Positions 1 to 64,000 of a stretch of DNA of 64,000 nucleotides are shown in pieces. The notes under the pieces are model-generated. The model ran no database searches. It saw only the letters and a program-made list of their open reading frames with translations, and was not told where the DNA came from. A program made the translations under genes and the position numbers. The first letter of the stretch is position 1. Each line of letters starts with the position of its first letter. Location: contig JADHWJ010000003.1 in NCBI GenBank assembly GCA_016783545.1, positions 1 through 64,000 on the forward strand, in the 5' to 3' direction. The stretch is from Candidatus Aenigmatarchaeota archaeon (GTDB taxonomy: Archaea > Aenigmatarchaeota > Aenigmatarchaeia > QMZP01).

Positions 1-639
1 AAAATATATTAATTCCAATTCTTTATTCAAAATACCAACTCTTCCACCACCTGCCCTATCTCCACACCATAAGCCAAAGAAATATTGAAAATCAATATCA
101 ATATTTAACTTTGTTGGAAGATTAGTTGTAAATTTCTTTTTTTTACCTTTAGAGTAATTTGTATACTTTAGAATAATTTTATCGTTATCTTTATTCACAC
201 TCTCAAATTTTCTACAACCGAAATTTATTAATTTTATATAATATTTAAGCCATCTTTCCAGATTTAAATGATTCTTATCAACTATTTCATTTATAGTGGG
301 AATTTCTCTTCTCCACTTCTTCAATTGATTCTTTCTTTTGGTTCTGCCTATATTAAGCCCTTTATGACGAATTTTTTCAGTTGTGGTGATATTGATAATA
401 TTAGAATTTAGTTTTCTTTTATCTATATCAGCTCTTTGAATAAAATCTTTAACAAGACGGATGGGTATTGTTGGTATCCTTTTATTTTTATAATGATATA
501 AAGTCCCTTGTGCCATGTTAATCTCTTTCATCAATATTCTAGTTGGATATTTTCTAAAAAGCTTGGCAAAAAGCTCTTTTCTAAAATTGTCATTCAACTC
601 TACCCTCATTTCCTCTCTTTGTGTTTTTTTATTCTTCAT
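1..639 (-). CDS. LAGLIDADG-type homing endonuclease, N-terminal part (runs off left edge)
   Basis: Own reverse-strand translation, absent from the ORF track because it is open at the edge: MKNKKTQREEMRVELNDNFRKELFAKLFRKYPTRILMKEINMAQGTLYHYKNKR...FQYFFGLWCGDRAGGGRVGILNKELELIYF; FFGLWCGDRAGGGRVGI resembles a LAGLIDADG motif. Confidence 0.6.
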   Translation of the reverse strand, partial: MKNKKTQREEMRVELNDNFRKELFAKLFRKYPTRILMKEINMAQGTLYHYKNKRIPTIPIRLVKDFIQRADIDKRKLNSNIINITTTEKIRHKGLNIGRTKRKNQLKKWRREIPTINEIVDKNHLNLERWLKYYIKLINFGCRKFESVNKDNDKIILKYTNYSKGKKKKFTTNLPTKLNIDIDFQYFFGLWCGDRAGGGRVGILNKELELIYF

Positions 640-820
640 TTTTCAACCTCACAATTTTCATTTGACTGTGCTCAATACCTCCAAATTTGGCATTTTCTAT
701 TACAATTCTATCTGAAATAAATTTGTTCAGGTAATAATAGACTGTTGCAACAGGTATATTAGTCTGTCTTGCTAATTCTCTTATCCATATCCCACTATCT
801 GATTTTTTCAAAACATTCAT
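629..820 (-). CDS. Small (winged) helix-turn-helix protein
   Basis: IWIRELARQTNIPVATVYYYLNKFISDRIV HTH pattern; overlaps the start of the downstream endonuclease ORF. Confidence 0.55.
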   Translation of the reverse strand: MNVLKKSDSGIWIRELARQTNIPVATVYYYLNKFISDRIVIENAKFGGIEHSQMKIVRLKNEE

Positions 821-979
821 TATCTTTTTAACTTTTTTTTATCTGGTACTCTCATAATAATCTAAATTAAACAGCTGTTTAACAATTAAATTCGGTATTT
901 AAAAGCTTTCCAAGAAAATCCTAAATTATCCCTATTAACTGACAAAATATTTATATAGTTGTAAACCAAAAAGTTTTTT

Positions 980-1126
980 ATGAAACATTCAGGAATTTGT
1001 CCAATTTGTGGTGATGTGATGAAAATCCCACAGACCTGTGTTCTCTGTGGCAGCACTGTATGTCAAAATGATTTTGACCCTGAAAGAGGGTTGTGCAAAA
1101 GATGCGAAACCGGTAAAATACAATAA
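980..1126 (+). CDS. Small Cys-rich zinc-binding protein (48 aa)
   Basis: Own translation MKHSGICPICGDVMKIPQTCVLCGSTVCQNDFDPERGLCKRCETGKIQ; four CxxC-type pairs. Confidence 0.6.
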   Translation: MKHSGICPICGDVMKIPQTCVLCGSTVCQNDFDPERGLCKRCETGKIQ

Positions 1127-1155
1127 AAAGCCTTATTCTAATAATATAGTTATAT

Positions 1156-1355
1156 GCCGAGATGGCGGAACGGCAACGCGCACGCCTGGAAAAGGCTCTT
1201 TTAATCAAAGGGTTTTAGCAGAAAGGTACATTGTACGCATCATACGCGTTCATTGTCTCTATGAACTAGTTAGCGTGTGCCCTTGTGGCTTCTGGGTTCG
1301 AATGCATTGCTAAGTGCTCATATAGTTAGCAAAGCTGAATTTCCCAGTCTCGGCG
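1156..1355 (+). tRNA. tRNA-Ser (GGA), probably with two introns (anticodon loop and T-loop)
   Basis: Acceptor GCCGAGA / TCTCGGC with G73; CACGC-CTGGAA ... A-GCGTG anticodon arm split by about 80 nt; T-arm CTGGG-TTCGAAT ... CCCAG split by about 39 nt that contains a TTGCTAA/TTAGCAA hairpin. Confidence 0.75.
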
Positions 1356-1408
1356 TTAATTTTGTTATTTGAAATATTCAAATATAAATTTTATTTCCAA
1401 TAAGGAAT

Positions 1409-2422
1409 ATGGCTATAATAAAAACTATAGCATATCCAAGGATCGGATTGATAGGAAACCCTTCTGATGGATACTTTGGAAAGACCATAGCATTTACTTT
1501 TGGAAATTTCTCTGCAAATGTTAAACTCTGGGAAAGCCCTGAATTGGAATTTGAACTCAGCGAAGCAGATGAGCATCATTTTAAAGATTTGAATAGTTTT
1601 AGGGAAAGGATCGGGAAATTAAGCTATTATGGTGGCATAAGGCTTGAAAAGGCCTGCCTTGAGATGCTCTGTGAATATTGCGAGAAGCATGGTATAAAAC
1701 TTGACAGAAATTTCACAATAAGGTATGATACGGATATACCGCTCAGAAAGGGGCTTGCTGGTAGTTCTGCGATAATAACAGCAACTCTTTTGGCTATAAA
1801 AGAATTCTATGGTTTTGATATAGATGAAAAGGAGCAGGCAAAGCTTGTATGGGAAACTGAAATAAAACAACTGAAAATAGCAGGAGGTTTACAGGACAGG
1901 GTTGCACAGGCATACAATAAACTTGTTTATATGGATTTTACAAACAAAGAAAAAGTAAAACATGGTTATGGTGAATATGAAGTAATGGGTGATGATATAC
2001 TGAAAAAGCTGATGCCAAGATTGTTTGTTGCTTATAGAACAGATTTTGGGGAAGAATCAGCTGTTCCACACTCAGACCTTAGAACAAGGGTTTTTATTAA
2101 AAAAGAGCCTAAAGTCATAGAAGCAATGAAAAGATTCGCAGAAATCACTGACAGGGCAAGGATCTGTCTTGACAGTGAAAATTTTGAAGGCCTGGGTCTG
2201 TTAATGGATGAGAATTTTGATTTAAGGACTGAAATCTGCTCCATCAATGACCGGGACAGGGAAATGGTGGAAATTGGAAGAAGGCTCGGGGCACATGTCA
2301 AATTCAGTGGTTCAGGTGGTGCTGTTGTCGGTTTATATGATTCTGCTGAGAAAAAAGATCTGAAATCTGCATATGAAGATGCTAGTTTTGTGTTTTTGGA
2401 GAAATTAAAAGAACTACAATGA
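1409..2422 (+). CDS. GHMP-family sugar kinase (glucuronokinase-like)
   Basis: YPRIGLIGNPSDGYFGKTIA; PLRKGLAGSSAI; VKFSGSGGAVVGL GHMP motifs. Confidence 0.75.
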   Translation: MAIIKTIAYPRIGLIGNPSDGYFGKTIAFTFGNFSANVKLWESPELEFELSEADEHHFKDLNSFRERIGKLSYYGGIRLEKACLEMLCEYCEKHGIKLDRNFTIRYDTDIPLRKGLAGSSAIITATLLAIKEFYGFDIDEKEQAKLVWETEIKQLKIAGGLQDRVAQAYNKLVYMDFTNKEKVKHGYGEYEVMGDDILKKLMPRLFVAYRTDFGEESAVPHSDLRTRVFIKKEPKVIEAMKRFAEITDRARICLDSENFEGLGLLMDENFDLRTEICSINDRDREMVEIGRRLGAHVKFSGSGGAVVGLYDSAEKKDLKSAYEDASFVFLEKLKELQ

Positions 2423-3148
2423 TTTTTTCTTTATTAAAATAATGATAACCAAAATTATAATTATTACAGCAACAAATGCATATGTTGTTGTTTCACCAAG
2501 GCCAAAAAATGCACCTACTGGTGCTCCTATGGCTGACTCTTCAGCCTTGAAATTGTCTAGGAATTTTTTGGTATCAGAAACACTGGCTGAGATACTGTAA
2601 AGTTCGTTTGATGAACTGTCAAAATACATGCCAACAAAATTAGAAAGCTCTCCCTGAGATCCCAGAAGATACTTTATCTTTATCCCTTTATGTGTCAGTT
2701 CAGACTGTTCGATAGTGTAAGAAGCGCTCATTTCTGTTTTTTGCCTTTCCAATAAAAAGCTAATATCATCTTCATCTAAATTATAATCAAGCTTGTACAC
2801 GCGTATAACAACAGTATCAGAATTGCCTGTTAAGAAGTACTGAATAAACCCATCGCCTGATTTCTCACCTCTAAATGTCCATAACATATCATTGGCAATG
2901 CTAAGGTCTCTTGTTTTTGTTGTACTTATTCCTGTTACTCTTTCTAAACCAGCCTCGCACAAGTCCTTTAATTCTGTTGAAATTTCTATACATTTACTAT
3001 AATCATCAGATGCTTCGGCAAACATGGTCTTGGCTTCTGAAAGCATTCCAGAAGTATAATAATAGCTAGCATCTTCCAAACTTGCAGATGCTAAAGGTAT
3101 TGCTAATAATAAAAATCCAATAACTATACACATTTCATATTTTACCAT
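2414..3148 (-). CDS. Membrane-anchored secreted protein, unknown function
   Basis: N-terminal signal and C-terminal TM (YAFVAVIIIILVIIILIKKKSL). Confidence 0.5.
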   Translation of the reverse strand: MVKYEMCIVIGFLLLAIPLASASLEDASYYYTSGMLSEAKTMFAEASDDYSKCIEISTELKDLCEAGLERVTGISTTKTRDLSIANDMLWTFRGEKSGDGFIQYFLTGNSDTVVIRVYKLDYNLDEDDISFLLERQKTEMSASYTIEQSELTHKGIKIKYLLGSQGELSNFVGMYFDSSSNELYSISASVSDTKKFLDNFKAEESAIGAPVGAFFGLGETTTYAFVAVIIIILVIIILIKKKSL

Positions 3149-6100
3149 CTTAATATGTACACCTCTCCCTGTTTAGTTTCAACAACAATCTCAGCCTTTC
3201 CATTAACAGATACATAACTAACCACTGAATCTGATTCTAGATTGACTGCATCACTCGATGTGAAATACTGCTCTAATAAATTTTTGTTTTCGATTGCACT
3301 TAAGCCTGATCTTAGAGCTCTGTCAGCTGAATTAATATAAACATCTGTAACATCCTCTTCGTTTATTGCTTTTTGGACACCTGCATTTATTTCCTCAACA
3401 GATTCTACTACACCAACCGCTTGGGCAAAATTGCTGATTAAACCACTGACCGCACCCAGAGCACCAGAAAGCATTGTTTCAGCTGCAGCAGTTTCTGCCT
3501 GGCTGGCATAATTATACATGTCCTTAGCAACATCTTTTACTTTCTCATTGGTAACTTTTAGATACTTTGGTGTGACAGCAATTGCCTCATCGCCAACATA
3601 TACAAATCCCCAATCCATATCAGTTTCCACACTACCTATTATCTCTCCTATTGTTCCGGTGGATTTTGTAACTTTATCACCTGTTTCCAGATCCCATGGG
3701 TTCTTTTCAGTTGTTGTGGTATCATCTGTTTCTCCTTCTGCCTCTTCTTCTGTTTCTTCGGTTGCTGCAGCTCCTGCGCCCCCGCCGCCTCCGCCTCCGC
3801 TTGCCGGTGTTGTGTCATCAGTTGTGTCATCAGTGGCTATTTCAGTTACAGTTCCTGTTGGTTCTGGTCCAACACCAGAAAAATGTTTTATTTTAAACCA
3901 AATCATATTGTTTGATATGTCTGCATAACAAACACCAGAACTTAGATTAACATCGCTCGCATTACATGTTATGTTTGTTCCATTGAAATACACTTCATAT
4001 GTTGTATTCAAGTAATCAGCAAAATCTTCTAAAGCTGTATCTGTACTTATGTTTGTTAAATTATCACCTGCTGAAGAATTCCACATAGCATTCCAGTCAT
4101 CGTCGTATAGCTGAGGAATAGACATATTAATATCTAGAGATTCATTAAACCCTACTGTTGTATTACTTCCTTCTGTATATGGTATTCCAATAATAACATA
4201 ATCATATATTTCTGGTCCGCTGCTTCCAAATCTCCATGCTTGAGCAAATGTTGATGTATCATTTGTATCTGTTGAATCACTATCAAAAAGGGCATCTGGC
4301 GGTCCTGATGCAAGCATATCCACATTAACATAGTGAACAGTTATGTTGTTTGCATTTCTCATTCTAAAGCTCATTGGTGCACCGCTCATTACAACTGATA
4401 GTGGATGTACACCTCCCCTTGATGACTCACCGCCTGCAAACAAGCTGCAACTTGAAGAATTATAATTTGGCACATTACAGGCGCCACTATGCTTTATCAT
4501 ATCAATAAACAGATTGCCCAGAATATCACCATCTGGATCTTCCATATTAAACATAGCCTTCATTGTTATGTTTATTCCTTCTAGTGTGTTTACTTGAGTA
4601 GCTGTGTACTTTCTCTTAGTAGGTGCAGCTGATGGTGTGAATATATTGATCCTTTTAATGCCTGTCATATTCAGTATTGGAACAGTGAATGTTCCATTTG
4701 AAGTCTGACTGACATCTGTCATAAATGTGAAATTAGTCATATTAAAGTCATCATAATCCAGCTCAATTTCTACATGGGCAAAACCTGTTATTGATGTATT
4801 ACTGGAATTAAATAATCTGAATGTCATCTCTTTCAACAATATATTCTTTGTTTGGCCTTCCAATCCCCAACTACTAATGTTTGATGAATTACCAAGGAGC
4901 TTATATAAAGTCATATTGGTTTCACTTGGAGTAACCCCATAATTAAGCGCAACCTCTTTAAACCCACCATAATAATCTGAATCATTTTGACCAACAATAA
5001 ACAGAATTATACTCGCACTTTCTTTTGGTGCAACCACTGATATATTATAAAAGCCAGATGTTGTATTGTAAAGGTCTGTGCCAGTGAAATTAGACATCAC
5101 AGAGGGTGACTCACCGCCGATATAAATCATTCTTCCAGGCTCAAGTGTGTATGGCAGTGCAAATAGGCTGTCAAAGCCTGATATACCGCTTGCAGTGATA
5201 TATCCAGATAATGGTTCTACAGATTGCGTGCAATTGAATGTTTTATTATAATAACTTGGGGGGTTGGTTATATCCACGCTAACCGGAAGGCTTTGGTTTG
5301 GATAAATCATGACTGAATAGTTCCTGTCAGCTGGCACATAGAATACTTTGTTAGTCACAAGGTTTTGAAATTCACTTGATATAGAATAGCCTAATTTTGT
5401 ATCTTTCAATTGATATCTGAAAGCTTTGGGCTGTCCTGTTGCATTGACTGCTGATATGTTTATTGTGGCTGCTTCTTTCAGGTAGAAGTTTACTGGGATT
5501 ACTGCATTTATTTCAAAATATGGAAATTCGGGTAGAGATGCACCGATATAGTCTACATATATATTACTACTGTCATTGTAATGCATTATAACTGGTTTAT
5601 AGAACCTACTTTCATATACTATTATACCACTGATATTGAAGAAACCAGATGTGTTGCTTAATGTAGAATATGATGAATTTAATGTCGCTCCCTCACCAGG
5701 AACCATCTCATATATCTCTATTGTAACATTTGTGCCATTCATGGCTGTCCCGTTTGGGAATTTTGTATAGCCATAGAAGTTGAATGTTACTGTACTAATT
5801 GCTATGCTCCTGTTAGAATCTCCCCAATCAGATTGTGAACTATTATCAGACGATATGCAATTCCATGTGTAATTTCCAGGGGATAATGTTAAATTCCATG
5901 CAGTGCTATTACTTGTTCCAGAAATGTTTGTTGTTTGGCTAAGAGAAAAGGATTGGTTAGTGGTATTGGTTATATACAAACTGATATTAACTAGATTTTT
6001 ATCATCCGTGGCTGAGCAATTGAAAGTTATGTTTGTAGTGGTTAACGTAGTATTGACATAATTGTCACTCGGTGAATTAAGACTTGTGGCTGGTGAAGCA

Positions 6101-7695
6101 TCTTGTATGGTTGTTAAACTTCTATTTGAATCTCCCCAATCACTGTAACCGCCGGAATCATAAGATATGCAATTCCATCTATAATAACCAGGGGTCAAAT
6201 TCAAATCCCATGCAGTGCTGTTACTTGTTCCAGAAATGTTTGTTGTTTGATTTAAACTAAAAGACTCATTTGAAGTATTTGTGATATACAAACTGATATT
6301 AACCAAACCATTGTCATCCGTGGCTGAGCAATTGAAAGTCACAGGCACGCTGGTATTTGTATAATTACTATAACCATCACTAGGTGAATTGAGACTTGTG
6401 GCTGGATCACTGTCACCACTGATAGCAAATATTGATTGGTCGTTGGTATCTTCACCCAACCAGCCTATGTATACAACTCCGTCTGCTATTGCAGGTGATG
6501 AAAGTACGCTAGTGGTTAAACTAATAGCTAAGTCATATGTAGAATAATCACTGCTATTTGAAATATTAATTACATGGAGTTTGTCATCTCTTCCACCCAC
6601 GAAAATCCAGTTGTCTGTGACTACAGGTGAAGATGCAATATCATTTCCAGCTGTATAACTCCAAATAAGACTTCCATTTGTAGCATTGAATGCATAAAGT
6701 TTTTGATTATTACAACCCACATACACTACACCATCCCTAACTGCTGGAGAAGACCATATTGAATCACCCACTGAATAATTCCATACATGAGTTCCATCAG
6801 TGGCGTTTAGTGCATAAAAATAATCAGGGTCATCAACAATACCACTATAAGATCCAAAATAAACCATGTCATATGCAACTGCAGGTGAACTTTTTACTAC
6901 ATAATAATCTCCAAGTGAATAATTCCATACCTGAGTTCCATCAGTTGCGTTTAGTGCAAGAAATTCATAATCATTCTTTGTTCCAATATAAACTATTCCA
7001 TTCACAACAGCAGGTGCTGATCCATATATAGCACCAGATGCTTGTTCTATTGAATAATTCCATACCTGAGTTCCATCAGTAGCATTTATTGCATAAAAAT
7101 AAGCTGTTACAACACTCCAATGATTACTTTGACTTGGTACATAAACTATACCGTCTACAACAGTAGGAGAAGTGATTATGCTGGAAACCACTGTATAGCT
7201 CCATATCTGAGATCCGTTTGTTGCATTTAAAGCATATAGTTTATTGCCACCCACATAAGCTATTCCATCAGCAATTGCTGCTCCACCATATACAACACCT
7301 GTTGAATAATTCCATATTTTATTTCCGTTTGTTGCATTCAGAGCATAGAAAAGACTACCGGTATCTCCAATATAAACTATTCCATTTGCAATTGTAAATT
7401 GACCTTTTGTACCAAGACCATTTAAACCAGCGCCCCATAATTTACCAAAGTTGTCTAAGTTTACAGTATCAGGATAATATCTAGTATTGTCTAATATCCT
7501 TCCAAACATTGTCCACTCAGAAGTTGAGGTTGTGTTAGAAGTGTTAGTAATCATTGGAATTCTTGTTTCAATAGAATTTCCTATAATATTCCCTGTCATA
7601 GAATTCAATGGAACAAGTAATATTATTGCAACTATTAAAACTAATGCAAAAGTAATGACAACTCTATCTCTATCTATATTTCTCTTTCCCATCAT
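3142..7695 (-). CDS. Large surface protein: PQQ-like beta-propeller repeats, Ig-like repeats, Gly-rich/acidic linker
   Basis: Repeated AxADGIVYVGG..LYALNATNGS.IWNYS blades; duplicated TFNCSATDDxxLVNISLYITNTxN...WNCIS..SDWGDSNRS modules; many N-x-S/T sequons; overlaps 2414..3148 by a few nt. Confidence 0.8.
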   Translation of the reverse strand: MMGKRNIDRDRVVITFALVLIVAIILLVPLNSMTGNIIGNSIETRIPMITNTSNTTSTSEWTMFGRILDNTRYYPDTVNLDNFGKLWGAGLNGLGTKGQFTIANGIVYIGDTGSLFYALNATNGNKIWNYSTGVVYGGAAIADGIAYVGGNKLYALNATNGSQIWSYTVVSSIITSPTVVDGIVYVPSQSNHWSVVTAYFYAINATDGTQVWNYSIEQASGAIYGSAPAVVNGIVYIGTKNDYEFLALNATDGTQVWNYSLGDYYVVKSSPAVAYDMVYFGSYSGIVDDPDYFYALNATDGTHVWNYSVGDSIWSSPAVRDGVVYVGCNNQKLYAFNATNGSLIWSYTAGNDIASSPVVTDNWIFVGGRDDKLHVINISNSSDYSTYDLAISLTTSVLSSPAIADGVVYIGWLGEDTNDQSIFAISGDSDPATSLNSPSDGYSNYTNTSVPVTFNCSATDDNGLVNISLYITNTSNESFSLNQTTNISGTSNSTAWDLNLTPGYYRWNCISYDSGGYSDWGDSNRSLTTIQDASPATSLNSPSDNYVNTTLTTTNITFNCSATDDKNLVNISLYITNTTNQSFSLSQTTNISGTSNSTAWNLTLSPGNYTWNCISSDNSSQSDWGDSNRSIAISTVTFNFYGYTKFPNGTAMNGTNVTIEIYEMVPGEGATLNSSYSTLSNTSGFFNISGIIVYESRFYKPVIMHYNDSSNIYVDYIGASLPEFPYFEINAVIPVNFYLKEAATINISAVNATGQPKAFRYQLKDTKLGYSISSEFQNLVTNKVFYVPADRNYSVMIYPNQSLPVSVDITNPPSYYNKTFNCTQSVEPLSGYITASGISGFDSLFALPYTLEPGRMIYIGGESPSVMSNFTGTDLYNTTSGFYNISVVAPKESASIILFIVGQNDSDYYGGFKEVALNYGVTPSETNMTLYKLLGNSSNISSWGLEGQTKNILLKEMTFRLFNSSNTSITGFAHVEIELDYDDFNMTNFTFMTDVSQTSNGTFTVPILNMTGIKRINIFTPSAAPTKRKYTATQVNTLEGINITMKAMFNMEDPDGDILGNLFIDMIKHSGACNVPNYNSSSCSLFAGGESSRGGVHPLSVVMSGAPMSFRMRNANNITVHYVNVDMLASGPPDALFDSDSTDTNDTSTFAQAWRFGSSGPEIYDYVIIGIPYTEGSNTTVGFNESLDINMSIPQLYDDDWNAMWNSSAGDNLTNISTDTALEDFADYLNTTYEVYFNGTNITCNASDVNLSSGVCYADISNNMIWFKIKHFSGVGPEPTGTVTEIATDDTTDDTTPASGGGGGGGAGAAATEETEEEAEGETDDTTTTEKNPWDLETGDKVTKSTGTIGEIIGSVETDMDWGFVYVGDEAIAVTPKYLKVTNEKVKDVAKDMYNYASQAETAAAETMLSGALGAVSGLISNFAQAVGVVESVEEINAGVQKAINEEDVTDVYINSADRALRSGLSAIENKNLLEQYFTSSDAVNLESDSVVSYVSVNGKAEIVVETKQGEVYILRW

Positions 7696-7813
7696 TATCC
7701 CATTAATATATTATTTAGGAATATAACACATAAATATATCATATCCCTTTAAAATTACAGAATAAAAAGAAAAAACCAACGGCACTCGCGCCGAAAGTTT
7801 TCTTAAATAAGCT

Positions 7814-9088
7814 TTATTTATCAGCCTTTACCAGTTCAATACATCTTCCTGCAGCAATTGTTTTTCCCATGTCTCTGATAGCAAACTTTGCCATCTCAGG
7901 CATGTCTTTGTTTGTTTCAATTGATACTGGCTGTGATGGGACAACCTTTATGATTGCAGCATCGCCAGATTTTAATGTGTCTGGATTTTCTGCGATTGTT
8001 GAACCGTCTTTTGGGTTAATTTTCTTTACAAGTTCAGTTATTTGACATGCTACATGTGCTGTTCCAATATGGAATACAGGTGTGTAACCCTTTGTTACAA
8101 CAGTTGGGTGTTCTAATACGATTATTTCTGCTGTGAATTCTTTTGCTACTGTTGGTGGATTTGTTGCAAGACCTACAACGTCTCCTTTCCTTATATCACC
8201 CTTTCCTGCACCTTTTATGTTAAATCCAACATTGTCTCCTGGTTCTGCTTTTTCAAGCTGTTTGTGATGCATCTCAACTGATTTAATTTCAGCTGAAGAA
8301 CCGCTTGGCATGAAAACAACTTTGTCTCCAGGTTTAATTACACCTGTTTCAACCCTTCCTACAGGAACGCAACCAACACCTGAAATGTTGTATACATCCT
8401 GTACAGGTAGCCTTAGTGGCTTGTCAACAGGTTTTTCTGGAGGTGTTATTGCAGTGTCCAGTGTTTCCAAAAGTGTTGCACCCTTATACCAAGACATTTT
8501 GTCAGATTTCTTTGCTACGTTGTCACCAACATATGCAGAAACCGGTACAAAAGGTATTTTGTCTAATGGATATCCAAGCTGTGTAAGCAATTTTCCAACA
8601 TCTTCTTTTACTTTGTTGAACTTTGCTTCATCATAGTTTACAGCATCCATTTTATTAACAGCTATGATAAGCTGGTTAATACCAAGAACCTTTTCAAGAT
8701 ATAGATGTTCTTTTGTCTGTTCCTGAATACCGTCTTTTGCAGATACAACAAGAATAGCAGCATCTGCCTGGCTTGCGCCAGTTATCATGTTTTTAATGAA
8801 GTCCTTGTGACCAGGACAGTCAATTATTGTGTAGTAATATTTCTTTGTCACAATAGGCTTATACATAAGATCTATTGTAACGCCTCTTTCTCTCTCTTCC
8901 TTAAGATTATCCATAACAAAAGCAAATTCAAATGTTTCCTTTTTCATTTCCTTTGCCTTGTCTTTAAGTTTTCTCAACTCCTGTTCTTCAAGTGCTCCAG
9001 AATCGAAGAGCATTCTTCCGATTAAAGTTGATTTCCCATGATCTACGTGACCTGATGTTATCAGGTTAATATGTGGTTTTTCTGCCAT
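7814..9088 (-). CDS. tuf: Translation elongation factor EF-1 alpha
   Basis: [22 protein letters not shown] GTPase motifs; full-length match to family pattern. Confidence 0.97.
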
Positions 9089-9242
9089 AATATATCACCA
9101 AACTCCTTAAATGGTATCTTTTATATAGGTTGTTAATATTTAAATATTTATCCAGTACCTAAACAACTTCTAAAGGCATTGAATATAATCTTTTTGGATT
9201 AGGTATTTAAATGCTTTTTTGTTATGTTAGAGGGATATTATA

Positions 9243-12230
9243 CCCCGTTTAAATGACATTATATGAGAGAGCGGCTGGAATTAACCAACTGCTCTCCCTC
9301 AGACATGCTGTGGGAAGGAGGGCTCCTCCCCTACGACACCATGGACCACGGGACCTGGGTGGGCCGCATGCCCAAACCAAGCTTCCAGCTCACGTACTGA
9401 CCTTCCTCACCAGAGGGCAGGGCTACGTCCTTGTTGGCGCGCTGGCCCTGCTCCTGCTTGCACAGGGAATGCCAGCCGCCTTCGCCCTTGAACTTCATGA
9501 GCGTTGCCATGATCGGTCTGGTCTGGGGATTGTCGACACTCAGGCCAAACTTCTTGATGCGAAGGACAAAGTAGAGGAACTTCGCCCTCTCTGCATCCGA
9601 CCATCCCTTCACCTCTTTGGCCGTGAGAGCACCAAAGATCGTGCCAAGGGCTGACTCTGCCGCGCTTCTGTCGCCACGCTCAACAGTGATGAGTACGCCG
9701 ATGATGGCGTCGCCCGGATCGGTGGAAGCCGGGTCGAAGTCAACCACTGCCGTAGTAGGCACTATGGTTACGGGCGGTGCCGCCGGCGGAGTCGGCATGG
9801 AAAGAGGTGTAACATTCGGCGTACGCGGAGTGGTAGAAGGCCGTCTTCCTCTTCTTTCACTGCCCCGACGGGCCGGATCACTGCCCTCACACACCTCTTC
9901 GAGGAGTGCCATGTCATTCTCCCGTGTCATACCAGCAACTCTACGAGCGCGAACAGAATCACGACGGACAGAAGCACAGACGCGAGCCGCCGTGGAACCG
10001 AGATGCGTCAGTCTCTTGGCAGCAGCGCCTTGCCCGAAGACAGACTCCCAGTTCCATCCATCAGGGAACTCGACCGGGATCTCGGTCCGGACAGGGGCTT
10101 TCTTGCCAGGCATCTGCTTCTCAGAGATCGCCACAAAGCTGGTATGTGCAGATATCACGCCGTACTTGAGGCTGACCTCTGTCACCCCAACACTATCACC
10201 GGTCTCCTTGATCTTCTGCCTGGCCCAGAGCTGAGGCGCGAACGTGCACTCGTCTACGTCTGAGAGATTAACATCAAACGTCTGTGGAGCTCCAGCCGGA
10301 TCATTACCGGTTACCTTCACCGAAGCCGGAGCCTTCTTGCCTGCGCGAACCGTGATCACAGCAGGCATGTTCTGGAATACATCTGTCACACCGACCGCAT
10401 CAGTGTCCTTGCCGGCGTCGACCTTGACATCGGTCAACACAGGACCACTGAGAGTTCCCACGATCTTCTTCGCTGCACCTTCCATATCCTCATTGGGCAG
10501 GAAGTTCATGTTCACTCCATTGGTCAGCCTGGCAATCTGAGCCAGGGTAGCATCGTTCACTGCCGTATCAATGCCGATCGTGATCATCCGCACCCCGCCG
10601 GGGCTGGTGTCAACAGGATCCGTTGTCTGACCATCAGAGACGATGACCATGTACTTGCCAGAGTATTTGCCCTTGGCAAGCTCGGCATAGGCCAGCTTCA
10701 CGGCAGTGCCGAGATAGGTACTGTTCTCTGATTGCAGGCCTTGAACCATGGGAATTGGATCCTGCTCCCGGGCATCACCAAGCGGGTATATCACCTGTGC
10801 ATGTGTAGAGAACTTGATGATACCCACGTGGTGGCCGATGTTACTGTCCTTGATCTTCTGGATAAGGTCAGCAACCAGCCGTTTGAGGCCTTCGATCTTG
10901 ATGCCACTCATGCTACCTGAGACATCAAGGACGAATTCGATGTCCATGGGAATGGGATCGGCCTGGAACGGAGGGATGATGTTCAGCAGAACGAAGCTCT
11001 CCTTGGAAAGGGTTGCACTATGAACAGCCACCTGGGGAACAGTTGCCATGGGTGTGTAAACGAGGGTGAAGTCCCTGTTGGGAATAAGGTCCTCCACCAC
11101 CACGGTTGTCCCCCGCTTCGGCGTCAGCTCCTGCTCTGCCACCAACATCTCGTGGCTCGGGCAGGTGAGCTTACACCGGAATCCAGGCGAAAGCTTGACC
11201 CGGATGGCGGCGTTGTAGGGCACTCCTTCCTTGGTCGGAACAGGGGTGATCTCGGATGCATCATGAGTTACATCCGTATTCGGTGACCACCCGTCACCTG
11301 TCCGGTCAGTCGGCTTGCCAGCGATGAAACGAGGAGCTACCACCAAGGGAATGCGGAAACGCGCTCCATCTGCGCCCCAAGGTATGGTCTGGACGAACCT
11401 GACCTCGACCAGGATCTCCTCTCCTGGTTCAATGCCACCAACGTTCATGGTGAAGATGTTCTCTCTCTTCTGCTCCATGAGGGTGGCATGGTCGCCGGCT
11501 GCGACTGCGTCATCGTATTCCTTCTTTGCCTGTGCCTTCTCCTTGATTTCGGCAACAATGGTCTTGTCCTTGCCGATCGTCATCCGGCACCCTGTGACAG
11601 AGGCGTCGGCGGGCAGCGGAAAGCAATAGATGGCCTCCACGGCTTCGGTGTGTTTGTTCTCGTACTCTTGAGTACACACGACTTCTGCGGTTGTGCCAGC
11701 CACTGTTGCTTCGAACCCCAAGGCTTTCAACGGTACAAGAACCTTTGGGTCAGGGACATTATCAGGTGCGTCCACAGGCGAAACACCCCCACCGGGGTTT
11801 ACGACACATCCACCTTTTTCAGGCTTAACTGCACTACTCGGACGACTCATGGTGTTTCCTCCTGATCGTGCTCCCTTAAGAGCGTGACCGTTGGATATTC
11901 GGGACATAACCAGTTCTTTAAAGGCATCCTCACCGTAGTCCCGTTTCAGCATGGCAAGGAACCTTGCAGAATCTGCTCTTCTTCTACCACCTCCTTTCCA
12001 GAGAACATCTTGTTTTATTGCGTTTGGACTAAGAGTCCTAGCCAGCTCTATTATCTCTGGATTTCTTAGAGCTGACGCGGATTTCTCAGTCAGATCAGCC
12101 AGACTGTGCTTGGGCCTGTCCCTTGCTTTTGCCATTTCGGCTCCTCCTTTCTCCAGGACAGAGTAAAGACAAAAAGAAACCAGAACACTTAGAAAAAGCA
12201 CTAACCAAATCTGTCCACTTCTCTTAGAGA
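9243..12230. mobile_element. Foreign GC-rich cassette 1 (single VIT/vWA gene)
   Basis: Left edge CCCCGTTTAAATGACATTATA resembles the reverse complement of the shared end motif; right edge candidate CTGTCCACTTCTCTTAGAGATATC; sharp composition change at both sides. Confidence 0.55.
9331..12135 (-). CDS. VIT domain plus von Willebrand factor A domain protein
   Basis: VIT region (EVVCTQEYENKHTEAVEAIYCFPLPADASVTG) followed by vWA MIDAS DVSGSMSGIKI. Start re-assigned to the ATG after AAAGGAGG (MAKARDRPKHSLADL). Confidence 0.88.
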   Translation of the reverse strand: MAKARDRPKHSLADLTEKSASALRNPEIIELARTLSPNAIKQDVLWKGGGRRRADSARFLAMLKRDYGEDAFKELVMSRISNGHALKGARSGGNTMSRPSSAVKPEKGGCVVNPGGGVSPVDAPDNVPDPKVLVPLKALGFEATVAGTTAEVVCTQEYENKHTEAVEAIYCFPLPADASVTGCRMTIGKDKTIVAEIKEKAQAKKEYDDAVAAGDHATLMEQKRENIFTMNVGGIEPGEEILVEVRFVQTIPWGADGARFRIPLVVAPRFIAGKPTDRTGDGWSPNTDVTHDASEITPVPTKEGVPYNAAIRVKLSPGFRCKLTCPSHEMLVAEQELTPKRGTTVVVEDLIPNRDFTLVYTPMATVPQVAVHSATLSKESFVLLNIIPPFQADPIPMDIEFVLDVSGSMSGIKIEGLKRLVADLIQKIKDSNIGHHVGIIKFSTHAQVIYPLGDAREQDPIPMVQGLQSENSTYLGTAVKLAYAELAKGKYSGKYMVIVSDGQTTDPVDTSPGGVRMITIGIDTAVNDATLAQIARLTNGVNMNFLPNEDMEGAAKKIVGTLSGPVLTDVKVDAGKDTDAVGVTDVFQNMPAVITVRAGKKAPASVKVTGNDPAGAPQTFDVNLSDVDECTFAPQLWARQKIKETGDSVGVTEVSLKYGVISAHTSFVAISEKQMPGKKAPVRTEIPVEFPDGWNWESVFGQGAAAKRLTHLGSTAARVCASVRRDSVRARRVAGMTRENDMALLEEVCEGSDPARRGSERRGRRPSTTPRTPNVTPLSMPTPPAAPPVTIVPTTAVVDFDPASTDPGDAIIGVLITVERGDRSAAESALGTIFGALTAKEVKGWSDAERAKFLYFVLRIKKFGLSVDNPQTRPIMATLMKFKGEGGWHSLCKQEQGQRANKDVALPSGEEGQYVSWKLGLGMRPTQVPWSMVS

Positions 12231-12245
12231 TATCAAAGGATATCT
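12226..12245. repeat. Perfect hairpin AGATATC-AAAG-GATATCT at right edge of cassette 1
   Basis: 7-bp perfect inverted repeat; a second hairpin GTGGGT-TAAA-ACCCAC follows at 12266-12281. Confidence 0.5.
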
Positions 12246-12326
12246 TTAAACTTGGAAAGCATGATGTGGGTTAAAACCCACTTAATAGTTATATAGGAAA
12301 ACTTTAAATACCTTATTTTAGCCAAA

Positions 12327-12515
12327 TTACTCAACAGAACTAAATCCGTGGCTTTCCATTAATTTTTTAAAACACTCTCTGCAAAGATGACCTCTGGCAA
12401 GTATGTCAAGAAGTTTATCCTTAAGCTTAATATTATATCTTTTATCTGCCAAGTCATTGCACAAAATACAATAATTCATAGAGGTATTTGGTTGCAGATG
12501 CTTATAAATTAGCAA
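12327..12515 (-). CDS. Small Cys-containing zinc-binding protein
   Basis: MNYCILCND...HLCRECFKKLMESHG (CxxC...CxxC); start may be the internal Met. Confidence 0.45.
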   Translation of the reverse strand: MLIYKHLQPNTSMNYCILCNDLADKRYNIKLKDKLLDILARGHLCRECFKKLMESHGFSSVE

Positions 12516-12539
12516 GAAAAATATGGGATATTTCCCAGC

Positions 12540-13241
12540 TCATTTTCCGAATCTTCGTTCCCTTTCAGAAAAATCTTCAATGACTTTATTAAAGTCTTCT
12601 TTTGTGAACTCAGGCCACATTGGATCAACAAATGCAAGCTCTGAATATGCAGACTGGAAAAGCAAAAAATTGGAAAGTCTTTTCTCCCCACCGGTTCTTA
12701 TGACAAGGTCTGGGTCAGCTGTTCCGTTTGTCTCAAGGTATGTCCTGAATGTTTTTTCATCTATAGTAGCTGGACTATCCTTTGAAATCCTTTTGCATGC
12801 ATTAATTATCTCCTGTCTTCCGCCGTATGCCACTGCAAGATTAAGCCTGAAATTATCATGATGCTTTGTCTTTTCCATTAGCTTTTTCATGCCTTCCTGC
12901 ATATCCTCAGGAAGTTTTTTCATATTTCCTAAAAAATAGACCCTTATTTTGTCTTTGAAAACAAAACTATTCTCATCAGAAAGAATATTGTTTATCTCCT
13001 TCTTTGCTATTCTGATTAGGAAATCCAATTCTATTTTTGGCCTTTTTTCAAGGTTTTCAAGTGACAGTGTATAGAATGTTATGGTTTTTATACCAAGTTC
13101 CTGTGACCATTTGATTACCTGCTTTAGTTTTTCAACTCCCCATTCGTGTCCCTTCCATGGTCTTTTCAAAAGCCTTTTTGCAAATCTTCGATTTCCGTCC
13201 GGAACGATCGCAATTGATTTAGGTATATTCATAATAATCAT
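12540..13241 (-). CDS. uppS: Cis-prenyltransferase (undecaprenyl/polyprenyl diphosphate synthase)
   Basis: IAIVPDGNRRFAKR, LNLAVAYGGRQEI, DLVIRTGGEKRLSNFLLFQSAYSEL. Confidence 0.92.
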   Translation of the reverse strand: MIIMNIPKSIAIVPDGNRRFAKRLLKRPWKGHEWGVEKLKQVIKWSQELGIKTITFYTLSLENLEKRPKIELDFLIRIAKKEINNILSDENSFVFKDKIRVYFLGNMKKLPEDMQEGMKKLMEKTKHHDNFRLNLAVAYGGRQEIINACKRISKDSPATIDEKTFRTYLETNGTADPDLVIRTGGEKRLSNFLLFQSAYSELAFVDPMWPEFTKEDFNKVIEDFSERERRFGK

Positions 13242-13342
13242 TATTATGTGTTTGATTTTAAATATTTATTTTCATCAGATATAAGCTTTATTATATAGTA
13301 AAATGCGCCCATATATTAGGAAATTCACTCAATAGTTTAAAT

Positions 13343-14170
13343 ATGTTTAGAAAATACGGATTTATCGGTATTTTGCTAATAATTTTTGTTGAAATAAACT
13401 TTATTCTAAAAATCCAGCCATTTGCAAATTGGTATTTCCCAATAGTCTGGTTTGGGTTTATTTTAACAATAGATGCCCTTGTATACAAGCTTAAAGGGAA
13501 TTCTTTGATAAGTAATAGGTTTTATCAGTTCTTAGGTATAGTTATAATTTCAGCAATGTTCTGGTGGGTATTTGAGTTCATAAACATACCACTCCAGAAT
13601 TGGAGTTATATGGGTATGACGGGTCTTGGTATCTGGAAAAATCTGTTTGGATTCTTGTCGTTTTCAACTGTTCTTCCAGCTCTATTTGAAACCGTTGAGC
13701 TTATAAGATCTGTTCATCTTTTTGATAGGAAAAAACTGCATAAAAAACATAAAATAACAAAAAAGCTTTTGTATTCAATGATGGTTCTTGGAGTAATTTT
13801 CTTTATCGCACCAGTAGTTTTGCCTAAATTTGCATTTCCTCTTGTTTGGTTGAGTTTATTCCTTATATTAGATCCGATAAACTATCTGCACAAACAACCA
13901 AGCATTGTTGGCCATCTGAAAGACAGAAAATTATCAATTCCTCTCTCATTATTACTCGCAGGTATTATTATTGGATTCCTCTGGGAATTCTGGAACTATT
14001 GGGCAATACCCAAGTGGACATATACCCTCCCATACGTTGGTTTTTTAAAAGTCTTTGAGATGCCAATTTTAGGCTATATAGGATACTTCCCATTTGCATG
14101 GGAACTATACGCAATGTACTGGTTTGTGAGGAGTCTATTCATCCAAAAAGAACCTTTGATGGCTGAATAG
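13343..14170 (+). CDS. Polytopic membrane protein, unknown function
   Basis: Multiple hydrophobic segments; W-rich FWWVFEFINIPLQNW and FLWEFWNYWAIPKW repeats. Confidence 0.5.
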   Translation: MFRKYGFIGILLIIFVEINFILKIQPFANWYFPIVWFGFILTIDALVYKLKGNSLISNRFYQFLGIVIISAMFWWVFEFINIPLQNWSYMGMTGLGIWKNLFGFLSFSTVLPALFETVELIRSVHLFDRKKLHKKHKITKKLLYSMMVLGVIFFIAPVVLPKFAFPLVWLSLFLILDPINYLHKQPSIVGHLKDRKLSIPLSLLLAGIIIGFLWEFWNYWAIPKWTYTLPYVGFLKVFEMPILGYIGYFPFAWELYAMYWFVRSLFIQKEPLMAE

Positions 14171-14204
14171 CATTTAAATAAATATCTAATAAAAGAAGAT
14201 AATT

Positions 14205-15056
14205 ATGAAATTTGAATTACATTGCCACTCAACGCATTCAAGAGGAAAGAAAATACCATTTGAAGGAACTGTTAATCCAAAGGCTATAATAAAGCATGCA
14301 AAGAGTATAGGTCTCTCTGGTATAGCGCTTACAGATCATAATAATTCCAATGGGTGGAAAGAAGCAAAAGAAGAGGCAAAGAAACAAGATATTCTATTTA
14401 TACCTGGAATTGAGATTTCAAGCCTTGGTGGAACAGAATTCCACACAAAAGGACATATGATAGGCCTTGGTTTGAATGAGAATATAGAAAAGGGTCTTGG
14501 TGTGAAAGAAACAGTTGACAGAATACATGAACAGGGTGGAATAGCCATAGCTCCTCACCCATTTGATCTGAAAAATACTGGGTTAAAAGAAGAGATGAAA
14601 AAAACAGACGCTGTTGAGATATTCAATTCATTATCAATAGACAAGATCAGTAACTTCATAGCAGAAAGAAAGGCTGACAAATTTGGATTGAGCAAAGTCG
14701 CAAGTTCTGATGCACATACTCTGGATATGATTGGGAATTCTGTGATAAAATCAGGGGCAACAGACATGGATTCACTTTTGAAGGAAATAAAAAATGGCTA
14801 TGTTGGTATTGAGAAAAGATACGCAACATTGAAGAATATTATAGACTGGTCATGGGAAAGGATCATAAAGAGTCAGGCACATATACTCGAATATGTTACT
14901 GATAATTATTGGACTCCTAAAAAAGAGATAACTGAGATGTTTCTGGATAAATTTGTAAATAATCCTGAACATGGGTTTTGGAAATTTGCTGCCAGTATTG
15001 GACTCGCCAACGCATATGTATATTCTGCATTCAAAAATATGAGATGGATGCTGTAA
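14205..15056 (+). CDS. PHP-domain metal-dependent phosphoesterase
   Basis: ELHCHSTHSRGK, ALTDHNN, IAIAPHPFD, ASSDAHT. Confidence 0.85.
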   Translation: MKFELHCHSTHSRGKKIPFEGTVNPKAIIKHAKSIGLSGIALTDHNNSNGWKEAKEEAKKQDILFIPGIEISSLGGTEFHTKGHMIGLGLNENIEKGLGVKETVDRIHEQGGIAIAPHPFDLKNTGLKEEMKKTDAVEIFNSLSIDKISNFIAERKADKFGLSKVASSDAHTLDMIGNSVIKSGATDMDSLLKEIKNGYVGIEKRYATLKNIIDWSWERIIKSQAHILEYVTDNYWTPKKEITEMFLDKFVNNPEHGFWKFAASIGLANAYVYSAFKNMRWML

Positions 15057-15091
15057 ACTAAATATTTAAGTCGGCAAAACAATACTATATA

Positions 15092-15337
15092 TTGATGATA
15101 GACAAAAAATTACTTATTTTTTCCATAATAATCGGGGGTTTTCTTACTCAGATTATTAATTCACAGCTACCTGGAAATGTTCTTTTTGATAGCAGTTCTA
15201 AGGCTGCGGCAGGTCTTATAGGAATAGGTGCCACAGAGGTATTGTCAATGGGTTTTGGGTTAGTTGTGCAATACTCTATAACCATTGGTGTTGTTTATAT
15301 GTTCTTCAGAGGTATATGGAAAAAGTTTGAAAGATAA
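15092..15337 (+). CDS. Small membrane protein
   Basis: Hydrophobic helices; archaeal spacing with TATA upstream. Confidence 0.4.
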   Translation: MMIDKKLLIFSIIIGGFLTQIINSQLPGNVLFDSSSKAAAGLIGIGATEVLSMGFGLVVQYSITIGVVYMFFRGIWKKFER

Positions 15338-15364
15338 TTTAAAACTTCATATCTAATTAAAAAT

Positions 15365-15769
15365 ATGGAAAAAGTGCCAAGAGTGGGTAGTGCTGTTTTA
15401 GTTGAGAAAGATGGTAAATTTCTTCTTGGAGAAAGGAACAAGAAAAATGCTAAAGGTTTTTGGGTGATTCCTGGCGGCAAGGTCGAATGGGGTGAAACAA
15501 TTGAACAGGCTGCTATCAGGGAGATAAAAGAGGAAACAGGCCTTGATATTGAAATAATAAAGAAAATCGGCAGCAAGGAGATAATAAACACTCCAGCAGA
15601 CTACCATAGAGTTGTTTTCTTTCACCTGGCAAGACCAAAAAACAGTGACCTGAAATATAATGACGATCTTTCTGATGCAGGGTTTTTTACTATTGATGAA
15701 ATCAAAAACATGAAAACTGTTAAGAGTGTTGAATGGGTGCTTAGAAAAGCAGGCTATTGGAAAGATTAG
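15365..15769 (+). CDS. NUDIX hydrolase
   Basis: GGKVEWGETIEQAAIREIKEETGL NUDIX box. Confidence 0.93.
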   Translation: MEKVPRVGSAVLVEKDGKFLLGERNKKNAKGFWVIPGGKVEWGETIEQAAIREIKEETGLDIEIIKKIGSKEIINTPADYHRVVFFHLARPKNSDLKYNDDLSDAGFFTIDEIKNMKTVKSVEWVLRKAGYWKD

Positions 15770-15813
15770 AACCTATCTGAAAGTATTTAAATCTGTAATA
15801 CATTGTATTACAT

Positions 15814-16041
15814 ATGAAACTAAAAACCATTCAGGCAAGAATACCAGAAAAATTATATGAAGAATTAGAGCAAAGAGTAGAGCTAGGAATGTATGCAAGC
15901 ACATCAGAAGTTATGAGAGATGCTCTAAGGAAAATGTTTGTCGAACAGAGCAGAACATTCTTAAGAGATTTAGCAAAAGAGAAGGGAATAAAAAAGGAAG
16001 AACTATTAGAAGAACTGTGGAAAATTAGGCGAGCTGAATGA
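15814..16041 (+). CDS. Ribbon-helix-helix antitoxin (CopG/ParD-like)
   Basis: TIQARIPEKLYEELEQRVELGMYASTSEVMRDALRKM; overlaps the downstream PIN gene. Confidence 0.8.
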   Translation: MKLKTIQARIPEKLYEELEQRVELGMYASTSEVMRDALRKMFVEQSRTFLRDLAKEKGIKKEELLEELWKIRRAE

Positions 16042-16463
16042 AAAACCTAAGAGTTTTTATTGACAGTAATATAATACTAACAGGCACATTCTTTTCTGGC
16101 CCAGAATCTATGGTACTGTCCTCTAATTTTAAGCTTCTGACATCAGATGTCTGTAAAGAAGAAGTTTTGGAAGTTGTTAAAAGAAAATTCAGAAAATTTG
16201 GCTTTGGAACAGAAAAGTTAGCCGTAGAAGAGTTATTGAAATCGTTTGCTGATATTGAGATATTAAAAGCCAATGATTATATGCATAAACTGGATATAAG
16301 CAAGAAACTATTAAAAGGTAAAAATGATCAAAAGATTTTAGCAGCTGTTCTTCATTCAAAACCGGATTATTTTGTAACAGGGGACAGTGACTTTAAAACA
16401 AATGAAATATCTAAATTAGCTAAAGTTGTCAGTTCAAGGGAACTTTTAGAAAATGTTTATTAA
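16038..16463 (+). CDS. PIN-domain toxin (VapC-like)
   Basis: FIDSNIILTGTF...DVCKEEVL...DYFVTGDSDF. Confidence 0.8.
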   Translation: MKNLRVFIDSNIILTGTFFSGPESMVLSSNFKLLTSDVCKEEVLEVVKRKFRKFGFGTEKLAVEELLKSFADIEILKANDYMHKLDISKKLLKGKNDQKILAAVLHSKPDYFVTGDSDFKTNEISKLAKVVSSRELLENVY

Positions 16464-17014
16464 CCTTCCAACCTATAATCCCAACCAGGCTTCCATTCTC
16501 TTTTTAGTCTCCAGTCCTCTTTGACAGCCTGCTCCCAAGTCTTTTTGTTAAGGACAACTTCCAAAGCCAGCTGAGGCGCTTTATGCGCCACTATTGCAAC
16601 CTTTTTTCCTGGATATTTTTCCAAAAGAAAGTTCAGGAAATGCCTTATTCTTCTTTCAACATCCCTATAGCTCTCTCCATTCGGAAATGGTTGCTCCAGA
16701 TGATCAAGAACATTAGGCTCTACTTTAATTGAAGGTGCTCCGTTTAGGTCACCGTAATTAGCTTCTCTGAGCTTCTCATCCCTTACTATAGGAATACTCC
16801 TGTCACCAAATACTATATTAGCAGAATCCACTGCTCTTCTCAAATCCGAGCAGAAAACAACATCAAATTCTTTTTCTCTGACTATGCTTTTTAGCTCTAT
16901 TGATTGCTTTTTCCCAAGCTCTGAGAGCTCTCCTTGATTCCAGCCAGTGGAAATTTTGTTTTCATTGTCTGTACTAGTTCCATGTACAAAATATGTTATT
17001 TTCACTATTTTCAT
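16460..17014 (-). CDS. Histidine phosphatase / phosphoglycerate mutase family protein
   Basis: YFVHGTSTDNE (RHG-like motif), VVFCSDLRRAVDSA, VAIVAHKAP. Confidence 0.75.
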   Translation of the reverse strand: MKIVKITYFVHGTSTDNENKISTGWNQGELSELGKKQSIELKSIVREKEFDVVFCSDLRRAVDSANIVFGDRSIPIVRDEKLREANYGDLNGAPSIKVEPNVLDHLEQPFPNGESYRDVERRIRHFLNFLLEKYPGKKVAIVAHKAPQLALEVVLNKKTWEQAVKEDWRLKREWKPGWDYRLEG

Positions 17015-17043
17015 GTGCGATAGTTGTATTTTTAAAATATAAA

Positions 17044-17243
17044 TGCGGGAGGCCGGATTCGAACCGACGAAGGCATCTTACACCTACGGGCCGAAGCCCG
17101 ATGACGTACTAAGCCACTAGGCCCTTAACCTAGCCCCTTTGACCAATCCCAAACCAATTTCAATCGGAAGCTGGCCGAACTTGTGAGGTCAGCTCCTTTT
17201 GGATGAAACCTTTTGTTGAAAAAGGTTTCTTGGGAACTCCCGC
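17044..17243 (-). tRNA. tRNA-Leu-like class II tRNA interrupted by introns (D-loop and anticodon/variable region)
   Basis: Acceptor GCGGGAG / CTCCCGC with A73; T-arm GTCGG-TTCGAAT-CCGGC; D-arm rebuilds as TTCCCAAG^...^ATTGGTCAAAGGGGC. 200 nt total; anticodon not resolved by eye. Confidence 0.65.
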
Positions 17244-17272
17244 TCTGTTAAGAATTGGATATATTATAAATA

Positions 17273-17977
17273 TTATTTCAGCTTAAAATATACTCTTCTT
17301 CTATCCTTTCCTTTGTTTTTTAGGTCAATTATCTCTATTTCACCTATTTCAGAGATATTTTTTAGATGTGTTCCACCACAGGCTTTCTTATCAAAACCTT
17401 CTATCTCAACAATCCTCCATTCTTTTGCTTCTGGAGGCATCATATCCTTTAAGCTGAATAGATTAGGATCTTTCAGTGCATCTTCTTTTGAAAGGAAATA
17501 CAGTTTTACAGGAAGCTCTTTTTTGATTATTTCATTGACCTTTTCTTCAAAACCTTTCATTTTTTCCCTATCAAAATTCTCTAAATTAAAATCAATTCTT
17601 GACTTATCTTCTGCCATCTGGTTGCCTGTTATTCTTGCCCCTGTCTCTTTATGTATTACTTCAGAAAGAACATGTGCTGCTGTATGATATCTCATGAACA
17701 GGTATCTTCTATCCCAGTTTAGTTCGCATTCAACTTCATCTCCTTCTTTTAGACCTTCTTTATCTACCTCATGGGAGATATTTCCACTAAACTTTCCAGC
17801 AAAAACAACCTTGAATTCTTCACCATCTTTCTTTATTGTTCCTTCATCCCAGGGCTGTCCTCCACCATTCGGATAAAAAGCGGTTTGATCTAAAACAATG
17901 AATTTTTTGTCTGCTTTTACTACTTTAGCTTTCCAATTTTTCAGATAACAATCCTTCAGATATAAAACTTCTAACAT
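17273..17977 (-). CDS. alaX: Alanyl-tRNA editing protein (AlaX)
   Basis: LDQTAFYPNGGGQPWDEG; HTAAHVLSEVI; ACGGTHLKNISEIG. Confidence 0.9.
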   Translation of the reverse strand: MLEVLYLKDCYLKNWKAKVVKADKKFIVLDQTAFYPNGGGQPWDEGTIKKDGEEFKVVFAGKFSGNISHEVDKEGLKEGDEVECELNWDRRYLFMRYHTAAHVLSEVIHKETGARITGNQMAEDKSRIDFNLENFDREKMKGFEEKVNEIIKKELPVKLYFLSKEDALKDPNLFSLKDMMPPEAKEWRIVEIEGFDKKACGGTHLKNISEIGEIEIIDLKNKGKDRRRVYFKLK

Positions 17978-18007
17978 AATAAAAATTTGTATTTAATTAA
18001 TTAAAGT

Positions 18008-18955
18008 TTATCTCCATTTCAACTGCTGCTCATATGTTGAGTGCGGCTTAAATTTTTTCTTTACATTCTCTATTCCAGCATTACCAACAGTTTCTATATC
18101 TTTATTATTTCCAATACCTAATCTTGCTTGCTTGCAATAATGAAAGTATCCAATATTTTCAGGGTTAAATCCCATTATTCTGGTAGCTATTGTGTCTGTT
18201 GCAAGGAAGTCTGTTCCAGCCAGTGCGAGTTTCATCATCACAGGATCTCCGTGCCCTGGTCCTTCTCCTTCCATTGCTTTAAAAGCGTCTATGACAGATA
18301 TGTCAGGAGATATCTTTTTGGCAATCTCAAATATGTTCTTGTTTATTGCCACTGTTCCCTGGTGTATGGCTGCTTTGTAGTTTTTGTATTTGGCTGAAAC
18401 TGGTAGCCTTTTTAGTGCAAAACCAACATATTTGCTTGCTGGAAAGTACTGATTTTTCAAGAGACTTCCAACAGCAAGGTTTTTCAGGGAAAGTGTAACA
18501 ACTACCTCATTATGTGTCTTCATTGGGCAGACAGATATTCTACAGTCAGATTCAACAACAGTCTTTGAGATCCTAAGCTCCATCGGTTTTAGTTCTGAAT
18601 CAAATCCAGAGACAGTTACATAATCATCCTTATTGAGGTCAAAGAAATCAATATTATATTCCTTTTTCAATGAAAGATATCCAAAGTTTTTGAATGCCTT
18701 GAAAGTATCATATGCACTTCCTTCTGCTATCAATAATTTCTGGTCTGTATGTTTTGATACAAAGTCCAGAACAGCCCTTACAGCATCAACATGTGTTGAT
18801 GCAAACTGATTGATATCAGAGACAAAATTAGGCTTTATAATTATCCGTTCTTTTCCTTTTATTTTTTCCTTTAGCTTTTCTTTTATTTCATCAAGACAGT
18901 TTGTTGTGTTTTCATACCTGTCTTCTCCTTTCCAAATGGAGACTTTGGTTTTCAT
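18008..18955 (-). CDS. DUF362 family protein
   Basis: IIIKPNFVSD, SVCPMKTHNEVVVTLSLKNLAVG, IDAFKAMEGEGPGHGDPV. Confidence 0.8.
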   Translation of the reverse strand: MKTKVSIWKGEDRYENTTNCLDEIKEKLKEKIKGKERIIIKPNFVSDINQFASTHVDAVRAVLDFVSKHTDQKLLIAEGSAYDTFKAFKNFGYLSLKKEYNIDFFDLNKDDYVTVSGFDSELKPMELRISKTVVESDCRISVCPMKTHNEVVVTLSLKNLAVGSLLKNQYFPASKYVGFALKRLPVSAKYKNYKAAIHQGTVAINKNIFEIAKKISPDISVIDAFKAMEGEGPGHGDPVMMKLALAGTDFLATDTIATRIMGFNPENIGYFHYCKQARLGIGNNKDIETVGNAGIENVKKKFKPHSTYEQQLKWR

Positions 18956-18999
18956 AGTAAGGATTGGTTTCTGTTCTTAAAATTGCTTCCAAAACAAAA

Positions 19000-19131
19000 A
19001 TGTCCGACACAGCCTTTAGAGCTCCCGCTTCTACCAAAGGCTGTGGAGCCAAACCCTATAAATGTCCGAAAATGCGGAAATTGGGCGGTGAGGAGAAGAT
19101 TGTCATTTTAGAGGGAGAAAAAGCTTTATAA
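19000..19131 (+). CDS. Possible 43-aa ORF (or non-coding mini-cassette)
   Basis: Own translation MSDTAFRAPASTKGCGAKPYKCPKMRKLGGEEKIVILEGEKAL; includes hairpin ACAGCCTTT...AAAGGCTGT (19009-19044) and the shared end motif at 19101-19115. Confidence 0.25.
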   Translation: MSDTAFRAPASTKGCGAKPYKCPKMRKLGGEEKIVILEGEKAL

Positions 19132-19166
19132 ATATGTATAACTAAGTTATACTAAGAGGTATAATT

Positions 19167-19418
19167 ATGGTGGACTTTGAAAGAAAGGTAGGTCCAAAGG
19201 GACAGGTTGTCATACCCAAAGAAATTAGGAAAAGTTTAGGTATATATCCTAACATGAAGGTTTTCCTTTTTGTATCAGACCACACTGTTATGATTAATAA
19301 GACGAAGAAAGGAATTGCAGATATATTTGAAGACTTGGTTGAGAAGGATGGTAAATACGTCAAAAAAATAAACACAGACAGATTTTATGAAAAAGAAATA
19401 AAGGAAAGATGGAAATGA
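19167..19418 (+). CDS. AbrB/SpoVT-type antitoxin
   Basis: KVGPKGQVVIPKEIRKSLGIYPNMKV; overlaps PIN gene. Confidence 0.85.
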   Translation: MVDFERKVGPKGQVVIPKEIRKSLGIYPNMKVFLFVSDHTVMINKTKKGIADIFEDLVEKDGKYVKKINTDRFYEKEIKERWK

Positions 19419-19837
19419 TATATATAGATTCCAACTTGTTCATTTATGCGAGAATTGATAAAGGAAAAATAGGCGAACAGACAAGGAAAATAATATCCCT
19501 TCTCGAGTCTGGAAAAATAGAAGCCTGTACTTCTGTTCTTTCTCTTGATGAAGTTGTATGGATTGTTAGAGAGGAACTGAAAGACTATAAAGCTGGTATA
19601 GATTGTGGAAGAATGATTATGGAAATCCCAAATCTCATTGTTCTGGATATCACAAAAGCAGAGATTCTCAAAGCGTTTGATTTAATGGAAAATGGTCTGA
19701 AACCGAGAGATGCCTTGCATGCAGCAACGTGTCTTAAGCATGGAGTATTTACCATAGTGACCAATGATAGTGATTTTAAAAAACTGGATTCATTAAATAC
19801 TTTAAATTTCGTGGAATTTTTAAAAGAAAATAAATAA
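19409..19837 (+). CDS. PIN-domain toxin (VapC-like)
   Basis: YIDSNLFIYARI...ALHAATCLKHGVFTIVTNDSDF. Confidence 0.85.
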   Translation: MEMIYIDSNLFIYARIDKGKIGEQTRKIISLLESGKIEACTSVLSLDEVVWIVREELKDYKAGIDCGRMIMEIPNLIVLDITKAEILKAFDLMENGLKPRDALHAATCLKHGVFTIVTNDSDFKKLDSLNTLNFVEFLKENK

Positions 19838-19842
19838 ATATA

Positions 19843-21171
19843 TTATATCTTTTTCAAGCTTTTTAGAATAAAATAAATAATCAATCCAATTACAATTATT
19901 CCTAATTCATACAGATAAATAATTGGTTCAAAGTTAAGCATTATTGTTATCACAGCAATTATACCCAATAGAGCTGGTATTGGGAACCACCCTAAGTTTA
20001 ATGGAGATTTGAAATGCGGTTTTGTTTTTCTGTCTTTGTATCTTAGAGCTATCAGCGTAATGTTTATCACAAAGAACACAACGAATATTCCCAGATCTGT
20101 TACTGAAGCAAGTATAGAGATATCACCCAAAATAAGGAAGAACAGTGATATTACCATTATTGCAAGTATTGCAACATATGGTGTTCTTCTTCCAGAATGC
20201 ACTCTTGATAATAATGGTGGTAGACCACCCCCACTTGCCATTCCATACATTAATCTGGAGAATCCCATTAGTATTGCCAGCACAGTATTGAATGTTGCAA
20301 ACAGTGCTATTATAGTCATTAGAAGCATTCCATTAGGCCCCCAAGCAGTTCCTACCACAGTCGACAGAGGCGCCTCTTTTAATTCACTCCACGGCACAAC
20401 GCTTACTGCTGATAGTGCTACCAAAATATAAAGTATCGTTGATATCACCAATGCGTATATCAGAGCCCTTGGTATTACTTTTGCACCGTTCTTTGTCTCT
20501 TCGATAAGTTTTGGCATTTCATCAAAACCTATATATGCAAAGAATATCAGTGCTGCAGCAGCCATTATAGGTGAGAAGTCTGCAAAAGCAAATCCTCCGC
20601 CAGGTGTCTGCAGATAATCAACAGAACCAAGATGTGGAATACCAATTGCTATTATGATAAGAAGACCTATCATTTCAACAATAGTAAAAATAACATTAAG
20701 CCTTGCTGATTCCTTTACACCCCAGAAGTTTATTATCGAAAGAATGATTATAAGACCAGCTGCAATAAATGGTATTGTTGAGAAATCCCATACCATTAAT
20801 GTTGCAAAATATTCACTAAAACCCATTGCAACAGCTGTTGCTGATACTGAACCAGCAAAGATAAGAACCCAGCCTATTATGAAACTGAAAGAGTTTCTGT
20901 TAAATGTTTTCTTTGTATAGACATATTCAGCTGACTCTTTTGGGAAACGACTGGAAAGTTCGCAATATGAAAGTCCTGTAAGGGCAGCTATTATTGTTGC
21001 AACAACAAAGCTCAGCCAAAGAGAGTTTCCTGCTATGGCAGCACCCCTTCCAATAAGAACATAGATACCAGCACCAAGAATCAAACCAACTCCATACATT
21101 GTTATTTCAAAAAGGCTTAGTGTTTTCTTCAGTTTTGGTTCCTTTGGATGTTTGTAATGACCATGAGTCAT
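19843..21171 (-). CDS. APC-family amino acid permease
   Basis: LFEITMYGVGLILGAGIYVLIG; 12-TM hydropathy. Confidence 0.9.
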   Translation of the reverse strand: MTHGHYKHPKEPKLKKTLSLFEITMYGVGLILGAGIYVLIGRGAAIAGNSLWLSFVVATIIAALTGLSYCELSSRFPKESAEYVYTKKTFNRNSFSFIIGWVLIFAGSVSATAVAMGFSEYFATLMVWDFSTIPFIAAGLIIILSIINFWGVKESARLNVIFTIVEMIGLLIIIAIGIPHLGSVDYLQTPGGGFAFADFSPIMAAAALIFFAYIGFDEMPKLIEETKNGAKVIPRALIYALVISTILYILVALSAVSVVPWSELKEAPLSTVVGTAWGPNGMLLMTIIALFATFNTVLAILMGFSRLMYGMASGGGLPPLLSRVHSGRRTPYVAILAIMVISLFFLILGDISILASVTDLGIFVVFFVINITLIALRYKDRKTKPHFKSPLNLGWFPIPALLGIIAVITIMLNFEPIIYLYELGIIVIGLIIYFILKSLKKI

Positions 21172-21259
21172 AGTATTTTATTGTGTGAAGGAGGATATAA
21201 ATATTTATCCCTTTAAACTTACAAAATTGGTTATAAACAATACAATACAAAAATAAACC

Positions 21260-21448
21260 ATGAGACCATTAAACAAGTCTTCTTCAAGGAAGAAGTTCGG
21301 AAGAAGGAAAAAGAAAGGTAAAGGAAAGGCTTACAAGGCAATCTGTGGTAAGTGTGGAAAAGACTTTCTCATAGGGTTTAAGCCAAAGGAAGATAAGCCA
21401 GTTCTTTGCGGTGGTTGTTATAGGCCTAAGAGGGCTAATCACCGATAA
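21260..21448 (+). CDS. Zinc-ribbon protein
   Basis: AICGKCGKDFLIGFKPKEDKPVLCGGCYRPKR. Confidence 0.75.
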   Translation: MRPLNKSSSRKKFGRRKKKGKGKAYKAICGKCGKDFLIGFKPKEDKPVLCGGCYRPKRANHR

Positions 21449-21812
21449 TATACTCTTTATAGAACTTCTCTACTATTCTCCTATTCACATAAGGTTTATG
21501 ATGCCTAAACCCGCCTCCCATTGAGGCAGGTATATGCAATAATTCATGTATGATTGTTCTTGTTTGATCATCGTATGATAATCTGTCAAAATGCTCTGAA
21601 ATCACCTCTATAACATAATGTGCCTTTATTCCTAGTGCTTTTTGGAATATCCTAGAAAGCGCATGACAGCGCGCTAAAGTCCTTCTTGATTTGGAGCCCT
21701 TACTACGCACAAAAGCCACTCTTGAGAGATCTATATGCTGTAGGCTTAATCGAATAGTCACGTGTAAAGCTCTTTTCTGAATATCTGGTGCTGGATGATA
21801 AGAAATTCCCAT
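21435..21812 (-). CDS. Putative zinc metallopeptidase
   Basis: IHELLHIPASMGGGFRHHKPYVNRRIVEKFYKEY (HExxH-like); convergent overlap with 21260..21448. Confidence 0.65.
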   Translation of the reverse strand: MGISYHPAPDIQKRALHVTIRLSLQHIDLSRVAFVRSKGSKSRRTLARCHALSRIFQKALGIKAHYVIEVISEHFDRLSYDDQTRTIIHELLHIPASMGGGFRHHKPYVNRRIVEKFYKEYIIGD

Positions 21813-22208
21813 AATTAAGATTGTATTGCTAACTAAAAAATCACTAATTTTGTCATTTTAGAGGGAGAAATAAGCTTATAAGGGGGAAATCTATATATTC
21901 TATATGTCACTACTATTTAGTGACTATAGTTGGGGAGAATTGGGAGGAGAAGTCCTGATTCTTCGTCTAAAACATAAGTCTAAATGGTGTAAAATCCATG
22001 TCGGCTATCACACGTATTAATCCATCTGTTTTGCTTCGGCATTACAGAACAAGAGAAAAACAAAAAAAATCGAACCCAAATATACGAAATAAAGGGGTGT
22101 TTTATCGCCTCTTCCTATCGATTTTTGGGTTTGATCTTACTAGTTTTACGAATCATTTCACAGTTTTCCGAGTGTCTTTTCTAGATCTCCGAAGGGGGGT
22201 GATACTAA

Positions 22209-22517
22209 GTGGATCTTCTGATCCAGATAAGGCCTTTTCTGGGTACGGTTCTCTGTGGTGCCGGTTTGTTCCTAGCACTCTGGAGATATCCCAGAAATGA
22301 GGGGCTGGTCAGGTTGGGGATTCTCACAGCCTTTGTGGGGCTCTCATATAACCTCAACCTGGACTGGGACGGAAAGTTCCTGTGTCCTGCCGTTTTCATG
22401 GCAGCAGGAGTGGTCATATCTCTCCTGGAAAGGCCATTGGACCGGGTTTTCTGTCTGATGGGTGGATTCATGGCCTTCTTGGGCCTGCTTTCCGCTCTTC
22501 TCTACCAGCCGTTTTAG
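22209..22517 (+). CDS. Small membrane protein in cassette 2
   Basis: Start preceded by AAGGGGGGTGATACTAAG; hydrophobic helices. Confidence 0.45.
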   Translation: MDLLIQIRPFLGTVLCGAGLFLALWRYPRNEGLVRLGILTAFVGLSYNLNLDWDGKFLCPAVFMAAGVVISLLERPLDRVFCLMGGFMAFLGLLSALLYQPF

Positions 22518-22528
22518 TGTAGAGACAG

Positions 22529-22548
22529 CCCTCGCCAACCCATGGCGA
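22529..22548. repeat. Cassette hairpin CTCGCCA-ACCCA-TGGCGAA; second copy TTCGCCA-GCCCA-TGGCGAA near 23550-23569
   Basis: Two near-identical inverted repeats after ORFs, plus a degenerate AGCCAGCCAATGGCT near 23223. Confidence 0.55.
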
Positions 22549-22740
22549 ACCGAAGGGTAGCAAGGTTGAAATTCCTGCTGCCGAATAATAATGGGTAAAA
22601 TGGTCCCGTGTGAACGCCTTCATGTGGCGGGGCTGTTGTATACTAAGTTCTGTGAATAATCACCTGGGATCACAATTGTCTTTCATTGTGAAAGGCTGAT
22701 CTTGGGTGGATATAGCCTCTAGATCCTGAAGGGGAACGCT

Positions 22741-23214
22741 ATGAGGCAGCTGGCAGCCGTTGCGTGCTTGTTGGTGGTGTCGGTGGCCTTCGGCCAGGAT
22801 TTCAGCAAGATGACCCCTAAGCAGATCATTGCTTGGGGCGAGCGCAGGAACGCCGAGATGGAGAAGGAGTTGGCCGAGGCCAAAAAGGTCCTCAAGGTCA
22901 TGGACACGCTCCGGAAGGTCAACGGCAAACTCAAGGGCACTGGGATGGTCCTGGAGACGTTTGCCCAGGCCGAAGCCCGCAGGCAGGCGTTCCTGAAGAG
23001 CTTCTCGAAGCCGTTGAGGGACAGCGCCAAGATCTGTCGGGAGGGCGCCGAGGAGCTCAGGAAGAACCGCGCCAACCTGAAGGTCGATCCGAACGACCCG
23101 GCCGAGGTCAAGGCCCTGAAGTTAATGTCCAAGGATATCCCCACCTGTTTCGACAACGCTGGGAATTCCCAGGACAAGGCGGCCGATGCCATCGAGGGCA
23201 AGACCTCGAAGTAG
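22741..23214 (+). CDS. Secreted coiled-coil-like protein in cassette 2
   Basis: Signal peptide MRQLAAVACLLVVSVAFGQ; ribosome-binding site GAAGGGGAACGCT; strong GC3. Confidence 0.65.
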   Translation: MRQLAAVACLLVVSVAFGQDFSKMTPKQIIAWGERRNAEMEKELAEAKKVLKVMDTLRKVNGKLKGTGMVLETFAQAEARRQAFLKSFSKPLRDSAKICREGAEELRKNRANLKVDPNDPAEVKALKLMSKDIPTCFDNAGNSQDKAADAIEGKTSK

Positions 23215-23383
23215 CCACCAATAGCCAGCCAATGGCTTAATTCGCGGGTTTGGGAGTACCTGCAGAAATTGGTAAAACTCCTTGGTCCTAGAAAGCAGCC
23301 ACCTCACAGTGGTTGGGACCTGGCAACGTTCAATGGGAACGGCTGAGAGCTGCAAGGAACCCGGAGAATGAGGGGGACTTGAG

Positions 23384-23539
23384 ATGGATGCTTATTTGTG
23401 GAATATGGTCAGGAGCTGTGGTGTGGACGCAACGCTGGAAAACCGACGCAACCTCCTCGAGGTTGCCGCTCGGAACTTCAATTTCGGGGCGCTTTTCCGA
23501 CTCACGAGGGACATCGAACTCTTGAAGTCGATGTTGTAG
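23384..23539 (+). CDS. Small 51-aa ORF in cassette 2
   Basis: Own translation MDAYLWNMVRSCGVDATLENRRNLLEVAARNFNFGALFRLTRDIELLKSML; preceded by GAGGGGGACTTGAG. Confidence 0.4.
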   Translation: MDAYLWNMVRSCGVDATLENRRNLLEVAARNFNFGALFRLTRDIELLKSML

Positions 23540-23685
23540 TGAAGGAACATTTCGCCAGCCCATGGCGAATAGTTTGGTCAACAAGAGAAAGGGGGTGGTT
23601 AAACCAACTACCTGAAATAACAAATAGGCTGGCCACTTGCCTCATTAATAAAAGTGGTGTCGTTTTATACTGTCATCTTAGAGGG

Positions 23686-24201
23686 CTATACATCAAAATA
23701 TGTCGGGTCGCTTTTTCTTTCTGCTTTTGGTATTTTTTCATCTAGATGAGCATCATATCTGTCAACTCTTACCTGGTTTGTTCCTGAATGACAGCTTAAA
23801 GTAATAATCTCTGGTACAAGACCAAACATTCTTCGTATATCCTTTGCTATCTTAATGCTATGTTTCTTTGATTTTCTGACAGCTCTATCCATATTACCAG
23901 CTGTTGTCTTCACTTCAACATTATAGATACCACTATTCACAATAAATACATCAGATATTCTTCTTTTTGCATTCCATTCAACATCAACATAAGGAGCAAA
24001 GTCTCCAAAGTCCATTCCAAACTCTTCAGGATTCCTGGCAAACGAAAGAAGAACATAATCATGCCACGTCCTTTCAAGATCTATTGCATTGCTATTCAGA
24101 TGAGCATATCTTTGTATGCTGCTGAATCTTGGATTTCTATATTCACTTAGTTCAGGACATTGTAGCCAATCTTCTTCCACCAAGTAAGGCAGATAGCTCA
24201 T
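23686..24201 (-). CDS. Putative PD-(D/E)XK-like nuclease-fold protein
   Basis: RISDVFIVNSGIYNVEVKTTAG resembles D...ExK; C-terminal stop abuts the cassette 2 end. Confidence 0.4.
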   Translation of the reverse strand: MSYLPYLVEEDWLQCPELSEYRNPRFSSIQRYAHLNSNAIDLERTWHDYVLLSFARNPEEFGMDFGDFAPYVDVEWNAKRRISDVFIVNSGIYNVEVKTTAGNMDRAVRKSKKHSIKIAKDIRRMFGLVPEIITLSCHSGTNQVRVDRYDAHLDEKIPKAERKSDPTYFDV

Positions 24202-24317
24202 AAAAATAACCTAAAATTCGATATTAGAGCAAATGCTAAGAAAACTAGAAAATAATACCCGGTATAAACATTTGTAAATTGCTCATGGAGAAATATTGTA
24301 TGAAAAGACTTAAATAA

Positions 24318-25583
24318 CTATCCTTTGCACGCATTGTATATGTTCTCAAACAGTTCTCTCAGTTTGTCCTTTGGAACAGAAGAAAAAGCTATTCTCAAAA
24401 GGTTTCCAATGGCTATCACACCAGTATCATAGTCCTTTAGCAGCTTCTTTCTTACCTCTTCGCCGTCTTTGTTTAGTTCTATGCACATGAAATATCCTGA
24501 ATTGAAAGGAAGTGCCTCAAAATATTCTTTGTATTTTTCATCTGAAAGTATTTTTTTGACTTCTTCGTATCGTTCCCTTAGAATTTTAAAGTTCTTTTCC
24601 TCATCTTCTTTTAGTTTTGGATTATCTAAAGCCTTTATTGCAAGGAATTGGGAATGTGTGCATACATTGGAAATACCTCCTCTAATTGAACCAGATGTTT
24701 TGTCTTCTAAAACTTCTGCAACTTTGTCTTTGATTCCCTTGAAAGCGTATGTTATGAAACCTACTCTAAGGCCCCATGAATACATCTCCTTTGTAATGCC
24801 ATCAAGCTTTATTGCAAGTATATTTTTATGAAGGTCTGCTAGTTCTGAAAATAAAGATTTTCTGAATATGTTATTTTCAAAAAACAGTCCAAAATAAGCA
24901 TCATCGCATATCACAACCAGTTTGTTTCCAGCTTCTGCGCTCTCTTTTATAGCATTTATAATTCCATCAGCATCTTCTTCTGTTGCACTGTAACCTGTTG
25001 GGTTATTGGGAAAATTTAGAAGCACTATCTGTTTGCCTGGATTTTGTTTTAGTTTTTGCTTCAGACCCTCTACATTGAACTTCCCCTCAGAGAACGTAGG
25101 AAACATATCCAGTTCTGCATGCTGAAATGTTAACTTGTAATTGCCCCAGATCTTGTCAGGTGTTATTATTTTCTCTCCATTGTTTACAAAAAGACTTGAT
25201 ACAATACTTAGACCATGTGTTATCGCATTAGTAACAACAGGGAGACTTGTCTTCTCCTTAACTGAATTTCTTTCCTTTATTCTTTTCAGCCACCTTTCTG
25301 CTAGTGCCATCTGGCCATAGCTAGGTGAATAAAGTACTGTTTCGCTCGGAGAAAGCTTTGAATTTTCTGTTATTACACTCATTGAAAGCGGCTCACCAGA
25401 ATCATCTAAAGCAACACCTATTGTGGCGTTTATTTTCTTTCCTTTTGCCTGTGCAGCCTGAGCTAGTATTCCCTTCTTAGGAAAAAAGCACATTCTACCC
25501 CTTTCAGAAAGCATCTCAAATATTTGCGGTGCTTCTTTTTTTAATATATCATTTATCTCACATACTTGGTCATTAACTTTCAT
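24318..25583 (-). CDS. Class I/II PLP-dependent aminotransferase
   Basis: LLNFPNNPTGYSATEED, CDDAYFGLFFE, AIKLDGITKEMYSWGLRVGFI. Confidence 0.85.
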   Translation of the reverse strand: MKVNDQVCEINDILKKEAPQIFEMLSERGRMCFFPKKGILAQAAQAKGKKINATIGVALDDSGEPLSMSVITENSKLSPSETVLYSPSYGQMALAERWLKRIKERNSVKEKTSLPVVTNAITHGLSIVSSLFVNNGEKIITPDKIWGNYKLTFQHAELDMFPTFSEGKFNVEGLKQKLKQNPGKQIVLLNFPNNPTGYSATEEDADGIINAIKESAEAGNKLVVICDDAYFGLFFENNIFRKSLFSELADLHKNILAIKLDGITKEMYSWGLRVGFITYAFKGIKDKVAEVLEDKTSGSIRGGISNVCTHSQFLAIKALDNPKLKEDEEKNFKILRERYEEVKKILSDEKYKEYFEALPFNSGYFMCIELNKDGEEVRKKLLKDYDTGVIAIGNLLRIAFSSVPKDKLRELFENIYNACKG

Positions 25584-27387
25584 AAGTTTCCAGCCTTTTC
25601 CTTTCCTCTTCCATCTCTTTTACAAACTCTTCTGGAAGGTCTTTTTCCTTTTCAAAAACCTCTTTCATTCTTTCAGCCTTTTCCAGTAGTTTTTTCACTC
25701 TTATTGTGAACTGTTTCTTGTAGTCATCTTCTGTATATTCTTTATTAAGAGCTTCTTTAAAGAGTTTTCTCAGGTCTTCATACTTTGGGATAAAACCTAT
25801 TGGTGTTTCAATAGCTTCATAATCACCATGCACTCTTCCTTCCATCCAGAGAAGCCAGACTTTTTTATCAAGTATGGCATTAAGGTACTTGTCATTTTCT
25901 TTTAGGAAGTAGTTTGTATGGAATATCTTTGGTAGATTTTTTAGTTTTTTTCCTAGTTCCAGATGATTTTTCAGATAAAGACCTACTGGAACAACTAAAA
26001 AGTCCAGGTTCGCCATTGGGTTATGCTTCCTTATTCCAGCCTGACCAATTGCTGCTGCAGTTGTTTCTGATTCAACTGTTGCACCAACATACACTCCATG
26101 TGACCAGGAAAGAGACTCTAAAACAGGAACTGAGGTATCAGAATCTCTTCCGCCATAGATGAATCCTCCTATAGGCACGCCGTCTGGGTTATCAGCATCT
26201 GGATCAGCATTATCAAGTTCTTTTATTCTTATTGTATATCTGGCATTTTTGTTAGCTGGACTAACAGACTCTCCGTCAGGACCTTTCATTTCCTCTTTAT
26301 AATCACCTGCATAATTATAACCCTCTTTTGGGAGGTCTTGTCCCATTCCTAGCCAATGAGGCTTTCCGTCAACAACAAGAACATTTGAAACAATTAATTC
26401 CCTGAGCGTTGTGACTGCTTTGTATATTACAGGATCATCTTCTGGGTTAACATCCTGAATTATGCCAAAGATTCCCTGTTCTACGTTTACAGCATGTACA
26501 TAACCATCATTCCAAACTCTAAGATATGCTATATCATCACCGATTATTGTTTGGCCAGGAACCATGGCAGTTGATGTCTTTCCGCAAGCACTTGGAAACG
26601 CTCCTGTAAAATAGGTTACTCGGTTCTTACCTTCTGGGTGTACACCCATAACAAACATATGTTCGCAGAGCCAGTCTTCATGGTTTGCTTTGTATAATGC
26701 TAGTCTTATAGCAAGCTTTTTCAGCCCAACACTATTACCAGCATATTGGTTGTTTACAGTGAAAACTCTTGAACCTTCAAGGTCAATGTAAATTCTTCTT
26801 TTATCAATGTTTTTTGTATTGTTTCTTTCATCCAGTTCTCCAGCAGAGTGCAAAAAATAAAAGAATTTATCAGAACCGTTTAGTTTTTTAAATTCTTCAT
26901 AGCCTGGTCTGAAAAGAATTGTTTCAGAATGAGCAACATAAAAAGAATCAGTTATCTGCAGAGATGGAATTGCAAACTTTGAATTGCATGGACCAAGACA
27001 GAAAAAACACACGAGCATCTCCTTTCCTTTCATTGAACCATCTAAAAAACTAAGAACCTCTTTTAATCCTTGTTCTTTTTCTGTGGTATTGATGAAATCA
27101 CTCATATATTTGCCTTTTGGAAGAAGCACCTTTGTATTCTCCTTATCTCTTGCCTGATCATAATAACTGTCAAAATGAACTGTATGGCCTTTCATTGTCA
27201 ATGGTTTTTCTTCGCCATTTTCTTTGGATATTTTTCTGATATAGTCAATATCTTCCTGAGAATCAGTTAATATTGTTACTTTTTCTGGTTTGCAAAGTTC
27301 TATTGCTTCTTCTACTTTTTTGATAATATGCTCGTTGCCAAGATCTTCGAGTATTTTTCTATTTTTTTCGTCTAACATAAAGACCAA
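25573..27387 (-). CDS. pckG: Phosphoenolpyruvate carboxykinase (GTP)
   Basis: FPSACGKTSTAMV P-loop, VGDDIAYLR-like region, RTNYF-like FHTNYFLKEND. Confidence 0.92.
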   Translation of the reverse strand: MVFMLDEKNRKILEDLGNEHIIKKVEEAIELCKPEKVTILTDSQEDIDYIRKISKENGEEKPLTMKGHTVHFDSYYDQARDKENTKVLLPKGKYMSDFINTTEKEQGLKEVLSFLDGSMKGKEMLVCFFCLGPCNSKFAIPSLQITDSFYVAHSETILFRPGYEEFKKLNGSDKFFYFLHSAGELDERNNTKNIDKRRIYIDLEGSRVFTVNNQYAGNSVGLKKLAIRLALYKANHEDWLCEHMFVMGVHPEGKNRVTYFTGAFPSACGKTSTAMVPGQTIIGDDIAYLRVWNDGYVHAVNVEQGIFGIIQDVNPEDDPVIYKAVTTLRELIVSNVLVVDGKPHWLGMGQDLPKEGYNYAGDYKEEMKGPDGESVSPANKNARYTIRIKELDNADPDADNPDGVPIGGFIYGGRDSDTSVPVLESLSWSHGVYVGATVESETTAAAIGQAGIRKHNPMANLDFLVVPVGLYLKNHLELGKKLKNLPKIFHTNYFLKENDKYLNAILDKKVWLLWMEGRVHGDYEAIETPIGFIPKYEDLRKLFKEALNKEYTEDDYKKQFTIRVKKLLEKAERMKEVFEKEKDLPEEFVKEMEEERKRLETYES

Positions 27388-27625
27388 TAGAAGATGTGGG
27401 TTTAATGGTTTTTATTGTTTTTTATATAAAGTTCGAATATCGTAGTATTTTTATTGTTTTATTAATAAAATATTAACAAGAGATTAAAATAGCCATTTTT
27501 ACTATAAAAAGAGAATTGGCTTTCTACACGGTTTTTTTCACATAGAGCACACGAGGCTTTTTCTAGATAGGAGATTCTTCAGACACTTTCAACACTAGTC
27601 TTTGGAGGGTCTTTGGGAGATATAA

Positions 27626-27841
27626 ATGAAAGAACAACACAAAATCAGAGCTCGGAACATTGGCGAGGTGTGGGTTTGGTTCATGAGAACCCGGGGCGCA
27701 CTCGGTGGAGTTGCGCTCAGGGAAGTTAGGTTCAAGGTTCTCGACGTCAAAGGTGGCAACGTTGACTGTCTCTTTGACAACGGAGAAAGGGGCACAGTTC
27801 GCATCCACAAGCTTATGGAACCCGAAGTTGTCACATTTTAG
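27626..27841 (+). CDS. Small protein in cassette 3
   Basis: MKEQHKIRARNIGEVWVWFMRTRGALGGVALREVRFKVLDVKGGNVDCLFDNGERGTVRIHKL; first ORF of the run. Confidence 0.5.
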   Translation: MKEQHKIRARNIGEVWVWFMRTRGALGGVALREVRFKVLDVKGGNVDCLFDNGERGTVRIHKLMEPEVVTF

Positions 27842-27851
27842 GAGGATTCTG

Positions 27852-28064
27852 ATGGACCATTGGGAACGAGAAGAAATGAAACGACGTGGAGAGCTCGACG
27901 AAACTATCGCATTCGTTGATCAGAGAACTGGAGCTCCGGTTACATGGGAAGAGATCCGGCGACGACACAGCCAGTGCAAACGGGTAACTCGTGTCGGAAG
28001 CTGGTCGTCTGCTGGTTCGGCTGCATCGGACAGTGGCGGACTTCATATGGGGAGGGGAGGCTGA
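27852..28064 (+). CDS. Small protein in cassette 3
   Basis: ATG after AGGAGGATTCTG: MDHWEREEMKRRGELDETIAFVDQRTGAPVTWEEIRRRH... Confidence 0.5.
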   Translation: MDHWEREEMKRRGELDETIAFVDQRTGAPVTWEEIRRRHSQCKRVTRVGSWSSAGSAASDSGGLHMGRGG

Positions 28065-28067
28065 ACG

Positions 28068-28427
28068 ATGAGAACCTTCGAAATCTGGAGGAATCTCCCA
28101 GGGAGATCTCCACCACAACTTCAGCTCAGATGCCCATGTCTTGTGGGTATTGAGTGGAGTTCAAAAGGTATGAGAATGACACTTGATGGTGTTGCCGCTG
28201 AGGTCACCGATAAGGGTGGGCACTTTGTATTGAGAGCTCACCTATCCCCTATCACTGGGCAAACTGTACGGTTCTACGGCCAGAAGGACCAGGGTTCTGA
28301 ATCTCCGAAGATACTTGTCGGGCTTATCAGGATCACTGACATTATCCCAACCAACGATGGCCGGCAACATATCCATTTCACATTTCTAGCAGGACCAGCT
28401 GTTGTTAACCTCGAAGTTCCTCGATGA
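28068..28427 (+). CDS. Small protein in cassette 3
   Basis: ATG after GGGGAGGCTGAACG; 119 aa. Confidence 0.5.
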   Translation: MRTFEIWRNLPGRSPPQLQLRCPCLVGIEWSSKGMRMTLDGVAAEVTDKGGHFVLRAHLSPITGQTVRFYGQKDQGSESPKILVGLIRITDIIPTNDGRQHIHFTFLAGPAVVNLEVPR

Positions 28428-28438
28428 GGGGGAGGCTG

Positions 28439-28576
28439 ATGTTCTCAGAACGCATAATCAGGATACTGGAAGACCCGAAGAGGAATATCATCACATGGTT
28501 TCTGTCCTGGGCCATCATCGCAATAAGCCGGCTGGCACGGCTTATCGAACGGAATGAGGAGATGATACAAGAATGA
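28439..28576 (+). CDS. Small 45-aa protein in cassette 3
   Basis: ATG after GGGGGAGGCTG: MFSERIIRILEDPKRNIITWFLSWAIIAISRLARLIERNEEMIQE. Confidence 0.45.
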   Translation: MFSERIIRILEDPKRNIITWFLSWAIIAISRLARLIERNEEMIQE

Positions 28577-28707
28577 TAACACTAACGATGAATGGGGAGG
28601 TCTGGGTGGAAGAGGATCACCCGATCGTCAACATCGTCTCAAAGGGTATATTCGCATATATCGCTGTCTGTATCTTTTTGGGGAAACTCGCAAATGGGGG
28701 AGACTGA
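28573..28707 (+). CDS. Small 44-aa membrane-like protein in cassette 3
   Basis: ATGA overlap with the preceding ORF: MITLTMNGEVWVEEDHPIVNIVSKGIFAYIAVCIFLGKLANGGD. Confidence 0.4.
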   Translation: MITLTMNGEVWVEEDHPIVNIVSKGIFAYIAVCIFLGKLANGGD

Positions 28708-28876
28708 CACACCAATACGAGTCAACGAGAGTGGGGGGAAGCTGAAAACATTCAACTTCCAGTCACCTGGATCATAAAGAACTTCCACCCCTCTCTCAAT
28801 ATATTGTCAGTTTAGAGGGATATTGTGTATCATTTTCACACATTAACCTTTTAATACTTTTTTATCAAAATTTTAT

Positions 28877-30442
28877 ATGCGAGTATTATTGGTTGATCTG
28901 GGAACTCCAAGAAATGAGATAAGCGAACCGCTTGGAATTGAAACATTGACTCCATATGTTGAGGCTGCAGTTCCTGGAACAAGAGTAGATTTTAGATCTT
29001 TAGAACTTGATAATTATTCAGATGTCGATGAATATTTAAGATCTGGGGATTATGATGTAATCGGATTATCAACAAAAATAAGATCTTATGATAAATTTAG
29101 TAGTTCTGTAGAAACAATTAAAAAAGCATCACCACAAACCGTTGTTGTTGTTGGAGATATTCTTGGAACATACGCATTTGAAGATGTCCTAGACACATAC
29201 GAAGATGTTATCTGCGTAAGAGGAGAAGGAGAGATACCTTTCACTAAATTAGTCAATAGTGTTGCAGTGGGGCAGCTCTCCTTATCTGGTATACCTAACC
29301 TAGCATACAAATCAAATGGTAAATTGGTAACAACAGATAGAGTTACTATGGACTTAAGAAAAGCTAGGCATCCTAATAGGGTCTTAGCACCTGAAATTCT
29401 AAGGCAAAACGGTTGTGCTAGAGTAGAAGGAAGTAAAGGTTGTGCTTATTCTCTATGTAGTTACTGTGGTACTGTTGAAAAATATAATGGACCGGGATGG
29501 AGACCATTTGACATAGATTTTGTTACTGATGAATTAACTACTATATCTGATTTGGGGTTCAAATCCCCATGGTTTACTGATGAAGATTTTTTTGGTGACG
29601 ATATCCAGAGAGTTTATGATTTTGCAGATGCTGTCATTGATCTAAAAAAACAGGGTATGATAAGGCCTGACTTAGATTTTTATATAAATGCACGAGCGGA
29701 TTCTATTCTTGGTGTCGATTTCGGTGGTACAGATGAATCAAGAAAAGTTTTGTTAAGACTCAAAGAAGCAGGACTTAGGGAGGTTTTTTTAGGATTAGAA
29801 TCTGGTTGTAAGCGTCAGTTAAAAAGATATAGAAAAGCATGGGTAGGAAACAAAAGCCTTCAAGCACTGAATCATTTAAGGGGACTAGGAATAGGTATTG
29901 ATATTGGATTTATATTTTTTGATAAGGATGCAACTATTCAAGATTTGAGAGATAACACAAATTTTGTTTATGATGCCGCTATAAATACACATGATGCAAG
30001 ACTTATAAAAAGGGTGAGAATAGAACCTAGGACACCAATGGGTGATGACTTTAAAATAGATAATCCGCACCCTGTTATTGATATGGATCTAGTTGAATTT
30101 GAATATGAATTCACTATTCCAGAGGTGGGGGAAGCTTTCATGGTATTTCAGGACTGGGAAAAGGGAGACCTAGATGTTATATATAATCTTCAAGCACTTT
30201 GTAGAGGTGAAGTACCAGAAGACTATACCAGAGAAGAGGTTAAAGTAATAATATCAAGATATAGACATCTAGATTGGAAATACTTTAACGAAGTGTTGAG
30301 TATATTTGAAACTGGTGAAAAAGATAGAGAGGTTAAAATAGGAGAAATAACACAACGATTCGAAAGAGAGAGAGATAATTTAGATAATACATCAATAGAT
30401 AGAGTGAAATGGCTTGACAGTACATTTAGAAGAAATCTTTAA
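28877..30442 (+). CDS. Radical SAM protein with N-terminal B12-binding-like domain
   Basis: SKGCAYSLCSYCGTVEKY (CxxxxxxC..C-type cluster), DVIGLSTKIRSYDKF, FLGLESGCKRQLKRY. Confidence 0.8.
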   Translation: MRVLLVDLGTPRNEISEPLGIETLTPYVEAAVPGTRVDFRSLELDNYSDVDEYLRSGDYDVIGLSTKIRSYDKFSSSVETIKKASPQTVVVVGDILGTYAFEDVLDTYEDVICVRGEGEIPFTKLVNSVAVGQLSLSGIPNLAYKSNGKLVTTDRVTMDLRKARHPNRVLAPEILRQNGCARVEGSKGCAYSLCSYCGTVEKYNGPGWRPFDIDFVTDELTTISDLGFKSPWFTDEDFFGDDIQRVYDFADAVIDLKKQGMIRPDLDFYINARADSILGVDFGGTDESRKVLLRLKEAGLREVFLGLESGCKRQLKRYRKAWVGNKSLQALNHLRGLGIGIDIGFIFFDKDATIQDLRDNTNFVYDAAINTHDARLIKRVRIEPRTPMGDDFKIDNPHPVIDMDLVEFEYEFTIPEVGEAFMVFQDWEKGDLDVIYNLQALCRGEVPEDYTREEVKVIISRYRHLDWKYFNEVLSIFETGEKDREVKIGEITQRFERERDNLDNTSIDRVKWLDSTFRRNL

Positions 30443-30473
30443 TTATTTAATAACAATAATCAATGGTGATTTT

Positions 30474-31010
30474 TTGAAAGAGGTCGAACTTTGCTTCAGG
30501 ATTGACTCGGAGAAAGAGAAAAAAATACAAGATAAACTAAAAGAATTTTTTGTTAAAAAGGTTACGGAAACTGATACATATTTCTTTCCTCCACATAAAG
30601 ACTTCTTTGCAAATAAAAACGGAAAAGAAAATCTCAGAATAAGAGATTCTAATGGTAAGGTAAAGCTAACATACAAAAACGTTGTTTATAATAACTGGGA
30701 ATATTCACATTCTATAGAAAAAACCGTTACAGTGAATGACTCCAAGGAATTAATTGAAATTCTAAAATCTCTTGGGTTTAAAATACATATAACTATTGTA
30801 AAGGAAAGAGAGATATTTGAAAATGACAAATTCAAAATTACAATTGATAAAATAGAAGATCTAGGATTTTTTGCTGAAATTGAATGGAATTGTGAAGAAA
30901 ATGAAAATGCACTTGAAGAATGTAAGAAAATGGCAAAAGAGTTAGAGCTTGAAGAGATCGAAGATAAAGGCTATTTAAGATTGTTGGAAGAAAAAATGGA
31001 TTTAAAATAA
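30474..31010 (+). CDS. CYTH-domain / class IV adenylate cyclase-like (CyaB) protein
   Basis: EVELCFRIDSEKEKKIQDKL, LRIRDSNGKVKLTYK, FFAEIEWNCEENE; exact start uncertain (TTG near 30474). Confidence 0.75.
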   Translation: MKEVELCFRIDSEKEKKIQDKLKEFFVKKVTETDTYFFPPHKDFFANKNGKENLRIRDSNGKVKLTYKNVVYNNWEYSHSIEKTVTVNDSKELIEILKSLGFKIHITIVKEREIFENDKFKITIDKIEDLGFFAEIEWNCEENENALEECKKMAKELELEEIEDKGYLRLLEEKMDLK

Positions 31011-33626
31011 TTATTTCTTATCTTCCAATGCTGCATGTGCAGCTGCTAACCTTGCGATTGGTACTCTGAACGGACTACAAGAAACATCATTTAATCCAAT
31101 TCTATGACAGAACTTTACGCTTTCTGCCTCTCCACCATGCTCACCGCAGATGCCTATCTCAAGCTTTGGATTAATCTTTCTTGCTTTTTCAATGCAAATC
31201 TTCATCATCTCACCAACACCTGTCTGATCAATGCTCTGGAAAGGATCTCTTTCATATATCTTGTTTTCAACATAAGCTGGAAGGAACTTTCCTGCATCAT
31301 CTCTTGAGAAACCGCATGTCATCTGTGTAAGGTCATTTGTTCCAAAAGACATAAAGTCTACTTCCGGAGCAATCTCATCTGCTGTAAGAGCTGCTCTTGG
31401 AACCTCAATCATTGTTCCTATTTTATAATCATTTTCACCAAGCTCTTCAGCAACCTTTGTAACGATATTTTTAATCATCATGTATTCATTTACATTTCCA
31501 ATAAGTGGAACTTCTATCCATGGCTTTGGTTTCAATCCTTCTTTTCTACATTCCTGAGCAGCCATTAGAATAGCTCTTGCCTGCATTTCATTTATCTCTG
31601 GATATGTAACACCAAGTCTACATCCTCTGAAACCAAGCATTGGGTTAAATTCATGAAGGGATTCAATAATACTCTTTATTTTTTCAGCTGTTGCACCCAT
31701 CTCTTTTGCTAACGATTGAATATCCCTATCCTCTTTTGGAAGGAATTCATGTAGAGGAGGATCCAGTAGTCTGATTATAACAGGCATGTTATCCATTACT
31801 TTGAATATTCCCTTGAAATCTTCTTTCTGCATTGGAAGCAGTTTTTCTAAAGCCTTTTTTCTATCTTCCACATTCTCAGCAAGTATCATCTCTCTAACAG
31901 CCTTAATTCTTGACTCTTCAAAAAACATATGCTCTGTTCTGCAAAGTCCAATACCTTCTGCACCATAATCCTTTGCAACCTGTGCATCTTTTGGTGTGTC
32001 AGCATTTGTTTTAACAGAAAGTTTTCTAAAAGAATCTGCCCAGCTCATTAACTCTGAAAATTCACCTTTCATTTCAGGTTCTACTAGCTTTAGTTCGTCT
32101 TCATAAACAAGACCTTCTGAACCATTAAGTGTTATTATATCACCTTCTTTCAAAACTTTACCTGTTGCTTTGATTTTCATCTCTTTCTTCTCTTCATTCA
32201 CTTCAATATCAGAAGAACCAGCAACACAACACTTACCCATACCTCTTGCAACAACAGCAGCGTGAGACGTTTGACCCCCTCTTGCTGTTAGAATTCCCTG
32301 AGCAGTATGCATTCCCTCAATATCTTCAGGTGAAGTCTCAACTCTAACCAAAACAACCTTTTCCCCATTTTCATTCATCTCAACTGCTCTTTCTGCAGTG
32401 AAAACAATCTTTCCAACAGCTGCGCCAGGTGAAGCTGGCAAACCCTTTGCTATTGGTTCAGCGCTTTCGTTTGGATCTATCTGCTTGTGCAAAAGCTGGT
32501 CTAATTGCTCTGGATTCACTCTTATAACAGCATCTTCCTTTGATATTAACTTTTCTTTGAACATGTCAACTGCTATCTTAACAGCAGCCTGTGCTGTTCT
32601 TTTTCCCTTTCTTGTTTGGAGTAAGAATAATTTTTCATTTTCAATAGTAAACTCAAAATCCTGCATCTCTTTGTAATGCTTCTCTAATTTTTCATATACT
32701 GTAAGAAGCTGTTCATAGACTTTTGGCATTACCTTTTTCAATTCATCAATTGGTTGTGGTGTTCTAATACCAGCAACAACATCCTCACCCTGAGCATTTA
32801 TCAAGAATTCTCCATAATGCTCTTTTTCACCTGTTGATGGGTTTCTTGTGAATGAAACACCTGTTCCTGATGTCTCTCCTCTATTACCAAAAACCATTGC
32901 CTGAACATTAACACCTGTTCCTGCATCATCTCTTAGCTTGTTTATCCTTCTGTATTTGATTGCTCTTTCATTATTCCAGGAATTAAATACAGCATCAATA
33001 GACATCTTTAGTTGTTCATATGCATCTGTTGGGAAATCTTTTCCAGAATCCTTTTTAACAGTTGCTTTGTGCAGTTCTACAATTTTCTTTAGATCTTCTA
33101 CATCAAGGTCAGTATCTTGTTCCACGCCTTTTTCTTCTTTGACCTTTTCAAGATTTTTCTCAAAATCAGCATGCTTGACTTCCATTACAACATCACCAAA
33201 CATCTGGATGAATCTTCTGTAAGAGTCCCATGCAGCTCTTTCTCCGATTATCTTTGCCAGACCTTCTACAACAGTATCATTCAATCCCAGATTTAATACA
33301 GTATCCATCATACCTGGCATTGAAACATAAGAACCTGAACGAACAGAAACAAGAAGTGGGTTTTCAGGGTCACCAAGCTTTTTGTTCATAAGCTTTTCTA
33401 ATTTTGCAAGCTTTTCCTTTACCTGATCTTCCAGACCAGAAGGCCATTTCTCTTTTTCAACATAAAATTGATTGCATGCATTTGTTGTTATTGTAAATCC
33501 CTGTGGAACAGGCAGACCAGCAGTTGTCATTTCAGCTAACTGAGCGCCTTTATTTCCTAATAGAAATATCATTTTCTCTGTATTTGCATCCTTTACTTCA
33601 TCAAAACTATAAACCCATTGTGTCAT
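31011..33626 (-). CDS. ppdK: Pyruvate phosphate dikinase
   Basis: GGQTSHAAVVARGMGKCCVAG, GICGEHGGEAESVKF, MTQWVYSFDE start. Confidence 0.97.
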   Translation of the reverse strand: MTQWVYSFDEVKDANTEKMIFLLGNKGAQLAEMTTAGLPVPQGFTITTNACNQFYVEKEKWPSGLEDQVKEKLAKLEKLMNKKLGDPENPLLVSVRSGSYVSMPGMMDTVLNLGLNDTVVEGLAKIIGERAAWDSYRRFIQMFGDVVMEVKHADFEKNLEKVKEEKGVEQDTDLDVEDLKKIVELHKATVKKDSGKDFPTDAYEQLKMSIDAVFNSWNNERAIKYRRINKLRDDAGTGVNVQAMVFGNRGETSGTGVSFTRNPSTGEKEHYGEFLINAQGEDVVAGIRTPQPIDELKKVMPKVYEQLLTVYEKLEKHYKEMQDFEFTIENEKLFLLQTRKGKRTAQAAVKIAVDMFKEKLISKEDAVIRVNPEQLDQLLHKQIDPNESAEPIAKGLPASPGAAVGKIVFTAERAVEMNENGEKVVLVRVETSPEDIEGMHTAQGILTARGGQTSHAAVVARGMGKCCVAGSSDIEVNEEKKEMKIKATGKVLKEGDIITLNGSEGLVYEDELKLVEPEMKGEFSELMSWADSFRKLSVKTNADTPKDAQVAKDYGAEGIGLCRTEHMFFEESRIKAVREMILAENVEDRKKALEKLLPMQKEDFKGIFKVMDNMPVIIRLLDPPLHEFLPKEDRDIQSLAKEMGATAEKIKSIIESLHEFNPMLGFRGCRLGVTYPEINEMQARAILMAAQECRKEGLKPKPWIEVPLIGNVNEYMMIKNIVTKVAEELGENDYKIGTMIEVPRAALTADEIAPEVDFMSFGTNDLTQMTCGFSRDDAGKFLPAYVENKIYERDPFQSIDQTGVGEMMKICIEKARKINPKLEIGICGEHGGEAESVKFCHRIGLNDVSCSPFRVPIARLAAAHAALEDKK

Positions 33627-33756
33627 GTATCCACCAAGAATAATATAATTGAAAACAAAATTATTTAAATGATTATTAAAAAACACCGTTAAATTGACAG
33701 TATAACAGAATATCAGGGATATTCTGCCCGTTTGGGAGGCTCTCCTTCACTGAGAT

Positions 33757-34071
33757 CTAGTAACCTGGTCCTTCGTAAGGCTCAACATAATCAGGGTCTG
33801 GTGCATTCAACGATTTCCATACTTCCTTTCCTATTTCTACGAGATAAAGGATGAAAGGAGAAACCAGTAAAGTGAGAAAGAATGTTACAGGAAGCATCAG
33901 AGGATGGAAAGCCAATTTTCCATATCTCAGACATTTTTCTAACACTGGTTTCCACATATCAATGTAAAAGGGTTCCGCGAGTAGGGGGAGAAATGGTAAA
34001 GAGAAGAGAAAAAGCAAAGCAAAGCAGCCCCAGAAACTCGGTGTTTCTTCTTTTTCCGATGTATCCATCAT
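33757..34071 (-). CDS. Small membrane protein in cassette 4
   Basis: Two hydrophobic segments; AAAGGG upstream of the start. Confidence 0.45.
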   Translation of the reverse strand: MMDTSEKEETPSFWGCFALLFLFSLPFLPLLAEPFYIDMWKPVLEKCLRYGKLAFHPLMLPVTFFLTLLVSPFILYLVEIGKEVWKSLNAPDPDYVEPYEGPGY

Positions 34072-34214
34072 ATACCCTTTCTAAACAAAAGACAAGAAAA
34101 GAGAGGAAAGCAACATACTGAAAACTGTTACTATCTTATCTGTTCTCTCTTGGAAACTGTAAAAAGTAAATATGATGTTTTATTCTTAAATTACAAGTTT
34201 AAATCTTTAATTAT

Positions 34215-34622
34215 ATGTCAGAATTCAGTCTTTTAGAGGAATGTAAGAAATGCGGAGCAAAATGTTGTAAATCAGGTACACCTATACTTCTACCATGGGA
34301 AAGGGATAAGATAGTAAAGGAAACGGGCAGAGATGTCTTTGAAAAGGCAGCGAAATGGTATATTTTCAACAAGGAAAATGGGGAACCTTGTCCTTTTTTG
34401 AAGAATGATCTTTGTACAATAGAAGAGATAAAACCTATAAACTGCAAGGCTTTTCCTGCAGTCATTTTTGGTGGGATAAACCCTGAAAAAACAGTGAAAA
34501 CCTGTCCAATAAAAAAACTTCCAATGGATTTTGTTGAGAATGTGGATAAATTAAGGAAGCAATTGGAAATGTCCTTAGATAGATGGAAAGAGTATATGGA
34601 TGACTGTGAAAAAGCTTTATAA
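34215..34622 (+). CDS. YkgJ-like CxxxCxxCC zinc/iron-chelating protein
   Basis: CKKCGAKCCKSGTPILLPWERDKI...GEPCPFLKNDLCTIEEIKPINCKAFP. Confidence 0.85.
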   Translation: MSEFSLLEECKKCGAKCCKSGTPILLPWERDKIVKETGRDVFEKAAKWYIFNKENGEPCPFLKNDLCTIEEIKPINCKAFPAVIFGGINPEKTVKTCPIKKLPMDFVENVDKLRKQLEMSLDRWKEYMDDCEKAL

Positions 34623-34705
34623 GCAAAAAACCAATGAATTCTTTCAGCCATTAGATTATTCAAAGACTTTCTTCAACCGTCTTTTGAAAATCTTAGGAGA
34701 ACAAG

Positions 34706-34939
34706 ATGAATCATCTACTTCTAATCACAATTGTTGTGATCATCAACTATCCTCTTCTCAGGTATGCACTCTATGTAGATTTCAATCTTACGAAGCACTG
34801 GAAAGCCGTGAAACCGGAAACAGAAGAGGAACGAATGGCCAATAATGCATCATATTGGTTAACACGCATCTTCATGTTCGGATGCTTCCTTGTATTGATC
34901 TTTTGGCTCGATTGGATACTCTTTAAGAAGATCGTCTAA
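34706..34939 (+). CDS. Small membrane protein, copy 1 of tandem pair
   Basis: MNHLLLITIVVIINYPLL...; AGGAGAACAAG upstream. Confidence 0.5.
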   Translation: MNHLLLITIVVIINYPLLRYALYVDFNLTKHWKAVKPETEEERMANNASYWLTRIFMFGCFLVLIFWLDWILFKKIV

Positions 34940-34948
34940 GGAGCGGAT

Positions 34949-35188
34949 ATGAAACATCTACTTCTAATCGCAATTGTTGTGATCATCAACTATCCGCTAC
35001 TCGATGCCTTACTCGAGAATGATAGAAACATCAAGTGGAAATGGGAAAGGCAGAGAAAACCGATGATTTTTCCAGGAATGGAAAAACTTAACTCGGCTGT
35101 TATCTTTGTTGCACGCATTTTCATTTTCATATTCTTCAGCATATTGTTCTTTCTGTTTGACATGAAGATCTATAACATGATATTCTGA
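34949..35188 (+). CDS. Small membrane protein, copy 2 of tandem pair
   Basis: MKHLLLIAIVVIINYPLL...; AAGGAGCGGAT upstream. Confidence 0.5.
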   Translation: MKHLLLIAIVVIINYPLLDALLENDRNIKWKWERQRKPMIFPGMEKLNSAVIFVARIFIFIFFSILFFLFDMKIYNMIF

Positions 35189-35290
35189 AAGGAGAGTGGG
35201 ACAGATGGCTTCGACCTGATTGTCCCATTATATTGTCATGTTAGCGGTGTATATAAAAATATTAATATATCAGAAAGATAAAGTGTTGTT

Positions 35291-36184
35291 ATGGACGCTA
35301 AGATTCTAGAAAAATACAAGAAAGCAGGGCAGATAGCAGCTCATGTAAGAGCTGAAACAGAAAAGAAACTGAAACCAGGCATGAAGCTCTTAGAGATTGC
35401 AGAATTTATTGAATCTTCTATTAGGAAGAAAGGTGGAGAACCAGCATTTCCAGTAAATCTCTCACTAAATGAAATTGCTGCTCATTATACACCTGTATAC
35501 AAGGATGAAACCACTGTAGAAGCAGGTGATCTTCTTAAGATAGATATTGGAGTTCATGTTGACGGATATATAGGGGACCTGGCATTTACATGGTGTTCTG
35601 AGAAGAATCCTTTGATTAAAGCTGCTGAGAAGTGCTTGGGGATAGGCATAAAGGTATCAAAACCTGGTGTAACGGTGTCCGAGCTAGGAAAAGCCATAGA
35701 GGATGCCTCTAAAGAGCAAGGTATAGGTCTTATAATGAATTTAACAGGCCATACCCTGGACAAATTTAAGTTCCATGGAGACCCAATTATCCCTAATAAA
35801 GAGACAGGAAATACACATGCCTTCAAAGAAGGAGATATTATAGCATTGGAACCATTTACTGTTGAAAGCAATGGTTGGGTAAATGAATCAGCGCCTACAG
35901 AGATATACAAGCACGTCATGGACAGACCAGTTAGGTTAAAAGAGGCAAGGGAAATTCTTTTAATGGGAAGAGATCAATTCCACAGCCTTCCATTTGCAAA
36001 AAGATGGTTATATGATAAATACAGCCCTGTAAAAGTTGCGATGTCGCTGAGGCAACTAGAAGCTGCATATGCTGTTGAGGGTTTTCCTGTGCTAAAGGAA
36101 AAGGATGGAAAAAAGATAGCACAGGCAGAGCACACAATAATTGTTGGAGAAAAGCCGTTGGTTACAACTGAATTAAAGGATTAG
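35291..36184 (+). CDS. map: Methionine aminopeptidase (type II)
   Basis: LKIDIGVHVDGYIGDLAFTW, NLTGHTLDKFKFHG, IALEPFTVE, AEHTIIV. Confidence 0.93.
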   Translation: MDAKILEKYKKAGQIAAHVRAETEKKLKPGMKLLEIAEFIESSIRKKGGEPAFPVNLSLNEIAAHYTPVYKDETTVEAGDLLKIDIGVHVDGYIGDLAFTWCSEKNPLIKAAEKCLGIGIKVSKPGVTVSELGKAIEDASKEQGIGLIMNLTGHTLDKFKFHGDPIIPNKETGNTHAFKEGDIIALEPFTVESNGWVNESAPTEIYKHVMDRPVRLKEAREILLMGRDQFHSLPFAKRWLYDKYSPVKVAMSLRQLEAAYAVEGFPVLKEKDGKKIAQAEHTIIVGEKPLVTTELKD

Positions 36185-38358
36185 CTTGACCACACAACAA
36201 CCGTTATCTTATTACTATTATGGGAAGAACCACCTGTTGTAACCGCTTTCAGATAGACTTCAATAATACCCTGACTATCTATTAAATACCCTGGATCTAC
36301 ATAAGGATAGTATAGATTACAATCTGTAAAGTCAGGTGATAAGCATCTTTCTCCAGGGTTTTGTAATTGTGGGTCATAATAACCACCAAACCATCTCAGT
36401 TCTCTTAGATCACTATCTATAAAGCCAACATCAGTATCCCTCTCAAACAATACCTGTACTCTATAATCCAGACCGTCTAAAAATTCAAGATCGAACATAC
36501 CTGGATTTAAAACAGCTTTAGATAGATCAACAAATAATCTATAGTAATCTAAAGCAACTTCTTTAGTATAGAAAACTTCATCAATATATCCACCACTACT
36601 ATCTGTTATTATAATCTTTGGTAGATAATCATCTATGTTTACAAAATTTCCTCTTGTAACACATTGATTTGAATCAATATCACATCTACCATCACATAGT
36701 GTGGTAGTATGACTGAGTTCATTGCCATCACAATCATATACTCTAAATCCTTGTGTGTATTTCCCACCGTCTGTTGCAGCGCCAACACAGTCATCATAAT
36801 AACGTTCTGTGCAAGCCGCAGCGCCATCATCATAATCTATGCAGCTTGAACATGTGAATTCACATCTTCCTGTCAACTTATTACAGCTATAGTCAGATCC
36901 TAAAACAGCTGAACATGAATCACAGCCTGGTAATATACCACCACAACCATTATCAAAATCATCATCACCGCATTCAACTTCTGTTCCTATGAAATCATCA
37001 CATGTTTTGCATTCTAAACAGTCTCCAGATATACAATTAAATCCTGCGGGGCAGTCACCACTAAGACCACCACAGCTCAAATATCCGCATTCAGGATCCA
37101 TACCGCACTCATTATCACCACAATCGGGATCACAGCATATACCACCTATATCCATTCCAACACCGCATTCACATTGCCCGCCAATACAAACAAAACCAGC
37201 ACTAGAATCACATGTCCCACAAGAGCCACCGCAGCCATCGTCTCCACATAACTTGCCATCGCAATTTGGTACGCATGGTATTTTCTCACACTTGTTACTG
37301 ACACACTCATAACCATCATCACAAGAACCACAATCAAGTTCCCCTCCGCAGCCGTCATCAGACCATGTTCCACATTCCAAGCCTAGACCACTGCAACTCA
37401 ATGGATTAGCACAAACACATTCATATACCTGAATACCTGTAGGCTTTGTAACTTTCTTGCATATATCTCCATCATCACAGTTACCGCAATTAATTGTACC
37501 GCCACAGCCATTAAGTAATGATCCACAATACATCGGAATATCACGTGTCAGGCAATCAGCAACTGTCAATGGCTCGCAAACACATCGGCCACTTATACAA
37601 CTGGACCTTGGATTATCGCAGGTACCGCAATTAATTGTACCGCCACAGCCATCACTATATGGTCCGCCACACTCTCTTCCTAATGACTCACATGTAATCG
37701 GTTCAGTGCAATCACATACACCTGTTTCTTGATTGCAAGACTCTCTCGCACCTGGACACTCTCCATCAAAATCCCCACAAAGAAGCTCTCCGCAATGATC
37801 AGTACCGCATTCCCTGGTTCCGCAGTCTGGCTGGCATTCGCAATATCCGAACTTAAAATCAGTCTTTTTCTCGCATTTATTGCCTTTACAACTTAGGGCA
37901 CCATCTCCCTGGGTATTAGCAACCCAGCCTTCAGGGCAGTCCAGCTTTTTGCTAACCATCTGGAATTTACTACCTTTCCGCTGGCAGTAACCTTCTTCAA
38001 TTGTATTGCTATCTATCTTTTTGTCAGCTATACACTTCCATTTCCATTTGCCTTTTTCTTTCACCTTTCCACAGACAATTCCACCATAGAACTCATCATT
38101 CCCTAAAGTAAGGGTTTTCCTTGGATTACCCTTGGAAGCATTATCAAATTCAAAACTACCCATTGCTAAATAATTATAATCTCTGCAATTATCGCCTCTC
38201 ACCTTCATTCTAAACTGACCTAAAGGATCTGTTAGATCAATACCCAATTCATCAGCAAAAACAATAATAGAAACAAATGCAACAGCGACTATTGCTATTA
38301 TAGCTATTGGTAATAATTTTTTTATCTGAGTATTTTTCACTACTTTCTTTTTTAGCAT
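36181..38358 (-). CDS. Cys-rich secreted/membrane-anchored protein with tandem CGGxxxCGxC repeats
   Basis: N-terminal TM; repeats such as CGGTINCGTCDN, CGGTINCGNCDD, CGGELDCGSCDD, CGGSCGTCDS. Confidence 0.75.
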   Translation of the reverse strand: MLKKKVVKNTQIKKLLPIAIIAIVAVAFVSIIVFADELGIDLTDPLGQFRMKVRGDNCRDYNYLAMGSFEFDNASKGNPRKTLTLGNDEFYGGIVCGKVKEKGKWKWKCIADKKIDSNTIEEGYCQRKGSKFQMVSKKLDCPEGWVANTQGDGALSCKGNKCEKKTDFKFGYCECQPDCGTRECGTDHCGELLCGDFDGECPGARESCNQETGVCDCTEPITCESLGRECGGPYSDGCGGTINCGTCDNPRSSCISGRCVCEPLTVADCLTRDIPMYCGSLLNGCGGTINCGNCDDGDICKKVTKPTGIQVYECVCANPLSCSGLGLECGTWSDDGCGGELDCGSCDDGYECVSNKCEKIPCVPNCDGKLCGDDGCGGSCGTCDSSAGFVCIGGQCECGVGMDIGGICCDPDCGDNECGMDPECGYLSCGGLSGDCPAGFNCISGDCLECKTCDDFIGTEVECGDDDFDNGCGGILPGCDSCSAVLGSDYSCNKLTGRCEFTCSSCIDYDDGAAACTERYYDDCVGAATDGGKYTQGFRVYDCDGNELSHTTTLCDGRCDIDSNQCVTRGNFVNIDDYLPKIIITDSSGGYIDEVFYTKEVALDYYRLFVDLSKAVLNPGMFDLEFLDGLDYRVQVLFERDTDVGFIDSDLRELRWFGGYYDPQLQNPGERCLSPDFTDCNLYYPYVDPGYLIDSQGIIEVYLKAVTTGGSSHNSNKITVVVWSS

Positions 38359-38454
38359 TAATATATACTTTGGTTTTTATTTTATTTAAATATGATAAAG
38401 GGATTTCGAATTGGTGAAGCATATTAATTAAAAGATTCAATTCCAAGTTTTAGT

Positions 38455-38898
38455 ATGCCTAAAATAGGTCCTGGTGTTGGAGTAGCTGCAATGATTGTAA
38501 AGGATGGGAATGTGCTTCTTGGTAAAAGGCATGATGATCCTGAAAAAGCTGATTCTCTTATGCATGGTGAAGGTACATGGACAATGCCTGGCGGTAAATT
38601 GGATTTTGGTGAAGGCCTTATCAATGGTGTTTGCAGAGAAGTATCTGAAGAAACCAGTTTAGAACTGGATAAAGAAAAGATTAAATTGTTTAGCATTGGA
38701 AATGAGATAGTACATGATGCTCATTTTATAACACTTGGCTTTCTTTCTAAGGACTTTCAAGGTGAAGCTGAAATAATGGAACCTGATGAGATAACAGAAT
38801 GGAGGTGGTTTCCATTGGATAGTCCACCAGAACCAATGTTTCCACCAGCTGAGAAGATGTTAAAGAACTATTTAGACAAGGAATTGTATAAACACTGA
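38455..38898 (+). CDS. NUDIX hydrolase
   Basis: GGKLDFGEGLINGVCREVSEETSL. Confidence 0.9.
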   Translation: MPKIGPGVGVAAMIVKDGNVLLGKRHDDPEKADSLMHGEGTWTMPGGKLDFGEGLINGVCREVSEETSLELDKEKIKLFSIGNEIVHDAHFITLGFLSKDFQGEAEIMEPDEITEWRWFPLDSPPEPMFPPAEKMLKNYLDKELYKH

Positions 38899-38900
38899 TT

Positions 38901-39065
38901 TTAATTGCTCAGAACTGACTCTTCGTCCATATCTATTTCTTCTCTGCCTGCAACAACCCCGAACTTTGAGAAAATAGAACTACATTGCGGACATCTGAAC
39001 ACATCTGGATCAGTCTCCCAATTCTTACCCTTAGTTCCGCAGAAAGGACAATTATTATTAAACAT
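38901..39065 (-). CDS. Zinc-ribbon protein (54 aa)
   Basis: Own translation MFNNNCPFCGTKGKNWETDPDVFRCPQCSSIFSKFGVVAGREEIDMDEESVLSN. Confidence 0.7.
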   Translation of the reverse strand: MFNNNCPFCGTKGKNWETDPDVFRCPQCSSIFSKFGVVAGREEIDMDEESVLSN

Positions 39066-39094
39066 GCAAATCAATAAACTATATTGTTAATTAA

Positions 39095-39409
39095 CTATTT
39101 ATTCTTTACATGGAGTCCTTGTTTTTCTGCATTTTTAAGGATTTCCAATCTCTTTTTCTTCCCAACACCAGAAGCAATTAATAGAATACCTTTCTTGTCT
39201 GTTTTTTTAAGATCTGAAACATTAAAAACTCTGAATATTTTCTTTCCACCAACTGTTCCTCTTATAGAACTTGGTTTTTTATAGCCTACTATAGGCATCT
39301 TTCCTCTCCCTTTTAATTTTTTCTTTAGTTTGTTATCTAAGCCCCTTGGCTTTCTCCAAACTTTTTTTAGTTTTTTGTTACTCTGTTTTGCTCTTTTGAA
39401 TATTTTCAT
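39095..39409 (-). CDS. rpl32e: Ribosomal protein L32e
   Basis: WRKPRGLDNKLKKKLKGRGKMPIVGYKKPSSIRG. Confidence 0.88.
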   Translation of the reverse strand: MKIFKRAKQSNKKLKKVWRKPRGLDNKLKKKLKGRGKMPIVGYKKPSSIRGTVGGKKIFRVFNVSDLKKTDKKGILLIASGVGKKKRLEILKNAEKQGLHVKNK

Positions 39410-39415
39410 AATAAC

Positions 39416-40522
39416 CTAGTTGTTTTTATCCTTGACAATATGTTTTGAATGACGCCATGCCGTTGATGTAGATATATTTAGTTTTTTTCCTATACCAGAA
39501 TAGCTTAGCTCATTTTTCCTCAATTCTATTATTTTTGATTTCAACATTGAAACTTTCCAATTCGGAGTTTGATACATTTTATATCCATTAATTAAATTAT
39601 ACAAGTTCTCTTTTTTTCTTTTTATATTGAAATTAATACATTTAGCAAAATTTTCCAGTGGTCTTCTTGATTTAATAAATACACCAACTTTTCTAATACT
39701 TAGACCATCAATACCAACATCTTTTAGTAAGGAAGCTATCTCTTTTTTACCAATTTCATTTCTAGAACATAGAACCACACATTTTGTAGTATCGTAATTG
39801 GCAACAGATCCCTGAGAATCGGCCATTCCTTGGAGATATTTTGCTTTAATGTTTTTTGAAGCCTTTTTGATAACTTCTGGTATATCCCAAGTTTTTTCTT
39901 TAAAATTAGCATTATAATTTAGAATATCGTCACATACCGCTTTAGATTGTAAAATGCATTTATAATGTATTTTTGTATCACCTCTTCTCATTTTTAGTTT
40001 TACGATTTTAGGTTTTATTCCATACGTAATATTTAAACATAGACTGAAATATTTAATAAAATCCAAGTCAGTAGCTTCAAGGGCAACTCTATGAACTCCA
40101 TTGTCTTTCCTATACTCAATAAAACCATCTCCAGGTCCAACAACACCTAAAACATAAGCCTTTTCAGAAGTTAATTGATGATGTTTGTAGTTTAAAATTT
40201 TTTTAGGATCTCCTCGTTTTTTTAGATTAATATCCTCTTTATGTAAATGTCTTTGAACTGTAGAAAAACTAAAATCACAGTTTTGAGCTATCTGATTTAT
40301 TGACCATCCTTTTTTATACAATTCGACAAACCTTCTATGTAGGTATATGTTAACTGCATCCTTTGGGGATATCCTAAATCTTACATTCTTTTTTAATAAA
40401 TTATTCCTTACACTAGTCTTACTCATACCTATTTTTTTGGATATTTTATCTGTTCCCAGACCCTTTTTATATAACAATACCATCGATTTCTGTAAGCCTT
40501 CTGAACTTTTCTTATTGATCAT
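39416..40522 (-). CDS. LAGLIDADG-type homing endonuclease with several HTH segments
   Basis: YVLGVVGPGDGFIEY and AKYLQGMADSQGSVA dodecapeptide-like motifs; start re-assigned to ATGATCAATAAG overlapping the L6 stop. Confidence 0.8.
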   Translation of the reverse strand: MINKKSSEGLQKSMVLLYKKGLGTDKISKKIGMSKTSVRNNLLKKNVRFRISPKDAVNIYLHRRFVELYKKGWSINQIAQNCDFSFSTVQRHLHKEDINLKKRGDPKKILNYKHHQLTSEKAYVLGVVGPGDGFIEYRKDNGVHRVALEATDLDFIKYFSLCLNITYGIKPKIVKLKMRRGDTKIHYKCILQSKAVCDDILNYNANFKEKTWDIPEVIKKASKNIKAKYLQGMADSQGSVANYDTTKCVVLCSRNEIGKKEIASLLKDVGIDGLSIRKVGVFIKSRRPLENFAKCINFNIKRKKENLYNLINGYKMYQTPNWKVSMLKSKIIELRKNELSYSGIGKKLNISTSTAWRHSKHIVKDKNN

Positions 40523-41072
40523 GTTCAATCTCCTTAGCTTTCTGAGTGAGCCAGCAGCCATCCTGGAAAACCCTTCTGTCATAACCTCTTACAATTGTTA
40601 ACTGCTCAATTTTTGCAGCTGCCTGTCCCACAGTATCTCTGTTGATACCTGAAATTACTACTTCATCCTTTTGTATTTTAACATCAACACCTTCTGGCAG
40701 GCTAACCTTCCTTGGTTTCTTCTCTCCCATGAAATTGTTAATTATGAATTCATTACTCTCTGTACTTAATTTAACAGGAAAATGCGTATATACCATTTTC
40801 ATCTTTGCTTCGAATCCCTTTTCAACCCCAGCAAGCATGTTATTCAGGTGTGCGGCCCATGTACCTAATATAGCCTTTATTTTCTTGTTTTTTTCTTCTG
40901 TACTAATTTTAATATTATTTCCCTTTACAGAAAGCTTTACAAGCGGGTGATTAAATATTCTTTCAATTTCGCCTTTTGATCCTTTTACAGCTACTTTTTT
41001 CCCTTCCTGCTTCACATCTATTCCTTCTGGAATAACGATCTCTTTCTTTGCTATTTCTGGCATGATTATCAC
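40512..41072 (-). CDS. rpl6: Ribosomal protein L6
   Basis: IPEGIDVKQEGKKVAVKGSKGEIER; QKDEVVISGINRDTVGQAAAKIEQ. Confidence 0.93.
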   Translation of the reverse strand: MIIMPEIAKKEIVIPEGIDVKQEGKKVAVKGSKGEIERIFNHPLVKLSVKGNNIKISTEEKNKKIKAILGTWAAHLNNMLAGVEKGFEAKMKMVYTHFPVKLSTESNEFIINNFMGEKKPRKVSLPEGVDVKIQKDEVVISGINRDTVGQAAAKIEQLTIVRGYDRRVFQDGCWLTQKAKEIEHDQ

Positions 41073-41108
41073 TTTTACTTTAATAATTAAAATAAATAGC
41101 TTTTAAAC

Positions 41109-42239
41109 TTATTTTTTCTTTTTTTCAGGTATTCTACCTATAAGCTCGAAACTGCCTGTGCCTATAGGAGCAACCTGGTTCATCATTATATTTTCAACTG
41201 TTCCTCTTAAACCATCACTTTCACCAGATATAGAAGCGGCTATAAAGTGTTTCTTTGTTTCTTCAAAGCTGGCCCTCACAAGAATTGAAGATTTCTGACC
41301 TGAAATACCATACCTTCCTATTGCTCTTATATCTCCTTCAAATGTCATTAAATCTGCAAGTATCATTACATATCTCACATCTACACCAAGACCCTGCTCT
41401 TCCATTGTATATCTTGCTTCATTGATTATGGAATTTCTTGCGGCCTCAATACCTAAAACAGAATATATTTCGAATATGTCATTTGAAAATGTCTTTGTTG
41501 TGTCAACTCCTTCCACATTAAATACCTTTTTCAGATTAGATCCCAGAGTATTGATTACCCATTCATCACCCTCTTTTAGAACAATGACCTGTGTTATTCC
41601 CTTTATACCAGCTATATGAGTTTCCAAAAAATTATATTTGAGCTTGTAAAGGCCTGCAATATCCTTTTTCTTTAATTTCACTATTATAACATTTTCTTCT
41701 TCATCAACATCTACCAGACCATCTCTTACTTTGAGTTTCTTTTTAAGAGTTTTCATCTCTATACCATATCTTTTTAATTTAGACATATCTGGCTTACATT
41801 TTACCCACAGATCTGTCATATCAACTGTAGTTGTTTTTACAACATCCTTTACTTTTACTTCCTTTATCTGCTCTGCTATTTTCTTTACTTTTTCTATGTC
41901 CTGGAATTCCTGTAATATGTATATCATCATGCTCGGTGTTGTTGGTGATTTCCTCGCATCAAATATCTCTATCATTCTTGGAAGTCCTAGTGTTACCTGT
42001 ATACCTGCTGTACCTGCGAAGTGGTATGTTCTCATCGTAAGCTGAGTAGCAGGCTCTGATAGGGACTGTGCTGTAATAACACCAACAGGCTCTTCTGGTG
42101 AGTATTTATATTCTTTGTAAAGTTTAATTACTTTTTCTTCTATCTGTTTCCTTTCTTTTTCAGGTATTTTTTCGTCTTCAAAATATTTCTTGACTTCTTT
42201 CTCAATTTTTTCTGGAAGTTTAATTGTCATATATCTCAC
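41109..42239 (-). CDS. rpoA2: DNA-directed RNA polymerase subunit A''
   Basis: [27 protein letters not shown]. Confidence 0.97.
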
Positions 42240-44728
42240 CTAATCTCTAGTTTATTTTTCCAATCAAATACACCCCAATCTGATTTTGATGGATCTATTC
42301 CATCCTCACCTGCTTTGAATTGTATGATTTCACCATATGAGTTTTTGATTGTTCCGTCGTCTTTAACCTTTAAGTCCTGTAAAGCATTAACAAGTCTTCT
42401 TTGCATGTAACCTGACTTTCTTGTTCTCAGTGATTTATCCATCAGACCTTCTCTTCCGTTCATAATGTTCCAGAAAAGCTCAAAAGGTGTAAGACCCTTC
42501 TTAAAGCTACTTGAAACAAAACCATGACTTATTGGAGAAAGATCGCCTGCCATTATATGAGGCAGTGTTCTTCTATGATATCCCCTTGATATCCTTTTAC
42601 CCAATATTGTCTCTTGACCCACTACAGCAGTCATCTGAGTTGAATTTATAATAGAACCTTTAGCCCCGGATATGGCCATATGTATAAGATCGTTTTCTAT
42701 TATATTATCACTCACTATGTCGCTCGCTCTACTAACACCGTTTGCAAGGGCATTCATTATCTGTGCTTCCAATGATTCTTTTGGTGTCATTCCTGGAAGA
42801 ATCTTTATTTGCTTGTTATTGAATTTCTTTATGAGATTATTAGACTCCTGGATTGCTAAATCTATTTCATTTGTTATACCATTTTCTGCTTTAGTAGGAA
42901 GATCTAAATCTGAGATGCCTATAGACATTCCTCTTTTAGTTAGATAAGAAACCGCAAGTTTTCCTGTCTGGTCTATGAAATCCTTTAACGTATCACTATC
43001 AGTATATGTTTGGAATGCCTTTAATATTTTTCCTTTCATAGCGCCAACAGATGCAGCGTCAATAGTTCCTGTTTTTATCTTTCCGTCTTTTATTCTTACC
43101 CATGAATCATATTCACATTCCTCTTCAGTACAGGTAATGCAATTTTTGCATCTTTTTGCTTTAAACCCAGGCATTGAGAACCCTTCTGGTAAAAGCAGGC
43201 TGAAAATTTCCTTTCCAGTGAAAGTGTCTTTTTCAGGCAATTCAACATCTATATCAGCATCTGCAAGTAACTGTGCTGCTGCTTCTTTAGATAATACAAC
43301 ATCCTCTTTTGTGAGAAGATATATACCAGAAATTTGATCCATGTCAAGACCTATTGCAGGTCCTCCAAATTTAGGTGACATTATATTATTTTTAACTTCC
43401 ATCAGCATGGTAGCTTCTGTTCTTGCCTCATCTGTCTGTAAAACGTGAATATTCATCTCGTCACCATCAAAGTCGGCGTTATATGGTGGACATACCTGCA
43501 TCGTCAATCTAAATGTTTTGTATGGCATTATTTTCACTCTGTGAGCCATTATAGAAGCTTTGTGAAGAGATGGCTGTCTATTGAACAGAATTATATCATT
43601 ATCTTTTAATTGTCTCTCAATTACCCAGTCCAATGCAATGGTTTCTAATATTTCTTTTTTGTTTGTCTTTGTAATTTTTATTCTCCTTCCGTCAGGTCTT
43701 ACAACATAATTAACAAGATTATTTTTGAAGAGATTTTTTATATACAGCATATTTGTTTTTGTTACATATTCAGGTATTGTTAGTTCTTTTGCAACAATTT
43801 TTGGAATACCGACTTCATTTATTGATATTTTAGCATCTGGTGATATTACTGTTCTTGCGCAGAAATTCACTCTTTTACCAAGAAGATTTCCTCGTATCCT
43901 GCCCTCTTTTCCTTTCAGTCTCTGAACAAGACCTTTCAAAGGACGTCCTGATCTGTGCCTTGCCAAAGGAGTTCCACTAAGTTCATTGTCAAAATATGTG
44001 GACGTGTGGTATTGCACTAACTCACAAAGATCGCTTATTATAAACTCAGGAGCACCAATTTCCATATTCTCTTTAAGACTTTGATTTATTCTTACTATAT
44101 CAACAAGCTTATGTGTGAGGTCATCCTCTGACCTTTCACCGCCCTCCAATGTTATGGATGGCCTTGTTGTTACTGGAGGTATTGGAAATAATGTGAGAAT
44201 CATCCATTCAGGTCTTCCTCCACCAAAGCCTATTTTCTTTAGATCAACATTTGGTATGTTTTCAAATCTTTCCCTTATATCAACAGATGTAATCTCTTCC
44301 TTATCTTCATAAAAAGTATATGGTTTTGAGAACTTTATTTTCTTCTGAAGTGCTTTACAGTGCGGGCATTTGTTTGGCTGTTCAAATGATTTTGAATTTT
44401 TAACTGCTTCGATCATTATCTTGTTGCACTTTCTGCATGTCACTTTTAGTAATTCAAAAGTTGATTTTATGTAAAGAACATTCAAAATAGGTTTTGCAAG
44501 TTCTAGATATCCAAAATGCCCTGGGCATTCATCTATCCCACCATTGCAGGTTCTGCATTTTAGACCTGGGTCTATCACACCCAATCTTGGATCCATTACA
44601 CCACCTTCTACAGGATACCCATCTGCATCGTATAGTTCAGATGTAACTATTCTGACTTTTCCCATATCCTTTATCTGATCAGGTGAAATTAGCCCGAATT
44701 TCATGGATTTTATTCTTGATTCAGCCAT
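42236..44728 (-). CDS. rpoA1: DNA-directed RNA polymerase subunit A'
   Basis: [12 protein letters not shown] catalytic motif; C-terminal [15 protein letters not shown]. Confidence 0.98.
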
Positions 44729-44729
44729 A

Positions 44730-46517
44730 TTAAAGCTCCTCTGTTTTTATCTTAGGATATATTCCTAACGATTTCAACTCATCCAGTGTTAGCTTAAAAG
44801 CATAAGATGTTTCAACCCATGCAACATCACTCTTCTTGCATAAACTACAATATGATTTATTCTTTATAACATCAAAAGTTGCAACAAACCCACAGCCTTT
44901 ACATATTGGTATATCTACCTTGTCTGAATCAAATCTTTCCTTAAGGGTAAGTGCAGCACCATGTCCGATTAGGCACTGTTGCTCCATCTCACCGAGTCTG
45001 AGGCCACCCCTCTTCGCCCTACCTTCAGTTGGCTGCTTTGTCAGAAGTGTAACAGGTCCTCTGCCCCTTACATGAATCTTGTCAGTTACCATATGATCAA
45101 GCCTTAGATAATATGAAATGCCAGTAAATATCAGAACTTTCAATATCTCCCCTGACTTTCCATTATACAAAACCTGTTTACCATCATTTCTGAAACCAAG
45201 ACTTTTCATTGATTTTCTTATTTCTTCTTCGCTTGTATAATTGAATGCAGAAGCGTTTATATGTTCTCCGCTATATGCGCCTAGTTTCCCGCCTATAATT
45301 TCCAGTAAATGACCAACTGTCATTCTGGAAGGGATTGCATGTGGATTAAATATTATATCTGGAACAACACCTTCTCTTGTAAATGGCATATCCTCATGAG
45401 GTATCATAAGACCTACAATACCCTTCTGGCCGTGTCTTGATGCAAATTTATCACCAATTTCAGGAATTCTTTGATCTCTTATTTTCATTTTTATAAGCTG
45501 GTTTGCATCTGGTGTTTCAGTGATGAGCACTGTATCTACTATACCCCTTTCTCCATGTCTGACCGACAATGACGTTTCTCTTATATTCTCTATATCAGCT
45601 ATAAATTCTTCAGAAGTGAGAAATCTCAATGGGCTTGTTCTTCCAATTAAGATTGAATCAGATTCTACTTTTGATTCTGGGTTTAAAATACCATCTTCGT
45701 CAAGATCTTTATATGCGTCTTCACCTCTATGTCCCATTATGCCTGGTTGAGGGACACATATATCATCTTCCTGACCACCCCAATATCTCTTTTTCATTGC
45801 ATCATATGTTCTGAAATAGAATGATCTGAACAGGCCTCTTTCAATAGATGATTTATTCAAAACAATAGCATCGTTTACATTGTAACCTTCATGGCACATT
45901 ACTGCTATAACCAAATTATGCCCGCTTGGGAATCTTCTCAATATATCACTTGTAATAGTATTAACAAGTGGTACCTGCGGATAGACAAGTATATTGAATT
46001 TTGTATCTGTTCTTAGAGTAAAATTAGTGGCAGGTATACCAACAGACTGACCAATCATTTTTGCACCAAAATTTATCCTATCGCCCCTACTAAACTCTGG
46101 ATATGGTATCAAGGTTGTTGGAACACCGAGTATGCCTATGGGATCTATTTCAAGATGTGTGTGCTTATTTGTCAATTCGTTTTCATTTATTGCAATAAAG
46201 GTGTTTTCTTCCTCATCTGCATCCAGATATTCTATAATACCATTTTCAATAAGATAATTCCATGTTATTTTTTCCCGCTTTAGTTTATCCAATAAAACAG
46301 GTGTAAGTTTTGGTTTTTTATTTTCAACTATTATCAAAGGCCTTCTTGCTCTTCCATGTTCTGTGTTTATCCTTATTTCATCATGTAATGGAAAATATGA
46401 AATATTTACCTGTGAAAGCAAGGAATTCTGCCTTCTCTTCTTTCTAATATTTGCTGCCATCTCTGCTGGTTTGCTTGTATGCCCTATCCACTTTCCATTA
46501 AAATATATATCAGCCAT
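44730..46517 (-). CDS. rpoB1: DNA-directed RNA polymerase subunit B' (split B)
   Basis: GDKFASRHGQKGIVG; GGLRLGEMEQQCLIGHGAA. Confidence 0.97.
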   Translation of the reverse strand: MADIYFNGKWIGHTSKPAEMAANIRKKRRQNSLLSQVNISYFPLHDEIRINTEHGRARRPLIIVENKKPKLTPVLLDKLKREKITWNYLIENGIIEYLDADEEENTFIAINENELTNKHTHLEIDPIGILGVPTTLIPYPEFSRGDRINFGAKMIGQSVGIPATNFTLRTDTKFNILVYPQVPLVNTITSDILRRFPSGHNLVIAVMCHEGYNVNDAIVLNKSSIERGLFRSFYFRTYDAMKKRYWGGQEDDICVPQPGIMGHRGEDAYKDLDEDGILNPESKVESDSILIGRTSPLRFLTSEEFIADIENIRETSLSVRHGERGIVDTVLITETPDANQLIKMKIRDQRIPEIGDKFASRHGQKGIVGLMIPHEDMPFTREGVVPDIIFNPHAIPSRMTVGHLLEIIGGKLGAYSGEHINASAFNYTSEEEIRKSMKSLGFRNDGKQVLYNGKSGEILKVLIFTGISYYLRLDHMVTDKIHVRGRGPVTLLTKQPTEGRAKRGGLRLGEMEQQCLIGHGAALTLKERFDSDKVDIPICKGCGFVATFDVIKNKSYCSLCKKSDVAWVETSYAFKLTLDELKSLGIYPKIKTEEL

Positions 46518-46518
46518 A

Positions 46519-48006
46519 TTATTTTCCTTTTATATACTCCATTATTTTTTCATTATCTCTCTCTGATAACCCTGGTGTGATTTCAGAGAACATTGCCAAA
46601 TGCTTTCTAAGACCTATACTAGAACCTTCTGGTGTCTCTGCCGGGCATATTCTTCCCCACTCAGTTGGATGTATCTGCCTTGCCTTGAAATGCTCCTGTG
46701 TTGATGTCAAAGGTGATACTACAGACCTTAAATGAGAAATTGTTTTTATATAAGAGCTTCTGTCCAATCTTTGAGAAACACCTGTTCTTCCTCCAATCCA
46801 ATTACCTGTTGCCAGGCTCGAAAGTATCTGTTTTGTAACAGCATTTGTTTCTATAACACCCTGTATACTTGGTTTTTTTCCTCTTTTCAAAAGTTTTTGA
46901 TAATTATATGTCATCTTAGCAAGTAATCCCCATCTTCCCAGAAGTATTGATCTGAATAACTGAGCAAGCAGCTCCCCTGACATAAGAAGTCGTTTGTTGT
47001 TATAATGATCTATATCATCATTCGGTATTTTTTTAAGAGAAAGTAATATAACCTTCTTTATTATCTTTGACATTATCAGCGCTTTTTCTATTCTATTTTC
47101 TTTCTCTTGGCCTATATGAGGAAGGAGATACTTATCCAAAATCTGATTTACTCGCTCTTCTCTATAATCTTCTGTTACCTTCAGTTTTCTTCCTATGGAA
47201 TCTATTGCTTCTTTCGAAGTTGTGGCTTCGCATTGGTAGAAATTTATGAACATCTCATTCAATAATTTCTGATCATTTGATATCTTATTACATATGTCCC
47301 TGTCTGTTTCCAAACCCAATGCTTTCAATAATGTAACTATCTGAAGTTTTCTTAGATTTGCAAAGGATATTGTTATTTCCCCATCAGGCTTTCTTTCAAT
47401 TATATGCCTCTGTCTAAACCCAGATTTTTCAGAATTCATTCTCACAGATATTTCATTACCACTTCTTTCAAATATAGGCTTATTGGAGGTTATTTCCTCT
47501 ATCAGAACAATTACCCTCTCTGTTCCATTAATTATAAAGTAACCACCTGGATCATCAGGATCTTCTCCGTTCTCAATGAGCTCGTTTTTGCTAAATTCTC
47601 TTGTTGAACAAAGACCTGATTTAACCATTACTGGAAGATCTCCCACATGCACCCTTTCAGGTCTTTCCTGTATATCGTTTATGATAGGGGCTATATCAAC
47701 AAATATTGGGGCTGAATATGTAAGATTTCTTATCCTTGCTTCATTTGGAAATATAAGTCTTGTTGAACCATCTGGCTCTTTTATAGCAGGCTTTCCTATA
47801 AACACCTTGCCAAACTTCAGTTTCATCCCGCCTTCTTCTGGATTAAGCTCAACCTCTCCTATCTCATCTATTATTTTCTGCATACCAACGTTTACAAACT
47901 GATTAAAACTCTCTATCTGGAAGTTAATCCATCCTCTTTCCTTTTCATACGCATTTAACAAGGGCAATATAAACATATCTATCATATACCTCAAATATAG
48001 ATTCAA
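46519..48006 (-). CDS. rpoB2: DNA-directed RNA polymerase subunit B'' (split B)
   Basis: GGYFIINGTERVIVLIEE; TEWGRICPAETPEGSSIGLRKHLA. Confidence 0.97.
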   Translation of the reverse strand: MNLYLRYMIDMFILPLLNAYEKERGWINFQIESFNQFVNVGMQKIIDEIGEVELNPEEGGMKLKFGKVFIGKPAIKEPDGSTRLIFPNEARIRNLTYSAPIFVDIAPIINDIQERPERVHVGDLPVMVKSGLCSTREFSKNELIENGEDPDDPGGYFIINGTERVIVLIEEITSNKPIFERSGNEISVRMNSEKSGFRQRHIIERKPDGEITISFANLRKLQIVTLLKALGLETDRDICNKISNDQKLLNEMFINFYQCEATTSKEAIDSIGRKLKVTEDYREERVNQILDKYLLPHIGQEKENRIEKALIMSKIIKKVILLSLKKIPNDDIDHYNNKRLLMSGELLAQLFRSILLGRWGLLAKMTYNYQKLLKRGKKPSIQGVIETNAVTKQILSSLATGNWIGGRTGVSQRLDRSSYIKTISHLRSVVSPLTSTQEHFKARQIHPTEWGRICPAETPEGSSIGLRKHLAMFSEITPGLSERDNEKIMEYIKGK

Positions 48007-48239
48007 CCTTCTACAACAAATCTATAATAAATCGCTTTTCCTGATGTCGGAGACTTTCTTGTTATTCTTATTAAATCACCTGGTTTTGCGCCTATCACTT
48101 TTACAACAGAATCTGATACGCTTATCCTAGGTAATTTTTCCTTCTCTATGTTGAATTTCTTTAAAACTTCTCTTTTTTCTTTAGATGAAAGAATTTCATG
48201 TTTTGGAACTAATTGATGTTTTAATATCTCTAAATTCAT
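48003..48239 (-). CDS. rpoH: DNA-directed RNA polymerase subunit H
   Basis: HQLVPKHEILSSKEK...PRISVSDSVVKVIGAKPGDLIRITRKSPTSG. Confidence 0.96.
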   Translation of the reverse strand: MNLEILKHQLVPKHEILSSKEKREVLKKFNIEKEKLPRISVSDSVVKVIGAKPGDLIRITRKSPTSGKAIYYRFVVEG

Positions 48240-48361
48240 ATACTCCTCCGATCAATTCGATCGGCTCAAAAATCCTCTCTTTTGGAGAAGATGGATGCGA
48301 CTTTCCCACTCTTATATATTATGAGCCAATGAATATAAACATTTAATGATTTCTAATACTT

Positions 48362-49372
48362 TTATTCTTTACTTAATAATTCCAGTTCTTCGTCTCTTAT
48401 CTCTTTAATAAATGGAACATATCTCTCTTCAAACATATCAGGATGTATTCTTCTCAATCTTTCAATTGCACCAATATCTCCGTTTCCTCGGAATGTTTCA
48501 AAGAGTTCTTCAATTAATCTCGGTTCTTTTTGATAACCACTTTTAGATGCAATAACACACGGTTCTGTATGTGTTACTATTTCAAGTTCACCTGTTTGCT
48601 CATCAACAACCCACCACCAAGAATGCTCAGAACCATCACCACTTCTCTTGTCCCTTAGGCTTTTTCCTGTTTCTGTGACTTCGCTCATGACATTACCGCA
48701 GCCATATTCAATTTGCGCTTCTATTGCACCAAAACCCTCAACCACTTCGCCTCCAATGCCTTTCTGCCAAAAGAAATCACCCAATATATGGGGACATACT
48801 GTAACACCTATAATGCTTTTACCGTATTTTTTCATATCAGCTATTGTTTTGAATCTCCTATCCTTTGTCACAAGATTAAATATAACAGGCTTGAACTTGA
48901 GTGTCATTGCAGCCTCATACCCTGCCCTATGTAATTCTGATTCCATCAATGCTTCCCGCTCTTCAGCTGATGTTCTAAAGCTCCCGTTAAGAGCCAGCGG
49001 TGTTAGATCGCTTTCATCCATAAGAATATCATATCCAGAGCCTATCGCCATATCTATAACACCCCTTTCCAGCCATTTTGGATGGTCTTGTGGATAGAAT
49101 AATGCAACGCGTTTCGCTCTGTCAGCATATTCAGGATTGTCTGTGAAAAGGGCAAACTTTGGAGCATGATTCACCATTTTTCCTTTAACATCCCTTCTAC
49201 ATTCTTCGCCTGTGAGAGGAGCCAATCTTTCTCCACTGATTTCATCTGGGTTGTATAAGCAAATACCTGCTTCTCTGAGAAGCTTAATACTTCCTCTATA
49301 ATGATCACCAACAGCGATTACAACATTCAGATTACCAAAAGGACTATATTCAGGACATTTGTTATTTTTCAT
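48362..49372 (-). CDS. HisG-like (ATP phosphoribosyltransferase-fold) protein
   Basis: LNVVIAVGDHYRGSIKLLREAGI; IDMAIGSGYDIL; EVVEGFGAIEAQIEYGCGNVMSEVTETGKSLR resembles the HisG VEVAPxLGLADxIxDxxxTGxTL region. Confidence 0.55.
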   Translation of the reverse strand: MKNNKCPEYSPFGNLNVVIAVGDHYRGSIKLLREAGICLYNPDEISGERLAPLTGEECRRDVKGKMVNHAPKFALFTDNPEYADRAKRVALFYPQDHPKWLERGVIDMAIGSGYDILMDESDLTPLALNGSFRTSAEEREALMESELHRAGYEAAMTLKFKPVIFNLVTKDRRFKTIADMKKYGKSIIGVTVCPHILGDFFWQKGIGGEVVEGFGAIEAQIEYGCGNVMSEVTETGKSLRDKRSGDGSEHSWWWVVDEQTGELEIVTHTEPCVIASKSGYQKEPRLIEELFETFRGNGDIGAIERLRRIHPDMFEERYVPFIKEIRDEELELLSKE

Positions 49373-49373
49373 A

Positions 49374-49769
49374 TTAATCTAAAATCTCCATCTTCTTAAC
49401 AACTCCGGAATTTAATATTTTTTCTTTAATAGTCTCCATTTCTCCATTTAGTTCTGAAATATCAGTTATTATGTCCCACTCAGCTGTCTTTCCTCTAACC
49501 AATGTCCTACTTTCGCTCATGACTATGTTAACACCGTATTGAGAGAATAAATCTGCAATTTTTGCAAGACTTCCAGGAGCATCGTCAATTAGAATTCTAA
49601 TCTCAGCTGTTTTATCTCTTAACAATGGCAAAAGTTTAACCTGTGAATTCTCATTATCTGGTATCAATATAATTTCTGTACCATCATCTGCCTTTAATAC
49701 ATCTCTAATATGTTTTGGAATAAGTATCCTGCCCTTTTGATCCAATTTTGTAATATTTGAATTTTTCAT
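49374..49769 (-). CDS. AbrB-like DNA-binding plus ACT-domain regulator
   Basis: ITKLDQKGRILIPKHIRDVL then AEIRILIDDAPGSLAKIADLFSQYGVNI. Confidence 0.85.
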   Translation of the reverse strand: MKNSNITKLDQKGRILIPKHIRDVLKADDGTEIILIPDNENSQVKLLPLLRDKTAEIRILIDDAPGSLAKIADLFSQYGVNIVMSESRTLVRGKTAEWDIITDISELNGEMETIKEKILNSGVVKKMEILD

Positions 49770-49861
49770 AATTCCCTGAACACAATACTTGCAATTTAGA
49801 ATTTATGTAACTATATATATAGTACAAAAGCTTATAAAGTTTTCCCACAAATGGGGGATTT

Positions 49862-50773
49862 TCATACGTTTTTGATAAAATTCTTTATCGTATGTTTGGA
49901 ATATCTTTGAATCAGCAATTCTGCTTTTTTTATCAGGTTTTCTTTATTTTTCTCCAAATCATGTCTTACAAGAGCTGTTGGTCCGGGTTGTTTAGGAATA
50001 ATTTTGATTCCTTTTTCTGTTTCCAGCATATCGTTTTCTTTTTTATTTTTTCCGAGTATTATCTGACTTTTTTCAAAATGCCTTCCTATTGAAAGCAATC
50101 TGATATCATTATATACCAAAGTCTTCTTGTTCAAAACCTGTTTTAGTTTCTTGCAGTATTCTCTTTCACATAAAAGACATCCTCCAGCTGGATGTGGATA
50201 ATCTATTTTATATTTCTTTGCAAGCGCTATTTGATTCTTTCTCTGCCTACCTCTAATATCAAAAAGCTTTTCTCTGTCTATCAAACCATCTTTCTCAGCA
50301 CTGGTTTCTGGAAGAAGTTTTGCTGAGAGCGGTCTTAGCACTTCAACTCCAGCTTCCCTTTCAATTAAACTCAGTGCTCCTTTATTCTGGCTAAGCGGTC
50401 TCTCTCCGAGAACCTCTCCGGTTACAATAACCTGATTTCCTTTGAGGTGTTTCTTTGCTTTTTTCAACATGAAAAGATGACAATCTATACACGGATTCAG
50501 TGCTGTTCCCCTTGAGAATTTTGGTTTTCTCAGTATATTGATATATTCTTTAAATAATCTACCTTTTGTACAGTCAACGATATTCAGCGTTATTCCATGC
50601 CTTTGGGCGAACCTTGTTACACAAAACCTGTCTGAACAACACCCTCCACCAAAGGGAAGAACAAAGAACATTGCTTCAATGTTTTCTTTTCCTAGTTGTT
50701 CTTCTAGGATTTTACAAGCTAGTCTGCTGTCCAGTCCACCTGAGAGTAGTATTAGGGCTTTGGTATTAACCAT
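49862..50773 (-). CDS. PP-loop ATPase, tRNA thiolation-like
   Basis: LILLSGGLDSRLACKIL; NPCIDCHLFMLKKA; GCLLCEREYCKKL. Confidence 0.7.
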   Translation of the reverse strand: MVNTKALILLSGGLDSRLACKILEEQLGKENIEAMFFVLPFGGGCCSDRFCVTRFAQRHGITLNIVDCTKGRLFKEYINILRKPKFSRGTALNPCIDCHLFMLKKAKKHLKGNQVIVTGEVLGERPLSQNKGALSLIEREAGVEVLRPLSAKLLPETSAEKDGLIDREKLFDIRGRQRKNQIALAKKYKIDYPHPAGGCLLCEREYCKKLKQVLNKKTLVYNDIRLLSIGRHFEKSQIILGKNKKENDMLETEKGIKIIPKQPGPTALVRHDLEKNKENLIKKAELLIQRYSKHTIKNFIKNV

Positions 50774-50807
50774 AGAAAATAATTAACGAGTTGTGTTTAA
50801 AAATAAG

Positions 50808-51011
50808 TGGGCCCGAAGGGATCTTCAGCTCTGCTGAAGGTATGTGTTTCAGCAAAACATTTGAACCCTCGACTCTCCGGTGTCTTCTCTGTCATCGCGG
50901 TTATACCGCTAAACACGCTTTTAACTGATTAAAAGCTTCACCGGGATTTAGCACCCTCGGATGCTCTAACCATTTCAGGGAGTTATTCGCTCCAGACTGA
51001 GCTACGGGCCC
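50808..51011 (-). tRNA. Class I tRNA with candidate introns in D-loop, anticodon arm and T-loop (isotype unresolved; Phe-GAA is one reading)
   Basis: Acceptor GGGCCCG / CGGGCCC with A73; D-arm GCTCAGTCTGG^...^TTAGAGC; T-arm GAGGG-TTCAAAT^...^CCCTT; GCTTTTAA/TTAAAAGC and GCGGT/ACCGC hairpins within the anticodon-region insertion. Confidence 0.65.
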
Positions 51012-51100
51012 TCTTTATATTTATTTAATAACTTATAGGATTTATAAGAATAAAACAGTTTTATAAACATCTTCTTAATATATATAATAAGTCAAAACGC

Positions 51101-51202
51101 GCCCCGATAGTGTAGTGGTTAATTTTAGTTGCTTTGCAACTAAGAGTCAATGCATAAGGCCCTGTCACGGCCTTGACGCGGGTTCAAATCCCGCTCGGGG
51201 CG
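51101..51202 (+). tRNA. tRNA-Asp (GTC) with D-loop intron
   Basis: Acceptor GCCCCGA/TCGGGGC with G73; anticodon arm AGGCC-CTGTCAC-GGCCT intact; T-arm GCGGG-TTCAAAT-CCCGC; D-loop carries about 30 nt with perfect hairpin TTAGTTGC-TTT-GCAACTAA. Confidence 0.85.
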
Positions 51203-51237
51203 CTAAAACTTATTAACAAGGAAACCCTAATCTTATT

Positions 51238-51705
51238 ATGATTCTTTTTCATGCAGGGATATCAATAATTGTTGGTATTACAGCTGCCATAATAGCATAT
51301 GCGATTTATAGAAAAGCATCAGTCTCTTTATGGGCATATCTTGCTGGATTTCTTCTTGACCTACCTATTTTCATTCTCATACCGTTCAAAGTTTCAAATT
51401 TGGACAATCTGCTTTTATTCAGCCATACAGCAGGCATATTTATCTGGCCAGTTATTTTGGTTATTCTGGATATTTTCCTCATAGAGGCTCAGTTATTGAA
51501 ATATATAGTCGCTCTTTTGAAACTCATTCATTTGGGAATCTCAAACAAGAGTGTAAAAAGATTGGAAAAGATAGATGGACTTTTGGAAAGGCTTGAAGAA
51601 TACCACATTATTCCAGCACCAATAAGGCTTAGCAGAGTTTACATTGTCGGTGTCATGGCAGGGGTAGTTCATCTGGTAATTAATCTTGCTATAGGTGTGC
51701 TTTAA
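51238..51705 (+). CDS. Membrane protein, unknown function
   Basis: Multiple TM helices. Confidence 0.5.
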   Translation: MILFHAGISIIVGITAAIIAYAIYRKASVSLWAYLAGFLLDLPIFILIPFKVSNLDNLLLFSHTAGIFIWPVILVILDIFLIEAQLLKYIVALLKLIHLGISNKSVKRLEKIDGLLERLEEYHIIPAPIRLSRVYIVGVMAGVVHLVINLAIGVL

Positions 51706-51708
51706 ACA

Positions 51709-53526
51709 CTATCTAAATTTTATTCTAAAACCGAAAAATAGAAAAATAGCGACAATGAGAATTATAATAGAACTGGAAATGACAGGATTTTCTGCAATTT
51801 TTATTATTTCGCCTGTCATGTCAATAGGTGTGTCTGTGATATTGAGTGTTGTGTTTATTGGCATGATTACAGGAACTTGCCTTGGTTCCTCTTCTATGCA
51901 TACATCTTCAGAGCATCTGTATTCACATGTTTTTTCTTTAATCCAATCAGTTCCTTCATAACACATCATTAAGTCATTTTCAAGACAGACTCTAGAAGTT
52001 GGATAACATATTAGTTCAGTTAGATTCTCAGTTATGTTCTTGGTTTTGTTCTCAGTTATGTTCTTGGTTTTGTTTTCTATGCGAAGAAAGACTGTTCCCC
52101 CGCCAGAGGAACAGGCACCGCAATCAGTCGAACAGGAAGAACATCCTTCTCCGTTGTTACAAGAGCCATCACCGCAATAAGTAGCTAGGTTTCCAAACAC
52201 ACCAAAGAAACTAAGATGTGTTGAATTTGTTTCTACATAATTAGCTGTTTCATTGACAATTGTATTCATCTCCTCCCAGAAGGTTTCGTTGTAGAAATAT
52301 ATCTTAATACCACTTTCATCAATTCCTGATATTTCAGCATCTGTATAATATATTCTTATAAGAACCCAGCTCAGATTATTCGATGTTTCGTTATTGGTTT
52401 CTATTTCAATATATTTCAAACCGTTTAGACCTGATATATTTTCAAGTGGATTCTGGTCATATTTTAAAACAGTTAAATAAGATGTAAGGTTTTCTTTAAC
52501 AGAAATGTTAAGAGTGGTATTAGTGCTATTTTTAGCATCTAAAAAAGAACTTTGATTTTCTACCAATCTAATTGAATCATTGGCAAACACACTATCTGCT
52601 TTTTCAGATACCACAAAAGCTTTTGTCCTATTTACAGAATTACCAAACATATCAGAAGCAAACGCAAAGATATAAAATGTTCCATTATTGGTTGCATTCC
52701 AATTTCCAGAGAAAACAGAGTTGTTCTCTTTCAAAGGAACTTCAGTAATTGTTTCTGTTTCATTTTTTATTACAACACTTACAGATGTTTTATTAAGAAA
52801 GCTCTCATTCGCATATATGATTATTGTCATGTTCTGCCCCGGTCTTGCTAGATTTGTTGCAGTGATTTCTATCTCTGGTGAAATTGTATCGTTTACTGTG
52901 CAATTTATAGTTCCAGAAGATAGCAGGTTCCCGGAAGTATCAGAAACAGAACCTGTGATTGTTATATTTGTATTATTTATCTCAATATCATCCTCTAAGA
53001 ATAAAGTCACGCTATTTCCTGAAGCATTTAGACTGGTTATATTATATTTTGTACTGAAATCTGAGATATTAAAACTTGAATTATCCAATAACTCACTGAA
53101 TATTAATACTAATGTTCTGAAATCTGAAGCTAAGCAGGAATCCATGATTGGGGATATTCCATCCATTGGTGTTATGTTCTGATCAAGGGCTTTATCACCA
53201 CTGGAGTTTTTCACACCACCATACCATGTTGAATTATAGTAAACGGTTAGAGTTTCATTTGTTTTTAGAGAATAATTTAATGTAAGTGTAACTATATTGC
53301 CTTTTGTAGAAGCTGATAAGATATTAAATGATTTTGAATTGTTTCCAACACCAAAATCATTTTTTTGTACAGCTGTTAGATTCTCAGTCCAATTCAGAAT
53401 TATTTTATCTGTCACCGTACTGTTACCTGATAAGGAACCTGTTATTGCAAAATTAATATATGGCAAAGCAGAAACAGTTTGCATCAGTAAGAAAATAATG
53501 ATAACAAAGATCATTACTCTATGCAT
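51709..53526 (-). CDS. Secreted membrane-anchored protein with Ig-like/invasin-like repeats and Cys cluster
   Basis: Signal peptide, C-terminal TM, many N-x-S/T sequons, CGDGSCNNGEGCSSCSTDCGAC. Confidence 0.75.
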   Translation of the reverse strand: MHRVMIFVIIIFLLMQTVSALPYINFAITGSLSGNSTVTDKIILNWTENLTAVQKNDFGVGNNSKSFNILSASTKGNIVTLTLNYSLKTNETLTVYYNSTWYGGVKNSSGDKALDQNITPMDGISPIMDSCLASDFRTLVLIFSELLDNSSFNISDFSTKYNITSLNASGNSVTLFLEDDIEINNTNITITGSVSDTSGNLLSSGTINCTVNDTISPEIEITATNLARPGQNMTIIIYANESFLNKTSVSVVIKNETETITEVPLKENNSVFSGNWNATNNGTFYIFAFASDMFGNSVNRTKAFVVSEKADSVFANDSIRLVENQSSFLDAKNSTNTTLNISVKENLTSYLTVLKYDQNPLENISGLNGLKYIEIETNNETSNNLSWVLIRIYYTDAEISGIDESGIKIYFYNETFWEEMNTIVNETANYVETNSTHLSFFGVFGNLATYCGDGSCNNGEGCSSCSTDCGACSSGGGTVFLRIENKTKNITENKTKNITENLTELICYPTSRVCLENDLMMCYEGTDWIKEKTCEYRCSEDVCIEEEPRQVPVIMPINTTLNITDTPIDMTGEIIKIAENPVISSSIIILIVAIFLFFGFRIKFR

Positions 53527-53593
53527 AATTCAGATTTGGGAATAAGCTTTATTAGCGTTTGCTTGTTTCATTTCAGGGGTTTTTGACGTTGAG

Positions 53594-53632
53594 GACTTTT
53601 TGATGGAAGCGGAAGCTCCAAAAAGTCTTCAT
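53594..53632. terminator. Hairpin GACTTTTTG...CAAAAAGTC between genes (possible terminator or stable RNA element)
   Basis: Inverted repeat GACTTTTTGatggaagcggaagctcCAAAAAGTC. Confidence 0.35.
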
Positions 53633-53666
53633 TTCATTTAAATTATTTTCTTTCAATTCTATACCA

Positions 53667-53810
53667 ATGAAACCGGTTCAAGTGAGATTAACAGAGAAGA
53701 TTCTTGGAGAACTCGATAGACTAGTAAAGGAAGGCAGCTATCCAAACCGTTCAGAAGCTCTGAGAGATGCTGCAAGAAGAATGTTAATGGAATTAAGAAA
53801 ATCGCTTTAA
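53667..53810 (+). CDS. Ribbon-helix-helix (CopG-like) protein
   Basis: Own translation MKPVQVRLTEKILGELDRLVKEGSYPNRSEALRDAARRMLMELRKSL. Confidence 0.8.
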   Translation: MKPVQVRLTEKILGELDRLVKEGSYPNRSEALRDAARRMLMELRKSL

Positions 53811-54620
53811 TTTTTCAATATCAGCCCATGAATCCCTGATATCACCATCTCTTTCAGGTGCATGGGTAATTTCTGAATTGCTTTTGTTTTCTTTTATTAT
53901 TCTCTCTGCTAGTTCATTTATTTTTGTTGGTTTTCCTGTTCCAATGTTAAATGTTCCAGAATTGCCCATAAGCTTTATTGCAAGCTCTGCCACACGCTCG
54001 GCTGGTATGAAATCTCTTGTCTGATTACCATCACCATATATTACAAGATTTTCACCTTTCTTTGCTCTTTCTGTAAAAATGGATATAACCCCAGAATAAG
54101 GGGAATTAGGGTCCTGTCTTGGACCATAGATATTGAAAGGCCTAACTATTGTAACAGTCATATTTTCATAAAGCCTGCAATAACCTTCTGCTGCCAGCTT
54201 GCTTGCGCCATACGGGCTTATTGGAACTGTAGGGTCGGTTTCACTTATTGGGACTTTTTTTGGGTTCCCATAAACTGCCGCAGAACTAAAATAAATAAAG
54301 TTCTTTGCGCCTGCTTTTTTTGCTGCCTCAAGCATGTTAATTGTACCTAATACATTTATTCTTGAATCTTCAGCTGGATTTTCAGTTGATTTTTGCACAG
54401 ATACCTGTGCCGCAAGATGGAACACGGTCTCGCATCCGGAAACTGCTTTTATACAATCTTCTGTTTTACATATGTCCCCTGACACAAGTTCTGCTTTGGG
54501 GCTTAAATTATTCCCATTGCTTAGGTTATCAAGAATTACCACATCGTTTCCAAGATCTATTAGTTTATCTGTTATATACGAACCAACAAATCCTGCACCA
54601 CCTGTTACTAAAATCTTCAT
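53793..54620 (-). CDS. NAD-dependent epimerase/dehydratase (UDP-glucose 4-epimerase-like)
   Basis: MKILVTGGAGFVGSYI; YGNPKKVPISETDPTVPISPYGASKLAAE; start moved to the internal Met. Confidence 0.9.
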   Translation of the reverse strand: MKILVTGGAGFVGSYITDKLIDLGNDVVILDNLSNGNNLSPKAELVSGDICKTEDCIKAVSGCETVFHLAAQVSVQKSTENPAEDSRINVLGTINMLEAAKKAGAKNFIYFSSAAVYGNPKKVPISETDPTVPISPYGASKLAAEGYCRLYENMTVTIVRPFNIYGPRQDPNSPYSGVISIFTERAKKGENLVIYGDGNQTRDFIPAERVAELAIKLMGNSGTFNIGTGKPTKINELAERIIKENKSNSEITHAPERDGDIRDSWADIEKLKRFS

Positions 54621-54658
54621 ATAAACTCCATTATAGAAAAAGGTTGTATACACTATAT

Positions 54659-55027
54659 TTAAGCTTTAGAAATATACTTTCCCTGTCTTAATGTGATTAT
54701 TCTTATATCATTTACCTTTAGTTTTCTTATCAGCCCTTTATCCTGAGTAAAAACTAGATATTCGTTTCCTATTCGCACTATCTCATCATCAGCTGATTCT
54801 CCGCCAGATCTTATTATCACTACATCATTTCTTTTTAGAAGTTCTAATCCTAACTTTGCATATCCACTATCTTTTCCAGAGGTTTTTGTAATTTTTTTAA
54901 GTTCTGTTACAACAAGATCCAATGTGTATAGCTCTAGCTTTCCAAATTCTTCCCTAAGTTGCTCAAATATATCCACTTTGAATTTTCCTGGTATCAGAAA
55001 GCTATTTGTATCTAAAAGTATTTTCAT
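54659..55027 (-). CDS. PIN-domain protein (archaeal FCF1/VapC9-like)
   Basis: ILLDTNSFLIPGKFKVDIFEQL...ADDEIVRIGNEYLVFTQDKGL. Confidence 0.8.
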   Translation of the reverse strand: MKILLDTNSFLIPGKFKVDIFEQLREEFGKLELYTLDLVVTELKKITKTSGKDSGYAKLGLELLKRNDVVIIRSGGESADDEIVRIGNEYLVFTQDKGLIRKLKVNDIRIITLRQGKYISKA

Positions 55028-55072
55028 ACTATATATTTTCCTTTATATAGTAAATAAAAGAATGAACCAATC

Positions 55073-55339
55073 TTATAGATTAAACAATAATACCCAGACA
55101 ACTACCCAAATTAGAATATAAATGAAACCACCATTTCCAAACCACCACTTAATACCTTTTTTTTCACCAACTATTCTTTCTGTGATAAAACCTATTACAA
55201 TGAGCAAGACAAATCCTATTATTATGGAATAAAGGCTTCTATACATTGAAGCTATTATTAGTGATAAATAACCCATTGCTATTGCTGCAACTGCATGAAT
55301 ACTTATAGCAACTCGTTGAGGTTTTAGATCTTCATCCAT
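55073..55339 (-). CDS. Small membrane protein
   Basis: Three hydrophobic segments. Confidence 0.45.
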   Translation of the reverse strand: MDEDLKPQRVAISIHAVAAIAMGYLSLIIASMYRSLYSIIIGFVLLIVIGFITERIVGEKKGIKWWFGNGGFIYILIWVVVWVLLFNL

Positions 55340-55409
55340 AGAATCTTTTTATTGGTCGCATTTATTTAAAAAGCTTCACCAAAAAACCTCCAGTATATTC
55401 TAAACATAA

Positions 55410-55499
55410 CTATTTCTTCCTATACCTCATTTTTTTCCTTCTTTTCTTTAGCTTATGAGACTTCATCTTCTTCTTTTTTCGTTTTTTCCCTGACGGCAT
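55410..55499 (-). CDS. 29-aa highly basic AURKAIP1/COX24-like protein
   Basis: Own translation MPSGKKRKKKKMKSHKLKKRRKKMRYRKK, same layout as bacterial MPSGKKRKRHKxxTHKRKKR..NRHKKK proteins. Confidence 0.65.
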   Translation of the reverse strand: MPSGKKRKKKKMKSHKLKKRRKKMRYRKK

Positions 55500-55595
55500 G
55501 AGTATCAATTATTATATTGTTAGAATGGTTTAAATAATAAGATGCATTACGCATCCATTACATAACTTTAAATTAGTTTTAAATAAATAAAGTCT

Positions 55596-56315
55596 ATGGG
55601 AGATATTATAGAATTTGACAAAACCATAGTTCCTGCATGTGATGTTGAAACTTTGGAACAGCTTAAAAGAGTTGTTTATGCTACAAGAGAATTTCCTGGA
55701 GTTGTAGCATATAAACTAGGATTTGTCATGGGATATAGTTTTGGTTTGCCAGCCGCAGTAGGCACCATAAAAGATGCATATTCTGAAGCTGTAGTTATTT
55801 TTGATCATCAAAAAGCCTGCACTGATGTTCCGTTTACAGGGGAGAAATTCGCAAAATTAATGGATGATTGTGAGGTTGATGCAGCTATATTATTTCCAAG
55901 GGAAAATGATGCAGTGACACAGTATGCATGGACAGATGAACTTCTTGAAAGAAAAATTGGGGTTATTGTTGGTGGTGAGCTAACTTCTAGACCAGCTACT
56001 CCTGATATAGAAAGAATATATGATAATGCTGTTCTTCAAGGTGTAACTAACTTTGTGGTTCCTGGCAACAAACCAGAAAGGGTTGAACACTATAGAAAAA
56101 GATTTGAAGATTTTGGAATTGAGGCTGATTTATTTGCACCAGGGTTTGTCTCACAGGGTGGTGACATTTCTGAGGCCGGTCAGGTTGCAGGTGAAAGATG
56201 GCATGCCATCTGTGGCAGAGCTGTGTATAATCCTAATAAGAAAAATTTGGATGATGTCACAGAAGAAGAAATAAATGAAAGTGTAGCACAGCTTGTAAGT
56301 AGTTTAGGTGATTAG
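55596..56315 (+). CDS. pyrF: Orotidine 5'-phosphate decarboxylase
   Basis: VIFDHQKACTDVPFTGEKFA; LFAPGFVSQGGDISEA. Confidence 0.85.
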   Translation: MGDIIEFDKTIVPACDVETLEQLKRVVYATREFPGVVAYKLGFVMGYSFGLPAAVGTIKDAYSEAVVIFDHQKACTDVPFTGEKFAKLMDDCEVDAAILFPRENDAVTQYAWTDELLERKIGVIVGGELTSRPATPDIERIYDNAVLQGVTNFVVPGNKPERVEHYRKRFEDFGIEADLFAPGFVSQGGDISEAGQVAGERWHAICGRAVYNPNKKNLDDVTEEEINESVAQLVSSLGD

Positions 56316-57044
56316 ATGTTTGATCAAGACGCATACCATGATTTTGTATTGGATTATAAGAGTCCTGAAGGGAAGGGTGTTGTGGGATTTTTTCCAGAGA
56401 AAAGAAAACTAGCATCAGGAAGGGAATCTGGATGGTATTGGAACGGTAGAGTACTCTTAGCTTATGAAAGGCCACTACTAAAACTTGCAGATTTTGTTTT
56501 AAGTTATTGTCAAGGGAATGGTATAATGCCTGATTATTTCTTGAATGTCCCTGAAGGAGTTAACATGCTAACAAATCATCTAAATATTGAACTTGGTGGC
56601 AGACAAGTGATGGTAAGAGCTAATCCAAAAACACATGGAGATCCTATGGATGCTCAATTTATTGGTCCTGCAGAAAAAGGTGACAAAGTTGTAATTGTAG
56701 AAGATGTTACAACAACAGGTGGTTCACTTATGGGAACATTAACAAGATGTCTGGATGCTAATTTAGATGTCATTGCAACACTCTGCGAATGCAATAGAAT
56801 GGAATGTGCTGCAGAGGGTAAAGGTGAAGAAAGAGTGGATTTTGATTTCAGTGTTGCTGAATACGTTTCACGGGCAAGACATAGAGGAGTGCAGCACCAT
56901 GCTCTTACAGATGCTGAAAAAATAGTTCCTGCTGCTTTTGAACTATGGACCCCAGAAGAAGATGGTTTGAAAGAAGAAATTGCACAAGTTTTGAAAGAAG
57001 AATATGAAGACCATGGAATTATCCCAATGGAATTGGAAGTTTAA
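56316..57044 (+). CDS. pyrE: Orotate phosphoribosyltransferase-like
   Basis: VVIVEDVTTTGGSLM PRPP-binding motif; position in pyr cluster. Confidence 0.8.
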   Translation: MFDQDAYHDFVLDYKSPEGKGVVGFFPEKRKLASGRESGWYWNGRVLLAYERPLLKLADFVLSYCQGNGIMPDYFLNVPEGVNMLTNHLNIELGGRQVMVRANPKTHGDPMDAQFIGPAEKGDKVVIVEDVTTTGGSLMGTLTRCLDANLDVIATLCECNRMECAAEGKGEERVDFDFSVAEYVSRARHRGVQHHALTDAEKIVPAAFELWTPEEDGLKEEIAQVLKEEYEDHGIIPMELEV

Positions 57045-57080
57045 CCAATCCAAATAAAAAACTTACTATTAATTTTACTT

Positions 57081-58190
57081 ATGATAGATCCTCATGTTCA
57101 TACAAGAGACAGAGACCAATCATATAAAGAAACAATAGAACATGGCCTTAATGTTGCTTATAGAGCTGGACTTTCTGGCATATATGCCATGCCAAATACA
57201 TCACCTCCTGTAGCAGAAGAGGGAGATGTTCAAGAAGTTCTAGGTATTGCAAAAGCTGCTAACAGCAGAGTTTTTTATGGTGCGTTTATCGGAGTGACGC
57301 CTGATACTGAACAGGTGAAAAGAGCCACTGCTTCTCATAGAAGGCACTTCATACCAGAAGTTGAGCAAGGATCATGGAGACAGGTAGGAACTGTTGGCTT
57401 GAAAATGTTTGCAGGTCGGTCTGTTGGCGACCTTACTGTAGCAGAGGAAGACCAGCAAAAAGCTGTATACAGAACGCTGGCTAAAGAGGGTTTTGAAGGT
57501 GCTTTAGTAGTTCATTGTGAAAAAGAGGAATATATAAACTCAAGAAAATGGAATCCTGATCATCCAAGAACACACCCACTCGCCAGGCCAATGATAGCAG
57601 AAATAAATTCTATCGAAAACCAGATAGCTTTTGCAAAAGAAGCTGGTTATACTGGAGTATTACATATAGCGCATGTATCAGCCCCAACATCTGTTACTGT
57701 AATTGAATCTGCAAAGGATGCTGGTATGAATATAACATGCGAACTGACATCTCACCATTGCATTCTTAGTACAAAGTCAATACCAAATGACAGAAGTGGT
57801 CTTATCTATAAGGTAAATCCGCCTATAAGAAACCAATTAGCGCAAAAAAATATGATTGGTCTCCTCAGATCAGGGGCAATTGATTGTGTAGCATCTGATC
57901 ATGCTCCGCACATTATGGATGAAAAAACAGGAGTTGCTAAAAACGCTGAAGGAGAGCCGCTTTATATGTCTGGTTTTCCTGGTCTGCCGAACTGGCCTCA
58001 TTTCAAAAGATATCTAGAATTAAATGGTTTTTCAGAAGTAGATATTCAAAGGGTAACTCATGATAACGTGGAAAGAATTTTTGGAATCAGAATTCCACCA
58101 ATAGAATTCTCAGAAGAGCCTGATCTTGATCTTCATGGTGAATATCCAGTAGATGTCTGGGCAGATTTTAGGGAGGGTCTGTATGCCTAA
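57081..58190 (+). CDS. pyrC: Dihydroorotase
   Basis: MIDPHVHTRD; CVASDHAPHIMDEK. Confidence 0.92.
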   Translation: MIDPHVHTRDRDQSYKETIEHGLNVAYRAGLSGIYAMPNTSPPVAEEGDVQEVLGIAKAANSRVFYGAFIGVTPDTEQVKRATASHRRHFIPEVEQGSWRQVGTVGLKMFAGRSVGDLTVAEEDQQKAVYRTLAKEGFEGALVVHCEKEEYINSRKWNPDHPRTHPLARPMIAEINSIENQIAFAKEAGYTGVLHIAHVSAPTSVTVIESAKDAGMNITCELTSHHCILSTKSIPNDRSGLIYKVNPPIRNQLAQKNMIGLLRSGAIDCVASDHAPHIMDEKTGVAKNAEGEPLYMSGFPGLPNWPHFKRYLELNGFSEVDIQRVTHDNVERIFGIRIPPIEFSEEPDLDLHGEYPVDVWADFREGLYA

Positions 58191-59846
58191 TTTTTTTGGT
58201 AAAGAAATATCAGGAAGCTTTACAATTCCTTCTGGAATTATAACAACAAATAGATATACAATGGGTAGGATTGCCAGGGATGTCCCTCAAGTTGGTGTAG
58301 TTATAACAAAAAGCACAAGAAAGAACCAAAGGAAGGTTATAGGGAACCAATACTTCATTGTGTTGTACCAGGAAGACCTGGAACATTTGGAAATGCTGTT
58401 GGTTTAAGAACCAAAGGTGTGGATGCTATTGTAGAAGATCTTGCTGAATTCAATTATCACGATAGATCTTTATTGGCTTCTATTTTTGCTGATACGCCTG
58501 AAGAAATGGCCTATGTTGCTGGGAGGCTTGAACCTTTTGCAGATGCTGCTGAATTGAATTTTTCATGTAGACACTCACCTGGACATGGAGCAACACATGG
58601 ATCTCAAGCACATACCCCTACATCAATTGGGGAATTTACCAGAGCTGTAAAAAGCAGGTTTGGAAAACCAGTTATACCAAAATTTAGTCCAAATGATTCA
58701 AACGAAGAACTAAAAGCGAAAATAAGGGCTGCTATAGATGCAGGAGCAGACGGGATATCATTGATAAATACAATGGGCCCTGAGGTTTTTGAGATTGATG
58801 GTCACCCTGCTCTTACAAGTGATGTTGGTGGTAGTCTATCTGGTGATGGTATAAGAGAAAGAGGATTTGAATGCACAAAAATAGCTAGGGAAGAAGTTGG
58901 TCCTGACGTTCCTCTTATAGTAACGGGTGGTCTATCAACTGCTGAACATATAAGAAAATCCAGAGCACTTGGTGCAACCCTTAATGGGATAGGAACAGCT
59001 CTTGCAGGAATGAGTACATCAATATTAGCTAAATATTTTACTGCACTAGATTTTGATCTAGAAAATGGTACTAATACAGCAGAACAATATCTAGTTTTTA
59101 ACAGATCCGGGCATAAAAAATTCAGAGTTAAGGAAAATTATAAGTATACTGATGACCTAAGCATGCTTGTTCTTGATGATGGTTTTGAGATAGAACCAGG
59201 TCAATTTGTATTCACATGGCTTCCAAAAGATATGTATAGAGAAGGGGATGGCGAGAAGCCATACAGCCTTTATGATAATGATCCAGCAACATTAGTTGTA
59301 CAAAGAAGGGGAAAACTTTCAAATGTTCTTGCAAATCTTCGGCCAGGAGAAGAATTATATCTGAGGGGTCCTTGTGGAAATCCTGTAGATCTAGATATAG
59401 AAAAAGCTATTTTAGTTGGAGGTGGAACAGGAATAGCTTCTCTTCGTTCAATAGCAAGAGCTCTAGATGAAAGAGGTGTACCAACAACAAGTTTTCTTGG
59501 TGCAGTGGATCGTGATCACATATCATTTGCTGAAGAATCTTATAATTCAGGAGATGTTCGGTTTGCGACTAATGATGGTAGCTTTGGAAGGCATGGAAAT
59601 ATCACAGCATATCTTTTAGATAAGATAGGAACATTAAACCTGGAACACGGTGTATTCTTTAACTGCGGACCTTCTCAGATGATAAGAAGTGCAGAGATAT
59701 TTGAAGGGCGTTACGTGGGTTCGGAGAGTATGTTTTCATCAGAAGAACAAGAGACAAGCTGCGGTTATGGTCTTTGTGCTAGATGTGCAAGAGAGGATGG
59801 ACTCAGAAGTTGTGTTGATGGATATTTTATGAATCCTATTTGTTGA
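58183..59846 (+). CDS. pyrDK: Fused dihydroorotate dehydrogenase (PyrD) and PyrK electron-transfer subunit, interrupted by an apparent -1 frameshift near 58320
   Basis: Frame 1 MPNFFGKEISGSFTIPSGIITT...GVVITKSTRK then frame 2 KEPKEGYREPILHCVVPGRPGTFGNAVGLRTKGVDAIVED...; C-terminus SCGYGLCARCAREDGLRSCVDG is PyrK-like 2Fe-2S. Confidence 0.75.
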
Positions 59847-60051
59847 ATTTTTTGTAGGCAAGCTTTACATCAGAATCCAGTATTGTTCTTCTTCCTGCAT
59901 GCCTTGCTAATTCCTCAGCATCAGCTGCAAGTTCTTTTGATATTTCTCCAACTGCTAAAGTGAACTCTTTTGTTGCTCCTTCAGACACTCTGATATTATT
60001 ACTTGTTTCTTTCAATATTCTCTCAAATGTTGCCAATGGTATTTTAGCCAT
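59836..60051 (-). CDS. Archaeal histone
   Basis: MAKIPLATFERILKETSNNIRVSEGATKEFTLAVGEISKELAADAEELARHAGRRTILDSDVKLAYKKF. Confidence 0.95.
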   Translation of the reverse strand: MAKIPLATFERILKETSNNIRVSEGATKEFTLAVGEISKELAADAEELARHAGRRTILDSDVKLAYKKFNK

Positions 60052-60273
60052 AAAATCACCTATTTTCCTTTTTGAATTCTTCCTTATTAATTCATTTAAC
60101 TTTTAACCGTTTAAAAGGTTTTTTATCATTAAAGGTTAGAGGAAAGGTATTTAAATGTTTCTATAGTCCAAATTAACCCATTTTTGTGTCGATTTGCTCT
60201 GAAAAACATATATAAATCAAAAAACTAATTTAATTATATTCTCTTCTAAGGGAGTGTTTATAGGAGGTTTAAT

Positions 60274-60414
60274 ATGACTCAAGGATATTGCGTTAAATGC
60301 AAGGCAAAACAGGAAATGAAAGATGCAAAAGCCGTTACACTAAAAAACGGAAGAAAAGCAACAAAAGGTGAATGTCCAAAATGCGGCACAAAAATGTTTA
60401 GAATTGGTGGTTAA
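60274..60414 (+). CDS. DUF5679-like zinc-ribbon protein (46 aa)
   Basis: Own translation MTQGYCVKCKAKQEMKDAKAVTLKNGRKATKGECPKCGTKMFRIGG; GGAGG upstream. Confidence 0.85.
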   Translation: MTQGYCVKCKAKQEMKDAKAVTLKNGRKATKGECPKCGTKMFRIGG

Positions 60415-60592
60415 TAATATTCCACCCTTTCAATTTATTTGGTGAAAGCACTTTGTTCTTTTAGTTATGTTTTTATTCTTTTATGAAATGTCCGTTTTTA
60501 CGAAAATCAGAGCCCGGAATTCTTCTGCTTTATTTGTTTTCTGGTATTATCATCAATCCAGTCCTTGTATATTGGTAGAATAATATTTTCCT

Positions 60593-60718
60593 TTATTTCT
60601 TCTTTTTCTTACCTCTTCCGAAAAAACTCAGATCTTCATGGTCTACAACCAGTTCTGAAAATGCTGCAAATGGTATTGCTATCAGAATGACAATCCCTAT
60701 AACACTCCAAGTAATCAT
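60593..60718 (-). CDS. Small single-TM protein (41 aa)
   Basis: Own translation MITWSVIGIVILIAIPFAAFSELVVDHEDLSFFGRGKKKKK. Confidence 0.45.
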   Translation of the reverse strand: MITWSVIGIVILIAIPFAAFSELVVDHEDLSFFGRGKKKKK

Positions 60719-61097
60719 CTCTCCTGTGGAAACAACAATTGTATAAGGTCCTCTGTGATACCCATTACAAGGCCTATTATAAGAAACTCTAATAATCTAT
60801 GCAGATGTTTTCTTTTCATTGGTATAGTATTGGTCTAGATGGGATAAAAGCTTAATTCAATAATTGTTTCACAAAACCAACCGACTTCTCAACATCCCTA
60901 CTTTCAAGTAGGGGTTTTATTTCTGAAAATCTAAATCATAATCACCATACTAAACCACATCCAATTCCCAGAAACTCAAATTTCCGAAAACATTTCCAGA
61001 ATCAAACATTCTTTACATACCGATTTAAAGCTCTCTACGAAGGTTTCCGGAAATCCGCTCCCATTAACAATATAAATGATCTACCCAACCTTCAAAT

Positions 61098-62225
61098 ATG
61101 AAATTAGATTTATTCGAGTTATGTTTAGCTAAGGATAATATAGATACAAGATCTTGGATTTTAGTTAGTGGTAGTGATTTAAATAAAATATTTATGGAGT
61201 TAAAAAATGAAATTCTATCCAAAATCAATGAAATTGAGTTAATAAATAAAATACTTTTCAATCTCAATATATGTATAGAATTAGTTAAATATGAAAACCC
61301 TAGAAAATTATTAAAATCTTGGATTAAAAAACAAAAACCATCAGGCTTTGACATTGCTAGTTTCACAGGAACTAGTTATGGAGATTGGAAAAAAATTGAG
61401 ACCGGTAAACATTTGCCAAGTTGTCAAAAAATCAGAAAAATATCTATTCTTTTTGGCAGTCCTTCAGGGTTTAGACATAAGTGCAAAAACAATGATTTTT
61501 GTTTCAGGGCATTAGTCTGTATTTTTTCTTCATTGAATATTAATAAAAAATTCATTCCGCTTAACATTATTTTAGAAATATTAAAAATCTGGAAATGTAT
61601 CTTCAATAAATCGGAATTCGAGTTTAATCAAAAGAAATTGGATATAATGAAAAATATAGATTGGTTAAAAATGAATCAGCATCGTTCTAGATCTATAAAA
61701 GCAGTGAAAAATATTGATAAAAATTTATCTAAAATTATAGGAGCGTTTGCTGCTGATGGTAATTTTTATCCTCCGGACATGATAAGATGGGAAGAAGAAT
61801 ATGAAGATAATATGATTGCATTATCTAGATGGTTATACTATTCATTTGGTATTGTAATTAAGGTGAAAAAATCTAATAGAGAAAGAAATAGCCACGTATT
61901 TAGGTTTCGGAATAAAATAATCTCGAGATATCTAGAAATATTCTTTAATTTCAAACCCAAGGCAAAAACTTATTCTGTTGATGAACCAGATTGTATCAAA
62001 AAATCTTCACTTGATATAAGAAGGGGATTTGCTAAAGGTGCTTTAATGTTCGAATCTGGAGTAAATACAGATTTTAATATAACTCTTCATGTTAGAAGTA
62101 AAAAGTTTAGAGATTCTTTGGTGAATATTATTAAAACTGATACAGATGTAAAAAAATATATAGTAAAGGTTTCTACGGATTTAGAATACCTTTATCTAAG
62201 AATAAAAACAATAAACTATTGCTGA
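61098..62225 (+). CDS. LAGLIDADG-type homing endonuclease
   Basis: LSKIIGAFAADGNFYPPD motif; RRGFAKGALMFESGVNTDF second-motif-like. Confidence 0.7.
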   Translation: MKLDLFELCLAKDNIDTRSWILVSGSDLNKIFMELKNEILSKINEIELINKILFNLNICIELVKYENPRKLLKSWIKKQKPSGFDIASFTGTSYGDWKKIETGKHLPSCQKIRKISILFGSPSGFRHKCKNNDFCFRALVCIFSSLNINKKFIPLNIILEILKIWKCIFNKSEFEFNQKKLDIMKNIDWLKMNQHRSRSIKAVKNIDKNLSKIIGAFAADGNFYPPDMIRWEEEYEDNMIALSRWLYYSFGIVIKVKKSNRERNSHVFRFRNKIISRYLEIFFNFKPKAKTYSVDEPDCIKKSSLDIRRGFAKGALMFESGVNTDFNITLHVRSKKFRDSLVNIIKTDTDVKKYIVKVSTDLEYLYLRIKTINYC

Positions 62226-62566
62226 ATTATTTTGAAAAAGGAACTATAAAATGGAAGAGACTAAATGAATTTATAAATGGATTTGAAGAAACTGTTGAAA
62301 ATGTAGAAGTTGCTAAAAATATACTTGATGCTTCGTATCCAAAATTAAGGAAAATTTCATTTTCAGATATAATAGAGATTATAAAAAATAAAGAAAGTTT
62401 TGATCTATATGAAATATTGGAAAAAGTAAATTTATGTAGATCAAGTCTAGGGAAAAGGATGGAACTACTAACTCGTACAAACATTTTAATAAAGAAAAGA
62501 AGAAAAAGAAATATTTACAATTTTAATGAAAATATTAAAAAATGGAGGCTTCCAAATACTAACTAA
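62219..62566 (+). CDS. Winged-HTH ORF, possibly the frameshifted C-terminus of the preceding endonuclease
   Basis: ESFDLYEILEKVNLCRSSLGKRMELLTRTNILIKKRRKRNIYNF; overlaps preceding stop in another frame at an A-rich tract. Confidence 0.5.
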   Translation: MLNYFEKGTIKWKRLNEFINGFEETVENVEVAKNILDASYPKLRKISFSDIIEIIKNKESFDLYEILEKVNLCRSSLGKRMELLTRTNILIKKRRKRNIYNFNENIKKWRLPNTN

Positions 62567-63563
62567 CCAACAACTTTGATATTTTCTTTGGATCATATTC
62601 TTCTAAATCATTATATTCTTGTCCTGTACCTAAAAAAAGTATGGGTTTTTTCAACACGAAGGCTGCAGACATGATAGCACCGCCCCTTGTGTCAATATCT
62701 ACCTTTGTCAGTATTATAGCATCGACATTTACCATTTCGTCAAACATCCTTCCCTGGGATATTATATCATTTCCAGTTAAACTATCAAGGACTAAAATCT
62801 TCATATCGGGTTTATTAACTTTGCATATTTTTTTTAATTCGTCAGCAAGATCTTTATTAACATGGGTTCTTCCGGCAGTATCAGCCAAAACTATATCACA
62901 TCTATTTGCTTCTGCATATTTTTTTGCATCAAAAACAACAGCTGCAGGATCGGCATTATACTGGTGCTTTATCACTTTCATACCTAATTTATTGCCATGA
63001 ACCTCTAGCTGTTCTTGAGCTGCACTTCTAAAAGTGTCAGCTGCAGCGAAAACAAATTTGTATTTTTTCTTTAATTTATATGCTAGTCTCCCTATACACG
63101 TCGTTTTTCCTGCACCATTAAATCCGAGAAAAACAAATAGAGCAGGTCTTTTTTCAGATTTTGCTTTTTTAATCACATCTTCAATTTTAATTTGTTTTTG
63201 ATTTAGAACCTTAAAGACAGCATTTTCAAAACTTTCCCTTATAAACTCCTTTGCACTTGTTCTTTTGATAGGCTTTCCAGCAAACTCTTTTTTAAGATTT
63301 TCCTTCAGAAAATCTATTACTTCCAATGCAACATTTGCCTGCAAAAGCTCTGTTTCCAGATCTGTAAAAAAGTTATCTACATCTTTTTCAGTAAATTCCT
63401 TTTCAGTGACCTTTTTTGTTATTTTCTTCAAAAAACTGGTTTCTTTGGGCTTTGGTGGCTCCTTCAGCTCCAAGAATTCCTCTTTTTCTTCTATTGGTTC
63501 CTCTGCTTTTTTTGTTAATTTTTCAACAGATTCTCTGAGTTTCTTTTTCAATAATCCGAACAT
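62559..63563 (-). CDS. ftsY: Signal recognition particle receptor FtsY
   Basis: FLGFNGAGKTTCIGRLAYKLK; DTAGRTHVNKDL; TKVDIDTRGG; start moved to MFGLLKKKLRESVEKL. Confidence 0.95.
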   Translation of the reverse strand: MFGLLKKKLRESVEKLTKKAEEPIEEKEEFLELKEPPKPKETSFLKKITKKVTEKEFTEKDVDNFFTDLETELLQANVALEVIDFLKENLKKEFAGKPIKRTSAKEFIRESFENAVFKVLNQKQIKIEDVIKKAKSEKRPALFVFLGFNGAGKTTCIGRLAYKLKKKYKFVFAAADTFRSAAQEQLEVHGNKLGMKVIKHQYNADPAAVVFDAKKYAEANRCDIVLADTAGRTHVNKDLADELKKICKVNKPDMKILVLDSLTGNDIISQGRMFDEMVNVDAIILTKVDIDTRGGAIMSAAFVLKKPILFLGTGQEYNDLEEYDPKKISKLLVS

Positions 63564-63613
63564 AATATAGATTTCACTAGAGGTTATAAAAACTTTGTTT
63601 TCAAGTATTCTCC

Positions 63614-64000
63614 ATGAATACCACAAAAAAGCTATATGAAGACGGTATAGAAAGATTACTTGGAGCCCAGGTGAATAAAAGAGAGCTTGCAAAAATCGTT
63701 AGAATTGAACTTAAAAAAAGATTTAATATTTCGGTGAAAGCTGAAACCGTGAGAAGAGCGTTTAGGAGGAGAGGTAGAACAAGGAAATATATAATAAGAA
63801 TACTCGATGATATGGTAAGGGACCAGGACGAAAGGCTAATACCTGTTTATACTGGTCTTATAAGTAGAGATGCTTTGCCTGATCTTGAAGATTGTATTAA
63901 AGTCTTGCATTTTAGAAGCTATAGAGCAATAGCATGTGCAGTTGCAGAAGAGACAGGTATTCCACTTGACACCGTTATCAATAGTATAGGAAAAAAGAAA
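63614..64000 (+). CDS. Conserved-looking basic protein, partial (runs off right edge)
   Basis: Own translation MNTTKKLYEDGIERLLGAQVNKRELAKIVRIELKKRFNISVKAETVRRAFRRRGRTRKYIIRILDDMVRDQDERL... Confidence 0.55.
   Translation, partial: MNTTKKLYEDGIERLLGAQVNKRELAKIVRIELKKRFNISVKAETVRRAFRRRGRTRKYIIRILDDMVRDQDERLIPVYTGLISRDALPDLEDCIKVLHFRSYRAIACAVAEETGIPLDTVINSIGKKK

Follow-up and report, generated by a model that had tools for sequence, protein, structure and literature searches.

Transposition of tRNA introns is known in Thermoproteales, where it has been explained by copying between genes (Fujishima 2010, MBE 27:2233, as cited in passages of PMC4090602 and PMC4033280). The relevant part of a review calls the transposition mechanism of archaeal tRNA introns unknown, and lists 59/60 among the archaeal intron positions (PMC4090602). 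In ARMAN-1/2, the epsilon2 EndA is reported to cleave introns of non-canonical type at diverse places in the tRNA (work of Fujishima 2011 and Hirata 2012, cited in passages of PMC4033280 and PMC12397907). The introns described here, found in the 64-kb stretch of DNA under analysis (the window) and in related genomes, differ from those of Thermoproteales in coming from another phylum and in belonging essentially to one T-loop family at 59/60, with a 16S copy of changed exon-pairing strand, nested copies and a covarying second fold. The EndA is by sequence of the same type as in ARMAN-1/2 (4fz2), whereas the quoted passages on ARMAN-1/2 deal with enzyme specificity and multiple-intron tRNAs rather than with a spreading T-loop family. 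One copy resembles archaeal 16S rRNA bulge-helix-bulge (BHB) introns (PMC4496867) in being of BHB type and sitting in a conserved loop of 16S; unlike them, it is only ~45 nt long, is kin to tRNA T-loop introns and leaves no room for a homing endonuclease. In the integration-derived tRNA intron of Caldiarchaeum (PMC3293823), a tRNA gene likewise served as the target for intron gain from a mobile element, but the element in that case was larger and entered by site-specific recombination, and no such element is seen here. Intron transposition is thus known; what is added here is the 16S copy, the nested copies and the second fold.

The tRNA-Ser(GGA) gene of the window (1156..1355, + strand) has two introns, one of 80 nt in the anticodon loop (1192..1271, +, an ARAGORN intron call) and one in the T-loop; ARAGORN recovers a complete cloverleaf from the T-loop-spliced sequence. 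The tRNA-Lys(UUU) gene (50808..51011, - strand) has four. Besides the T-loop intron these are a 22-nt D-loop intron (50970..50991, -, exact splice point inferred), a 21-nt anticodon-stem intron at 30/31 (50937..50957, -, splice point deduced from the mature cloverleaf) and a 48-nt anticodon-loop intron (50881..50928, -, placed by in-silico splicing). ARAGORN calls this tRNA only once these three are removed along with the T-loop intron, which turns the 204-nt precursor into a mature sequence of 75 nt with a complete tRNA-Lys(ttt) cloverleaf. In-silico splicing of the Lys(UUU) gene of a relative (G005) gives introns at the same four places and a fifth at about 53/54. Four introns per tRNA in the window and five in the relative contrast with three, the maximum stated for Thermoproteales in a passage of PMC4033280. 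The Lys(CUU) gene of G005 has 53/54 and T-loop inserts like those of its Lys(UUU) gene. A third tRNA of the window, Asp(GUC)-like (51101-51202, +), lies divergent from tRNA-Lys and has an apparent D-arm intron. Because introns interrupt them, the tRNAs of the window escape ARAGORN, which at default settings found none in the 64 kb, and all but one escape Rfam, whose search of the window returned a single tRNA. Standard tRNA finders can thus be expected to miss such intron-broken genes.

The T-loop intron of tRNA-Ser occupies 1303..1341 (+, 39 nt) and that of tRNA-Lys 50822..50859 (-, 38 nt). A covariance model built from 13 introns (R1) scores them at 59.9 bits (E 3e-14) and 67.6 bits (E 1.5e-16), and an intron-only model (R2) at 34.8 and 48.9 bits, at exactly 1303-1341 and 50822-50859, respectively. 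The earlier note had quoted two inserts of similar length at one shared position; both are present exactly as given in the Ser and Lys genes, and both interrupt the T-loop between nucleotides 59 and 60, inside a good BHB. Archaeal EndA cleaves after the second bulge base, and the introns are placed at 59/60 for this reason. By this geometry the letters quoted are the right introns with an offset of one T, and the span 1303-1346 proposed for the Ser intron does contain it but adds four bases of the 3' T-stem. The order of elements is the same in both: T-stem, UUCR:YGAA helix, bulges AAU/NNU, a short GC:GC inner helix and a hairpin of 6-7 bp (in Ser, a UUCG/UGAA helix with bulges AAU and UUU). 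Both thus have the archaeal BHB of a 4-bp helix between two 3-nt bulges at the splice sites, and removal of either intron leaves a normal T-arm. Among 13 family members, 98% of pair cells hold standard pairs. Rfam at the gathering score gave no group I or group II RNA in the window, and at 38-39 nt the introns are too short for a ribozyme core or an encoded homing endonuclease.

We compared the introns with random introns of matched architecture and composition (n=4000), leaving out TGAA, which pairing with TTCR dictates, and keeping the inner GC letters fixed. The Ser/Lys identity of 62% is equalled by 26 of the 4000, moderately above chance and, for this pair alone, suggestive. However, the genome to which the window belongs (G000; 885 kb, 70% complete) contains six such copies, in the T-loops of Ser, Lys, Arg, Leu, Pro and Ile genes. 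The Lys intron is 87% identical to that of Leu, 78% to Arg, 77% to Ile and 69% to Pro, values reached by 0/4000 random introns in each case. The six-member family, unlike the single pair, is decisive for homology, and through it the proposal that the T-loop introns of two different tRNAs are homologous is borne out.

This family, here called family A, has about 45-50 members in about 20 of the 158 genomes sampled from the phylum (all of one class), a count made by hand from the hairpin letters out of about 80 R1 matches in the order. Most isotypes are represented, and the class has additional members in its families f6 and f27. After removal of the insert ARAGORN calls most of the host genes as tRNAs, including Ser(GGA), Lys(UUU) and Leu(UAG). 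Variants with hairpins inserted in the family's own loop exist. Weak R2 matches outside tRNAs (in G010 intergenic repeats, and in G036, G028:C5 and G027) were set aside as probable chance or unrelated repeats. A dispersed palindromic repeat of G010 (L177, L178), AAGTTGCGCTGCTTGCGCAGGCACTTGCCTGCTGGCAAATGCTTCGCAACTT, lies outside tRNAs and has a first hairpin resembling HP1, described below.

Family A also occurs outside T-loops. The 16S rRNA of G024 (L119) has one R1 match. The archaeal SSU model of Rfam spans it, leaving an insert of 46 nt behind GGGUAAA; this is a single copy, and the G024 assembly is a draft in about 350 contigs. The copy carries the variant core of G024 itself, TGCTCGCTGCGCTC, and its exon-pairing strand is UUAC, which fits the exon GUAA, in place of the UGAA with which T-loop copies pair to UUCR. 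Some tens of bases downstream of this copy, the same 16S rRNA has another insert, about 46-48 nt long, which is probably a further tiny intron. Further copies, found by R2, which favours the two-hairpin fold described below, are nested within other introns. Seven of them are in G017, within long introns of a second intron family that begin in T-loops, in loci read through. The layout is ...GTAAACGGCCTA, the 40-nt copy, then AAGCGTTAACGG, and empty host units adjoin filled ones in 5/6 loci. Similar nested copies are found in G002 and G013. The second family (CCCTTTAGGCCAAGTAAACGGCCTAAAGCGTTAACGGAAAGAACGCTGCCGC and variants) is arrayed in long composite T-loop introns of G017 (L154, L169, L172-L175), and its apparent relatives sit elsewhere in tRNAs in G015 and in T-loops in G013, G027 and G035. 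Among the R1 and R2 matches, the sites of family A are accordingly 59/60, 16S and the inside of other introns, and its ends are identical across all three. One small unit is thus seen in four settings, namely tRNA T-loops, 16S rRNA, nested beside an empty host unit, and enlarged by hairpins within its own loop; its ends and target are therefore defined, and intron gain becomes testable.

Most copies keep a second fold that excludes the BHB. It consists of two hairpins, HP1 (YGC-N-CTGC..GCAG-GCR) and HP2 (N-TTCAGC-ARA-GCTGAA-N), and was noticed in the same sequences later used to test it. In 25 aligned members, 31 cells of this fold have changes in both partners, compared with 12.1 in shuffles (0/500 as high), at most 9 for slid controls and 5 for the intron-internal BHB helices. 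Counts that include the 45-nt variants were anchored from both ends, as MAFFT misaligned those variants. The outer HP2 pair is variously A-T, T-A, C-G or G-C, and a single genome often has several of these combinations; in the BHB, the 3' partner of this pair is an unpaired bulge base. An extension of HP2 by one extra pair is not supported by the covariation counts. RNAalifold on family A predicts part of HP1 only; the case for two folds is built on counts over named structures, not on prediction. The 16S copy of G024 has a complete HP2 (AGTAAGC/GCTTACT). In computed energies the nested copies prefer two hairpins by 6-13 kcal/mol, 35/39 T-loop copies prefer the BHB (median 3.8 kcal/mol), and the 16S copy of G024 likewise prefers the single hairpin. 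Splicing does not require this second fold, and it is conceivable, though we think it rather doubtful, that template switching in quasi-palindromes, and not selection, left it behind by making TTCAGC and GCTGAA match. HP2 is indeed a quasi-palindrome with a 3-nt loop, and exon, arm and 3' strand look like related words, from which a mutational route could create such matches. However, HP1 also covaries without being a neighbour copy of HP2, and the nested copy of G002 is perfect in both hairpins.

The earlier note had suggested that the intron spread between tRNA genes, and had proposed to compare introns with their tRNAs. The introns being too short for trees, we used pairwise identities and permutation, with ARAGORN giving the isotypes of the spliced genes and several assigned by hand (e.g. 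Lys, Leu and Arg of G012). For 47 introns, mean identity is 0.68 between different isotypes of the same genome, 0.600 between the same isotype in different genomes and 0.626 when neither is shared (permutation p = 0.0004 for the genome effect and 0.97 for the isotype effect). The corresponding values for the 3' bodies of these tRNA genes are 0.66, 0.73 and 0.66. Intron likeness thus follows genome while tRNA-body likeness follows isotype, which supports spread. As in the transposition of Thermoproteales, similar introns sit in different isotypes of one genome, against the relationships of the tRNAs. The T-stems flanking the six copies of G000 are all different, so that the intron, not the whole T-arm, was copied; whole T-arm copying is thereby ruled out.

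The likeness within a genome could include gene conversion among existing introns instead of new insertion. In its full form, such concerted evolution would homogenise old T-loop introns of fixed site genome by genome, with little new insertion. It would account for the same-genome likeness, and every tRNA has the anchor TTCRAA...TCC. However, the differing T-stems in G000 would require conversion tracts shorter than about 50 bp, and the 16S and nested copies with identical ends and the many genomes free of the family are left unexplained; we regard it as improbable, if still a serious competitor. Old vertical inheritance, in which a T-loop intron of the ancestral tRNA set was merely retained, fits some orthologous pairs that are nearest neighbours (Leu of G004 and G009; Gly of G007 and G023) and the presence of family A in the Lys genes of several genomes. 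It is very unlikely given the lack of an overall isotype signal (0.600 against 0.626 in unrelated pairs), the clear genome signal and the copies in 16S and within other introns. Slighter still is the chance that BHB pairing and a hairpin preference of EndA forced the shared letters by convergence, for although TGAA and the inner GC are common to nearly all T-loop introns, related or not, and the window pair alone is matched by the 26/4000 above, the Lys/Leu, Lys/Arg and Lys/Ile identities lie far outside the architecture-matched null and the loop letters GCAGGCGC, which have no BHB role, are shared as well. The earlier note had itself raised the objection that the shared letters might be merely those forced by the BHB. 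In the clade, T-loop introns of G034, G027, G035, G132, G142, G150 and G096 have the same position and the same BHB but lack the TTGCT...AGCA letters, with unrelated hairpins in the first six, and the shared hairpin letters are hence not forced. On the strength of these introns and the null model, we reject BHB constraint alone as the cause of the likeness.

We therefore favour, with a probability of roughly 0.8, the reading that the Ser and Lys introns are paralogues in one family of very short BHB introns, which probably grew in number as copies entered the T-loops of many tRNA genes within one phylum of small (DPANN-like) archaea. On this reading a T-loop copy would pair with the T-stem into a BHB, the T-loop UUCR meeting YGAA at the 3' end of the intron, and an epsilon2-type EndA would cut it and the exons be joined. 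The EndA of G000 has 392 aa, residues 5-392 of which align with the ARMAN-2 epsilon2 EndA 4fz2 (E 3e-101), and it shows the epsilon2-type arrangement of a three-unit alphaN-alpha-betaC chain of about 395 aa. The window, which is contig C13:1-64000 of G000, has archaeal genes, and this EndA, together with a phylum whose 158 genomes all fall in one class, makes a Micrarchaeota-like DPANN archaeon the likely source. A copy in the T-loop may be tolerated because this enzyme presumably removes it. New copies would enter AA^TCC-like sites, at the DNA or RNA level, after which their 3' strand would be retained or altered to suit the exon. The copied unit may ancestrally have had the two-hairpin fold, which in the pre-tRNA may also be an alternative state leaving the T-loop free. 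A bolder version, which we hold only tentatively, would make family A a mobile unit of ~38 nt with its own two-hairpin fold, inserting precisely between AA and TCC (or similar), whose copies in exons were moulded into BHB introns. The pre-tRNAs would hence be bistable, one fold exposing the T-loop for end-processing and modification, and the other hiding it in the BHB for splicing.

Nine carrier genomes were searched for a mobilising enzyme, and none was common to all, an absence that weighs little in draft genomes. A reverse transcriptase was rejected in this role, RT genes being found only in G000 and G004 of the nine, as was an IS200/IS605-type transposase, with Y1 transposases only in G000, G015 and G017.

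The window has other features of note. A LAGLIDADG_3 protein with helix-turn-helix domains is encoded at 39416-40582 (-); its gene overlaps the end of rpl6 and precedes an rpl32e-like gene in a ribosomal operon. Two islands, at 9331-12201 (55% GC) and about 22000-24000 (49%), are richer in GC than the rest of the window (about 35%), possibly through recent import or a binning problem. The island at 9331-12201 encodes a VIT/VWA-domain protein.
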